Shown: piece after piece, positions 1-46,087 of the stretch
Position numbering within the stretch: position 1 is the first letter of the stretch
How the letters are laid out: each line of letters begins with the position of its first letter
NCBI GenBank assembly: GCA_029564765.1
Contig: JAKQPK010000002.1
Location: forward strand, 1-46,087
Direction of reading: 5' to 3'
Length of the DNA: 46,087 nucleotides
Origin: Candidatus Omnitrophota bacterium
GTDB taxonomy: Bacteria > Omnitrophota > Gorgyraeia > Zapsychrales > Aceulaceae
The notes under the pieces: generated by a model
What the model was told of the DNA's origin: nothing
The model's input: only the letters and a program-made list of their open reading frames with translations
The model's database searches: none
Made by a program: the position numbers and the translations under genes

Positions 1-158
1 CAAGGAAATGGCCTTAGAAATATAAGAATTCTTATATATATTCATAAAAATATGCATGTTCTCTACCCTTATCCCTGACAAGGTAAAGTATAAAATATAT
101 ATAAAAGGTTTAAAGGGGGAAAAGGGGGATTTGGGAAAGCGCTACCAAAAAGCAGATA
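1..158. other. AT-rich non-coding stretch downstream of gspM
   Basis: No reading frame with coding character is visible. The stretch is AT-rich and holds a perfect 18-bp palindrome at 20-37 (centre GAATTC) and runs such as TATATATA. It lies directly 3' of the last visible secretion gene. No hairpin followed by a T-run, as expected of a terminator on the minus strand, can be made out, so where the operon ends is unclear. Confidence 0.5.
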
Positions 159-689
159 TTATTTTAAAATAAAGAACCGGCTGACCACAAACTGACATTT
201 AAGCTCATCGGCCCTTAATGAATATTTTTCAAGACGCATTTCATCGATACGAAAACGATAGGCTTGACTTTCAAGCGCGTACAAGAATTCCATGATCTTC
301 TTTAAAGACCCCTGCGCTTGGACATTAATCGAGAAATAATTATAAAAATCGCCTTTTTTGGTCCGACTGGGCTCCATATTGATGATCTTCATGCTAGTGT
401 TCTGAGCCGCGGCTTCTACTTCTGAGAGCATCTTTGTCATTTCTTGCTCGTCAGAGCCTTTTTGCTGAAAAGTATCTTTATAGGCTGCGATCTTGCGCAG
501 AACATCCTTCTCTTGACGCGCGATCCCCTTGTATTGTCGCAGCTCTTTTTCTGCCTGCGCGATACGCTGTTGATATGACGCCGCGTTCTCTTGAAAGGCC
601 TGATAGCCAAATCGATAGCCTCCATACGCAAACAAAATAATCAAACATACGAAAAAAATATTTTTTTCTCGATTCGAAAAAGCGTGCAT
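159..689 (-). CDS. gspM: Type II secretion protein GspM / PilO-like
   Basis: This is a predicted bitopic inner-membrane protein of the secretion platform. In type II systems GspM pairs with GspL and links the cytoplasmic ATPase to the pseudopilus. The protein has a short cytoplasmic start, one membrane segment at about residues 10-27, a Lys/Glu/Gln-rich coiled coil at about 35-75, and a C-terminal periplasmic part that fits the ferredoxin-like fold of GspM/PilO. Length (about 176 residues) is normal for the family. The ATG at 689 overlaps the gspL stop as TGATG, which signals translational coupling; a GTG one codon earlier (692) is also possible. AAGGAG lies 5 nt before the GTG and 8 nt before the ATG. 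Family assignment rests on order and topology rather than on strong motifs. Confidence 0.75.
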   Translation of the reverse strand: MHAFSNREKNIFFVCLIILFAYGGYRFGYQAFQENAASYQQRIAQAEKELRQYKGIARQEKDVLRKIAAYKDTFQQKGSDEQEMTKMLSEVEAAAQNTSMKIINMEPSRTKKGDFYNYFSINVQAQGSLKKIMEFLYALESQAYRFRIDEMRLEKYSLRADELKCQFVVSRFFILK

Positions 690-2128
690 CACAACTTCTC
701 CTTGCCGCGCTTAACAACGGCTGTTATCTTAAAATCTGTGATCTCCCCTTCAAAAAATCGACGCTGCGCCGCATATTCCAGATTAACATCTTGGAATAGT
801 GGACTGCTGATAAGATTTCGCTGGAAATCATTGACGCTGGCGCGTGTTTCCGCAATTCCCTGAATGGTTAAGCGATCATTACGATCAAGAAAAAGTAGCT
901 GAAAGGATGCTTCTTTTGGGGTCATGGCATAAAAGCCATCGATGATATCAACGACCGAGGCTGTCGTGATGGCATTCTGCTCTATTTGTTGGACTTGTTC
1001 ATTATAGCGCTGAACTTCCTGGGCCTTAGACCGCATCTTGACAACCTGTTGCTTAAGCGTGGATAAATACGCTTCCTGTCGATACAGCCGCTGGCCAAAA
1101 ATGATTCCCGCAAGCATTAGATTAATGATCAATAGCACGATGAACCACACAGCCTGTCTTCGCTGCATTTTACCTTGCTGATCTTTGCGGATCTTCTCTG
1201 GAAGAAGATTAAACGTCAGCTTTTGATGTTCTTCTATGGCCCCAAGGCATGTGACAGGTGAAGCGTAATCATCTTCCTTGTTTTGAGGCAAGCTAATGGA
1301 AACATCATTTTTGAGAAAAGCGCAGGGATCCACAAAAGCAACCTCGATCTGCCCTTGCGTCTGGATACGCTCAAAAAGCGTTCCCTTTAAAGGAGCGGAT
1401 AGAACAAATACCTTTGCGATCTTTTCTTGGGGATGCTCACGCATAAAAGATTCAAAGGTCAAGCTCACTTCCTTAAGGAAGGCATCTTCAAAATCTCCGC
1501 CGATATCGCGTAATCCATGTTTAAGCTCGCGCGCATATACAAGCTGTTGGTTCTTCAAAAGGCACAACTCGCTAACTTCCGACTCTAAAGACAACAAGCC
1601 AACTGCAGATGATAGGCGGCCTAATTCCGAAGCGAGCTTTTGACGGGCCCAGCTTGCAATGCTCGCTGAGCTTAAAATAAACTGGCGCGGAACAAGCCCA
1701 GCGCCCTTAACAACCTTCAATAATACGTTAATGGCTTCCCTGTGCGTGATCGCGACCAAAACTTTTGTGTACCCAGCCGCGTCCTGGCCGAGGACCAGAT
1801 AATCAAAGACGATATCTTCACGAGCATAAGGAACTTGGGTCGCTATCTGCAAGCTGATCATCTTTTGTAGCTCATCTTTTGCTCCAGCCGGAAGCGAAAG
1901 ATTCTTTAAGATGACCTGCTGACGGCCAAGGATCATCGCGCAATACGCCTTTCGGTCTGACGCGCTGATCTGAGAAGAAATAAGTTTCGCAAGGGCTTCT
2001 TCAGAAGGGTCCACAATGCGCGTGATCGAGAGGTCCGTCACTTGATGATCCTGCGCAACTGGTTTTGCGCGCAGGATTTTGCAATGACGTTCGTTGATCT
2101 CAATAACGATTAAAGGCTGACGTTTCAT
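689..2128 (-). CDS. gspL: Type II secretion protein GspL (PilM-PilN-like)
   Basis: This is the inner-membrane platform protein that docks the GspE ATPase. The first 325 or so residues form an actin-like cytoplasmic domain of the PilM/GspL type (start MKRQPLIVIEINE). One membrane helix follows at about residues 327-349, then a coiled coil and a periplasmic ferredoxin-like part, so the protein equals a PilM-PilN fusion, the usual GspL layout. The chosen start is the ATG at 2128, which overlaps the gspK stop as ATGA; an in-frame ATG at 2140 would add four residues. It is coupled to gspK upstream and gspM downstream. Sequence similarity to GspL is only inferred from architecture and neighbours. 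Confidence 0.78.
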   Translation of the reverse strand: MKRQPLIVIEINERHCKILRAKPVAQDHQVTDLSITRIVDPSEEALAKLISSQISASDRKAYCAMILGRQQVILKNLSLPAGAKDELQKMISLQIATQVPYAREDIVFDYLVLGQDAAGYTKVLVAITHREAINVLLKVVKGAGLVPRQFILSSASIASWARQKLASELGRLSSAVGLLSLESEVSELCLLKNQQLVYARELKHGLRDIGGDFEDAFLKEVSLTFESFMREHPQEKIAKVFVLSAPLKGTLFERIQTQGQIEVAFVDPCAFLKNDVSISLPQNKEDDYASPVTCLGAIEEHQKLTFNLLPEKIRKDQQGKMQRRQAVWFIVLLIINLMLAGIIFGQRLYRQEAYLSTLKQQVVKMRSKAQEVQRYNEQVQQIEQNAITTASVVDIIDGFYAMTPKEASFQLLFLDRNDRLTIQGIAETRASVNDFQRNLISSPLFQDVNLEYAAQRRFFEGEITDFKITAVVKRGKEKL

Positions 2129-3201
2129 TTTCGATTCCATAAAAGCACAGACAAGGTTTCTCGACTGATCACCGCATCAAGCGTTGTCCTTACTTTAAAT
2201 TGATCGTCAATACCTCTAGCGTAAAGACGCACGTGCTGAGATGTCTCTTTTAAATAATGAACCGATGCAAGATAGATGGCCTGTTCATTAGCGTTAAGTC
2301 CAAGGTCCCCTGATGCCGTAGCGACCTTCAAAGGGCGATCGTCCGCGGTGCATAAAAGCCCATCTTCTCCTTTGCGATATGCGCTGATCTTCCCTACCAA
2401 ACTATCAGCATCCGATATATTAACGCTTGTATTTTTTTCTGCTAAAGAACGAAAAATGGCTCTCAGGACGATCTCTTCTGCTGTGTTCAGATTAACAGCT
2501 AGATCCATGTCCTGGCGAGGAAAAACGGTCACGACCCTTTTTATTTTCAAAAAAATATTTTCTGTCATATCACGAACGAACATTAGTTCCTGCACATGTT
2601 CAAAAGGCGCATCCTTACAAAATTTCCCGCTGGCAATATCATAGCTTTCCTTTTCTACGCCCAAGCCTAATGTCATCTTGTTGCTATCAGCATCTTTCCA
2701 GTCAACGACCTGTGCCGCAAGGCCATCTGCTTGCTCATCAGGCACATCGAGTAGCATAAAAAGATGAGCAAGTATGCGATAATTCTGCTGGTGGATACCG
2801 TTGATGTTCAGGCGACGGTCTTCATCTTCAAAACCATAACACTGATATGCGCGGCCCATATTGTCGATTAAAGGATATCCGATATCAAAAGAACCGCTTG
2901 CCAATGTAACACCTTTAAAAAGATCCTCCGGCGTCTTATTGTCTTTAAGAGCAAAACCACAAGTATATGCTGTATCTGCCAAAGAAGAATCAGGATCCTC
3001 TGAATCAAGCCGCAGTTGATTCATGGCATAATAAACTGACGCCCACCCTAAAAAGTCCGCCCGCAATTTACCGGCCCGATGCTTGGCAAGACTTAGGTCA
3101 ATGCGCGCCGTTCTTCCCAGCCCGATCGCAAGGACCGATAGGATCGCCAACATCCAGAGGACAACTATAAGTATTATGCCAGATTTGTTCTTATGTCTCA
3201 A
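2125..3201 (-). CDS. gspK: Type II secretion minor pseudopilin GspK
   Basis: GspK is the large minor pseudopilin thought to cap the pseudopilus tip together with GspI and GspJ. The N-terminus is a short basic leader ending in Lys-Ser-Gly, followed by a hydrophobic helix (IILIVVLWMLAILSVLAIGL). Like other GspK proteins it lacks the Glu at position +5 that other pseudopilins carry. The 358-residue length and a large alpha-helical insert match GspK and exclude the smaller pseudopilins. The region around residues 120-200 (GFEDEDRRLNIN, then VVDWKDADSNK) resembles the T2SSK domain, including Asp-rich stretches that could bind calcium. The gene follows gspJ after an 18-bp gap and overlaps gspL. Confidence 0.88.
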   Translation of the reverse strand: MRHKNKSGIILIVVLWMLAILSVLAIGLGRTARIDLSLAKHRAGKLRADFLGWASVYYAMNQLRLDSEDPDSSLADTAYTCGFALKDNKTPEDLFKGVTLASGSFDIGYPLIDNMGRAYQCYGFEDEDRRLNINGIHQQNYRILAHLFMLLDVPDEQADGLAAQVVDWKDADSNKMTLGLGVEKESYDIASGKFCKDAPFEHVQELMFVRDMTENIFLKIKRVVTVFPRQDMDLAVNLNTAEEIVLRAIFRSLAEKNTSVNISDADSLVGKISAYRKGEDGLLCTADDRPLKVATASGDLGLNANEQAIYLASVHYLKETSQHVRLYARGIDDQFKVRTTLDAVISRETLSVLLWNRK

Positions 3202-3219
3202 ATGAAACCCCCATAAACA

Positions 3220-3945
3220 TCACAAGGCCTCTTCCCAGAAGCCGGTCGGAATATAAATATCCTTTACGATCATTACTGGTCTTTTATCGCGGCCTATCGG
3301 CAAGAGGGTCATAGCGATACGAACGCCGGCCGGTAAATAATCCTTATCCCATCCTTGCTTCCATTCAAGCTCCGTCATCCCTTGCGTCGCTGTCAAATAC
3401 GCGCATAATACCTGAAATGTCGCCGCGTCAATATGCTCTAAAACGATCTCTTGTCGTTCGCCATGACCCGCGCCAGGGCCAAGAAAATCGGATAAAGGCT
3501 GCTCGCTGCGCATCAGCGTTGCTTGAGATAAAGCCGTATCGCTGTTGATGTTCGTGACAACAACATTCTTTTGAGATCGCCTACCCAGAAGAACCTTGTG
3601 CACAGAAACCTCTTGTGCGTTCTGAAGATAATAACGAACTCGCTTGATCTGATCCTGGTCAATGGTTAGGAATGAAAATCCCTGGCCATTCGTTTCAAAA
3701 GATTTAAAAACTGGATACGATCGAGAAAGATCAATGGAAACCGCGGACTCCAGCTCTCTGGCGATCATATCCAAATTCAGCTTAGCCTGATGATACAACA
3801 ACCCTTCGTTGTTGGCGCGCTGCTGGACCTTCAAGCCACTTGCAAATGTGCTATACAGCGCGGCAGCGATCACAGCAAAGATCAGAGATCCGAGAAGGAA
3901 CTCAACAAAAGTAAAACCGCTTTTTTTTCTAAAACGCATGATCAT
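3220..3945 (-). CDS. gspJ: Type II secretion minor pseudopilin GspJ
   Basis: Minor pseudopilin of the GspI-J-K tip complex. A basic leader RFRKKSG precedes the prepilin peptidase site, then FTFVEFLLGSLIF with Glu at +5. The 241-residue length and mixed beta globular domain fit GspJ. A longer in-frame start at 4044 exists, but it would place a non-pilin leader of over 30 residues before the cleavage site and overlap gspI by about 100 bp. I therefore place the start at the ATG at 3945, two bases after the gspI stop; an ATG at 3939 is equally possible. No strong Shine-Dalgarno sequence is visible, which suggests translational coupling to gspI. Confidence 0.85.
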   Translation of the reverse strand: MIMRFRKKSGFTFVEFLLGSLIFAVIAAALYSTFASGLKVQQRANNEGLLYHQAKLNLDMIARELESAVSIDLSRSYPVFKSFETNGQGFSFLTIDQDQIKRVRYYLQNAQEVSVHKVLLGRRSQKNVVVTNINSDTALSQATLMRSEQPLSDFLGPGAGHGERQEIVLEHIDAATFQVLCAYLTATQGMTELEWKQGWDKDYLPAGVRIAMTLLPIGRDKRPVMIVKDIYIPTGFWEEAL

Positions 3946-3946
3946 A

Positions 3947-4342
3947 TCAAGGACTATGAAAAACGAAAGTTGATGCGGAAAGCTTCTGGCTCTTTTGGCC
4001 CGTTGTCCATGACAGAACAACATCCGCTTCGTTAAGATTCTCAAAATTATAGCTTGCTCCTGCTGGCTTTGTTGAAAGGCTCACCTCAAAAGCTTCAAAT
4101 GGAGCTGGCAATTTCTTTGTCTGCCGCAGGTCATTGGCCAGATAACCGTTCTGGATCAAGCCTGTCATTTCTCGTTCCAGCAATAAACTCGCTAGCGCAT
4201 AGCTCTGAGCAAGCGTTTGGGAACGCAAAGCCGCGACATGCGACCTTATAATAATGACCAAGCTGACAGCCAAAATAGACACAGCGATCAAAGCTTCCAG
4301 CAATAACGATGCTGTCTTATTCTTGATCTGGCGCAAAAACAT
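3947..4342 (-). CDS. gspI: Type II secretion minor pseudopilin GspI
   Basis: Small pseudopilin (131 residues, the usual GspI size) that nucleates the tip complex. The leader MFLRQIKNKTA is followed by SLLLEALIAVSIL, so the predicted cleavage residue is Ala instead of the common Gly, with Glu at +5. Ala at -1 is tolerated by some prepilin peptidases, so processing should still occur. The start overlaps the end of gspH by 26 bp and the stop lies one base before gspJ. Position between gspH and gspJ supports the call. Confidence 0.83.
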   Translation of the reverse strand: MFLRQIKNKTASLLLEALIAVSILAVSLVIIIRSHVAALRSQTLAQSYALASLLLEREMTGLIQNGYLANDLRQTKKLPAPFEAFEVSLSTKPAGASYNFENLNEADVVLSWTTGQKSQKLSASTFVFHSP

Positions 4343-4841
4343 TCACGCGTCCTCTTTGTTCTTGTGTCGAAACAACCATGCTCTGTCCTTGCTCTATTGT
4401 GAGCGAAACTATTGCCTGATCAATAACGCCATTAGGATAAAACCGTACACAACTATCAGGGATCTCCCATGACAAAGCGTTAGGAAGCTTAAAAATCTGA
4501 CCTTTATCCCCTTGAACAGCTGAAAAACTTTCAGAAAGATCCTGACGCTTGGGATCATGCTCATCAGCAACATTCTGTCCCTGCAAAACATACGTCTTCT
4601 CTGTAGTATAAAAGCAAATTTGATACTCTCTCTGACCCGTAATGGCCGCGCTCTGGGCATAGCGCATCAGATAGCCTATATGGTCAGCTGCCTGTTGCAG
4701 CTGAAGACGCGTATAATGCTTGGGAAGATGGGGGACAGAAAGTCCCGCCAACACGCCTAAAAAAACAACGACAAGTAAAAGTTCGATCAGCGTAAACCCC
4801 TGCAAGAAGCCGCGTGAGCGATTGTGTCGGATAAAAAGCAT
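4317..4841 (-). CDS. gspH: Type II secretion minor pseudopilin GspH
   Basis: Pseudopilin with the type IV N-terminal methylation signal: SRGFLQG, then FTLIELLLVVVFLGVLAGL with Glu at +5. The globular part (helix LQLQQAADHIGYLMRYAQSA, then beta strands ending near FYPNGVIDQ) matches the GspH/FimT domain. The true start is very likely the ATG at 4841. Farther upstream in-frame codons exist up to 4982, but they would run through the gspG 3' end and put about 50 extra residues before the leader. The resulting 174-residue protein has the normal size. Confidence 0.85.
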   Translation of the reverse strand: MLFIRHNRSRGFLQGFTLIELLLVVVFLGVLAGLSVPHLPKHYTRLQLQQAADHIGYLMRYAQSAAITGQREYQICFYTTEKTYVLQGQNVADEHDPKRQDLSESFSAVQGDKGQIFKLPNALSWEIPDSCVRFYPNGVIDQAIVSLTIEQGQSMVVSTQEQRGRVNVFAPDQE

Positions 4842-4860
4842 AACTTGCTGTTCATCAGCG

Positions 4861-5301
4861 CTATTGATCGTCGTCAGCCCAATTAGTGATATCATCACTG
4901 CTTTCCACGCCATCCGGGCCGTAGGATGATAGATCGTAAGACTGGGCGTTCCTCGTCCCTGGGCAGACATACACATAATCATTACCCCAGGGGTCTTTAG
5001 GGATCCTTTTCTTTTTTAAGTACGGGCCGTTCCAGCTTGCTGGGACAGGAGGATTGGTCGGCTGAGAGAGGAGCGCTTGCAGCCCCTGCTCTGTCGTCGG
5101 ATAACGTCCATTATCAAATTCATAAAGATCAAGTGTCGTCGCTAAATTTGCCTCGATATCGGCCTTGGCGGCAGACCGACGAGCTTGCTCCCCCCGGCCG
5201 GCCAAGTTCGGGACCACCATCGCGACCAATACGCCTAAGATGATCACAACCAACATGATCTCCACCAAGGTAAACCCATGACGATCTTTTTTCTTGCACA
5301 T
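4861..5301 (-). CDS. gspG: Type II secretion major pseudopilin GspG
   Basis: GspG is the main subunit of the periplasmic pseudopilus. The leader MCKKKDRHG is followed by FTLVEIMLVVIILGVLVAM with Glu at +5. The globular domain carries the family hallmarks NGRYPTTEQGLQAL, WNGPYLKKKRIPKDPWGNDY and the C-terminal calcium loop SYGPDGVESSDDITNW. Length (146 residues) is typical. A clear ribosome site (AAGGAACGCT before ATG) stands out against its neighbours, fitting a highly made subunit. It follows gspF after 13 bp. Confidence 0.97.
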   Translation of the reverse strand: MCKKKDRHGFTLVEIMLVVIILGVLVAMVVPNLAGRGEQARRSAAKADIEANLATTLDLYEFDNGRYPTTEQGLQALLSQPTNPPVPASWNGPYLKKKRIPKDPWGNDYVYVCPGTRNAQSYDLSSYGPDGVESSDDITNWADDDQ

Positions 5302-5314
5302 AGCGTTCCTTTCC

Positions 5315-6544
5315 TTATTGTATAATAAGATTCATCTGAAATATCGGCAACAACATCGCGACAACAACAAAACCGATCACGGCGCCAATCGCGACGATCA
5401 GCACCGGCTCCAGCAACGACGTGATGGCGCGGATCACTTGATCTGTTTGCCGTTCATAAGAACTGGCGATCTTGTAAAGCGCCTTCTCGAGCTGTCCAGA
5501 TTCTTCCCCGACCGCGACCATGTTGATAGCTGTTGATGGAAAAAAATGAACGTTCTTCAGGCTTTCCGTCAGGCTCGCGCCTCCGGCCACCTCATCCGCT
5601 AATCGGCTGAGATCTTCACGTAAGGCATGATTGCCGATGACCAAAACTACATTACGCAAGGCTTCCACGATCGGTACCCCGCCATCCAGCAGTGTCGCTA
5701 ATGTTTGCGAAAAACGCACGACCTCGAGCTTAACAATGAACGGACCGACCAAGAATAACCGCAGCTGCAAAGCATCCATCTTGATCCTTTTTTGAGGGAT
5801 CCGGTATAAATGCTGAACATAGAAAAAACTGCCAGCCAATATCATGATAATAAGCCACCAAAATCGCGCGAACAGATCGCTAACGCTGATCAAGAAAACG
5901 GTCGGCCACGGGAGACGCTGCGATAGTTCATCGAACATGTCCGTCAGCCGTGGAACAACGAAAGATAAAAGAACAAAAACGGTTATGCTTCCTACGGCCA
6001 GGATCAAAGATGGATAAATAAAACTTGTTAAAGCTTTTTGGGATACCTCTTGGCTCTTCTCCAAAAAATCGGCTAACCGGCCTAAAACAGTGCCCAAATG
6101 CCCACTGCTCTCTCCTGACTTGATAAGATTAACATAAAGAGGAGAAAAAGTTTCCGGATAGCGGGTCAACCCTTCGGAAAGCGAACCGCCATCCTGGATC
6201 ATGTTGGCGATATCTACAAGAATACCCTGAAGAGGGCTCTGCCAATCTTGCTCGGCCAACAACCGCAATGCGCGCAACAGCGGGATCCCGGCGTCGATAA
6301 GATCATGCATTTGACGCGTAAAAGCAACGATCTGCTTCTGAGAAACGTGCGGTCGATCAAAAGTAAACAAAGTCTTAAAGGGTACTGTTATTTTTTGTTT
6401 CTTTTCTTGGAAAACATCGACATCGAGGGGCGAAAGGCCTTGCTGAACAACCTTAGATACAGCCTCATGAACATGAGAGGCTTCCACAACACCTTCAACG
6501 ATCTCATGGACGCCTTTTTTGGCACGATAGAAAAATTTTGCCAT
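5315..6544 (-). CDS. gspF: Type II secretion inner-membrane platform protein GspF
   Basis: This polytopic platform protein contacts GspE and is thought to rotate or shift to add pseudopilins. It is 409 residues long, normal for GspF. Two homologous T2SSF helical domains are visible (about 75-195 and about 275-400). The first contains ARQMHDLIDAGIPLLRALR and the second FSQTLATLLDGGVPIVEALR. Each ends in a membrane segment, and a third membrane helix lies near residues 225-245. The N-terminal 60 residues form the small domain that docks on GspE. Start is the ATG at 6544; no convincing Shine-Dalgarno sequence is seen. Confidence 0.96.
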   Translation of the reverse strand: MAKFFYRAKKGVHEIVEGVVEASHVHEAVSKVVQQGLSPLDVDVFQEKKQKITVPFKTLFTFDRPHVSQKQIVAFTRQMHDLIDAGIPLLRALRLLAEQDWQSPLQGILVDIANMIQDGGSLSEGLTRYPETFSPLYVNLIKSGESSGHLGTVLGRLADFLEKSQEVSQKALTSFIYPSLILAVGSITVFVLLSFVVPRLTDMFDELSQRLPWPTVFLISVSDLFARFWWLIIMILAGSFFYVQHLYRIPQKRIKMDALQLRLFLVGPFIVKLEVVRFSQTLATLLDGGVPIVEALRNVVLVIGNHALREDLSRLADEVAGGASLTESLKNVHFFPSTAINMVAVGEESGQLEKALYKIASSYERQTDQVIRAITSLLEPVLIVAIGAVIGFVVVAMLLPIFQMNLIIQ

Positions 6545-6621
6545 AACGGTGTCATTCTAACATACGCTCAAATACGATGCAAGATAACTCAAGGGTAAAA
6601 TCTTCAATAAGAATAGTCTTC

Positions 6622-6984
6622 TTAAGCAACAGAAGCTTTTCGGACCACCCTGCGAGAGCAGCATGAAAGCTTCACAATGAATAGCTGGGTTCCTGCGATG
6701 ATATATTGATATCCGACGACCTTGCAGAGCTGCTCTTCTAATCCTCTAGACCGATCAACACGATGAACAATATACGTTTCGGGATGATGATGCTGGTGAA
6801 GCTCGCCATATAAAAGATCCTTGGCGTGCTCATTATCGCGAAGCTCTAAAATATCAATGATCTTCACGATAATCCTTCTTTCAAACGCGTGCGAGATGCC
6901 ACGATGTTCAAAAATATCCGCCATCAGCGTTTCATTAAAACGCTTATCTTTGGACATCATATTCTTGAAGATCATCTCTCGCAC
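6622..6984 (-). CDS. Unknown 120-residue protein inside the secretion operon
   Basis: I do not recognise this gene. It lies between gspE and gspF in the same orientation. The frame is open up to 7068, but the best start is the GTG at 6984, because AAAGGAG sits 6 nt before it; that gives 120 residues. The protein is basic and His-rich (HQHHH near residue 65), predicted mixed alpha/beta, with no signal peptide or membrane helix, and has two adjacent Cys near the end (SCCSRR). The last 45 residues (LEEQLCKVVGYQYI..LFIVKLSCC) vaguely recall the dimerisation half of Fur-type regulators, but the metal ligands are missing. Treat that as a weak hint only. A cytoplasmic accessory or regulatory role in secretion is a guess from position. 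Confidence 0.6.
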   Translation of the reverse strand: MREMIFKNMMSKDKRFNETLMADIFEHRGISHAFERRIIVKIIDILELRDNEHAKDLLYGELHQHHHPETYIVHRVDRSRGLEEQLCKVVGYQYIIAGTQLFIVKLSCCSRRVVRKASVA

Positions 6985-7082
6985 AGAACACTCCTTTCCT
7001 ATTTCAACAATAGCATTCAGAAACAGAAAAACAAGGCGATAACAAACACAAAAAGCAAGCGTTTGCAATAAGTTAGGAGAAT

Positions 7083-8777
7083 TTAAATATCTTCTTCTTG
7101 GGTAACGCGAATGACTTCGCTAGGGCTTGTAAGTCCTTGCTGGACTTTTTCCCAGCCGCTTTGGCGCAAGGTGCGCATGCCTAGCTGAATAGCCTTATTT
7201 CTGATCTGCGTACTGGAACTTTTTTGCAGGATCAAAGTGCGAATGTCTTCTGTGAGGGTAAGGAACTCGAAGATCGCCTGTCGACCCTGGTAGCCGGTCA
7301 GACCGCAGGCTTCACATCCTTTAGCTTCGTAGATCTTAAAGTTCGTGATATCAGACCGGTTGAGTCCAAATTCTTTAACCATATCCTCAGTCACGACAGC
7401 AGATATCTTACAATGAGGACACAAAAGACGTACAAGGCGTTGGGCGATAAAACAAAGAACGGAACTCGAGACTAAATAAGGCTCAACACCCATATCCACA
7501 AGTCGGGCGACAGCGGAAGCCGCATCATTGGTATGAAGGGTTGAGAAAACAAGATGGCCGGTCAACGCGACCTGGATGGTAATCTCTGCCGTCTCTGTGT
7601 CGCGAACCTCTCCCACCATCATGACATCGGGGTCATGGCGCAGCATGGAACGTAAGCCTGCGGCAAAGGTAAGGCCGATGCGTGGATTTACTTGAATTTG
7701 CGTTACGCCTTTTAGCTGATACTCCACGGGGTCTTCGATGGTAATGATCTTTTTATCGATCGTGTTCACGCGGGATAAACAAGAATACAATGTGGTTGTT
7801 TTACCGCTTCCCGTTGGGCCGGTCAAGAAAATGATCCCGTGGGGCTTCTGAAGCAGCTCATCTAAGATCTTCTCTTCAGCGGGCGGCAAGCCTAGGTCAG
7901 ACAAGCGGTAGAGTTTTGAAGAACTTAACAGACGGATAACGATGCTTTCGCCGAATGGCGTAGGCAAAAACGAAACTCTAAGATCAAGGTCCACGCCAGA
8001 AGCCTGAAGCTTAAAACGCCCATCCTGAGGAAGGCGTTTTTCGGCAATATTAAGATTGGATAAAACTTTTATTCGAGACGAAATCGCGTCCTTAAAATGT
8101 TTGATATTGGATGGCGCTTTTGCGTCATATAAAACGCCGTCGATACGATAGCGGATCTTTAACTCATTTTCAAAAGGTTCAATATGGATATCCGTAGCTT
8201 GTTTTTGTTGAGCCTCTAGTAATATCTGGTTGATGAATTTCGCGATAGAAGCTTCTGAATCAAGGGTCTCAACGGTCTCGACAGACTCTTGGACCTTTTC
8301 CTTAAAAGAGGCTGTCTGCATCATTTGCTCAATGGTGTCAGCACCCACGCCATAATATTTGCGGATAGCGTCTAGGATCTCCTTTGTGGATGCGAGAACT
8401 GGCTTGACCTTTGTACGGCAGACAACAGATAGGTCATCTAACAAACGCACATCTAAAGGACGGTTCACGGCAACGGTCAAGATATTCTCCTGCCAAGAAA
8501 TCGGCATAACTTGATAATGTTCGGCGACCTTCGCCGGGATCTTGGCCAGAGCCTCAGGGCTGATCACAGCCGTTCTAAGATTAACGAAAGAAACCCCCAG
8601 CTGTGCTGCTAAAACAGGCAAATAAATGGATTCTTCGTCAACAAATCCTAAGCGCACGAGCGTAACGCCTAGAAGTTCTTTGGTCTTTTTCTGTTCTTCA
8701 AGCGCGGCATGCAATTGCTGGGAGGTAATGATCTTCTCGTTAACAAGGAGTTGTCCTAAGGGGGATTTTTGCCACAT
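7083..8777 (-). CDS. gspE: Type II secretion ATPase GspE
   Basis: Hexameric cytoplasmic ATPase that powers pseudopilus assembly. The N-terminal 150 residues are the GspE/PilB N domain (GQLLVNEKIITSQQLHAALE). The catalytic core has Walker A GPTGSGKTTTLYS (about residue 320), the Asp box ITIEDPVEYQLKG, the His box region, and Walker B DPDVMMVGEVRDTETAE. A four-Cys zinc knuckle follows (CPHC and CEAC, about 40 residues apart), as in most GspE/PilB proteins. All key residues are intact and the 564-residue length is typical. It is the second gene of the operon, 20 bp after the small membrane protein. Confidence 0.97.
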   Translation of the reverse strand: MWQKSPLGQLLVNEKIITSQQLHAALEEQKKTKELLGVTLVRLGFVDEESIYLPVLAAQLGVSFVNLRTAVISPEALAKIPAKVAEHYQVMPISWQENILTVAVNRPLDVRLLDDLSVVCRTKVKPVLASTKEILDAIRKYYGVGADTIEQMMQTASFKEKVQESVETVETLDSEASIAKFINQILLEAQQKQATDIHIEPFENELKIRYRIDGVLYDAKAPSNIKHFKDAISSRIKVLSNLNIAEKRLPQDGRFKLQASGVDLDLRVSFLPTPFGESIVIRLLSSSKLYRLSDLGLPPAEEKILDELLQKPHGIIFLTGPTGSGKTTTLYSCLSRVNTIDKKIITIEDPVEYQLKGVTQIQVNPRIGLTFAAGLRSMLRHDPDVMMVGEVRDTETAEITIQVALTGHLVFSTLHTNDAASAVARLVDMGVEPYLVSSSVLCFIAQRLVRLLCPHCKISAVVTEDMVKEFGLNRSDITNFKIYEAKGCEACGLTGYQGRQAIFEFLTLTEDIRTLILQKSSSTQIRNKAIQLGMRTLRQSGWEKVQQGLTSPSEVIRVTQEEDI

Positions 8778-8797
8778 GATCGCTTTTTGATATCACA

Positions 8798-9331
8798 CTA
8801 CAGAGTGTCTTTGACAGTAACTCGATAATAATCACGAACAAAGTCGTTGAACTTCTTATCAGGGATCGTCACGTACGAGACGATATCATATGTTTTCTCA
8901 ACGACAACATCGGCGACTTTCTGACTAACGGTAGTCCCATTGGCGTTGATGATCTCATCATAAACCGATAAATATGTCCCCGGGATGAGACCGTTGGCCG
9001 CCCCCAAGGTGATCATACATGCCGAGGAGGTCCGATCGATCCACAAAATACCATCTTTACGCTTGAGCTCTTGTTCGCCGTACACCTTTTCTGTGCGCAG
9101 CAAGACATCTTCAATGTCGATCCGTTCGCGCTTGACCCTCGCTCGATCAGCCTCTGGAAGATATTTTTCACCCTTATCGGCGATCAAGTTCACCAGCTGC
9201 ACCTGCAAGGCATCCACCTCTTTTAAGTTCGCAGCTGCCTTTTCATGCATAAAATAAGAAACCGCCATCGCGGCGATAAAAGCGCACGCCACCAAGCCTA
9301 AACCGATCAAAATATTTGTTTTATTCATCAT
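8798..9331 (-). CDS. Unknown single-pass membrane protein, first gene of the secretion operon
   Basis: I do not recognise a named family. The 177-residue protein has an N-terminal membrane helix (about residues 6-27, ILIGLGLVACAFIAAMAVSYF). A coiled-coil-like stretch follows at about 33-85, then a compact beta-rich domain (ITLGAANGLIPGTYLSVYD, VADVVVEKTYDIVSYVTI). The topology predicts a short cytoplasmic start and a periplasmic body. It is the first gene after the operon promoter, so a role in the secretion apparatus, perhaps as a GspC-like linker, is possible but unproven; no GspC motif is visible. Start is the ATG pair at 9331/9328. Confidence 0.72.
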   Translation of the reverse strand: MMNKTNILIGLGLVACAFIAAMAVSYFMHEKAAANLKEVDALQVQLVNLIADKGEKYLPEADRARVKRERIDIEDVLLRTEKVYGEQELKRKDGILWIDRTSSACMITLGAANGLIPGTYLSVYDEIINANGTTVSQKVADVVVEKTYDIVSYVTIPDKKFNDFVRDYYRVTVKDTL

Positions 9332-9364
9332 AGGACACAGATACCATCATTATGTTCTGTATTA

Positions 9365-9393
9365 TTTCTATCATGTGCCATACCCCTTGTCAA
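9365..9393 (-). promoter_or_regulatory. Promoter of the type II secretion operon
   Basis: On the minus strand TTGACA (9393-9388) is followed after exactly 17 bp by TAGAAA (9370-9365), with an upstream TG giving an extended -10. The start of transcription would be near 9358, leaving a leader of about 27 nt before the first gene. The -35 is a perfect consensus. Confidence 0.65.
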
Positions 9394-9444
9394 CCGAAGG
9401 TATGAGAATATGCGGCGAGGTAAAAATATTTTTCTATGAGGGTC

Positions 9445-9473
9445 TTGAAAATCAGCCTTGCGCATGCCATACT
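9445..9473 (+). promoter_or_regulatory. Promoter of the candidate small RNA
   Basis: On the plus strand TTGAAA (9445-9450) and CATACT (9468-9473) are 17 bp apart, predicting a start near 9480-9481. That is exactly where the folded RNA described at 9480-9580 begins, which strengthens both calls. Confidence 0.5.
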
Positions 9474-9479
9474 CATGAT

Positions 9480-9580
9480 AGAAAAGGAGGTCGCGAAGAT
9501 AGCGAAAGCATCTGTAAGGCCTATCACCTTAAACCTTTAGCAGAAAGGGCCCCAAGTAAGTCGGGGCCCTTTCTGTTTTT
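9480..9580 (+). ncRNA. Candidate 100-nt structured small RNA
   Basis: No protein frame explains this stretch, but it folds well. From the 5' end, AAGG (9484-9487) pairs with CCTT (9527-9530) and GGTC (9489-9492) pairs with GGCC (9518-9521). A symmetric internal loop GCGA/GTAA then separates these from a stem AGAT-A-GC closed by a GAAA tetraloop (9497-9513). A perfect 13-bp terminator hairpin with T-run ends it at 9580. A promoter with 17-bp spacing lies just upstream. The flanking genes both run on the minus strand, so this would be an independent transcript and not a leader. I compared it by eye with SRP RNA, 6S RNA, tmRNA and the GEMM, glycine and preQ1 riboswitches and found no match. Confidence 0.5.
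9541..9580 (+). terminator. Strong Rho-independent terminator
   Basis: CAGAAAGGGCCCC (9541-9553) pairs perfectly with GGGGCCCTTTCTG (9563-9575) around a 9-nt loop and is followed by TTTTT. The T-run is on the plus strand. On the minus strand the hairpin is followed by CTAAAGG, so it fits the plus-strand RNA better than the pgi operon, although it may slow transcription both ways. Confidence 0.85.
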
Positions 9581-9598
9581 ATCACTTGCCTTACAAGA

Positions 9599-10873
9599 TC
9601 AATACCGACCAAGAAGCTCGAACATCTTTTTCTTATACGCTTCCACCCCTGGCTGATCAAAAGGATTGACCTTAAGCATATATCCACTGATCGCCACAGC
9701 TTTTTCGAAAAAATAATACAGCTGGCCTAATGAATGCGCCTGATAATCCGGAACAGTAATGGTCATGCTGGGAATACCCCCCTCAAAATGAGCGGCAGCG
9801 GTTGCTTTGTACGCCTGCTTGTTCACATAATCCAGCTCTTTTCCAGCCACACAATTGAAATTATCAAGATTTTCTTTGTCCGACGGAATCAAAAGCTTGC
9901 TACCTGGATTATCCACCATCAAAAAGGTCTCAAAAATATTACGTTCCCCATCTTGCATCAGCTGGCCCATCGAATGAAGATCAGCCGTGAGATTAAGCGA
10001 AGAGGGAAAAAGACCTTTGCCATTCTTCCCTTCGCTTTCGCCAAAAAGTTGTTTCCACCATTCTGTCACGTACATCAATCTTTGATAAAATGAAGACAAA
10101 ACCTCGATCTTCTTCCCCTTCTGAGTCAATAAATACCTCGCGGCCGCGTATTGATAGGCGATATTTTCTTCCAGGTTCAATGCCGAGAACCGCTTTTCAG
10201 AATAGCGCGCGCCCTCAATAAGCCCGCGGATATCAACGCCTGCCAAAGCCAAAGAGACAAGTCCTGCCGGACAAAGGACAGAAAACCTTCCGCCAACATC
10301 ATCGGAGATCGGAAAAGTACGATAACCATTCTTATCCGCGATCTTGCGCAAAGCGCCTTTGTGCTCATCTGTGATGCAAATGATCCTTTTTTGCAGTTCT
10401 TTTTTGTTATATTTCTTATCCATGAACGCCTTGACGATACGAAAGGCTAAAGCTGTTTCGGTCGTTGTCCCGGACTTGGAAATAACCACAACTGTAACTT
10501 TTTTGTTCTTAACAACACTCAACAAATACGATAAATAACCCGCGCTTAAATTATTACCGGCGTAGTAAACCGGAATTTTTTGATCACTAATAAGGAATTC
10601 TAGCGTCGCGCGCACGCCCAAATATGAACCGCCGATGCCAAGACTGAGAACGCAGTCGGAATCTTTACGCGCTTGCTGGCCTAAAACCACAAGCTCTTTT
10701 AAAAGGCTGTCCTTGGTCTGAGATGGGAGGTCCAGCCAGCCTGTAAATTCTTTGCCAGCTCCTCGGCGCTGCGTAAGGTCATTATGCGCTTTTTCCACTT
10801 CAGGAAAAACTTTTTTCCATTCGCTATCGCTGATGATATTTTTTAGATAACTTGTATCAAACCTGATTTCCAT
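9599..10873 (-). CDS. pgi: Glucose-6-phosphate isomerase
   Basis: Interconverts glucose-6-phosphate and fructose-6-phosphate in the cytoplasm. It is the short bacterial form (424 residues) typical of Gram-positives, Thermotogae and similar groups. Visible signatures are the sugar-phosphate loop LSLGIGGSYLG, the SIS-fold motif VISKSGTTTETALAFR, and LTADLHSMGQLMQDGERN with the catalytic Glu. His and Lys-containing segments follow at FEGGIPSMTI and KVNPFDQPGVEAYKK, the usual C-terminal signature. It follows mnmA after 6 bp and has AAAGGA about 10 nt before the ATG. Being last in the biotin operon is unusual. It may feed glucose-6-phosphate to the trehalose genes found later in the window. Confidence 0.97.
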   Translation of the reverse strand: MEIRFDTSYLKNIISDSEWKKVFPEVEKAHNDLTQRRGAGKEFTGWLDLPSQTKDSLLKELVVLGQQARKDSDCVLSLGIGGSYLGVRATLEFLISDQKIPVYYAGNNLSAGYLSYLLSVVKNKKVTVVVISKSGTTTETALAFRIVKAFMDKKYNKKELQKRIICITDEHKGALRKIADKNGYRTFPISDDVGGRFSVLCPAGLVSLALAGVDIRGLIEGARYSEKRFSALNLEENIAYQYAAARYLLTQKGKKIEVLSSFYQRLMYVTEWWKQLFGESEGKNGKGLFPSSLNLTADLHSMGQLMQDGERNIFETFLMVDNPGSKLLIPSDKENLDNFNCVAGKELDYVNKQAYKATAAAHFEGGIPSMTITVPDYQAHSLGQLYYFFEKAVAISGYMLKVNPFDQPGVEAYKKKMFELLGRY

Positions 10874-10879
10874 GGTGCT

Positions 10880-11986
10880 TTATCCTTTCCGATCTGGCGG
10901 CAGAGCTTCTTCGATAATGCCTCCGCCCAATAAAATATCTTTTTTATAGAACACGGCCGATTGGCCAGGCGTTACAGACATCTGCGGCTTATCAAAATAT
11001 ATCTTGGCCGCCCCTTGCGCGCACGAAAGTCGCGCGCGAACCTGGGGATGATTATAACGAATTTTAACTCCCACCTCTATGGTTTTCTTAGGATATTCAC
11101 AGCTGACAAAATTTAAATGACGTGCGACCAACCCAACCGAGTACAATCTTTCCTTGGGCCCAATAGAGATCGTATTAGCTGAGGCATCTATTTTGTAGAT
11201 GTATGCCGGCTTACCCAAAGCGACACCCAAGCCGTCCCTCTGGCCGATCGTATAAAAAGCGATCCCTTGATGCTGTCCCAATAATTTTCCCTCTTCGCTC
11301 TTGATCGGCCCAGGCTCAAAAGCGCAAGAGCCTAACCGATGCTTCAAGAATTCCTGGTATCCCGACTTAGGGACAAAACAAATATCCTGGCTTTCTTTTT
11401 TATGAGCATTCTTGAGTTTATATTTTTTTGCAAGAGCCCTGACACGCTCCTTGGTCAAATCCCCGATCGGGAACAAAATGAACGGCAAATCCTTGCGTTG
11501 TATTTGATACAAAAAATAGGATTGATCTTTCGAACCTTGAACGCTTTTGCGTAAGACAAATTGATTGCCAAAAGGGCGTTTCTCGATCTTCGCATAATGC
11601 CCCGTCGCCAAATAATCCGCGCCTAAGGCTCTCACTTTCTTTAATAAGCTTCCAAACTTAAGATATTGATTGCATCGCACGCAAGGATTGGGTGTGCGAC
11701 CCTGAAGATATTCTTGACAAAAATCATCAATGATCGTCTTCTGCAGGTCTTCCCCAAAATTAAGAACATAGTGCGGGATGTTCAAAGTCTGCGCAACATT
11801 TTTCGCGTCCTGAACAGCATCCACGCCGCAGCATGATGCTTTCTTGTCATTAAGGGCGATATTAAAACACATGGTAACGCCTACAACATCATACCCTCTC
11901 GCTTTCAACAAGGCTGCGGCGACAGACGAATCAACACCCCCGCTCATCGCGACAAAAACTTTTTTGTTCTTTTTAAAATGAAGCAT
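10880..11986 (-). CDS. mnmA: tRNA-specific 2-thiouridylase MnmA
   Basis: Makes the 2-thio group of U34 in tRNAs for Lys, Glu and Gln, using ATP and persulfide sulfur. The PP-loop SGGVDSSVAAALL lies at residues 15-27. The two catalytic cysteines are present in GRTPNPCVRCNQYLKFG and ESQDICFV. The C-terminal beta-barrel is intact, and total length (368) is normal. The start overlaps the bioDA stop by 14 bp, and the stop lies 6 bp before pgi, so the gene is almost certainly co-transcribed with the biotin genes, which has no obvious functional reason. Confidence 0.97.
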   Translation of the reverse strand: MLHFKKNKKVFVAMSGGVDSSVAAALLKARGYDVVGVTMCFNIALNDKKASCCGVDAVQDAKNVAQTLNIPHYVLNFGEDLQKTIIDDFCQEYLQGRTPNPCVRCNQYLKFGSLLKKVRALGADYLATGHYAKIEKRPFGNQFVLRKSVQGSKDQSYFLYQIQRKDLPFILFPIGDLTKERVRALAKKYKLKNAHKKESQDICFVPKSGYQEFLKHRLGSCAFEPGPIKSEEGKLLGQHQGIAFYTIGQRDGLGVALGKPAYIYKIDASANTISIGPKERLYSVGLVARHLNFVSCEYPKKTIEVGVKIRYNHPQVRARLSCAQGAAKIYFDKPQMSVTPGQSAVFYKKDILLGGGIIEEALPPDRKG

Positions 11987-14015
11987 ATTCTGTCACATCC
12001 CTGATCGCGCGCGCGGTGGCAACGATGATCTTTTTGAGATCTTGCTTTGATATGGCCAACGGCGGCATTAATACAATCGTATTGCCGAGTGGGCGTAAGA
12101 TCACACCATAATGGCGCACTCGCGCGCACACCTTAACACCCATTTTTTCTTCCCAATGATATTCAAGATGTCTTGCCTTATCTTTTACAAGGTCGATACC
12201 TACCATAAAACCTTTTTGACGAATATTGCCGACATGCAATAAATTCTTCAACGATCGCAGTTCTTTAGTTAAAAATTTTATTTTTGGCTGCAACTTTTGT
12301 ATTGTCTTTTCTTTGGCAAAAATTTCTAAATTAGCCAAAGCTGCCGCGCATGCCAAAGGATTGCCGGTGTAGGTATGGCCATGAAAAAATGTTTTCTGTT
12401 CTTTATAGTCGAATAAAAATCCCTGGTAGATCCGTTCGCTCGTCAGCGTAGCAGCCAATGGCAGATACCCTGCGGTCAGGCCCTTGGCCAAGCATAAAAT
12501 ATCCGGACAAACTTTCTCCTGCTCACAGGCGAACATCGTTCCCGTGCGGCCGAACCCTGTGGCCACCTCATCCGCGATCAACAGAACATCGTAGGCGCGG
12601 CAAAGGTCGGATAACTTTTTTAACGCACCCTGCGGCCAAACGACCATGCCGGCAGCCCCTTGCACGAGCGGCTCAACGATCACAGCAGCTGTTCTATGGT
12701 GCTCTTTCTTGAGATATTGTTCAAGTTTTCGTAAAGAAATAAAAAAAGAACGAGAAAAATCTTTCGCTGCGCCAAACGCGCTCGGAAAAGGAGTCGGCCA
12801 CTGAACAGCCTGAAATATCAAATCATGATAGACTTTATGAAAAAGATCGATGCCCCCAACGCTCACGCTTCCCAAGGTGTCACCATGGTAGGAATGCGCA
12901 AAATGAACGATCATTTTCTTTTTCTTTTTGCCGATATTCTGCCAATATTGATACGCGATCTTAACCGCGATCTCAACGGCCGTGGAACCGCTATCCGAAT
13001 AAAAGACTTTTGTAAGACTTTTAGGAGCGATGGCGACCAACCGGCGCGCCAGCTCAATGGACGGGACATTGGCAAGGCCTAACAATGTCGAATGAGCCAC
13101 TTTCTGTGCTTGACGCGCGATCGCCCCGTTGATCTTGGGGTGGCAGTGGCCGTGGACATTCACCCACAGGCTTGAAACGCCGTCTATATACCATCGGCCC
13201 TCTGTGCTTTTAAGATAGCATTCTCGAGCCGCCTCAACAACAAGTGGCTCTTGCGCCAGCCAATCTTTCATTTGTGTAAAGGGATGCCAAAGATACGTCT
13301 TATCATCGCGGACAAGCTTTTGTGTGTTCAAACGTTCTTCTTGCTGAAAAATTTTATCTAAAGCGATGTTGCCTTTTAAGCGCTTCAAGATCTTTTGCCT
13401 TGAAATATCCTTAAAGTACGGGATCGTCCCTAAAATATTCACGCTGCCATATTTTCTAATCGCCAAAGGATTTGTTTTCTCCGGTATCTTTCGTTTCGAT
13501 AGAGTTGGCTCGTTAAAAATAACTCCACGGACAGAAAGTCCACGGCTACGCGCCTGCTCAATCGTCAGTAGGGTATGATTGATCGTACCCAATCCTAACC
13601 TCGCAACGATCACAACATCTAGGTCGAGATCGCGCGCAAGATCGATCATAAGATAACGCTCTTTGATAGGCACGAGGAGTCCGCCAGCGCCCTCAACAAG
13701 CACAACATCATATTTCTTCTGAAGCCTCGCGAGACAATCTTTGATATATTCGATAGAAATCTTTATTTTCTCTCGGCGAAAAGCGATATGCGGCGATAAT
13801 GGCTCACTGGCAAAATAAGGGTTGATACTTTCCATCGCATCATCAAGGCCTAAATTATTTTTAAGATCAAAGGCATCAGATCCAGCGCACTGAAAAGGCT
13901 TCATCACGCCTACCTTAACGCCGCGCTCTTGAAATAATGTCGCAAGCGCGCAAGTCGCGAATGTCTTGCCGACACCTGTATCCGTTCCCGTAATAAAGAT
14001 CGATCGTTTTATCAT
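11973..14015 (-). CDS. bioDA: Fused dethiobiotin synthetase-DAPA aminotransferase (BioD-BioA)
   Basis: A 680-residue bifunctional biotin enzyme. Residues 1-225 are BioD: P-loop GTDTGVGKTFATC, MKPFQCAG, and VEGAGGLLVPI. Residues about 235-680 are BioA, a PLP-dependent class III aminotransferase. Its motifs are YLWHPFTQMKDW, GRWYIDGVSSLWVNVHG, FYSDSGSTAVEIAVK, SYHGDTLG, LLIADEVATGFGRTG with the PLP Asp, and LCLAKGLTAGYLPLAAT with the Schiff-base Lys. There is no stop or frame break between the halves. The two enzymes act in sequence (BioA makes DAPA, BioD closes the ring), so the fusion could channel DAPA. Plants have the same domain order in BIO3-BIO1. It overlaps bioC by 4 bp (ATGA). Confidence 0.96.
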   Translation of the reverse strand: MIKRSIFITGTDTGVGKTFATCALATLFQERGVKVGVMKPFQCAGSDAFDLKNNLGLDDAMESINPYFASEPLSPHIAFRREKIKISIEYIKDCLARLQKKYDVVLVEGAGGLLVPIKERYLMIDLARDLDLDVVIVARLGLGTINHTLLTIEQARSRGLSVRGVIFNEPTLSKRKIPEKTNPLAIRKYGSVNILGTIPYFKDISRQKILKRLKGNIALDKIFQQEERLNTQKLVRDDKTYLWHPFTQMKDWLAQEPLVVEAARECYLKSTEGRWYIDGVSSLWVNVHGHCHPKINGAIARQAQKVAHSTLLGLANVPSIELARRLVAIAPKSLTKVFYSDSGSTAVEIAVKIAYQYWQNIGKKKKKMIVHFAHSYHGDTLGSVSVGGIDLFHKVYHDLIFQAVQWPTPFPSAFGAAKDFSRSFFISLRKLEQYLKKEHHRTAAVIVEPLVQGAAGMVVWPQGALKKLSDLCRAYDVLLIADEVATGFGRTGTMFACEQEKVCPDILCLAKGLTAGYLPLAATLTSERIYQGFLFDYKEQKTFFHGHTYTGNPLACAAALANLEIFAKEKTIQKLQPKIKFLTKELRSLKNLLHVGNIRQKGFMVGIDLVKDKARHLEYHWEEKMGVKVCARVRHYGVILRPLGNTIVLMPPLAISKQDLKKIIVATARAIRDVTEYASF

Positions 14016-14791
14016 TTTTGCGCTACCCCAAAAATAATTTCAAAGGTTGCCGCAATGCCTTGCTGCAACGGAAAATGTTTCTGATAATAATGGTTTGCCT
14101 GTGATAGCATCCTTGGGCCAACAAACATGTTACGCTTTACGCGGTTGGCGCCGATCGTTTTTAACCAGCTGATCAAAGAAAATAGATCTTCAAATTCTTC
14201 AACCTTTAAGCTAGACATTAACTGCACCTTTGTAAAGCCTGCCTTGTTGAGCGCGGACTGAATGCTCTCTTTTGTCAAAAGATGCCAATGATGCAATCGG
14301 CCATCCGCTACTGAGGTATTCTTCTCTATAGATTCCCGCAGCTCAAACAGTGTCTTTTCAGCGAAACAAGAAAAACAAAAATCGCCATCGGGATCCAAAG
14401 CTCGAAATGCCTCTGAAAAGGCCTTCGGCATGTCCTCGACCCACTGATACACGCAATTAGAAATAATAAGATCAAAAACACCATCAGCACAAGGTAAACA
14501 TTGAGCATCAGCCTCTAAAACAGTATGGATCTTTTTCTTCTTTGCCTCTGCGACCATTCCGGGGGCGCAATCAATGCCTGTCAGCCTTGCCGACGGGAAT
14601 CGCTCGCCGGTCTTTTCCGTCAACCATCCGGTTCCCATGCCAATGTCTAAAACTTCGTACCGCTCGCCACCCGGGACCATTGCAAGCAATGTACAGCCGA
14701 TATCTTTCTGCAGAGAAGAAAGCCTTTCATAGCAAGATGCCGCTTTGGAAAATGTCTTGCGGGGACACTGTGTGATCATTTCATTATTCAT
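14012..14791 (-). CDS. bioC: Malonyl-ACP O-methyltransferase BioC
   Basis: Class I SAM methyltransferase that masks malonyl-ACP so fatty acid synthesis can build pimeloyl-ACP. Motif I VLDIGMGTGWLTEKT binds SAM, followed by LTGIDCAPGMVAEA, then DLIISNCVYQWVEDMPKAF, the BioC-typical segment with Gln-Trp. Length (259) matches BioC. The order between bioH and bioDA makes the biotin role almost certain. Two in-frame ATGs (14791, 14779) are possible starts. It overlaps bioH by 8 bp and bioDA by 4 bp. Confidence 0.93.
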   Translation of the reverse strand: MNNEMITQCPRKTFSKAASCYERLSSLQKDIGCTLLAMVPGGERYEVLDIGMGTGWLTEKTGERFPSARLTGIDCAPGMVAEAKKKKIHTVLEADAQCLPCADGVFDLIISNCVYQWVEDMPKAFSEAFRALDPDGDFCFSCFAEKTLFELRESIEKNTSVADGRLHHWHLLTKESIQSALNKAGFTKVQLMSSLKVEEFEDLFSLISWLKTIGANRVKRNMFVGPRMLSQANHYYQKHFPLQQGIAATFEIIFGVAQK

Positions 14792-15590
14792 TTCTTCCTA
14801 AAAATTCTCTCACAAGCGTATTAAATTCAGCAGAGCGGATGATAAAAGGAAAATGGCCGCTTTTCTGGATAAAATGGAACTCTGCTTGTGGCATTATTGT
14901 TTTTAAGAACGCAACGGAGTCCATAGGACAGATGTAGTCCTCCTGCCCTGAAATGAACTGAACAGGGACAGAAATATCCTTCGCCAGAAATAGAAGGTTC
15001 TCTCTTTCAAGCTGATCCAAGAAACCTAACAGGGCTTTCTGATCGGGGATCTTTTCGTTCTTGCGAAACTGCTGCAACCAGCGAAATTTTTCTGTTTCTC
15101 GCTCCTCAACAGTAAACAGAGAGCGGAAAAATATTTCCAGGATATTCGGATATTGTTTTTGGACCTGGTCTCGCAGTTTCAAAAATTGCCCGGGATGAAG
15201 CCCTAAAGGAATTTCCGGAGTGCGACAAAATTTTGGCAAAGACCCAATGAGCACTAAGCGATGGACGTTGCCTGGGAAAGCGAGAGAAAACTTGAGTCCG
15301 ATGAGCCCGCCCATTGAACTTCCGATCAGAGAAGCTGAGGCGATCTTTAATGTTTCTAAGATGAAATGAATGTCTTGCGCGATCTCAGAAAAACTGATCG
15401 GCTGCCAACTCGTGTCTCCATGCCCAGGAAGGTCAACAGTCAACACTTGATGATCTTTGGAGAAGAATTCTTTTTGCTGAGAAAAAACACGGCTATTGCT
15501 AGCCCAGCCATGTAAAAAGAGCAGGCACTCCCCTTGTCCGCATATTTCATAATGCCATGATATATTTCTTGGTGTGACTATAAAAGACAT
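14784..15590 (-). CDS. bioH: Pimeloyl-ACP methyl ester esterase, BioH-type alpha/beta hydrolase
   Basis: Removes the methyl group to free pimeloyl-ACP for BioF. It is a 268-residue alpha/beta hydrolase with the oxyanion segment FLHGWASNSRVF. The nucleophile elbow is GSSMGGLIG (Ser near residue 93), the acid is in GQEDYICP, and the catalytic His in KSGHFPF. General hydrolases share these motifs, so the specific role comes from sitting between bioF and bioC. It starts with GGGAGAAGT before ATG and overlaps the bioF 3' end by 13 bp. Confidence 0.88.
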   Translation of the reverse strand: MSFIVTPRNISWHYEICGQGECLLFLHGWASNSRVFSQQKEFFSKDHQVLTVDLPGHGDTSWQPISFSEIAQDIHFILETLKIASASLIGSSMGGLIGLKFSLAFPGNVHRLVLIGSLPKFCRTPEIPLGLHPGQFLKLRDQVQKQYPNILEIFFRSLFTVEERETEKFRWLQQFRKNEKIPDQKALLGFLDQLERENLLFLAKDISVPVQFISGQEDYICPMDSVAFLKTIMPQAEFHFIQKSGHFPFIIRSAEFNTLVREFLGRNE

Positions 15591-16753
15591 ACTTCTCCCT
15601 TTGCGATGCGAAAATTTTCTATCGCCTGAGCAATATCTTCTTTGGTGTGCGTTGCCATCACGGTAACGCGCAGACGTGCTGTGCCTTCTGGTACTGTCGG
15701 AGGACGGATACCCTGCACAAAGATCCCGCGTGCTAAAAGTTTCTTAGCGAGCTCTGTCGCTATTGAAGCATTACGCAATAAAACCGGAATGATAGGTGTT
15801 GTGGATCCCATAGTATCAAAACCTAAGTTCTTCAGCCCTTGCCGCAGATACTTCGCATTCTCTTTAAGTTGAGCACGGCGCTCTGGTTCTCTCTCAACAA
15901 TATTGATCGCTTCTATCGAGGCTGCGGCAATGGCAGGCGGTATCGCCGTTGTATAAATAAAGCTGCGTGCTTTATTGATTAAAACATCGATCAGAGCCTT
16001 TGACCCGCACACATACGCCCCAAAGCTTCCTGCGGCCTTAGATAAAGTACCCATATGAATATCAATAGCTTCTTCCACATGAAGCTCTTCAGCTAGTCCT
16101 CGGCCATGCTCACCTAGGACGCCAAGCCCATGCGCCTCATCGACCATGACCATGGCACCATATTTCTGTGCAAGCGCAACGATTTCTTTTAAGGGAGCTG
16201 TGTCCCCATCCATGCTAAAAACGCTATCAGTGACAATTAATCGCTTTCGATAATTTTGACTGATAGAAAGCATTTCCTCTAACGCCTTCATATCCTTGTG
16301 CGGATATCTTCTGCATTCCGCACGGCTTAAAAGGATCCCATCGACGATCGAAGCATGATTCAATTTATCCGATAACACAATATCCTCGCGGTCGCAAAGC
16401 GCTGAAATAATGCCAACGTTGGCCATATAGCCAGAGTTAAAAACGAGCGCTTTTTCTACTTGCTTAAATGTCGCAAGGCGATTTTCTAATTCTTGATGCG
16501 AGGCCATATTGCCGCAAATAAGTCGCGACGCGCCAGATCCTAGCCCCTCTTCATCCAGAGCTCTGTGGGCTGCTTGCAAAAGCCTCGGATCATTTGCCAA
16601 ACCCAAATAATTATTCGAACAAAAATTAATAACCTTTTGCCCCTCAAAAACAACATGCGCCTGCTGCGCGCCTTCAAGTGGCCTAAGCGAACGATAAAGA
16701 TTTTGCTCGTGAAGTTTTCCTAAAATGTTACAAAGAAATACTGGATCGCTCAT
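15578..16753 (-). CDS. bioF: 8-amino-7-oxononanoate synthase BioF
   Basis: PLP enzyme that condenses pimeloyl-ACP with L-alanine, the first ring-forming step of biotin synthesis. Motifs visible are FCSNNYLGLANDPRL, GSGASRLICGN, VFNSGYMANVG, VMVDEAHGLGVLGEHGRG with the PLP Asp, and TLSKAAGSFGAYV with the Schiff-base Lys. The 391-residue length is normal. The same fold serves glycine C-acetyltransferase (Kbl), but the biotin context decides. The stop of birA is 3 bp upstream, and AGGTAAATT precedes the ATG. Confidence 0.94.
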   Translation of the reverse strand: MSDPVFLCNILGKLHEQNLYRSLRPLEGAQQAHVVFEGQKVINFCSNNYLGLANDPRLLQAAHRALDEEGLGSGASRLICGNMASHQELENRLATFKQVEKALVFNSGYMANVGIISALCDREDIVLSDKLNHASIVDGILLSRAECRRYPHKDMKALEEMLSISQNYRKRLIVTDSVFSMDGDTAPLKEIVALAQKYGAMVMVDEAHGLGVLGEHGRGLAEELHVEEAIDIHMGTLSKAAGSFGAYVCGSKALIDVLINKARSFIYTTAIPPAIAAASIEAINIVEREPERRAQLKENAKYLRQGLKNLGFDTMGSTTPIIPVLLRNASIATELAKKLLARGIFVQGIRPPTVPEGTARLRVTVMATHTKEDIAQAIENFRIAKGEVCLL

Positions 16754-16756
16754 AAT

Positions 16757-17713
16757 TTACCTAAGGTGTATGACATCTCCGGTTATCTTTCGGACAACAC
16801 GGCCGCTCCTCTCTTGGATCAACAAAGCCCCCTGATCGTCGATATCAATAGCAATGCCTTCTGTTGTGCTGCGAGCTTCTGTTATCTTAACCTGCTGATG
16901 CAATGTCGCGGAATACTCGCGCCATATCCTTGCAATAGGAGCAAATCCTTTCTTTTGAAATAGCGCATAATGCTCTTCGGCCTGCCGTAAGATCTCTTGA
17001 AAAACTTGGACGCGTGAAATACCTTGACCCAGCTGTTGCTCAAGCGACGTTGCTTGTGGTAGCCCAAAGAAAGCTTTTCCTTCCACATTAAGTCCAATGC
17101 CGACAACGATGTAATGGATATGATCTGTTTCCGCGCTCAACTCCATCAGGATGCCGGCAACTTTCTTTTTAGAGATCAAGATGTCGTTGGGCCATTTGAT
17201 CACTGCCTCCAAGCCGGTCGTTACGCGAATGGCCTTGGACAAGGCTACGGCAAAAACAAGCGTAAGCGCCGCAGCTTGAGACAGCGGAATATGTGGACGC
17301 AAGACAATAGAAAAATAGATCCCTTGTCCTTTAGTTGATACCCAGTTGCGGCCTCGTCGGCCGCGGCCATCGGTTTGCGTTTCTGCGCACACAATCGTTC
17401 CCTCGCAGGCACCCTCAATAGCTAAACGAGTGGCATCATTCATCGTTGAATTTGTCGATTCCAGATAAATGATCTTCTTTCCAAAAACCTTTGTTCCAAG
17501 GCGGTCCTGGATAAGGTCAGGAAACAACTTGTCCGGTTGCGCGATCAGCCGATATCCTTTTCGAGAAACAGCTTCAATATCATAGCCGATAGCCTGAAGC
17601 TGTTTAACATACTTCCAGACAGCCGTACGGCTCACCTGAAGGTCGCGACTGATATCTTGGCCGGAAACAAAGTCATTCTTTTCTTTAAGGTAATTTAAGA
17701 TCTTGCTTTTCAT
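16757..17713 (-). CDS. birA: Biotin-protein ligase and biotin repressor BirA
   Basis: Bifunctional BirA. The N-terminal winged helix-turn-helix (about residues 1-65, LQVSRTAVWKYVKQLQAIGY) binds the biotin operator. The ligase domain carries STNSTMNDA, ETQTDGRGRRGRNW (biotinyl-AMP loop), KWPNDILISKKKVAGIL with the catalytic Lys, and a C-terminal SH3-like cap. I place the start at the ATG at 17713, giving 318 residues. Longer starts at 17752/17749 coincide with the predicted -10 box and so could not be in the mRNA. The only visible biotin-dependent substrate pathway in the window is acetyl-CoA carboxylase (accA). The gene heads the bio operon and most likely represses itself. Confidence 0.94.
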   Translation of the reverse strand: MKSKILNYLKEKNDFVSGQDISRDLQVSRTAVWKYVKQLQAIGYDIEAVSRKGYRLIAQPDKLFPDLIQDRLGTKVFGKKIIYLESTNSTMNDATRLAIEGACEGTIVCAETQTDGRGRRGRNWVSTKGQGIYFSIVLRPHIPLSQAAALTLVFAVALSKAIRVTTGLEAVIKWPNDILISKKKVAGILMELSAETDHIHYIVVGIGLNVEGKAFFGLPQATSLEQQLGQGISRVQVFQEILRQAEEHYALFQKKGFAPIARIWREYSATLHQQVKITEARSTTEGIAIDIDDQGALLIQERSGRVVRKITGDVIHLR

Positions 17714-17747
17714 ATTCTTATGAACATAAAGCCCTGACGAGAAAATC

Positions 17748-17776
17748 ATCATAACGGTTCAGGCCATGATTGTCAA
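17748..17776 (-). promoter_or_regulatory. Promoter of the birA-bio-mnmA-pgi operon
   Basis: On the minus strand TTGACA (17776-17771) and TATGAT (17753-17748) are separated by exactly 17 bp, a near-consensus sigma70 promoter. The predicted start near 17741 leaves about 28 nt before the birA ATG at 17713. The -35 lies inside the BirA-box-like dyad, so binding of BirA would block RNA polymerase. Confidence 0.75.
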
Positions 17777-17801
17777 CCTCTCTCTGAAACTTGGTTAACG
17801 A
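17770..17801. promoter_or_regulatory. BirA box (biotin operator)
   Basis: TTGTCAACC (17770-17778), a 14-bp spacer, then GGTTAACGA (17793-17801). This matches the known bacterial BirA operator pattern TTGTAAACC-N14/15-GGTTTACAA at 8 of 9 and 7 of 9 positions. It overlaps the -35 of the operon promoter and sits next to a BirA with a DNA-binding domain, as expected for biotin-dependent autorepression. Confidence 0.8.
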
Positions 17802-17825
17802 TCAAAAAGTCCGCTCTCGTCTGAA

Positions 17826-17854
17826 TTGACAAAAAAGTCATGAAATGATATATT
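17826..17854 (+). promoter_or_regulatory. Promoter of the tRNA unit
   Basis: TTGACA (17826-17831) and TATATT (17849-17854) with a 17-bp spacer form a strong sigma70 promoter on the plus strand. Transcription would start near 17861, about 144 nt before tRNA-Ala. It diverges from the biotin operon promoter; the BirA box lies 24 bp upstream of its -35. Confidence 0.7.
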
Positions 17855-17860
17855 GACACA

Positions 17861-18004
17861 TCTTGCAGAAAGTTTGAGAGGTTGAATCAACTAACCTCAG
17901 TAATATTCTTTGGAAAATCGGGGCTGCTTCAATTTACTTTCTGAAGCACGTAACGGGAATTGAAACGTCCCAATCTCCGCTGGAATATGTTAATTGGGAA
18001 GATC
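17861..18004 (+). other. Hairpin-rich leader of the tRNA transcript
   Basis: No reading frame with coding character is seen. Three dyads follow each other: GAGGTT/AACCTC (17878-17898), TGCTTCA/TGAAGCA (17925-17948) and CCCAAT/ATTGGG (17969-17998). The ten bases ATCGGGGCTG at 17917-17926 recur at 18002-18011, across the 5' end of tRNA-Ala, suggesting a relic of a duplicated tRNA start or a processing element. Confidence 0.4.
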
Positions 18005-18080
<76 letters not shown>

Positions 18081-18169
18081 ATTTTCCATATGTTTTAGAA
18101 AGAAACTTGGCAGGTGCATTAAGAGTCAAATTCTTTTGATCTTCGAGGCTCTCTACAAAGATTTATCGC

Positions 18170-18253
18170 GCTGGAGTGGTGGAACTGGTATACGCGCCGG
18201 TCTCAAAAACCGGTAGGGGCAACCCTGTGAGGGTTCGATTCCCTCCTCCAGCA
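18170..18253 (+). tRNA. tRNA-Leu (anticodon CAA)
   Basis: A class II tRNA of 84 nt without encoded CCA. The acceptor stem is GCTGGAG/CTCCAGC with discriminator A, and the anticodon stem CCGGT/ACCGG surrounds loop CTCAAAA (anticodon CAA, reads UUG). A long variable arm AGGG-GCAA-CCCT and T arm GAGGG-TTCGATT-CCCTC complete it. T-rich sequence (TTTTTATTTTT) follows at once and probably helps end the transcript. CCA must be added by the nucleotidyltransferase, unlike tRNA-Ala next door. Confidence 0.97.
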
Positions 18254-18269
18254 TTTTTATTTTTCTCCC

Positions 18270-18947
18270 CTAACTTTTCAACCGAAAAAGATCGACAATT
18301 TCAAAAAGGCTGCAGCTTTGCTGCGTGGGTGGGATGGGAGCAAGCAAGCGCTTATCAATGAAGCATTCCTGAACGGTAAGCTTTTTTCGTTTGGCTCCAA
18401 TAAAGATTTCCGGAAAAATATTTTTACTCTTGGATGCTAAGGCGAGGGCAGGAATAACTTCCCGATGCATCATCAGCAATCCCGGATGCAAGTCTTTAAA
18501 AGGGATCTTCAAGAAAAACCGAGAGACAAGTCGATAGACCCAAAACGAAAAACTTGCCTGAACGGAAGCGGCTGTAATGCGATCCTGAAAACGAGACGCG
18601 ATCAAAAGATCCGCATCGCGCATCTTTTCCATCAAGAAAGGCAACGCGTCTAACTTGACCGGCATTAAAGCATCAGAGTAAACAACAATATCGCCTTGGG
18701 CCTTCTCCAAAAGCGCACGCAGTCCCTCGCCAAAGCTACAGCGTCTTTTGCTCGTCACAACTCTGACATGCCCCCTGCGGGATGCGACTTGATCCAGAAT
18801 TTTAGCTGTGCCATCACGGCTTGCGTTATCGAGAAAGATTATCTCATAATCAAAACTTAATTTCTTAAGGCCATGATCGAGGATTTCACAAAGCCTTTCG
18901 ATATGATGCTTATCATTAGCGACAAGGATAAGAACAGAGATGTGCAT
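18270..18947 (-). CDS. Family 2 glycosyltransferase-like protein
   Basis: A 225-residue GT-A fold protein of the polyprenyl-phosphate mannose synthase type. Recognisable are the nucleotide-binding start ISVLILVANDKHHIERLCEIL and YEIIFLDNASRDGTAKIL. The metal-binding site reads VVYSDALMP, so the usual Asp-x-Asp is not clear, and activity may be altered. GEGLRALLEKAQGDIV and the later IASRFQ fit the family. There is no C-terminal membrane helix, so it is a soluble or peripheral enzyme. It faces the tRNA unit tail to tail and follows the PilZ gene after about 20 bp, so the two may form an operon. Donor and acceptor cannot be told. Confidence 0.8.
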   Translation of the reverse strand: MHISVLILVANDKHHIERLCEILDHGLKKLSFDYEIIFLDNASRDGTAKILDQVASRRGHVRVVTSKRRCSFGEGLRALLEKAQGDIVVYSDALMPVKLDALPFLMEKMRDADLLIASRFQDRITAASVQASFSFWVYRLVSRFFLKIPFKDLHPGLLMMHREVIPALALASKSKNIFPEIFIGAKRKKLTVQECFIDKRLLAPIPPTQQSCSLFEIVDLFRLKS

Positions 18948-18966
18948 AGTAGGCTCTTAAGGAATG

Positions 18967-19377
18967 TTATCGATTGCTTTGAAGCTGTTGAATGATCTTT
19001 TTTTCGCAATCAAGCTGATGCTTTTTCGCTGCGTCAAAAATATAATCCGAAGTAAGGATCGCATCCTCCGGTGACATATCAACAAGAACAAGCCCCGTTG
19101 CGTAGAAAACTTTCTTTTTGTCTGGTTGCAGACGACACTCTTTCTGCCAGACAACCTTGGCTACCGCGGAAATTGGAGTCTTACGGCTCTCGAAAAACAG
19201 TTTGGTCAACAGATCCGCCCCAACAGATAGTTTTTCTGAGCCGATCATGTGGATCCCGATAGAACTGATATCCACCGTGACCGCCCTTCCTTTAACGAGC
19301 GGGGATTTGATCGTCTCGTAATGAATTTTCACGCACACTTCTGAACGAAAAAGCCTTCGGTGCTCAATGGTACCCAT
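18967..19377 (-). CDS. PilZ domain protein (cyclic di-GMP binding)
   Basis: A 136-residue protein with the two PilZ signature parts: EHRRLFRSEVCVKI (Arg-rich RxxxR element, residues 6-11) and TVDISSIGIHM (D/N-x-S-x-x-G, near residue 35). Both are needed to bind cyclic di-GMP and are intact. A beta-barrel of suitable length follows and a C-terminal helix ends it. A perfect TATAAT (minus strand, 19420-19415) lies about 38 bp upstream of the ATG, although its -35 is poor; AAGGGA precedes the ATG. It is likely co-transcribed with the glycosyltransferase downstream and may link cyclic di-GMP to it or to the secretion system. Confidence 0.88.
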   Translation of the reverse strand: MGTIEHRRLFRSEVCVKIHYETIKSPLVKGRAVTVDISSIGIHMIGSEKLSVGADLLTKLFFESRKTPISAVAKVVWQKECRLQPDKKKVFYATGLVLVDMSPEDAILTSDYIFDAAKKHQLDCEKKIIQQLQSNR

Positions 19378-19520
19378 GCTAAAGATCCCTTGCTAAAAAT
19401 AGAGGTTAGAAAATATTATACTCCGCAAAAATGCTTGAGAATACAAAAATCGCAGATCAAAATGAATGCGCTCAAAAGATAAAAGTTGCAAAACCAATAA
19501 AAGTGTTTTAAGCTTACACT

Positions 19521-20042
19521 ATGATCAAAAAATTTCTCTGTTTAGCCCTTGTCATCCTTGTTGTGTCTGCCAGCCCTTTGTTCGCCCAAGAAAAGCGCGC
19601 GATCATGCTTAAAGATGGAACGAATATCGTCGCAGAGATCCTATCCTTCAACAATGGGATCTATACGCTCGCAACATCTTTTGGACGGATCGATATTCCA
19701 GATACGGATATTGTCAGCATTTCTTCAGCTTCAGCAACGGCATCTTCTCTGCCGCTTACCGCAACACAGCCAACATCACCATCGGGATTTCCAATAAGTA
19801 GCCAGATCAACAACATCCAGGGGCAATTAATGCAAGATCCTGACTTTGTTTCTAAAGCTCAGGACCTAAGCAGGAATCCTGAAGTCATGCAAGTCTTAAG
19901 CCAGCCGGACATAGCGGCAGCGATCATGAACCATGATATCAACGCTTTGCAAAACAATCCTAAGATCAAAGAGCTCTTAAGCAATCCTCAAGTCCTAGAC
20001 CTTATCCAGTCTACAGGTCAGAAATTACAGATGGGACAATAA
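19521..20042 (+). CDS. Exported protein with STI1-like repeats
   Basis: A 173-residue protein with a clear signal peptide (basic start, hydrophobic core to about residue 18, cut after PLFAQ or nearby). A small beta domain follows (KDGTNIVAEILSFNNGIYTL, then FGRIDIPDTDIVSI), a fold often seen in exported proteins of unknown function. A Ser/Thr/Pro linker follows, and then a C-terminal region (about 105-170) of Asn/Asp-Pro turns such as MQDPDFVSKAQDL, NPEVMQVLSQPDIAAAI, NPKIKELLSNPQVLDLI. These resemble the STI1/DP repeats of co-chaperones. It is alone on the plus strand between minus-strand genes, and no good ribosome site is seen. The function is unknown; a periplasmic chaperone-like adaptor is a guess. 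Confidence 0.82.
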   Translation: MIKKFLCLALVILVVSASPLFAQEKRAIMLKDGTNIVAEILSFNNGIYTLATSFGRIDIPDTDIVSISSASATASSLPLTATQPTSPSGFPISSQINNIQGQLMQDPDFVSKAQDLSRNPEVMQVLSQPDIAAAIMNHDINALQNNPKIKELLSNPQVLDLIQSTGQKLQMGQ

Positions 20043-20054
20043 ACGCGCTAACAA

Positions 20055-20153
20055 CTAATCTTTTTTCTTTGCGATCCTGCTGAAGCAGAAGATCGCCAAA
20101 GAAATGATCGCCATCCAAGCGCTTAACATCAATATCCACCCGCTCAGCCTCAT
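20055..20153 (-). CDS. 32-residue single-pass membrane peptide
   Basis: A very short frame, MRLSGWILMLSAWMAII, then a second hydrophobic stretch SLAIFCF and a basic end RIAKKKD. A strong ribosome site (TAAGGAG 6 nt before ATG) begins inside the treT stop codon. One membrane helix covers most of it, with the charged tail inside. The strong translation signal, 9-bp distance from treT and sensible peptide argue that it is real, as last gene of the trehalose operon. It recalls small transporter-accessory peptides in size and layout, but no transporter is nearby. Function unknown. Confidence 0.65.
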   Translation of the reverse strand: MRLSGWILMLSAWMAIISLAIFCFSRIAKKKD

Positions 20154-20162
20154 GACAGCTCC

Positions 20163-21374
20163 TTATAGATACACGATATCTTCCGGATGGTACAACGAAT
20201 GGAACAATAAAAGATAGTCCTTCAAGTGTCTTGTCAAAAGAAAATTATTGCGGACATGCTCACGTCCGTTCTCTCCCAACTTTTTAGCATATTGAGGACT
20301 GTGCAGCAGCTGCTTGACCGCAAAAGCTGCGCCTTCAACAGAATGGCAAAGCAGACCTGAATATTTATGCGTGATCTGTAAAGGGATCCCTCCGACGTTA
20401 GAGGCGACTACAGGCTTTGCCTTCCACAAGGCTTCTGAAACGGTCAGGCCAAAACCTTCTTTCAACGATTTTTGCATGATAACCGTTGATGCCCTTTGAA
20501 GCGCGTTGATCACAATATCATTCTGCGGAAGCAACAAAATATGGATATCCGAATCATTCTTTGCCAAAGACTTCACTTCTTCAAAAACCTCAAGGCCTTC
20601 AGGATCGTCTGTCGCCCCGCCTCCCGCAAGGACAAGCTGACAATCAATATATTTCTTAACAAGCTGATAAACTTTGATGACACCGACAGGATCTTTCAGG
20701 CGGTCAAAGCGCGAGATCTGGGTGATCATCGGCTTTGCGCGCGAAAGCTGATATTGCCGAAGAACATCTTCGATCTGCTCCTCAGGAAGTTCTCGATTTT
20801 TGTCGCTCAAAGGATCGATCGATGGCGCGATCAAGATCTGGCGAATAGCGAGTTTCTGCGCGAAGCTTGGAGCTGAAAAGACGGCCGCATCATAACGCTG
20901 AATGTACTCTTCTAAAAAACGCCATAAATCATCCTGTGGACGCGATACGTCTACATGGCAACGCCAGATCCAGCGATTATCTTTTTTCTTATTGATCAGG
21001 GTGATCGGCTGAGGATCGTGGATGAACATGATGTCCGCATCTGTAGCCATTTCTTCAGCGTTCTTCTGTCCATTTTCAATAAAGACCCCAAAATCATCTT
21101 TCGTGATCTCTGTTTTCTTGCCATGAAGAGCGTTGTGGAATTTCTTTGTAACCTCAAAAAATCTTTCCCCGCCCTTAATGACCTGCCACGAGCTTTCCAC
21201 GCCCAATTCTTTGAGCAAGGGATTCATGCGGTTCAAGATCTCCGCAACGCCTCCTCCGATAGCAGTTGAATTAACATGAACGATCTTGCGCCCTTTGAGC
21301 TTTTGCGCTAACAAACGAAGGTCAGTAATAACAGGTTCACCAACGATGGGGATGTAGTCCTCGGTCCTGATCAT
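20163..21374 (-). CDS. treT: Trehalose synthase, glycosyltransferring (TreT, GT4 family)
   Basis: Joins NDP-glucose to glucose to give trehalose in one reversible step. The 403-residue GT-B protein begins with a segment typical of TreT (VHVNSTAIGGGVAEILNRM). It has WRCHVDVSRPQ, the phosphate-binding ISRFDRLKDPVGVI, and the GT4 Glu-x7-Glu motif KEGFGLTVSEALW near residue 310, then VASNVGGIP. All are intact. A GGAGGG site precedes the ATG, which overlaps the upstream gene by 4 bp. With otsA and otsB in the same operon, the cell has two different ways to make trehalose. Confidence 0.9.
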   Translation of the reverse strand: MIRTEDYIPIVGEPVITDLRLLAQKLKGRKIVHVNSTAIGGGVAEILNRMNPLLKELGVESSWQVIKGGERFFEVTKKFHNALHGKKTEITKDDFGVFIENGQKNAEEMATDADIMFIHDPQPITLINKKKDNRWIWRCHVDVSRPQDDLWRFLEEYIQRYDAAVFSAPSFAQKLAIRQILIAPSIDPLSDKNRELPEEQIEDVLRQYQLSRAKPMITQISRFDRLKDPVGVIKVYQLVKKYIDCQLVLAGGGATDDPEGLEVFEEVKSLAKNDSDIHILLLPQNDIVINALQRASTVIMQKSLKEGFGLTVSEALWKAKPVVASNVGGIPLQITHKYSGLLCHSVEGAAFAVKQLLHSPQYAKKLGENGREHVRNNFLLTRHLKDYLLLFHSLYHPEDIVYL

Positions 21375-22042
21375 AGCGCACCCTCCAAAGATCGCTCCGC
21401 TAAACGGACGATCTTCATTCTCAGGTCTTCAAGCGTGAGCGTATAAGGATCTAAGGTCGCGATCTTATCAGCCAAGGTTTTCGCATCTAAAGAAGTTTCG
21501 AGCCAGCTAGAAAAGTCGTTGGTAGATTTTTCCAATCTTAAGCGAGATTCAAAGATATGGAAATAAATAGAATCAATGGTCACTTTTTTTAATGATTCCA
21601 CGAATTCTCGCAAATTCGCGGCAAAATAATCTGTCCAGACAATAAAACTGATCGATCGAATAAAAACAAACTCTTCTCCTGTCCTAGCAAATTTCTTTTG
21701 CGCGATGGGGTCTTGACCAAGGAAATTCTCGATCGTTTCGATTATTTTCTCGCGCAAGCTACGGATCGTTGGAAACTGCATAACGTCAATGCTCGCAAGT
21801 TGCTCGCCTAAATCTTCTTCCCCTAAGACTTCTCGAACCCAATACGAAAAATCATTAGGCGGTTCAGGCGAGAGGAATTGGTGTTGCTGCAAGAACCGGT
21901 GCGTATGATGATAAATGCAAGATCCCGGCGCATCGCGTATGACATCAAGGAGCTCTTTTAAATTCGATGCTTTGAGTCCCGTCAAAGAAGACAAATGCAT
22001 GCGCGTGCAAAAATGAAATGGCTCTCTGGCAACTGTTAGCAT
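21371..22042 (-). CDS. DUF5752-like protein of the trehalose operon
   Basis: A 223-residue soluble protein. I recognise the pattern of the DUF5752 family (EPFHFCTRMHLSSLTG, GSCIYHHTHRFLQQH, PNDFSYWVREVLGEEDLGEQLASIDV). These proteins are often found beside trehalose glycosyltransferases. Two similar halves may be present: the phrase of type NDFSYWV...LGEQLASIDV...LREKI recurs as NDFSSWL...LADKIATLDP...LRMKI. No catalytic motif is evident, so a regulatory or scaffold role for TreT or OtsAB is possible. AAAGGGAAG precedes the ATG. It overlaps treT by 4 bp and otsB by 7 bp. Confidence 0.75.
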   Translation of the reverse strand: MLTVAREPFHFCTRMHLSSLTGLKASNLKELLDVIRDAPGSCIYHHTHRFLQQHQFLSPEPPNDFSYWVREVLGEEDLGEQLASIDVMQFPTIRSLREKIIETIENFLGQDPIAQKKFARTGEEFVFIRSISFIVWTDYFAANLREFVESLKKVTIDSIYFHIFESRLRLEKSTNDFSSWLETSLDAKTLADKIATLDPYTLTLEDLRMKIVRLAERSLEGAL

Positions 22043-22869
22043 GTGATCTTCCCTTTCTTTTTCAGCTCACATAATCGCTTCAACAATTCTTCGACCTGGA
22101 CGACGTCTTTGAGAAAATAACGTGCGGCGGTTGTTTTGGCTTGGCCCACATGAATCGTGATGGCCAAAGAACGCAAAGCGCGAAAGGCGTCCTCATCCGT
22201 ATCATCATCACCAATATAAAAAACAAGGGTTTTCTTGGCCTTTATATCTGCGTGATCAGGTTTCAACAGCCAACGAACAGCGGTTCCCTTATCCCAAACG
22301 ACCGGAGGTCTAAGTTCACAGACTTCTTTACCCCAGCGGACGATCAACTCCTTGCGCTCAGCAAATTCCCGAGTTGCTTGTTTAATAAAAAGGCGTACAG
22401 CCTCTTTTGAGGATACCGCGACCGATCGAAAGTGAATACTGCGCGTCACGCCCTTATCCTCAAAGGCAAGGCCCGATAAACCAGGAAAACGCTTTAGGAT
22501 CTTTTCTTGGACGCGGTCATAAAGATGTCTTACTAAAGGAAAGGCTTTCTGATCAAAGCGTACCCCCGGCCCTTGCATCTCGAACCCATGGTTACCAACA
22601 TACACAATACGATGTAGATTGATCCTCCGCTTGAGATCCGATAAAGCCCGGCCGCTGACGATCGTTATGCGGCAGCCATCACGATGTAATAATTTTTCCA
22701 GGACAGAGCGCATAGAATCAGATATGTTCGCATCCTGAAAATGCTCCACGATCGCGGCAAGCGTGCCATCAAAATCCAAAAACAACAAAAGGTCCTTTTC
22801 CTGAAGGCCTTTCTGATGTTTCTCAATGTCTTCTAAAAAATTCTTTTGTTTAGCGCGATAGATGATCAT
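22036..22869 (-). CDS. otsB: Trehalose-6-phosphate phosphatase OtsB
   Basis: HAD-family phosphatase that turns trehalose-6-phosphate into trehalose. Motif I is LLFLDFDGTLAAIV with the nucleophile and acid/base Asp, motif II TIVSGRALSDLKRR, and the substrate segment YVGNHGFEMQGPG. Motif III/IV is YIGDDDTDEDAFRAL. The 277-residue length is normal. It follows otsA by 16 bp and overlaps the DUF5752-like gene. Confidence 0.96.
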   Translation of the reverse strand: MIIYRAKQKNFLEDIEKHQKGLQEKDLLLFLDFDGTLAAIVEHFQDANISDSMRSVLEKLLHRDGCRITIVSGRALSDLKRRINLHRIVYVGNHGFEMQGPGVRFDQKAFPLVRHLYDRVQEKILKRFPGLSGLAFEDKGVTRSIHFRSVAVSSKEAVRLFIKQATREFAERKELIVRWGKEVCELRPPVVWDKGTAVRWLLKPDHADIKAKKTLVFYIGDDDTDEDAFRALRSLAITIHVGQAKTTAARYFLKDVVQVEELLKRLCELKKKGKITC

Positions 22870-22885
22870 ATCGTTAACATAAATA

Positions 22886-25126
22886 TTATTTTTTTACAAT
22901 CCTCGCCATTTCTTCGATGATCTCGCTCGCCCAGCGATAAATGTTGCGGTCCCTGACATTAGCGCGCATACGCCGCATCCGGTCCTCTTGATCATTAAGC
23001 GGCATTTCCAGGCCTCGACGGATGGCCTCTGCCGTCTCAACAATATCGTAAGGATTCACGATCAAGGCATCACGCAAATCACGTGCCGCGCCGGTAAATT
23101 GACTGAGGATCAGCACGCCTTTCTCATCTTCCCTTGCGGTCACGAACTCTTTTGCGACCAGGTTCATCCCATCATGCAAAGACGTCACAAGACAAATATC
23201 CGCGGCCTTATAAAATGGCAGGATCTCATCATGGCTATGGTGTTTCATTAGAAAATAGATCGGCTGCCAGTTCTTTTGCTGAAACTTTGTATTGATCCGT
23301 GCTACCTCACGAGCTACCTCGTCGGTAAATTCTTGATATTTAGGGATCGTGTTGCGGCTGGGCGCGCCTAATTCAATAAAACTGAACTTTTCACGGTATT
23401 GCGGATAAGCCTCCAGAAAATGCTCGATCGCGCGCAGACGTTCGATGATCCCCTTTGTGTAATCCAGACGATCAACGCCTACACCCAGATACGAGGCGAC
23501 GATCCCCTGCTGCTTCAGGATGTCAATCGCTGTTTCTTTGGTATTTGCCTGATCGCGTTCATAGGAATGAAAATCAATGCTGATCGGGAACGGCTTGATC
23601 CAGGTTGTCTGTCCTTTGCGATGAACAGTAAAATGCTCATAATCGATCCGTGACTCCAAGAAACGATCGACCGATTCTATAAAATTGTTGCAATGGAATT
23701 GCGTATGAAAACCGATGATGTCCGATCCCAGCATACCTTTTAGCAGATCCTTGCACCAAGGGCAAATGCCAAAAGATTCTGGATTAGGCCACGGGATATG
23801 CCAAAAGATCGCGATCTGGGCGTCGCGCCTTTTCTGCTTGATCATTTGCGGTAACAACGCAAAATGATAGTCCTGGATCAAGATATAGGGATTGGGGACA
23901 TCTTGTATCTCTTCGAGGACAGCCTTCGCAAATTTCTGATTAACCGCTTTGTAAGCTTGCCAATCGTTACTGCGAAAGGTCGGCCGATTATGGGCGATAT
24001 GACAGAGAGGCCAAAGGCCTTCGTTCGAGAAACCGGCATAAAAACCTTCATCTTCCTCCTTCTCGACCCAAACGCGGCGCAACGTGTAGCGAGGCTCTTC
24101 CGGAGGAACTCTGATCTTGTCATGAGCGTCAACGGTTTCCTTGTCAGCGCTACCGCTTCCCTGAGCGATCCACGTTCCGCCGCAAGCGTTGAGAATCGGC
24201 TCTAACGCCGTGACCAAGCCGCTGGCAGGAACAATGCATTCAACATCCTTCCCTTTGCGCAGATGCATATAAGGCTCACGGTTCGACACAACGAATAATG
24301 CGCCATCTTGAAACTTTGTTTTAACGAATTCCTTCAGGCGTTCCGATGTCCACAAGGATTCCACCGATTGACGCAGGCGCGCCTCTTCTTCAGCCGCAAG
24401 GCGTGCTACTTCTAAACTTTTAGCCATTTTTTCGATCTCTTCTGCCAGAGATCCTAACAAAAGCCGCCCTTTCGGATCAAAATCATCGATCGCAGCTCCT
24501 TGGCGTATCCGCCTCACCCAATCGGTAGCAACACGAATAGGCGTCATGATCTGCAAATAAAGAATGACCAAGGCGACCAAAGCGATCAAGAAAGATTGGA
24601 TCGCCGCGCGCCAGAAAGTATTGACCCAGATCCGATTGACCCGCTCCTGAATATAGCCAGCGTTATGAACAAGGGTCAGGATATAGGTAACTTTTTCATT
24701 TTTTAAAAGGGGTGTCGAATAGGCGTGAAGTTGTTTAGTTCCCAAAGAAATGAAGTCGCCGCGGTCATAGGATAACCGCTCAACTTCTTGAATGCTATGT
24801 GCTAAGATCTTAGGATTATTTTCAAGATCAGCTTTGAGGGCAACAGATGAGGCGATGAGAGTATCTTTCGCGTCATAGATCGCGACACCGATCAGCCTTT
24901 CGCGATTCGAGAATTTCTCAACAAGACGCTCAAGATAGCCAATATTCTCAGAAAGCAAGAAGGGTTCGACCGAGAATTTCAAGCTATCCGCTAAGATCCC
25001 TGCGCGTCGTTCAAGCTCATTTTTAAGACGTGATTCTTCTTGGCGGCCTTGCCAGAACGCAAAAGAAATAGCCACGACAGCGACCACAAGAATCAGTGAT
25101 AAAATGATCCTGACGACTGTCCTCAT
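22886..25126 (-). CDS. otsA: Membrane-anchored sensor-type trehalose-6-phosphate synthase
   Basis: Makes trehalose-6-phosphate from UDP-glucose (or another NDP-glucose) and glucose-6-phosphate. The GT20 catalytic part (about residues 285-745) is complete. It has VVSNREPYMH, PASGLVTALEPIL, LIQDYHFALLPQM, IFWHIPWPNPE, GFHTQFHCNNF, GVDRLDYTKGI with the phosphate-binding Arg and Lys, and SLHDGMNLVAKEF. Unusually it is preceded by about 280 residues. These comprise a membrane helix (4-25), an extracytoplasmic domain like that of chemoreceptors or sensor kinases (about 26-170), a second helix (about 175-198) and a HAMP-like linker (about 195-250). The start is placed at the ATG at 25126 because GGGAGGTGGG precedes it; an in-frame ATG at 25159 lacks this. 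An external signal could thus tune trehalose synthesis directly. Confidence 0.92.
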   Translation of the reverse strand: MRTVVRIILSLILVVAVVAISFAFWQGRQEESRLKNELERRAGILADSLKFSVEPFLLSENIGYLERLVEKFSNRERLIGVAIYDAKDTLIASSVALKADLENNPKILAHSIQEVERLSYDRGDFISLGTKQLHAYSTPLLKNEKVTYILTLVHNAGYIQERVNRIWVNTFWRAAIQSFLIALVALVILYLQIMTPIRVATDWVRRIRQGAAIDDFDPKGRLLLGSLAEEIEKMAKSLEVARLAAEEEARLRQSVESLWTSERLKEFVKTKFQDGALFVVSNREPYMHLRKGKDVECIVPASGLVTALEPILNACGGTWIAQGSGSADKETVDAHDKIRVPPEEPRYTLRRVWVEKEEDEGFYAGFSNEGLWPLCHIAHNRPTFRSNDWQAYKAVNQKFAKAVLEEIQDVPNPYILIQDYHFALLPQMIKQKRRDAQIAIFWHIPWPNPESFGICPWCKDLLKGMLGSDIIGFHTQFHCNNFIESVDRFLESRIDYEHFTVHRKGQTTWIKPFPISIDFHSYERDQANTKETAIDILKQQGIVASYLGVGVDRLDYTKGIIERLRAIEHFLEAYPQYREKFSFIELGAPSRNTIPKYQEFTDEVAREVARINTKFQQKNWQPIYFLMKHHSHDEILPFYKAADICLVTSLHDGMNLVAKEFVTAREDEKGVLILSQFTGAARDLRDALIVNPYDIVETAEAIRRGLEMPLNDQEDRMRRMRANVRDRNIYRWASEIIEEMARIVKK

Positions 25127-25228
25127 CCCACCTCCCTTATAATGAATGCCTAGAAACACCTCAGAAGAGATCGCCGTGCAATTACGGTAAGCGCATAAAG
25201 GTTGAAATTTATGCTACAAGATTTTTTT

Positions 25229-25256
25229 ATTATAACAAATATGTCCTATCTTTCAA
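25229..25256 (-). promoter_or_regulatory. Promoter of the trehalose operon
   Basis: On the minus strand TTGAAA (25256-25251), a 16-bp spacer, then TGTTATAAT, that is a perfect TATAAT (25234-25229) with extended -10. Transcription would begin near 25222, leaving a leader of about 96 nt before otsA. Confidence 0.7.
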
Positions 25257-25294
25257 GGATAAGTTCCCGAGGAGAATGTGTCGCGGACCGCGAA

Positions 25295-26335
25295 CTAGCG
25301 CAAGGCCTGGCGCAACTGCCCGCACGCTCCTTGGATATCCTGCCCGCGTGAAGCCCGAAGCGTGGATACGATCCTCTTGCGGTGCAAGTGATCTTGGAAC
25401 GCGGCGATCTGCTTGGCGTCGGGGGCTAAAAAAGGAAGGCGACTGCCATCATTATAAGCGATCAGATTTACCTTGCATAACCAACCCTGCATCAGCGCTG
25501 CTAATTCTTCCGCATCCTGAATACGGCTATTAACATCTTTCAAAAGAATATACTCGAATGTTACTTGCCGATTCGTCGTGCGCGCGTACCAGCGGCAGCA
25601 TTGCACAAGCTCTTTTAACGGATATGTACGATTAACAGGCATTAGTTGATCACGCAAGGCATCGTTGGCAGCATGCAAGGAAACGGCAAGTTCGACCTGT
25701 AGGCCTTCCTGCGCAAAGCGCTTTATTTCTGGGACAAGACCACACGTTGATATGGTGATGCGCCTGGCGGCAATGTTAAGTCCACGCTTTTCATTCATCA
25801 GCCTTAACGCAACCATAACGTTTTGATAGTTATCAAAAGGCTCACCGATCCCCATAAAAACAACATGCGTCACAGGCTTAGGGTCAACACGCTCTTTAAC
25901 GCAAAGGATCTGACCGATGATCTCAGCGCAGGAAAGATGCCTGCGCCAACCCCCTATCCCGCTAGCACAAAACGCGCAAGAGAACTTGCAGCCAAGCTGC
26001 GTTGACAGGCACACCGTCCCTCTTTTTTTTGCTGGGATGAACACAGTTTCGACATGTTCCTGAGGACCGACACAGAACAAAAACTTTCTTGTCCCATCCT
26101 TGGCAACCTGCTCTTTCTGCAAAGATGGCCACGTAAAAACAAAATCCCTGGAAAGCTGTTGCTGCAAAGCCCCAGGCAGGATGTTCATCTGCTGAAAACT
26201 TTTCTTTCCTTGGCAATAAACGCAGGAAAAGATCTGCTGCGCACGAAACGCGGGCTGCTGATTCTGGCGCATGTGATCCTGAAGTTCAAGAAAGCTTAAA
26301 TCTTTTATGTCCTTTAAGGGTGGGGTATGGCTCAT
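25295..26335 (-). CDS. rlmN: 23S rRNA/tRNA adenine C2-methyltransferase RlmN
   Basis: Radical SAM methyltransferase that methylates A2503 of 23S rRNA and A37 of some tRNAs. The cluster motif is GCKFSCAFCASG (Cys-x3-Cys-x2-Cys), followed by VVFMGIGEPFDNY and ISTCGLVP. The second catalytic cysteine, which becomes methylated, sits in the C-terminal RGQDIQGACGQLRQA, so the enzyme looks active. The start chosen is the ATG at 26335 (346 residues); an in-frame TTG at 26353 is less likely. It follows accA after about 45 bp, apparently in one operon. Confidence 0.96.
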   Translation of the reverse strand: MSHTPPLKDIKDLSFLELQDHMRQNQQPAFRAQQIFSCVYCQGKKSFQQMNILPGALQQQLSRDFVFTWPSLQKEQVAKDGTRKFLFCVGPQEHVETVFIPAKKRGTVCLSTQLGCKFSCAFCASGIGGWRRHLSCAEIIGQILCVKERVDPKPVTHVVFMGIGEPFDNYQNVMVALRLMNEKRGLNIAARRITISTCGLVPEIKRFAQEGLQVELAVSLHAANDALRDQLMPVNRTYPLKELVQCCRWYARTTNRQVTFEYILLKDVNSRIQDAEELAALMQGWLCKVNLIAYNDGSRLPFLAPDAKQIAAFQDHLHRKRIVSTLRASRGQDIQGACGQLRQALR

Positions 26336-26379
26336 AGACAAACCGATAAGCAAGAAAATGGATCACTGATCTTTTCAGA

Positions 26380-27333
26380 TCATCCTTCTTGAAATTTACC
26401 GATCTTGCGAAAACGTTCGTATCTTTCGGAGAGTATCTCTTCTCGGGAAAGGGTCGCGAGCTTCTTGAAATGTTTGATCGCGGATTTTTTAATCGCCGCC
26501 GCAACAGGCTCAGGGTCTCGATGCGCTCCACCCAATGGTTCCTCAATGACCTCATCGACCATGCCGAATTCTAGCAGGTCTTCTCCCATGATCTTCAAGG
26601 CCTTGGCGGCATCAGATGCCCGCGCACTACTACGCCAAAGGATAGACGCACAGCCTTCTGGAGAAATAACAGAGTAATAAGCATGCTGGAGGATCGCCAC
26701 GCGATTGGCAACGCCGATCCCCAAAGCCCCGCCGCTGCCTCCTTCGCCGATCACATAGGCAATGATCGGGGTGGCCACCTCTGACATCTCCATCAAATTT
26801 GTCGCGATCGCTTGGGCTTGGCCGCGCTCTTCAGCACCAATGCCCGGATAAGCGCCTGGCGTATCGATGAAAACAAGGATCGGAAGATGAAACTTCTCTG
26901 CCAGCTTCATCAGGCGCAATGCCTTACGATACCCTTCTGGGTGCGCGCATCCGAAATTACGCATAACGTTTTCCTTGATGTCGCGACCTTTCTGATGACC
27001 CATGATCATCACTCGCTGCTTGTCAATGGTCGCAAACCCGGCGATAAGCGCATAATCATCAGCGAACAACCGATCACCATGAAGCTCAACAAAATCATCC
27101 GCGATCATTCGAATATAATCCAAGGTATAAGGCCTGTCCGGATGACGAGCGATCTGAATACGCTGCCAAGGCGTCAAATTACCGTAAACTTGCGTACGCA
27201 GCTTGGAAAGTTTATCCTCGAGTTTTTTGATCTCTGGAGCAATATTGACATGTTTGTTCGTCTCAAGGTTCCTTAGATCACGGATCTTGTGCTCAAGATC
27301 AATAATGGGTTTTTCAAAATCTAAACGACTCAT
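26380..27333 (-). CDS. accA: Acetyl-CoA carboxylase carboxyltransferase alpha subunit
   Basis: Transfers the carboxyl group from carboxybiotin on the carrier protein to acetyl-CoA, the first step of fatty acid synthesis. The N-terminal helical part (FEKPIIDLEHKIRDLR) is followed by the crotonase-like core: ARHPDRPYTLDYI, GDRLFADDYALIAGFA, MNFG-like MRNFGCAHPEGYRKALR, FIDTPGAYPGIGAEERGQ, and IGEGGSGGALGIG. The 317-residue length is normal. AccD, AccB and AccC are not in the window. AAGGA lies 5 nt before the ATG. It depends on biotinylation by BirA and so ties into the biotin operon. Confidence 0.97.
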   Translation of the reverse strand: MSRLDFEKPIIDLEHKIRDLRNLETNKHVNIAPEIKKLEDKLSKLRTQVYGNLTPWQRIQIARHPDRPYTLDYIRMIADDFVELHGDRLFADDYALIAGFATIDKQRVMIMGHQKGRDIKENVMRNFGCAHPEGYRKALRLMKLAEKFHLPILVFIDTPGAYPGIGAEERGQAQAIATNLMEMSEVATPIIAYVIGEGGSGGALGIGVANRVAILQHAYYSVISPEGCASILWRSSARASDAAKALKIMGEDLLEFGMVDEVIEEPLGGAHRDPEPVAAAIKKSAIKHFKKLATLSREEILSERYERFRKIGKFQEG

Positions 27334-27353
27334 AAAGATCCTTTTGCTTATCG

Positions 27354-28172
27354 TTAATCAACAATGGTGACCTTGGTCCCTTCCGGGAGCAGATCATACA
27401 ATTCTTCGACATCAGGATTACGCATGCGCACACATCCGGCAGTAACCTGCTGGCCTATACTTTCCGGTTCGATCGTGCCATGGATCCCATAACCCGCGAG
27501 ATCAAAGCCCATCCATCGCGACCCCAAAGCATTCTCCGGGCTGCTCGCCGGAATAACCGCCCCGCTCTTGAACCAGACAGGATTGACCAATTTGCCCTCA
27601 ATTGTGAATGTGCCAATGGGCGTTGAATTATTCGTTCCTGTCGACACAGAATAGATCTTAATGATCTCGTCATCTGACTTGAGAACGAGAATGTTTTGTG
27701 ATTTATCGACAAACACGCTTAAGACCCCAGTCCAGATACGCAATCTCTGGCCAATGCGGATCGTGTCGCTTACAAGGCCGTTGCTTTTCTTAATAAAGGC
27801 GATCGTAACACGGTATTTCTTTGCGATCTTTGCCAAAGAATCACCTGGCTCGACGGTATGAATGGCTGTCTTGGGAGTTTCGATCTTTGAAACAAGGATC
27901 TTCATGTTCAAAGCATCGAGCTTTTTCTGAACTTCCTCCACCTTGTTAAAATCTGGATATTCATGGATGATCTTTCTGTAAAGTTCTTTTGCCTGCAAAA
28001 CTTCGTTGGCATCTTCAAGGCCCACCGCCTGACTATAAAGATTGGCCGCTTGCGTCTTCGTCGAAGCCCCTTTGGTCGCGGCAGCCGCAGGCCTTGAGAA
28101 CATTGCGACAAGACGAAAGATAACAAAAACAGCGAACACAAGACCAACGATGATCCATATATTCTTTTTCAC
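27354..28172 (-). CDS. LysM domain L,D-transpeptidase
   Basis: Cell-wall enzyme that probably makes 3-3 peptidoglycan cross-links or anchors proteins to peptidoglycan. A membrane helix (residues 5-24) anchors it. A TPR-like helical hairpin (about 40-90, ANEVLQAKELYRKIIHEYP) comes next, then a LysM domain (about 103-147, HTVEPGDSLAKIAKKYRV to IRIGQRLRIW). The C-terminal YkuD domain follows, with the catalytic YGIHGTIEPESIG...TAGCVRMRN (His and Cys intact). The start is GTG at 28172, with AAGGAG 7 nt before it. It lies between the DUF212 gene and accA. Confidence 0.94.
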   Translation of the reverse strand: MKKNIWIIVGLVFAVFVIFRLVAMFSRPAAAATKGASTKTQAANLYSQAVGLEDANEVLQAKELYRKIIHEYPDFNKVEEVQKKLDALNMKILVSKIETPKTAIHTVEPGDSLAKIAKKYRVTIAFIKKSNGLVSDTIRIGQRLRIWTGVLSVFVDKSQNILVLKSDDEIIKIYSVSTGTNNSTPIGTFTIEGKLVNPVWFKSGAVIPASSPENALGSRWMGFDLAGYGIHGTIEPESIGQQVTAGCVRMRNPDVEELYDLLPEGTKVTIVD

Positions 28173-28203
28173 GGCTTTCTCCTTGGGGGTAATTTTTTAA
28201 TGA

Positions 28204-28647
28204 TCATAAATTGTAGTACAAAAACAGTGAGACAATGATCCCGAGCAGCATTCCGACAAAAACTTGAATAGGTGTGTGGCCCACAAGTTCCTTAAGCTGT
28301 CCTGACTCAACCTTGCCACGCCAATAAATATCATCCAAGATCTTATTGAGGATCTGGGCTTGTTGTCCAGTCGCCCGACGGACACCCTGAGCATCGAACA
28401 TCGTTACTAGAGCAAAGACAGCAGCAAGCGCGAAAGTAACAGAATCAAAGCCGAGATACAGCCCGGAGGTCGTGGCAAGGGCAGTGGCACCCGCCGCGTG
28501 GCTGGAAGGCATACCACCGGTTCCGATAAACCATTTGAAATTAAATCTTTTTTCCTGGATAACACCGATCACCACCTTGACGCTCTGGGCGACAACCCAG
28601 ACGATCAGCGTAATGATCAGAACCTTATTGGCTAGAAATTCGTTCAT
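28204..28647 (-). CDS. Divergent PAP2 (DUF212) family membrane protein
   Basis: A 147-residue protein with about four membrane helices. It resembles the divergent PAP2 family, with TGGMPSSHAAGATALAT (the PSSH phosphatase motif), MFDAQGVRRATGQQA (Arg-rich motif) and GHTPIQVFVG with the final His. These suggest a lipid-phosphate phosphatase, perhaps for undecaprenyl-type phosphates, though substrates of DUF212 are not established. It is first in a likely operon with the transpeptidase, accA and rlmN. Confidence 0.88.
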   Translation of the reverse strand: MNEFLANKVLIITLIVWVVAQSVKVVIGVIQEKRFNFKWFIGTGGMPSSHAAGATALATTSGLYLGFDSVTFALAAVFALVTMFDAQGVRRATGQQAQILNKILDDIYWRGKVESGQLKELVGHTPIQVFVGMLLGIIVSLFLYYNL

Positions 28648-28715
28648 GGATATTCTTTATGATGAGCTTGATTCTTATTGCTTGACGGCTTTATTCCCTT
28701 GTGTTAATTTAGCAT

Positions 28716-28744
28716 ATTATAAATACCGTCGAAATAAAAAGCAA
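28716..28744 (-). promoter_or_regulatory. Likely promoter of the DUF212-ldt-accA-rlmN operon
   Basis: Minus strand: TTGCTT (28744-28739), 17 bp, then a perfect TATAAT (28721-28716). The start would be near 28709, about 60 nt before the gene at 28647. The -35 is weak (3 of 6), so confidence is moderate. The remainder of the 161-bp gap must also serve the divergent comM gene; no clear plus-strand promoter was found there. Confidence 0.45.
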
Positions 28745-28808
28745 GCTGTTTTCTTTTGTGTAAGCTTTGCGATGTGTGATGTAGTCTAATATATCTATTA
28801 ATATTATT

Positions 28809-30341
28809 ATGTTGAATCACGTATACAGCTGCTGTCTTTTAGATCTTGACGCCCTGCCCATTACCGTTGAAGTCGATATCACCCGCGGATTGCCCAATAT
28901 CGTCATTGTCGGCCTTCCCGATAACGCTGTAAAGGAAAGTAAAGAGCGTGTGCGCGCCGCTATTAAAAATAACGGCTACTCTTTCCCCGCTCAGCGCATC
29001 ACGGTCAACCTTTCTCCAGCTCACATTAAAAAAGAAGGGCCTCTTTTAGATCTTCCCATCGCCATAGGTATCCTGGCATCCAGCGGAAAAATATCTCCTG
29101 ACACTTTAAAACGCTTCGTCTTTGTAGGAGAGCTCTCCCTGGACGGGCGGCTGCGTCCTGTAAAAGGAGCCTTTGCAATGGCTTGCGCTGTTGATCCGCG
29201 AAAATTTTCCGGCCTTATCCTTCCAGAGGAAAATGCAAAAGAAGCAGCTCTTGTTGATAAGATATCCGTCTTCCCGTGCCAAACGCTCAACGACGTTTTG
29301 CAGCTGCTAGCAGATCCTTGCGCTGTGTCTCCTATCAAAACACCGCTTCCCTGTGATTGGCAACATCATAGCGCTTATGATATTGATTTTAGTGATATCA
29401 AAGGCCAGGCGCATGTCAAGCGCGGCCTAGAAGTGGCCGCCGCGGGTGGACACAATGTCCTTTTGGTAGGGCCTCCGGGCAGCGGAAAAACTATGCTAGC
29501 AAGAAGACTTGTAACGATCCTGCCTGATCTCACAAAAGAAGAGGCCCTAGAAACGCTCAAGATCCACTCAGCGGCTGGACTGATGGACCCGGGCCTAACG
29601 AACTTTGGGCTCAGGCCTTTTCGCTGTCCACACCACACAGCCTCTGATGTTTCCTTGGTCGGGGGCGGCACGATCCCAAAACCAGGAGAAGCCAGCTTGG
29701 CTCACAATGGCGTTCTCTTCTTGGACGAGTTACCGGAATTTAACCGCAATGTTCTTGAGGCACTTAGGCAACCTCTTGAAGATCACGCTGTCCATGTGGC
29801 GCGGGCCTACAAAAGCACGAAATTTCCAGCGCGATTCATGCTTGTTGCCGCGATGAACCCTTGTCCGTGCGGATGGCTCACTGACCCAAAGAAAGAATGC
29901 ACATGCAGTCTACAAAAGGTCCAAAGATACCTGTCAAAGATCTCCGGGCCATTACTGGACCGTATCGACATCCACTTGGAGGTACCATCCTTAACTGCTC
30001 CTGAACTTCTATCAAAAACTAGCTGTGAATCCTCTCGTCAGATCAAACAGCGGACAACACAGGCTCGCAACCGTCAGCTCGCAAGATTTCAGAGATCCAA
30101 GATCTTTTCCAACGCCCAAATGAGCCATCGGCAAACAGAAGAATTCTGCATGATGGACGCCGCGTCCCAACAACTTTTAAAAACAGCTATAGACGAATTA
30201 CATTTTTCTGCACGCGCCCACGATAAAATACTCAAGGTGGCTCGAACGATCGCCGACCTTGGCAATGAAAAGCGTATCCTGCCAGAACATATCGCTGAAG
30301 CCATTCAATACCGTAATCTTGACCGTAATCTTTATTGTTAA
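28809..30341 (+). CDS. comM: YifB/ComM-family Mg-chelatase-like AAA+ ATPase
   Basis: A 510-residue AAA+ helicase-like protein; ComM promotes branch migration during natural transformation in some bacteria. The N-terminal ChlI-type domain (about 20-140) includes DITRGLPNIVIVGLPDNAVKE and RITVNLSPAHIKKEGPLLDL. The ATPase has Walker A LVGPPGSGKTMLARRL and Walker B NGVLFLDELPEFNR. These are followed by the FMLVAAMNPCPCGW segment and sensor DRIDIHLEVP. All are intact. It is transcribed away from the DUF212 operon. No Shine-Dalgarno sequence is seen before the ATG at 28809. Confidence 0.96.
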   Translation: MLNHVYSCCLLDLDALPITVEVDITRGLPNIVIVGLPDNAVKESKERVRAAIKNNGYSFPAQRITVNLSPAHIKKEGPLLDLPIAIGILASSGKISPDTLKRFVFVGELSLDGRLRPVKGAFAMACAVDPRKFSGLILPEENAKEAALVDKISVFPCQTLNDVLQLLADPCAVSPIKTPLPCDWQHHSAYDIDFSDIKGQAHVKRGLEVAAAGGHNVLLVGPPGSGKTMLARRLVTILPDLTKEEALETLKIHSAAGLMDPGLTNFGLRPFRCPHHTASDVSLVGGGTIPKPGEASLAHNGVLFLDELPEFNRNVLEALRQPLEDHAVHVARAYKSTKFPARFMLVAAMNPCPCGWLTDPKKECTCSLQKVQRYLSKISGPLLDRIDIHLEVPSLTAPELLSKTSCESSRQIKQRTTQARNRQLARFQRSKIFSNAQMSHRQTEEFCMMDAASQQLLKTAIDELHFSARAHDKILKVARTIADLGNEKRILPEHIAEAIQYRNLDRNLYC

Positions 30342-30533
30342 GCGCTCAGGCGCGCGCTGGAACATTTATCGATCAACTCTTCAAAAGTCCTGACCTGCAT
30401 AAGAACTCAAATGCTTTTATATTTCATATTTTCAACTTTTTCCTTTCCAACAAGGAAATAGAGAGTACAATACTTTTCTATTCTAAGCTTAAATCCTGGT
30501 GTAAGCCCTAAAACTTCTTTTCGATACTTTTTC

Positions 30534-30562
30534 TTGAATCTTAGGGGCTCTTGCACTATAAC
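30534..30562 (+). promoter_or_regulatory. Promoter of hppA
   Basis: TTGAAT (30534-30539) and TATAAC (30557-30562) with a 17-bp spacer. Transcription would start near 30569, leaving a leader of about 50 nt that contains the hairpin and a strong ribosome site (AAGGAGGAG). Confidence 0.55.
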
Positions 30563-30579
30563 AATGATAATCAACAATC

Positions 30580-30600
30580 GGTAAGCTATGAGGGCTTATC
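30580..30600 (+). promoter_or_regulatory. Leader hairpin next to the hppA ribosome site
   Basis: GGTAAGC (30580-30586) pairs with GCTTATC (30594-30600), one G-T pair included, around a TATGAGG loop. It ends just before AAGGAGGAG. It may protect the mRNA 5' end or modulate translation. Confidence 0.4.
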
Positions 30601-30619
30601 ATAACAAGGAGGAGAAACA

Positions 30620-32572
30620 ATGAATTACTTAAACCTCATTCCACTGCTAGGCATTTTTGGGATCCTAGTTGCCATCTGGACATATTTTGATGTCAAGCGC
30701 AAGAATCAAGGATCAGCCCGCATGATCGAGATCGCCGAAGAAGTTCACTTAGGCGCAATGGTCTTTCTTAAAAGAGAATATACTGTCATCATCGTTTTCG
30801 GTCTTATTGTTTTTGTTGTTTTAGCTAAATTTCTAAGTCTAGGGACAGCTTTGGCTTACCTCCTTGGCGCATTTTGCTCCATGTTAGCCGGCGTTTTAGG
30901 AATGGAAGCTGCAACGCGCTCCAGCGCTCGCACAACCCAAGCCGCAGTCGATGGCGGGACACCCGCCGCGCTCGATGTGGCTTTTCGAGGCGGATCTGTC
31001 ATGGGTATCTCTGTTGCCGCGCTTGGGCTATTAGGATTGAGCGTTGTTTACATTTTGACCAAAGATCCTCTGATCATTAACGGTTTTGCCATGGGCGCTT
31101 CCTCTGTCGCTCTCTTTGCTCGCGTTGGCGGCGGTATCTACACAAAAAGCGCAGACGTTGGAGCAGACCTAGTTGGAAAAGTAGAGGAGCACATCCCAGA
31201 AGATGACCCACGCAATCCAGGTGTTATCGCAGACAATGTCGGTGATTGCGTTGGTGATACAGCCGGCATGGGCGCAGACCTGTTTGAATCTTATGTCGGA
31301 TCTGTGATCGCGACTATTGCCATCGGCGCAACTTTTTTAAATCCTCTCCCTTGGATGTTCCTCCCCTTAGGATTGATCGCCGTTGGTCTGGTCGCTTCAT
31401 TGATCAGCTTGCTGGCCATGGGGATCTTAAAGAAGCTAGAACCGCAGGAAGCATTAAGGTATGCAACCTATATCAGCGGTATTCTTTTTATTACCTTTGC
31501 TTTCTTTTTGGTCAAATCAACTGTGGGCGAGATCGGTGTCTTTTGGGCAGTTGTCAGCGGTCTTTTGGCTGGCATCTTGATCGGACTTGAAAGTGAATAT
31601 TTCACGAGTGGATCTCCTATCAAGGCCGTGGCAAAAAGCTGCCAATCTGGAGCCGCAACGAACATCATTGTCGGATTAGCCACAGCGTTTGAAAGCACAA
31701 TCCTGCCTATTCTAACGATCGCATTATCCATGTTCATTTCCCATCACTTTAGCGGACTTTACGGTATCGCTATCTCTGCTGTTGGGATGTTGGCAACGAT
31801 CGGTATCGTTATGTCCACGGATTCTTACGGCCCGATCGCGGATAACGCCGGCGGGATCGCGGAAATGGCTGGACTTCCCAAAGAAATCCGCAAGATCACA
31901 GATAAGCTCGACGCGCTAGGCAATACAACCGCGGCTATCGGTAAAGGTTTCGCGATCGGTTCCGCGGCCTTAACAGCGCTTGCTTTGTTCTCCGCTTATC
32001 AGCATACCGCCAAGATCGGTGTTATCGACCTCGCGAACATTAAGGTTGTACTGGGATTATTCTTAGGCGCCTTAATGCCTTTTGTCATCGCCGCCTTAAC
32101 GATGAAAGCTGTCGGCCGCACAGCGGACATGATGGTCGTCGAGATCCGAAAACAATTCAAAGAGATCGTTGGGTTACGTGAAGGAAAAGCAAAGCCTAAC
32201 ACAGCGAGCTGTGTTGACATTGTCACCAAAGGTTCTCTTAAAGAAATGGTCGTTCCTGGCGTCATAGCTGTTGTCGCTCCCTTGGCAGTAGGATTCTTCA
32301 TGGGAAAAGAGGCCTTGGCAGGATTCCTCGCGGGATCTCTTGTCTGCGGCGTTCTTTTGGGCATCATGATGACCAACGGAGGCGCTATCTGGGACAATGC
32401 CAAGAAATGGATCGAGGCTGGGAATCTCGGAGGAAAAGGAACACCGACTCATGAAGCTGCTGTTGTTGGTGATACCGTTGGTGATCCCTTTAAAGACACA
32501 ACAGGCCCGTCCATGAACATCTTGATCAAGCTGATGGCTGTTGTCGCTTTGGTTTTTGCACCGCTTCTATAA
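30620..32572 (+). CDS. hppA: K+-dependent membrane-bound pyrophosphatase
   Basis: An ion-pumping membrane pyrophosphatase of 650 residues with about 16 membrane helices. It uses PPi to move Na+ and/or H+ across the cytoplasmic membrane. Catalytic stretches are intact: [56 protein letters not shown] and [17 protein letters not shown]. The segment [18 protein letters not shown] has Ala and Gly where K+-independent enzymes have Lys and Thr, so the enzyme should need K+. Glu in DLFESYVGS fits the Na+-pumping group, but I would not exclude H+ transport. AAGGAGGAG precedes the ATG. It is monocistronic and ends at a strong terminator. Confidence 0.96.
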
Positions 32573-32594
32573 ACAAGCGCGATCTAAAGAAAAC

Positions 32595-32630
32595 AAAAAG
32601 GCGTGAACTTAATTAGTTCACGCCTTTTTT
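32595..32630. terminator. Bidirectional Rho-independent terminator
   Basis: AAAAAGGCGTGAACT (32595-32609) pairs perfectly with AGTTCACGCCTTTTT (32615-32629) around a 5-nt loop, giving T-runs on both strands. It ends hppA on the plus strand and the glycosyltransferase operon on the minus strand. Confidence 0.93.
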
Positions 32631-32647
32631 ATATGCTGTCCTGCAGA

Positions 32648-34321
32648 TCAGCGCGTTCGATAAAGATGCGCGCTCATTCCCTTTGTTCGAAATTCAGAGA
32701 TCTTTGGAAAGCGCAGGTCAAACGCGCTTAAAACAATATTCTCGAATTTCTCAGACGCTCCCGCTAAAAGCACCCAGGCCCGAGGCGCGTTCACCGAGTA
32801 AGGCAAAGGAGTCCCTTCAAAAACAAAGAAAACATCATCGCCGGTCATTTCCGCACGTACCAATGACCTTACATATTGATGGGTCTTATTGTACACGTTG
32901 AATTCATAGCGAAAGAACGTAAAACGTTTATCTTTCAACAGACGATACCCTTCCCAGAATTTCGCGATCCGCACGCCTTGCTTTGGAACGCCACCCTCCA
33001 TCCCAGCCCATTCCGTCGTAAAAAGCCTAGCCAGATGGCAGCGTCCGCCATAATACCATAACGGAAATTGAGCGGCTGAATTAAGGAACAGGAGGTCTCC
33101 TTTTTGGTAATTCTGGCAAACAAACCCTATCGCTTCCCGCGTATGTTCACGGCAGTAATCCTTCGTGAACCCTTGAAGCATGGAAAAAAATGCCTGGCTG
33201 CCAAGGCAAAGCATCAGCGCAACGACAACGGCCAAAGAAAATTTCTTATGAATATTGCGCGCCAGCCATAGGACACCTTCCACAACACATATGAGAACGC
33301 CAGGAAATAAAAATAACAAAAGCCTCCCCCTGAACGGATATTTATGAAAAATAGCTGCGGCTAGCGTGACAAGGATGGAAAATAAAAATAAGAACGCGTA
33401 AACCCTTTGTTTTCGGATCAATGATATCAGGCCTAAAACGAACAAAGGAAAACCAACGGCCGCGGTCGGAAAATAAAGCGGATCAACGAACATTTCTGAA
33501 AAAACCTTTTGGATCCATTGCGCGGCAGCCCAAGAGAATAAAGGGCTTTCCAGCAAAGCACCCTTCCACATCTGAAACAGCAGATCATTTGTGACCATGC
33601 TGGACAGGACTCGCTGATAAAGAAACCAAAAACTAACAGCCCAGCAGCCATAGATCAGAAAAGCGCACATCAAACATCGCCACCGCTTTCTCAAGACGGT
33701 CATAAAGAACGCGGTAAACCCAAAGCTTGCCAGAACAAATAATGTCGCGTTAGAGATCCACATCGCAACAGCGCCTATCAATCCGATCGCGCAGGAAGTT
33801 TTAAAGCGAAAAGGGGCCTGCATGAAACGGCCAAAGATCAAGACAAGCACAAGCCCTAAGAATAGGTCTAAAGAATATTGCTTTAATTCCGCGGAATAAT
33901 AGATCAAAGACGGCGACAAACAAAAGAAACCCAGAGCCAGGATCATTAGCGTTCTATCCTGAAATCTTTTGAGCAAACGATAGAACAAAAACAAAGAAGC
34001 TACCCCAAAAATAAATGGAAAAAGGCGTAACGCGTATTCCTGCGCACCAAAAATAAGGGTCGCGGTCTTTGTCAGCACAAGAAAGCCTAAGGGCGGCTTT
34101 GAAAAATCAGGAAAAACCTCAATACCGCGCACGATATCCCAGAGAGAGCGGCTTGTCAGGCTCACGGCCACCCACGCCTCATCGGTCCACAACGAACAAT
34201 TCGTTAAATAATGTTTGAGTCGGACAAAAATACCTAGCGCGATCAAGCCAAAACAAACAAGTTCAGTCCACCCCTTGCTGGATAAAAAACGTCCTGAGCG
34301 ATCTTTAATGATCTGGATCAT
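32648..34321 (-). CDS. GT-C family membrane glycosyltransferase (ArnT/PMT-like)
   Basis: A polytopic protein of 557 residues with about 12 membrane helices. The first periplasmic loop has the GT-C motif CSLWTDEAWVAVSL with Asp-Glu, and the next loop DFSKPPLGFLVL is typical of the ArnT/PMT family, which uses polyprenyl-phosphate sugars. The last about 150 residues form a periplasmic domain. It probably transfers a sugar to a lipid or a protein outside the cytoplasmic membrane; the target is unknown. The ATG at 34321 overlaps the U32 stop as ATGA; an earlier in-frame ATG at 34342 is less likely. Confidence 0.85.
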   Translation of the reverse strand: MIQIIKDRSGRFLSSKGWTELVCFGLIALGIFVRLKHYLTNCSLWTDEAWVAVSLTSRSLWDIVRGIEVFPDFSKPPLGFLVLTKTATLIFGAQEYALRLFPFIFGVASLFLFYRLLKRFQDRTLMILALGFFCLSPSLIYYSAELKQYSLDLFLGLVLVLIFGRFMQAPFRFKTSCAIGLIGAVAMWISNATLFVLASFGFTAFFMTVLRKRWRCLMCAFLIYGCWAVSFWFLYQRVLSSMVTNDLLFQMWKGALLESPLFSWAAAQWIQKVFSEMFVDPLYFPTAAVGFPLFVLGLISLIRKQRVYAFLFLFSILVTLAAAIFHKYPFRGRLLLFLFPGVLICVVEGVLWLARNIHKKFSLAVVVALMLCLGSQAFFSMLQGFTKDYCREHTREAIGFVCQNYQKGDLLFLNSAAQFPLWYYGGRCHLARLFTTEWAGMEGGVPKQGVRIAKFWEGYRLLKDKRFTFFRYEFNVYNKTHQYVRSLVRAEMTGDDVFFVFEGTPLPYSVNAPRAWVLLAGASEKFENIVLSAFDLRFPKISEFRTKGMSAHLYRTR

Positions 34322-35553
34322 ACACTCTCTCTTTTTTTCCAAATGAACACCTTATCCTTAGGCCTTACAACAAACGGCAGCTTAACACCAACAGCCGATC
34401 CCTTGGGCGCTTCTTTGATAAACACATGATCGCTTTGCATCTCTTTTATTTTTGTCTCAAGCGCTGGCGTTGAATTCCCAATAAAAAGAATAGTATCACC
34501 TTTCTTGAGAACCCCACCTTGAACGCGAATATCCGCCACCTGGATCTTGGCATAGAACTTCTTGACCTCGCCTATGTAAACTTTTTCATGAGTGTGGCCT
34601 AGGCCTTGGCTCATGTCTTTCTTGGAAGGCGTCCCAAAGTAAAACCCAGATGAAAATCCGCGGTTATAAACTTTTTGCACATCTTTTTTAAGATCACCTT
34701 TAAGTTTTGTTGTGAGCTTACCCTTACAAAAAGCATCCATGGCCTTGCGGTACGCCCTGACAACAACACGAATATATTCCGGTGAGCGCATCCGGCCTTC
34801 GATCTTAAAAGCCACCAAGCCGCTTTCCATGAGCTTATCTAAAAAATCAATGGCGCAAAGGTCTTTGGGGCTAAGCACATAGTCTTGTCCTAAAATATAT
34901 TGCGACTCATCATCCACATCGCGGATCGCGAATTCTCGACGACAAGGCTGCAGGCATTCTCCCCGGTTGGCGGACTTATCAAACGAAAGTTCCGACAAAA
35001 AACATCGCCCCGAAATGCTCACGCACATCGCCCCATGGACAAAGGCCTCAAGATCACAAGGTATTTTCCGCTTTTTAACCTCCCTAGTGATCTGCTGAAT
35101 ATCATCAAGAGTACATTCACGCGCCAGAACAATCCGCGAAACGCCTAGGCGGGCGTAAAAAGCCACCGCATCCGCGCTAGCAACAGAAGCCTGCGTTGAA
35201 AGATGTACCTTTAAGCCTGCCTCCATAGCCATGGACAAAGCGGCCGTATCCCACAAGATCACAGCATTTACCTCGGCCGCCTTAGCTTCTTTTAAAATAC
35301 GTCTTAGCTTTGGTCGGTCGGCCTCCATGATGATCGTATTGACGGTCAGATATCCTTTAACCCCGCGCTCATGCAAGAAATTTATGACCTTCTTGATCTC
35401 TAAAAGATCAAAGTTCGATGCCTCATGGCGCATGTTAAGCGTTTTGACACCGAAGTAGACCGCATCTGCGCCGGCAGAGGTTGCCGCATGTACGCTGGCC
35501 CAATCCCCTGCTGGGGCCACAAGTTCAGGATATATTTTTTTATGCGTTTTCAT
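34318..35553 (-). CDS. U32 family protein (TrhP/YegQ type, tRNA hydroxylation)
   Basis: A 411-residue member of the peptidase U32 family, most of which are now seen as RNA hydroxylation factors (TrhP, RlhA). It starts ELVAPAGDWASVHAATSAGADAVYFG, has VHLSTQASV, and carries the four family cysteines in AMCVSISGRCFLS and GECLQPCRREF, probably iron-sulfur ligands. KIEGRMRSPEYI and a C-terminal beta domain (about 325-405) complete it. A putative promoter (TTGCTC-N17-TATAGT, minus strand 35589-35561) would start transcription right at the ATG, hinting at a leaderless mRNA, if real. It is upstream of the GT-C gene in one operon. Confidence 0.93.
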   Translation of the reverse strand: MKTHKKIYPELVAPAGDWASVHAATSAGADAVYFGVKTLNMRHEASNFDLLEIKKVINFLHERGVKGYLTVNTIIMEADRPKLRRILKEAKAAEVNAVILWDTAALSMAMEAGLKVHLSTQASVASADAVAFYARLGVSRIVLARECTLDDIQQITREVKKRKIPCDLEAFVHGAMCVSISGRCFLSELSFDKSANRGECLQPCRREFAIRDVDDESQYILGQDYVLSPKDLCAIDFLDKLMESGLVAFKIEGRMRSPEYIRVVVRAYRKAMDAFCKGKLTTKLKGDLKKDVQKVYNRGFSSGFYFGTPSKKDMSQGLGHTHEKVYIGEVKKFYAKIQVADIRVQGGVLKKGDTILFIGNSTPALETKIKEMQSDHVFIKEAPKGSAVGVKLPFVVRPKDKVFIWKKRESV

Positions 35554-35632
35554 TATTTACACTATAACGTAAAACATCATCAAGAGCAATCAGATGCCGA
35601 TGAAAAAATCTAGAATAAAATAACTTATATTT

Positions 35633-38600
35633 TTAAGAAAAGCGGCGGGAAAAAAAGCGACGAGCGCGCCCTAACAGATCCATAACAGGCGTCGGGCGTT
35701 CATCAAAATAGCGGTGAGCGATAAAGACCAGCATGCCAGAGCTCATGTAAAATAACGGGCTATCCCATAATTGCGATAGATAGTTAGTGCCGACACCTAA
35801 TGAGAAAATAAAAATGATGGAGTCAATATTTTTGGCGATCTGAGACCTTATTGAATAATGATCTGTTGCTCTTTTTCTACCACAGCGCCCAGACCGATCG
35901 AGTATGCGGGCAAGATATCCCCAAACGCTCGTCTGCAAAAGAGTGGCCAAGCCTAAGCCGCTGATCAAAAAAGTGCGCATACCTTGTGTCAACCAATACG
36001 CTTCATAGGGGAAAAACTGATTGATGATCCGAAATCCATGGTGGATCTGAAAACCAAAAGTAGCACCCAAAACACCCATGCCAAGCGCGCTTAAGACATT
36101 CCACCGCCTCTTCGCCACATATCCCGCGAACAGCTGGCCCAAGAATCCTGTTACAGATCCCGTGAGCGTATTGCGTAACAACTCATCCATCCAGATATCC
36201 TTTAAGGCAAAGCCGGAAATAAAAAAGAAGACGATCGACCAGCTGCTGCAAAGCAAGGTCTGCGTAGGCCAAACTTCTTCTGCGGCAAATCTAGAAGATT
36301 CATCTACGGTTCGCGTTGTCGCCATCAGCGGCAATAATGGCTTTATCTGACCTTGATCTTGAATACGGATCACGACTGCAGTGATGCTGCTCAATGATCC
36401 CTGGGCGATCTTTGTCGATTTATTATTACGATAATGAACGTGTTGTCCTCGAGAAAGAACTTCGATCTCGCCTCTTCCACCTAAGACAACAAGCGCATGC
36501 GTTAAAAAACATCCCAGTCCGCAGTCCCGAGGATTAGAAAAAACCTTGCTAGTATAACGAGTCTCAAAAGCCATCGTAATCTCTTCAAATCCTGGCCCAT
36601 CATCCACGAAAACCATCTCCACAGCTGCCTGAGATCCTTGCTGAAAACGCTGAACGCCTATGCCGACATGTCGCGCATTACGATCAAAATAACGTGCCTG
36701 AAAAAGGTTGGAAACCATCTCAAAAAAAACAAAAAAAGCCAGCATCCTGGTATCAACACAGTTGATGTCAGCACAAAGGAATGGCGTAAAATTCTCTCGA
36801 TAATAGGAGATCGCCTTTGTATCCAACAGTTGCCGCACATCCACGTACCCTTCGCGAGTATACACGCCTCCTAAAAGAGGGGTATCAAAACCTTTTTCCA
36901 AGAAAGAAAAGATCTTGCGATAGAGCTCTACTAAGTCAGAATTTATAAATGCCTCTCGCGGCATGACAACAAAAAGATTATGTTGCCGTATCCGATTTTG
37001 GCCCAAAAGGAGATCTAGGTCCTGCCGAAATTCCTCTTCTGTTTTGATCACTAATTCACGATCTGGGTCGTGACCAAAATTAATACAATCTGTAAAATCA
37101 AAAGGTTGGTGCGCTGATCTTAATCTTTCTCGAATGACAACCATATTATGTATCCACCTCGTAAAAGCACGATGCATCATGCTTGTAATCCTTACAAGCG
37201 CAGAAGAAGTTCCCTGCAAAAACGCATATTGCTCCATAGCTTGAGGCGATGTAAAGAAGTCAAAGATCGCAACTAGCTGGCTCTTACCGTCGATCAGGGG
37301 AAAAACTTTTCCGTCCTTGCGGATGATCGCTTGATAATCCGAAGGATAACGTAATGAAAAATAATATCCATCCGCGTTCAAAAAATGCTCTTCGCCAGTA
37401 AAAAGACGTCCTGGCGTTGAGTGCCGCGCGATCAGATCTGGGATCTCTTGAGCATGCTCATAATCTTCAAATCTGCTAAAATTCTCAGCCAACTCTCCAC
37501 GATATCGCTTGTTAATAGCAAAAAGCGGCAAGGCAAAACATGACACGGCACCTTTTTGCATAGACACACTGTGCTGTAAAATGGCTTTTATCGTGTTGGC
37601 TAAACAAGCTCTTAAAAGCCCTCCAAACAACAACCAATGGATATTCTTTTCCCGCTGCACATGAATATCTGCCATGCACGCATCAATAGAGATCTCTTCA
37701 AAGTCCTCAACCTTGATAAAAGGCAGTTGCGCCGCGCGAACAGCCCGGCGCAACTCTTCAGCTTGCGCATCTTCCGAGGAATACGGAAAATAATCATCAA
37801 CCTCAATAACCTTTCCCTGTCTAAAGCGGGAAAGAGAACAATAAGGACACAGAGCGGATGATAAAGAAGAACTTGTTTTCGTCGACTGGCAAAATCTTGT
37901 CGTCAATTCTTGGAACTCGCTTTTCAAGGACGAAGAAACGCCAAAAACATCTGGACCTGGGACAACAATATCCAAAACGCGCAAAACATTAAAGCGTCTT
38001 GGTACAGACCTAAACAGACGCTGACTATCGACATAATGACCGTTGGCCAAGGATAGCGTTGAGCGCTCACAAAGCGATTGGGCTGAAAAATTCTTTTCAG
38101 GCAAGGGAAATTCACGGTTCAAAAGATATCCGTACATGTTTAAAGTCGCTTGATCGACCACGCCGTCTTTCTGAAGGACAAAATACCCTCGGTCAAAAAG
38201 CTGTTGCGCTAATACACCCCAGCCGCTCCGTTCCTGAGCGAGAACATTTTGCAGTACAGTCCATGAATATCCACGCTGCCCTTTTTCTGAGAATTCTTGA
38301 TCAAAAAGCTGAAGAAAGGTGTCGTCGACCAAACAATATTCTTCCCCAGACTGTATCACAAGAAAGGAATGAAAATAAACGACATTGAAAGCGTCAGTCG
38401 ATTGATGCAAAAAGATCTTGATCGGCAATCCCCTTTTCTTTGAAAGATGGGCTGCGATCAAAGCAATATTGGATACAGAATGCGCGCACGCCCCGAACAG
38501 AACCTTAGGGGTAAGCCCATGCTCTTTAGAAACACCTTTAGGGGCAACAAATGTCTGCCATGGAAGGCCGCTATTTTTGTGTCGACGAAAAACCTGCAAA

Positions 38601-41600
38601 AATGCGCGGCGATTACGAGCGATGACATCCTGAATGAGACCTTCCAGCACTGATGAAGAGGGGTTTTCTACCTCTGGCCGGCCTTTAGAAAGAGCCAAGA
38701 AGAAAGACGAATTCAACGGCAGGCCACCTCTCTTTTCTTTTTGATGAATAACCGAAGAAATTTTGGCTCCTCGATCAGTTAATATTTCTTTGATCTCTAA
38801 AGGTATCTCGACGCCAAACCAGGCTGCCCGCTTGGCGTAAGCCTTGCGAAAAAAGACCGAATGGATCGCTGCCGCAACGATCTTCCACGCAAGCCATGTA
38901 GACCAGGACCTCCGCTCTAAAGCTAAAAGGTCTTTCTCGAACTTAGCTGATGGGCCATCTTTTCGAAGACGCATATTCCCTCCACCAACAATAGCAGAAA
39001 AAATACCCAACAATCCTGGCTTACGATATTTCCAAGATCTAGGTTTTAGATTCCGAGGCCCAAAAACAGACATCTCTCCTTTTAAAAGATTCAGGACCTG
39101 GGGAAGTTCATCAATGCCAGACATTCTCAGAACAGACCCCAGAGAGGTCACCTGACCGTCCTTCATGGTCCTTAGCTTTAGAACTCTGATGTCTTTCCCT
39201 TCCAACCCTTTTCTCATACAAAGAAAGAATGGGTTTTGCCGATCGACCAGCGCTGTGAACAAAGAACAGAAAAAGATCATCCCGATAGCAGGAATAGCAA
39301 TAACAACAGTCACAAAAAGATCTATAAGCCTCATGGTTGTGCTTAAAAAAACATTTTCGCCGCTGATCCCCATGGCGCGACAAAGTGCCCTAGAAAAAAA
39401 GAGCGCTATCACGACAACAGATGTCAAGACCTTGCAAAGCACAAGCCAAAGAGGTTGGCTGAGGATCCATTCCTCCAGCCAGAAGCTAGCGTCTGATGAA
39501 TTTTTGAATGAATGCTCGATACCTGTCCCAACGAACGCCATCCCAAAAAAAGGAGCAAGAGACAAGGTTGCGGCCAGAAAGAAAGCTTTGTTTTCTTTCA
39601 TAAAAGAAAATATGCGCTCAGCGACACTTAATATCGACGAAACAGAACCTTTTGATCGGCTCTTTAAAAGTGATCGTTGAATAACTTCTTGAAGTTCTGA
39701 AGGGTCGACCGGCTTATCTAAAAGTAAAAGGCCCATCGACTGGATCTGTTGTCGTTGTTCCTTCGTAGCCCACCCTGTCATCAACACAACAGAAATAGAT
39801 GGGAATTCATCAGCGACTTGCACAGCCAAATCTATGCCTGTGGCCTCGCCCATATTGACATCAGAGATGATCAGGTCAATGGATTCTGTGCGAAGGATCT
39901 CTATCGCATGCGCGGGGTCTTTGGCCTGACGCGTGCTGTATCCAAAAGACTCAACGAACATCGCTACAAGTTCACGGTTGGTCATTTCGTCATCGACAAC
40001 TAGAACAACGATGGACGATCCCGCGGCGTCTTGGCACAATCGTTTGATCAATCTTCCGTTAAATGATAACGCCAAATGGGGATTCATATAAAATGGAACG
40101 CCGCGAGGATGCGTGGAAAGCTCAGAGCTATTAATAAAGAAACACGCTTGGCTGCGCTCAGCGATCTTCAAAAGATACGGCTCCATTGTCTGAAAATTTT
40201 CTTCGGCTTGGTCAGCAGGGATCCCTGAATTTAAAAGAGTGATAATATCAATGTCCAAGTCCATAATGCTTAGCCCAAAACGTGCATCAGCCAATTCGTT
40301 GAGGCTATATGTGTCAGCGGGAAGGCTTTGAAGATTGAACGGCTTAGGCGCGAACCTACCAAGCTTGTGCCCAAGGTTAATCCTAGACGCTATCCCTGTT
40401 GTGGCCAAGTACCCTAGATAATCGTGGCATTGAAGCCTTGAAAAACCAAAAACGATCTCTTTTTCCCACTGCACGCTTTCCTTTTTCAAAAAAGGTGTCC
40501 CAACATGAGCGCCGATATCAACATGCGCGTCTAAATAATCCCAAACAACTCCTCCTTGATCGATGATCGCTTGAGCTTCTTCGCGATAATGATCAAAAAA
40601 GAAGCTATAGGAAAGATTGTGCTGTCCACCCCAATAGATCCTTTTGCCGCCTAAAAGCTCAATGACCAAATAATATTTATTTCCAACATAAAATATATCG
40701 CCATTTAGAAAAACTTTGATAACAGGATAGATCTCACTTTCAGAAAACTTATCCGCTGTGATCACGCGCTGCTCTATGATCGCGCCTGGGAAAGAAAAGG
40801 ATTCCTTGGCTTCGACAACAAAATATTTCTCTCGATCGATCACAAGCCCCGAAGAACCTATGGCTTGACCTCTTGTCGCCTTCGACCGATCTTTCAGCCA
40901 AGCATACACCTCATCATGCTGGCCAAAAACTAAAAATTCAAAGACATCCTTAGAAGGCTCAAGGTCAACAAGGGCTTCAGTTACAATCCTCTCAATCACA
41001 GGGACCATATCTTTATGAGCGTACTCGCGTCCGGTCTCGGTGTAATCCCTGATAAACAACACCGCGGCGATCCTAAGGCTCATGCTATTCAACTTTTGAA
41101 TAATAGAGCGGATCTTATTCTTGATCTTAGTCTCGTCTCCTCTAAATGGCGGCCATGTATTGTTAGAAAAATAATCCGCCGAAAGCGATACGATTGCTGA
41201 CCCTTTTATCGAAAGAGGCAGGCCATACACAGCAAAATTCTGACTTTCTAACAAATAGTCAAAAAAGCACCAGTCTTCGACATGATTCACGCCAGCCAAC
41301 AACAATTCTGGTGGATAAATCTGATAAATTTTATCTACAAGACCATCTTGTTTGGCGTGACGCAACCAGCTAGCAGGCGTGATCTTAACATCGTCCCAAA
41401 GATCTTTATGAGAATCAAAATTAAGAAAAACAACAGGCTTGTCTTTTGCTGATGAAGAGATCCCGGAAGATGATAACTTTCCATTCGCAGACCTCTGTAC
41501 AACAGGCCTAACAGCTCCTAGATGGATAAGTCGGCGCTGAAATTCTTTCTGGGCCGTCACGGTATAAAGGTCAGAAAAGATTTCCTTGGCGCTGTCTACA

Positions 41601-44600
41601 GCAGAATCAAAGGAATCCTCAACGGTTTCAGGCTTTCCCTCCCTAAAAAACTGCTGCTCTTTTTGCCTTATCAAAATAATCTTCAGGATACCCCCAACGG
41701 TCATAAGATCCAGCAGATCAATATCCCGCGCGATCCTTGCAAGCTTATCTTCTTCGCTAACGGCATCAGGCTCTTTAAATCCATACTGAATCTTTAGCAA
41801 ATATGTTCTCAACTTATCTTTGCGTGTCTTAGCTAATTGTGATCTCTCAAGCGCCTGATAAAGATCATCCCAGTGTTGACGACGGAATCTTTCCATAAAT
41901 CCGAGAGAATTTTCTATACCCCTAATCGGCCCCATATGCTTGAGGATAATATTCTGAACTCCCAAGATCAAACTTTTAGGATATTGATTCTGACGTAAAA
42001 TATCTTTAGCGACATCCGCGCCTTCAAGGTGATGGACCAGAAGTCTTAACGCTTGAGACAACTGCATGTTCTCTGGAATATAATGTTCCAGGGCATGGTC
42101 TTTGGTTATGTCATGAAGCCAAAGCGCAATCGTCAGCATGCGCACCTGATAAGTGTTCAAACCTTCCTCTTTGATAAATCTTTTTACACGGTGAACATTC
42201 CGACGGATGTGCGCAACGTTAAAAGCGTTCAAGCTGTGATCCTGCAGAATATGAAGCCACTCTGCGGTATGCCTCGCCCATGGTGAACTCCCGTTGTTTT
42301 TAGAAGAAACTCCCGAGGATGTCTTTGTTGGAAGGCCAAACTGCTGACGAATAAAACTCCTTAATTTTTTTCTTTCTTCAGGTGTCAGTTGATCAAACCC
42401 AAAAGAATAAAAATCTTTGATAAAGAAATCATCTAAATGCTCACGCATAAAACGAACTGCTTTCATGAGCTTTTCGATGTCCACGGCGATATCGGCGTCC
42501 AGTGCGTCCAAGAAAAACGCGACATCCTCGGTTGTGAGATTGCCCACGGAATTGCCAGACAAGGGATTACCTCCTTGATGCAAAATAGAAACATCAAGAA
42601 TGTCCACCCCAGCCGCGATCGCCGCAAAAACCTTATCCGCTTCCTCGCAGTTTTTAACATGAAGATGCGCTGCTAAGGTCATATCTTTAAGATCGACCTT
42701 TCGACGAACATGCGTCAACAGCGCGTAAACTTGTTCTACATTCGCTTCTGCTGTTGTGTCGCAAATAACAAGCTCATTAACACCCAGCCTTTGCGCCTCA
42801 AGGCACAGAGCTACGACCTCTTCTTGCGTTACTTCATCGCGCTGAAAATGACCATCACCATCTTTAAAAGGATAACCAAAACAATTACTGATATAAAATC
42901 GTATGCGGATCGATGCTAAATTCTTTCTTGCACCGCTGTTTCTTAATTCTCCTTCAAGACAACGAACCCGCGCGATCATGCCTTCTTTGGCGTGCAAAGA
43001 TTCTAAAGGCGCTATATCCCTTCGCGTATTAACAAGTTCATAGTGTCTAGCGGCCCCCACAACAAAAGAGATCTCAGACGCATCCGGATGAAGAGACAAA
43101 AGTATATCGACATGGTCTTCTTTGAAAACCAAATAACCAAATTCAACGCCGAGATCATTAAAATTTTCTGCCGTATACTGAATAAGGCTTTGGGAATACG
43201 CCGGCATGAAAGGAAAAACTTTAGCGGTTGTCAAAGATGTCACCTCAACGCGCGGGCGAAGATTATTTTCAGGAGTGCAATAAAAAGCGTCAACGATCTT
43301 GCCTAAAGCCTGCTGGGCAACGTCAAGATCAAAGAATTTATGTTCTTCTTTAAGATTTTGCAACAACTCCCTTAACATTTCATAAAGGACAATGCGCCGC
43401 CCGCTTACCATCCGGGCAAATTCGCCTAAGCTCATACCCAGATCGTGTTGACATTTTCTTTGAAAACCGTTGATAAAAATCTCGATCTTTTCTTTGGTAT
43501 CATTAAATATTGCAGAGGATCCGATGGGTAGCATTTGAAATGGGGATGCAGCGGGAGTCCGGCGAGGAAGACAAGTGAAACCCTGCGCTGGCGGGCCCTG
43601 AGATAGGGCAGACGAAACACCTTTTTTCTCAACAAATTCTTCTACCATTGCCAAAAGCTCTTCTTCCTTGCATGTGACTCCTAAATTGATCCAAAAATCT
43701 ACCTCATCGGTCGCATTGCTCGTCCATAAAATATACGGGACACCGCCAACTTCCGCGCGCATGGCCATCACGAATTTTCCACCTGTCTCGCCGTTGGAGA
43801 GATCATAGTCTAAGACAAGCAGATCAATTGTTGGCCAGCTCGGCATATTGCTTCGCCTTAAAATAGCCAACCCGTCAGCTGTTGTGCCGGCAGCAAAGAC
43901 ATGATGTCCTTGCAGTTTTAGAATATGCTGAAGACGATCGCGCTGGACTTTTTGATCATCAACGATAAGAATATACAAAGGTGACGAGAGGACTTCAGGG
44001 TTTTCTTGCGTCGGATTATAGGTAATGATCTCCCGGCAAAATTCCGCATACGGCCTTACACCACCAACAACATTCCCCTCTTTGTCATACACATATTCAC
44101 GCTTGAACGAAAGCCCTGGATCGATCGATTTCATCAAAACATCATAGCAGCGGTCAAAAGCGCATCGACACACTTTGGTCGTATCAAGCCCTAACGATTG
44201 ACAGGCTTCTAATACCAAACACCGATTAAAATAATCAAGGACGACCTTTGTTTCTGTGGCTTCCGCGACCCGGATCTGTTTAGCATCAATACCCAAATTC
44301 TCTTGAACATAAACCCGCATCATCCAGTCCTTCAAAGATTCTCCTGGTTGTCGCTTAACAAGTTCCGGATTATTCTTAACCCAGGCTACTTTACGAGAAC
44401 ATCGCTGAGCGCCGTCAGCATACAAATATCGCTCCATATGCTGAGCGCCTAATCCTTGCACCGGTTTCAGAAAATTCATGATCTTCATCAGATCAGGATC
44501 TTGTTCTGCCTCCGCGCCCATCCTTGGCGGGAAAAATGTGCCATTGGACTTCTTCGCGCAAAGATCGTTGATCGTCCTCAAGATATCTTTGGCATTCGCC

Positions 44601-46087
44601 CGGGTGATGGTATAAAGAAAAGGCCCGTCTTCGCCGATCAGATGATGCGTCAAAAGGGTGTTGATGATAAAATCGTTCCACGGCCGCCAAAATCTTTCTC
44701 CGGCCAAGATCAAGGGAACAGGAGCCATCTTGTGGGTTTTGATCAAAGTGATGACTTCAAACAGCAAAGACAGGGTTCCAAAACCTCCTGGAAAGAAAAC
44801 AAAGGCGCTGCTATATTTGATCAATCCGATCTTTTGCAAGAATATATGGGAATATTCGACCATGATATCCGGGTCAGGATCGCCGATCTGTGTTTTTGTT
44901 TTCAGATTGATAAATTTTCCAACCTCAAAGCCCGCGGGTGCCTCTTGCTTGGCTTTCTCCACTCCCGCATCCACGGACCTGCCGATACGCGCGACACTGC
45001 GCGCCATCACGCAAACGCCTTGCGAAGAAACAAGATAAGACAGGTCACGAACCGCTGTTCGATACCTAGGCGTCGCCTGGATCGCCTGCCCGCTCCCTAA
45101 AATGCTGACCGCCTTTTTGATCTCATCAAGCCTTTGCTGAGTTAGCAAAAGTTCATTCTCAATATTAGAAAAGTCTAAATGAAATGTTTTAATGCGCACA
45201 GGCAGCGCGTTAATATGGTCTCGGATACCCTCTAGCGTATCAAAAACATGGACATATCGATCCAGATCAATCCTGCTCATCGACAAAAATCCTTTATCGC
45301 GCAGCTCCTCGATCAGGCGCAGCAAGGGCGCATAAAAACCGTTGGAATTCAGAATGTAGATGTGCGTGCGCAAAAAGCCTCGATCGACAAGGGTCAGCAC
45401 ATCAAAGAGTTCGTCAAGAGTGCCGAACCCGCCCGGACAGATAACATACGCTTTACAAAAACGAAAAAATGTCGTCTTACGAGCAAAAAGGTCTTTTTCA
45501 AAATGCAGATCAATATCCAAGTATGGATTTGGCTTTGGCTCGTGCGGCAAGGTAATGGTCAATCCTATGGATTTTCTGATCACATTCCAGCGTGCATTAT
45601 TTTTTGCTGATTCTTGCGCACCCTTATTCGCCGCCTCCATAATGCCTGGCCCTCCACCGGTAACGATCGGGCAATTGATCATCCTTGCCAAATGAACGGC
45701 GTCCTCATAATCCTGGCTGCCAGGCACAACTTGCGCGCCGCCAAACATCGCGACGCAACGACCGATATATTTTTGGTGCTTTTTAAGAAAGACGTGCTGC
45801 TTTAACTCGCGCATAGAGCGATGAATAAATGCCGGATCGTAAGGATCCTGAGCGCCATTGTGCCATAAGGCGGCGACGCTTGTTTCTCTCTTGTCATCCT
45901 TTACGAATTGTCCCAACCAAAAACCAACGATCAACATGCCAACGCCAATAGTAAACAATTGATGCGCTGGATGGGGGAAAAACAGGTTCCACCCTAGAAG
46001 GATTATGCTGCTGAGAGCATAAAACCAAACCTTCCTACTGATAGCCGAGCTTACGATGAGATCAACAGGCGTGCGATGGCCTTGAAA
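35633..46087 (-). CDS. Giant multidomain signalling/glycan-initiation protein, 5' end outside window
   Basis: One unbroken frame of 3,484 visible codons, open to the window edge. A TTG at 45958 is not the start, since 43 further codons with a membrane segment precede it. Order by position: two membrane helices; LOG domain (about 45770-45180, PGGFGTLDEL); second, degenerate LOG (45100-44520, PGGFGTLSLL); receiver (43975-43640); HMG-CoA-lyase-like barrel (43260-42420); HD domain (42240-41670); UPF0489-like (41460-40930, FDSHKDL) and ureohydrolase-like domain (40860-40030, GGQHN, DAHVD, MDLDID); intact receiver (40020-39660, SDVNMG, DKPVD); membrane helices and sugar-phosphate transferase (39345-39000, SGIDELPQVLN); transglutaminase-like triad (38490-38320); CPYC (37850); HATPase_c (36780-36370, DDGPGFE, GLGCFLTH); C-terminal membrane bundle (36290-35640). 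Ser-rich linkers separate the parts. Probably a membrane-bound protein joining phosphorelay sensing to glycan assembly; the function is inferred. Confidence 0.93.
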   Translation of the reverse strand, partial: FQGHRTPVDLIVSSAISRKVWFYALSSIILLGWNLFFPHPAHQLFTIGVGMLIVGFWLGQFVKDDKRETSVAALWHNGAQDPYDPAFIHRSMRELKQHVFLKKHQKYIGRCVAMFGGAQVVPGSQDYEDAVHLARMINCPIVTGGGPGIMEAANKGAQESAKNNARWNVIRKSIGLTITLPHEPKPNPYLDIDLHFEKDLFARKTTFFRFCKAYVICPGGFGTLDELFDVLTLVDRGFLRTHIYILNSNGFYAPLLRLIEELRDKGFLSMSRIDLDRYVHVFDTLEGIRDHINALPVRIKTFHLDFSNIENELLLTQQRLDEIKKAVSILGSGQAIQATPRYRTAVRDLSYLVSSQGVCVMARSVARIGRSVDAGVEKAKQEAPAGFEVGKFINLKTKTQIGDPDPDIMVEYSHIFLQKIGLIKYSSAFVFFPGGFGTLSLLFEVITLIKTHKMAPVPLILAGERFWRPWNDFIINTLLTHHLIGEDGPFLYTITRANAKDILRTINDLCAKKSNGTFFPPRMGAEAEQDPDLMKIMNFLKPVQGLGAQHMERYLYADGAQRCSRKVAWVKNNPELVKRQPGESLKDWMMRVYVQENLGIDAKQIRVAEATETKVVLDYFNRCLVLEACQSLGLDTTKVCRCAFDRCYDVLMKSIDPGLSFKREYVYDKEGNVVGGVRPYAEFCREIITYNPTQENPEVLSSPLYILIVDDQKVQRDRLQHILKLQGHHVFAAGTTADGLAILRRSNMPSWPTIDLLVLDYDLSNGETGGKFVMAMRAEVGGVPYILWTSNATDEVDFWINLGVTCKEEELLAMVEEFVEKKGVSSALSQGPPAQGFTCLPRRTPAASPFQMLPIGSSAIFNDTKEKIEIFINGFQRKCQHDLGMSLGEFARMVSGRRIVLYEMLRELLQNLKEEHKFFDLDVAQQALGKIVDAFYCTPENNLRPRVEVTSLTTAKVFPFMPAYSQSLIQYTAENFNDLGVEFGYLVFKEDHVDILLSLHPDASEISFVVGAARHYELVNTRRDIAPLESLHAKEGMIARVRCLEGELRNSGARKNLASIRIRFYISNCFGYPFKDGDGHFQRDEVTQEEVVALCLEAQRLGVNELVICDTTAEANVEQVYALLTHVRRKVDLKDMTLAAHLHVKNCEEADKVFAAIAAGVDILDVSILHQGGNPLSGNSVGNLTTEDVAFFLDALDADIAVDIEKLMKAVRFMREHLDDFFIKDFYSFGFDQLTPEERKKLRSFIRQQFGLPTKTSSGVSSKNNGSSPWARHTAEWLHILQDHSLNAFNVAHIRRNVHRVKRFIKEEGLNTYQVRMLTIALWLHDITKDHALEHYIPENMQLSQALRLLVHHLEGADVAKDILRQNQYPKSLILGVQNIILKHMGPIRGIENSLGFMERFRRQHWDDLYQALERSQLAKTRKDKLRTYLLKIQYGFKEPDAVSEEDKLARIARDIDLLDLMTVGGILKIILIRQKEQQFFREGKPETVEDSFDSAVDSAKEIFSDLYTVTAQKEFQRRLIHLGAVRPVVQRSANGKLSSSGISSSAKDKPVVFLNFDSHKDLWDDVKITPASWLRHAKQDGLVDKIYQIYPPELLLAGVNHVEDWCFFDYLLESQNFAVYGLPLSIKGSAIVSLSADYFSNNTWPPFRGDETKIKNKIRSIIQKLNSMSLRIAAVLFIRDYTETGREYAHKDMVPVIERIVTEALVDLEPSKDVFEFLVFGQHDEVYAWLKDRSKATRGQAIGSSGLVIDREKYFVVEAKESFSFPGAIIEQRVITADKFSESEIYPVIKVFLNGDIFYVGNKYYLVIELLGGKRIYWGGQHNLSYSFFFDHYREEAQAIIDQGGVVWDYLDAHVDIGAHVGTPFLKKESVQWEKEIVFGFSRLQCHDYLGYLATTGIASRINLGHKLGRFAPKPFNLQSLPADTYSLNELADARFGLSIMDLDIDIITLLNSGIPADQAEENFQTMEPYLLKIAERSQACFFINSSELSTHPRGVPFYMNPHLALSFNGRLIKRLCQDAAGSSIVVLVVDDEMTNRELVAMFVESFGYSTRQAKDPAHAIEILRTESIDLIISDVNMGEATGIDLAVQVADEFPSISVVLMTGWATKEQRQQIQSMGLLLLDKPVDPSELQEVIQRSLLKSRSKGSVSSILSVAERIFSFMKENKAFFLAATLSLAPFFGMAFVGTGIEHSFKNSSDASFWLEEWILSQPLWLVLCKVLTSVVVIALFFSRALCRAMGISGENVFLSTTMRLIDLFVTVVIAIPAIGMIFFCSLFTALVDRQNPFFLCMRKGLEGKDIRVLKLRTMKDGQVTSLGSVLRMSGIDELPQVLNLLKGEMSVFGPRNLKPRSWKYRKPGLLGIFSAIVGGGNMRLRKDGPSAKFEKDLLALERRSWSTWLAWKIVAAAIHSVFFRKAYAKRAAWFGVEIPLEIKEILTDRGAKISSVIHQKEKRGGLPLNSSFFLALSKGRPEVENPSSSVLEGLIQDVIARNRRAFLQVFRRHKNSGLPWQTFVAPKGVSKEHGLTPKVLFGACAHSVSNIALIAAHLSKKRGLPIKIFLHQSTDAFNVVYFHSFLVIQSGEEYCLVDDTFLQLFDQEFSEKGQRGYSWTVLQNVLAQERSGWGVLAQQLFDRGYFVLQKDGVVDQATLNMYGYLLNREFPLPEKNFSAQSLCERSTLSLANGHYVDSQRLFRSVPRRFNVLRVLDIVVPGPDVFGVSSSLKSEFQELTTRFCQSTKTSSSLSSALCPYCSLSRFRQGKVIEVDDYFPYSSEDAQAEELRRAVRAAQLPFIKVEDFEEISIDACMADIHVQREKNIHWLLFGGLLRACLANTIKAILQHSVSMQKGAVSCFALPLFAINKRYRGELAENFSRFEDYEHAQEIPDLIARHSTPGRLFTGEEHFLNADGYYFSLRYPSDYQAIIRKDGKVFPLIDGKSQLVAIFDFFTSPQAMEQYAFLQGTSSALVRITSMMHRAFTRWIHNMVVIRERLRSAHQPFDFTDCINFGHDPDRELVIKTEEEFRQDLDLLLGQNRIRQHNLFVVMPREAFINSDLVELYRKIFSFLEKGFDTPLLGGVYTREGYVDVRQLLDTKAISYYRENFTPFLCADINCVDTRMLAFFVFFEMVSNLFQARYFDRNARHVGIGVQRFQQGSQAAVEMVFVDDGPGFEEITMAFETRYTSKVFSNPRDCGLGCFLTHALVVLGGRGEIEVLSRGQHVHYRNNKSTKIAQGSLSSITAVVIRIQDQGQIKPLLPLMATTRTVDESSRFAAEEVWPTQTLLCSSWSIVFFFISGFALKDIWMDELLRNTLTGSVTGFLGQLFAGYVAKRRWNVLSALGMGVLGATFGFQIHHGFRIINQFFPYEAYWLTQGMRTFLISGLGLATLLQTSVWGYLARILDRSGRCGRKRATDHYSIRSQIAKNIDSIIFIFSLGVGTNYLSQLWDSPLFYMSSGMLVFIAHRYFDERPTPVMDLLGRARRFFSRRFS

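Follow-up and report, generated by a model that had tools for sequence, protein, structure and literature searches.

A 3,484-residue open frame of Candidatus Omnitrophota bacterium as the probable C-terminal part of a mosaic giant protein

Giant genes of Omnitrophota rank with the largest genes known, and reports usually describe them as having no recognisable domains. One end of the stretch of DNA analysed here (46,087 nucleotides, referred to as the window) carries a long frame in which many enzyme-like domains can be named, and this raises the question of whether these domains form one pathway or are passengers on a larger chain. A preliminary description of the locus took the frame for a genuine giant multi-domain protein in which a signal controls the first step of surface glycan synthesis.

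The frame (35633..46087, reverse strand) runs through 3,484 open codons before a single terminal stop. The probability of such a stretch being stop-free by chance was calculated as ∼1.6e-87 at its own base composition. The GC content by codon position (0.53/0.38/0.45) was similar in each 1.5 kb slice and thus gave no indication that the frame changes or degenerates anywhere; the claim of more than 10.4 kb in one frame without a stop was borne out on both counts. Because the window is a complete contig (C71) of the source genome (G000), the frame is open at its 5′ end and is almost certainly truncated on that side. The source genome (1.86 Mb, 76 contigs, 98% complete) belongs to the phylum Omnitrophota and is a relative of Candidatus Aceula; a genome of the same family (G003) corresponds to the Candidatus Aceula lacicola MAG. 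Giant proteins of the phylum, to which the preliminary description had referred, have been published (PMC10066038, PMC12419801). Multiple transmembrane helices were found in the protein by a hydropathy scan, and the proposed membrane anchoring stands as far as these segments are concerned. The features are listed in Table 1.

Table 1. Features of the C71 frame and of the adjoining downstream genes (window positions; residues numbered within the frame)
Feature	Residues	Positions	Strand	Basis
Single open frame, 3,484 aa, 5′-open at contig end; almost certainly the C-terminal part of a larger gene		35633..46087	-	frame and composition scan
Hydrophobic membrane segment(s)	20-62	45902..46030	-	hydropathy scan
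LOG domain 1; catalytic R and GGxGTxxE present	100-290	45218..45790	-	Pfam/TIGR profiles, alignment of 12 giant copies
LOG domain 2; degenerate, catalytic R and E replaced	300-516	44540..45190	-	profile match, alignment
Conserved block, no recognised fold; shared with 22,742-aa frame of G033	536-696	44000..44482	-	homology
Receiver domain 1, divergent	705-815	43643..43975	-	profile match
HMGL-like (DRE-TIM metallolyase-type) barrel	861-1249	42341..43507	-	profile match, alignment
Example Ser-Ser linker between modules, TKTSSGVSSKNNGSSPW	1250-1279	42251..42340	-	sequence
HD-superfamily domain	1280-1518	41534..42250	-	motif, profile, model
Ureohydrolase-like domain 1, peptide-arginase/agmatinase-like; DxHxD kept, one second-motif ligand lost	1547-1720	40928..41449	-	profile, alignment
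Ureohydrolase-like domain 2; GGQHN, DxHxD, DxDxD invariant	1744-2010	40058..40858	-	alignment
Receiver domain 2, all key residues	2026-2142	39662..40012	-	profile matches
Membrane helices and monotopic phosphoglycosyl-transferase-type domain; Asp-Glu dyad present	2160-2430	38798..39610	-	Pfam, hydropathy, alignment
Module with conserved Cys-His-Asp; papain/transglutaminase-like by motif only	2470-2665	38093..38680	-	homology, motif
Conserved block, no recognised fold; also in syntenic giants of G001 and G002	2737-2964	37196..37879	-	homology
Probable histidine-kinase-type ATPase, N and G boxes	2985-3260	36308..37135	-	weak Pfam, motif by eye
C-terminal hydrophobic module; homologous to stretch of 7,894-aa frame in G015	3275-3484	35636..36265	-	homology, hydropathy
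U32 peptidase family gene, downstream; marks locus common to G001 and G002		34318..35553	-	homology
PMT-like membrane glycosyltransferase (weak Pfam match), downstream; syntenic in G002		32648..34342	-	homology

The LOG assignment was supported as a tandem (PF03641, 8e-37; TIGR00730, 128 bits against a cut-off of 96) with a degenerate second copy. LOG-1 passes the family cut-off and carries the catalytic Arg and the PGGxGTxxE motif, as do the LOG/TIGR00730 phosphoribohydrolases (PDB entries 9us2 and 5wq3), but here it is placed in tandem with an inactive-looking LOG-2, which does not satisfy this combination, within a giant frame. The catalytic Arg and GGxGTxxE of LOG-1 are kept in nearly all of the 12 giant-frame copies at ∼30% identity; by its residues, the pair looks like a retained combination of an active and an inactive half. 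The LOG-1 modules of giants were split from the stand-alone LOG proteins of Omnitrophota by a branch with 99/99 support in a tree with long branches and few stand-alone LOG sequences, which argues against a fresh capture from each genome's own LOG gene.

The receiver described earlier as having all key residues corresponds to receiver 2, a strong match over residues 2028–2136 in which DDE, SDVN, MTG and DKP are all present; receiver 1 gave a weaker match (4e-9 on its own slice) and is a second, divergent member. The HMGL-like barrel was missed in the preliminary description and is absent from its title. Its RE, HxH and GN (Asn) motifs are kept in five of five copies, whereas the catalytic Cys of the HMG-CoA lyase GGCP motif is missing and the score lies far under the NCBIfam cut-off. 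No relative of this block was found in the viral contigs searched, and the scan of genome contigs returned two relatives only. For the HD domain, the motif is kept in relatives, but Pfam gave no match to the region and the structural matches are weak: profile A5 found an HD hydrolase in the PDB with E = 0.055, and the moderate-confidence part of an AlphaFold model of residues 1250–2022 (mean pLDDT 55, used for this weak match only) resembled HD-GYP (probability 0.89, E = 0.21). The model of residues 2425–3290 (mean pLDDT 38) was set aside; structure prediction on slices, proposed earlier as a check, thus yielded poor models and the weak HD-GYP match.

Two arginase-like domains account for the ureohydrolase-like region. 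The family of the first was matched in the PDB to peptide arginase (3e-5) and agmatinase (1e-4), with which it shares metal-ligand motifs (PDB entries 8brp and 3lhl); DxHxD is present in eight of eight copies, and in the C71 protein the second metal motif is damaged by loss of one ligand. The second domain has GGQHN, DxHxD and DxDxD in four of four copies, as expected for the superfamily. In contrast to the known enzymes, the two divergent copies are arranged here in series.

The bacterial sugar transferase (residues 2253–2412; Pfam 75 bits, 6e-21) shares the K-R-T-M, Asp-Glu dyad, KGEMS and GPR motifs of the monotopic phosphoglycosyl transferases PglC and WbaP. It aligns with them over the catalytic core only, the PglC alignment stopping after GPR, and it differs from them in being without conserved partner modules. 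The lipid-carrier glycosyl-1-phosphate transferase that had been called intact therefore retains its catalytic core and dyad, but the region following GPR is unaligned. In the proposed histidine-kinase-type ATPase the N and G boxes can be recognised by eye, but the region scored 17.2 bits against a Pfam cut-off of 27.4, and it gave no match in the PDB and no homologue in the relatives searched. No HisKA or His phosphoacceptor domain was recognised in the frame. The Cys-His-Asp module, also overlooked earlier, has its motif conserved in two sequences. With the frame real and most of the named folds supported, the description as a genuine giant multi-domain protein holds.

The upstream part of the gene was sought among the other contigs of the source genome. 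Contigs C7, C53 and C16 join by exact 141 bp end overlaps into one frame of 27,468 residues, which accounts for 12,638 residues to a point 20 kb into C16; C16 itself is open throughout (21,496 aa). The joined frame opens with MNHISN and has at its start a hydrophobic probable signal anchor and a C39 peptidase domain (Peptidase_C39, 47 bits, cut-off 22); near the right end of C16 it encodes glycogen-synthase, HAD, phosphoribosyl-pyrophosphate-synthetase (N-domain), nucleotidyltransferase and CheR domains. The last 120 bases of the open end of C71 found no overlap partner among the other contig ends, and C16 (3′-open) and C71 (5′-open) share no sequence overlap with each other or with the other contigs compared. 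C71 was placed after C7–C53–C16 by gene order: a 3,392-aa frame of G001 opens with a homologue of the final 120 residues of C16 (43%), followed by those of the C71 HD domain (48%) and of the block at 2737 (37%). A second G001 frame (7,925 aa) contains a block that is neighbouring in C16 and then a receiver that best matches receiver 2. Other 5′-open ends (C4, C6 and C20) begin within a different conserved N-terminal domain; C30 and C8 are possible alternatives. Taken by this order, the gene is likely to comprise 27,468 plus 3,484, that is ∼31,000 residues plus any gap, and the C71 frame is probably the last ninth of the protein. We strongly infer that the remainder lies on C7–C53–C16 and starts with the probable signal anchor and the C39-type cysteine peptidase. 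The extension to a start, proposed earlier, thus recovered a frame with its start, but the connection to C71 is by gene order and not by overlap. Compared with the >20 kb single-frame definition of giant ORFs, 10.4 kb is visible in the window before the contig end cuts the frame, and the C7–C53–C16 frame measures ∼82 kb; the C71 join would add to it.

Large genes of other kinds were encountered in these genomes. A second family of 1,400–3,200 aa has in common an N-terminal region of ∼380 aa (G000 C4, C6 and C20; G001:C14, G002:C12, G003:C18, G033:C7 and G072:C46), to which Pfam gave no name in G003. Near-identical repeats of ∼300–380 bp at contig ends interrupt the G000 assembly at genes of this family. 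The left ends of G000:C19 and G000:C30 are open frames of many mutually similar repeats (64–72% DNA identity) and are probably one repeat-rich large gene divided by assembly.

A search for the same domain order, also proposed earlier, did not recover it: in relatives the modules of the C71 frame recur within frames, the longest of 44,856 aa, where their order and their company differ. Among the matches listed, 36 of the 38 counted sit in frames of 1,500 aa or more, in a tally made by hand with ordinary single LOG proteins and ordinary receivers excluded. Pfam searches of other giants identified phosphoglycerate kinase with the HMGL-like block, glycosyltransferases, acetyltransferase, guanylate kinase, FAD oxidoreductase, isochorismatase, HAD hydrolases and methyltransferases. 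In a 2,730-aa frame of G003 (G003:C18:34726-42918) the HMGL-like block comes after a phosphoglycerate kinase domain of nearly full length, and a 44,856-aa frame with tandem LOG in G007 (C3, near 51,600) exceeds the 39,678-aa protein of Velamenicoccus archaeovorus.

The same locus was compared in G001 and G002 by its downstream side, where the U32 peptidase, Mg-chelatase-like, DUF212, YkuD, AccA and RlmN genes are kept in both (50–78%) and the PMT-like gene in G002 (36% identity). The syntenic giant of G001 shares the HD domain and the 2737 block with C71, and that of G002 the 2737 block alone (37–48% identity). No LOG, receiver or transferase homologues were detectable in either syntenic giant.

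Modules of the C71 frame are separated by short linkers in which pairs of serines are frequent. Of its 32 Ser-Ser pairs, 17 lie within the 10% of residues designated as linkers, the bounds of which were drawn by hand with the sequence in view; by a test less open to this bias, Ser-Ser pairs are nearer to the edges of homology blocks than other serines are (p ∼5e-5). In giants of G053, G071 and G055 the motif SSP[VILAM] occurs 22–37 times per frame against 0.4–0.7 expected (40–60-fold), at about one per 220–310 residues, roughly the length of a domain, and with varied codons. Control ORFs showed no excess of this motif, and in the giants of G000 itself the SSP motif is near background. A DNA-level repeat at the SSP sites was considered and rejected, as the codons lean towards TCG-CCG but vary between genomes. 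In G053 (C83, near 26,340) two giants of 8,779 and 7,286 aa share one reading frame and are separated by a single TAA; this codon falls within an HTH-like sequence (LSPAE*EDLELIAKNW) and may represent a nonsense mutation, a sequence error or read-through.

The original proposal was that receiver, kinase ATPase and HD domain gate the phosphoglycosyl transferase and thereby the first step of surface-glycan synthesis. Receiver 2 does directly precede the membrane helices and the transferase, both catalytic cores look intact, and the genes for trehalose-phosphate synthase and phosphatase and for the PMT-like protein, all sugar-related, lie in the vicinity. However, among the matches listed from 81 genomes of the order no other receiver–transferase adjacency was present and each of the two recurs separately; since the pair is not kept together, the idea of a signal-gated glycan line does not pass its main test. 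That neither syntenic giant (G001, G002) has a detectable receiver, transferase or LOG points the same way, glycan synthesis offers no role for the majority of the modules and no His phosphoacceptor was recognised, so we regard this proposal as improbable. It is still harder to credit that the frame is an assembly chimera of several genes, a reading that we consider very improbable: the genome is a draft in 76 contigs, but the frame is single and stop-free with a steady codon-position composition, and the same modules are fused in large frames of independently assembled MAGs.

A junk frame grown by loss of stop codons and capture of genes would explain why LOG-2 and ureohydrolase-1 are without catalytic residues and why a G053 giant is interrupted by an in-frame TAA inside HTH-like sequence. 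Such decay is hardly compatible with 10.4 kb free of stops and with the catalytic residues kept in nearly all of 12 LOG-1, in five HMGL-like and in four ureohydrolase-2 copies, and it is judged unlikely. A polyprotein whose Ser-Ser linkers would be cleaved, perhaps by the C39-type or Cys-His-Asp modules of the chain itself, to release separate enzymes has a modest chance of being correct. The N-terminal C39 peptidase, the conserved Cys-His-Asp module, the crowding of Ser-Ser at module edges in the C71 frame and the 40–60-fold SSP[VILAM] excess in the giants of G053, G071 and G055 are in its favour, but the motif is near background in the giants of G000, and flexible Ser-rich linkers require no cleavage.

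The reading that we prefer, and hold with reasonable though not high confidence, is that the C71 frame forms the last ∼3,500 residues of a single secreted or membrane-threaded mosaic giant of ∼31,000 residues. Its modules are mixed metabolic, nucleotide and protein-modifying enzymes, to which the upstream part would add C39, glycogen synthase, HAD, PRPP synthetase and CheR. The glycan transferase and the receiver would then be two among many passengers and not the core of a pathway. Giants of this kind would gain, lose and exchange whole modules across short Ser-Ser linkers, so that the position of the gene is kept while its content turns over. The many small catalytic or sensing modules on one tethered chain might act on molecules of a partner cell or of the contact site. 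We tentatively suggest that the protein works as a machine at the surface or at the cell contacts of a bacterium that is predatory or depends on a host, a role favoured by the N-terminal anchor and peptidase and by the published link between a V. archaeovorus giant and attachment. Against a surface machine, the transferase, the ATPase and the receivers would need cytosolic substrates; against the size of ∼31,000 residues, the C16–C71 junction is without sequence overlap.

Comparable proteins are known from the phylum. Giant ORFs of >20 kb were reported in 77 of 116 Velamenicoccia and 20 of 23 Omnitrophia (Seymour et al. 2023, PMC10066038), and peptides from the 39,678-aa protein of V. archaeovorus, the only one for which expression linked to attachment is known, were up threefold in attached cells (PMC10066038). 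The present protein agrees with these in phylum, in its very long single frame, in its membrane helices and in inferred size; however, those giants are described as having few annotated domains, adhesin domains or functions in polysaccharide degradation, whereas many enzyme-like modules with catalytic motifs kept are found here. A passage of a second account describes gigantic Omnitrophota proteins that mix sugar-biosynthesis, kinase-receiver, peptidase and methylase domains, with a predatory role suggested (PMC12419801). In its Skillet-clade Lipocone giants, sugar-biosynthesis, kinase-receiver, papain-like peptidase and methylase domains and membrane segments occur in one chain, as here; the likeness is in the accompanying classes, and the exact module order of the C71 frame is not described for them in that passage. 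The view that this architecture lacks a published description agrees with the literature searched, in which none was found, the large-scale giant-gene study of West-Roberts et al. (bioRxiv 2023, cited in PMC12057145) lying outside its scope. The C71 frame is real, large and unusual in its make-up, yet within the known class of Omnitrophota giant mosaics.

The C71 locus provides a handle on these giants, as it combines modules with named catalytic sites, a comparison at the same locus and short repeated linkers at module edges. What makes it of interest is not the proposed glycan pathway but the pool of modules, their turnover at a single locus and the punctuation by Ser-Ser. As a speculative extension, Omnitrophota might hold a private pool of enzyme modules that occur nearly only in giants and are swapped at Ser-Ser sites (Ser-Ser-Pro-Val in some lineages) at fixed chromosomal positions, and the chain may be cut there into many enzymes, as a cellular polyprotein directed at prey or host. 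With this locus it becomes testable whether such giants serve as arrays of tethered enzymes, as polyproteins that are processed or as exported effectors.
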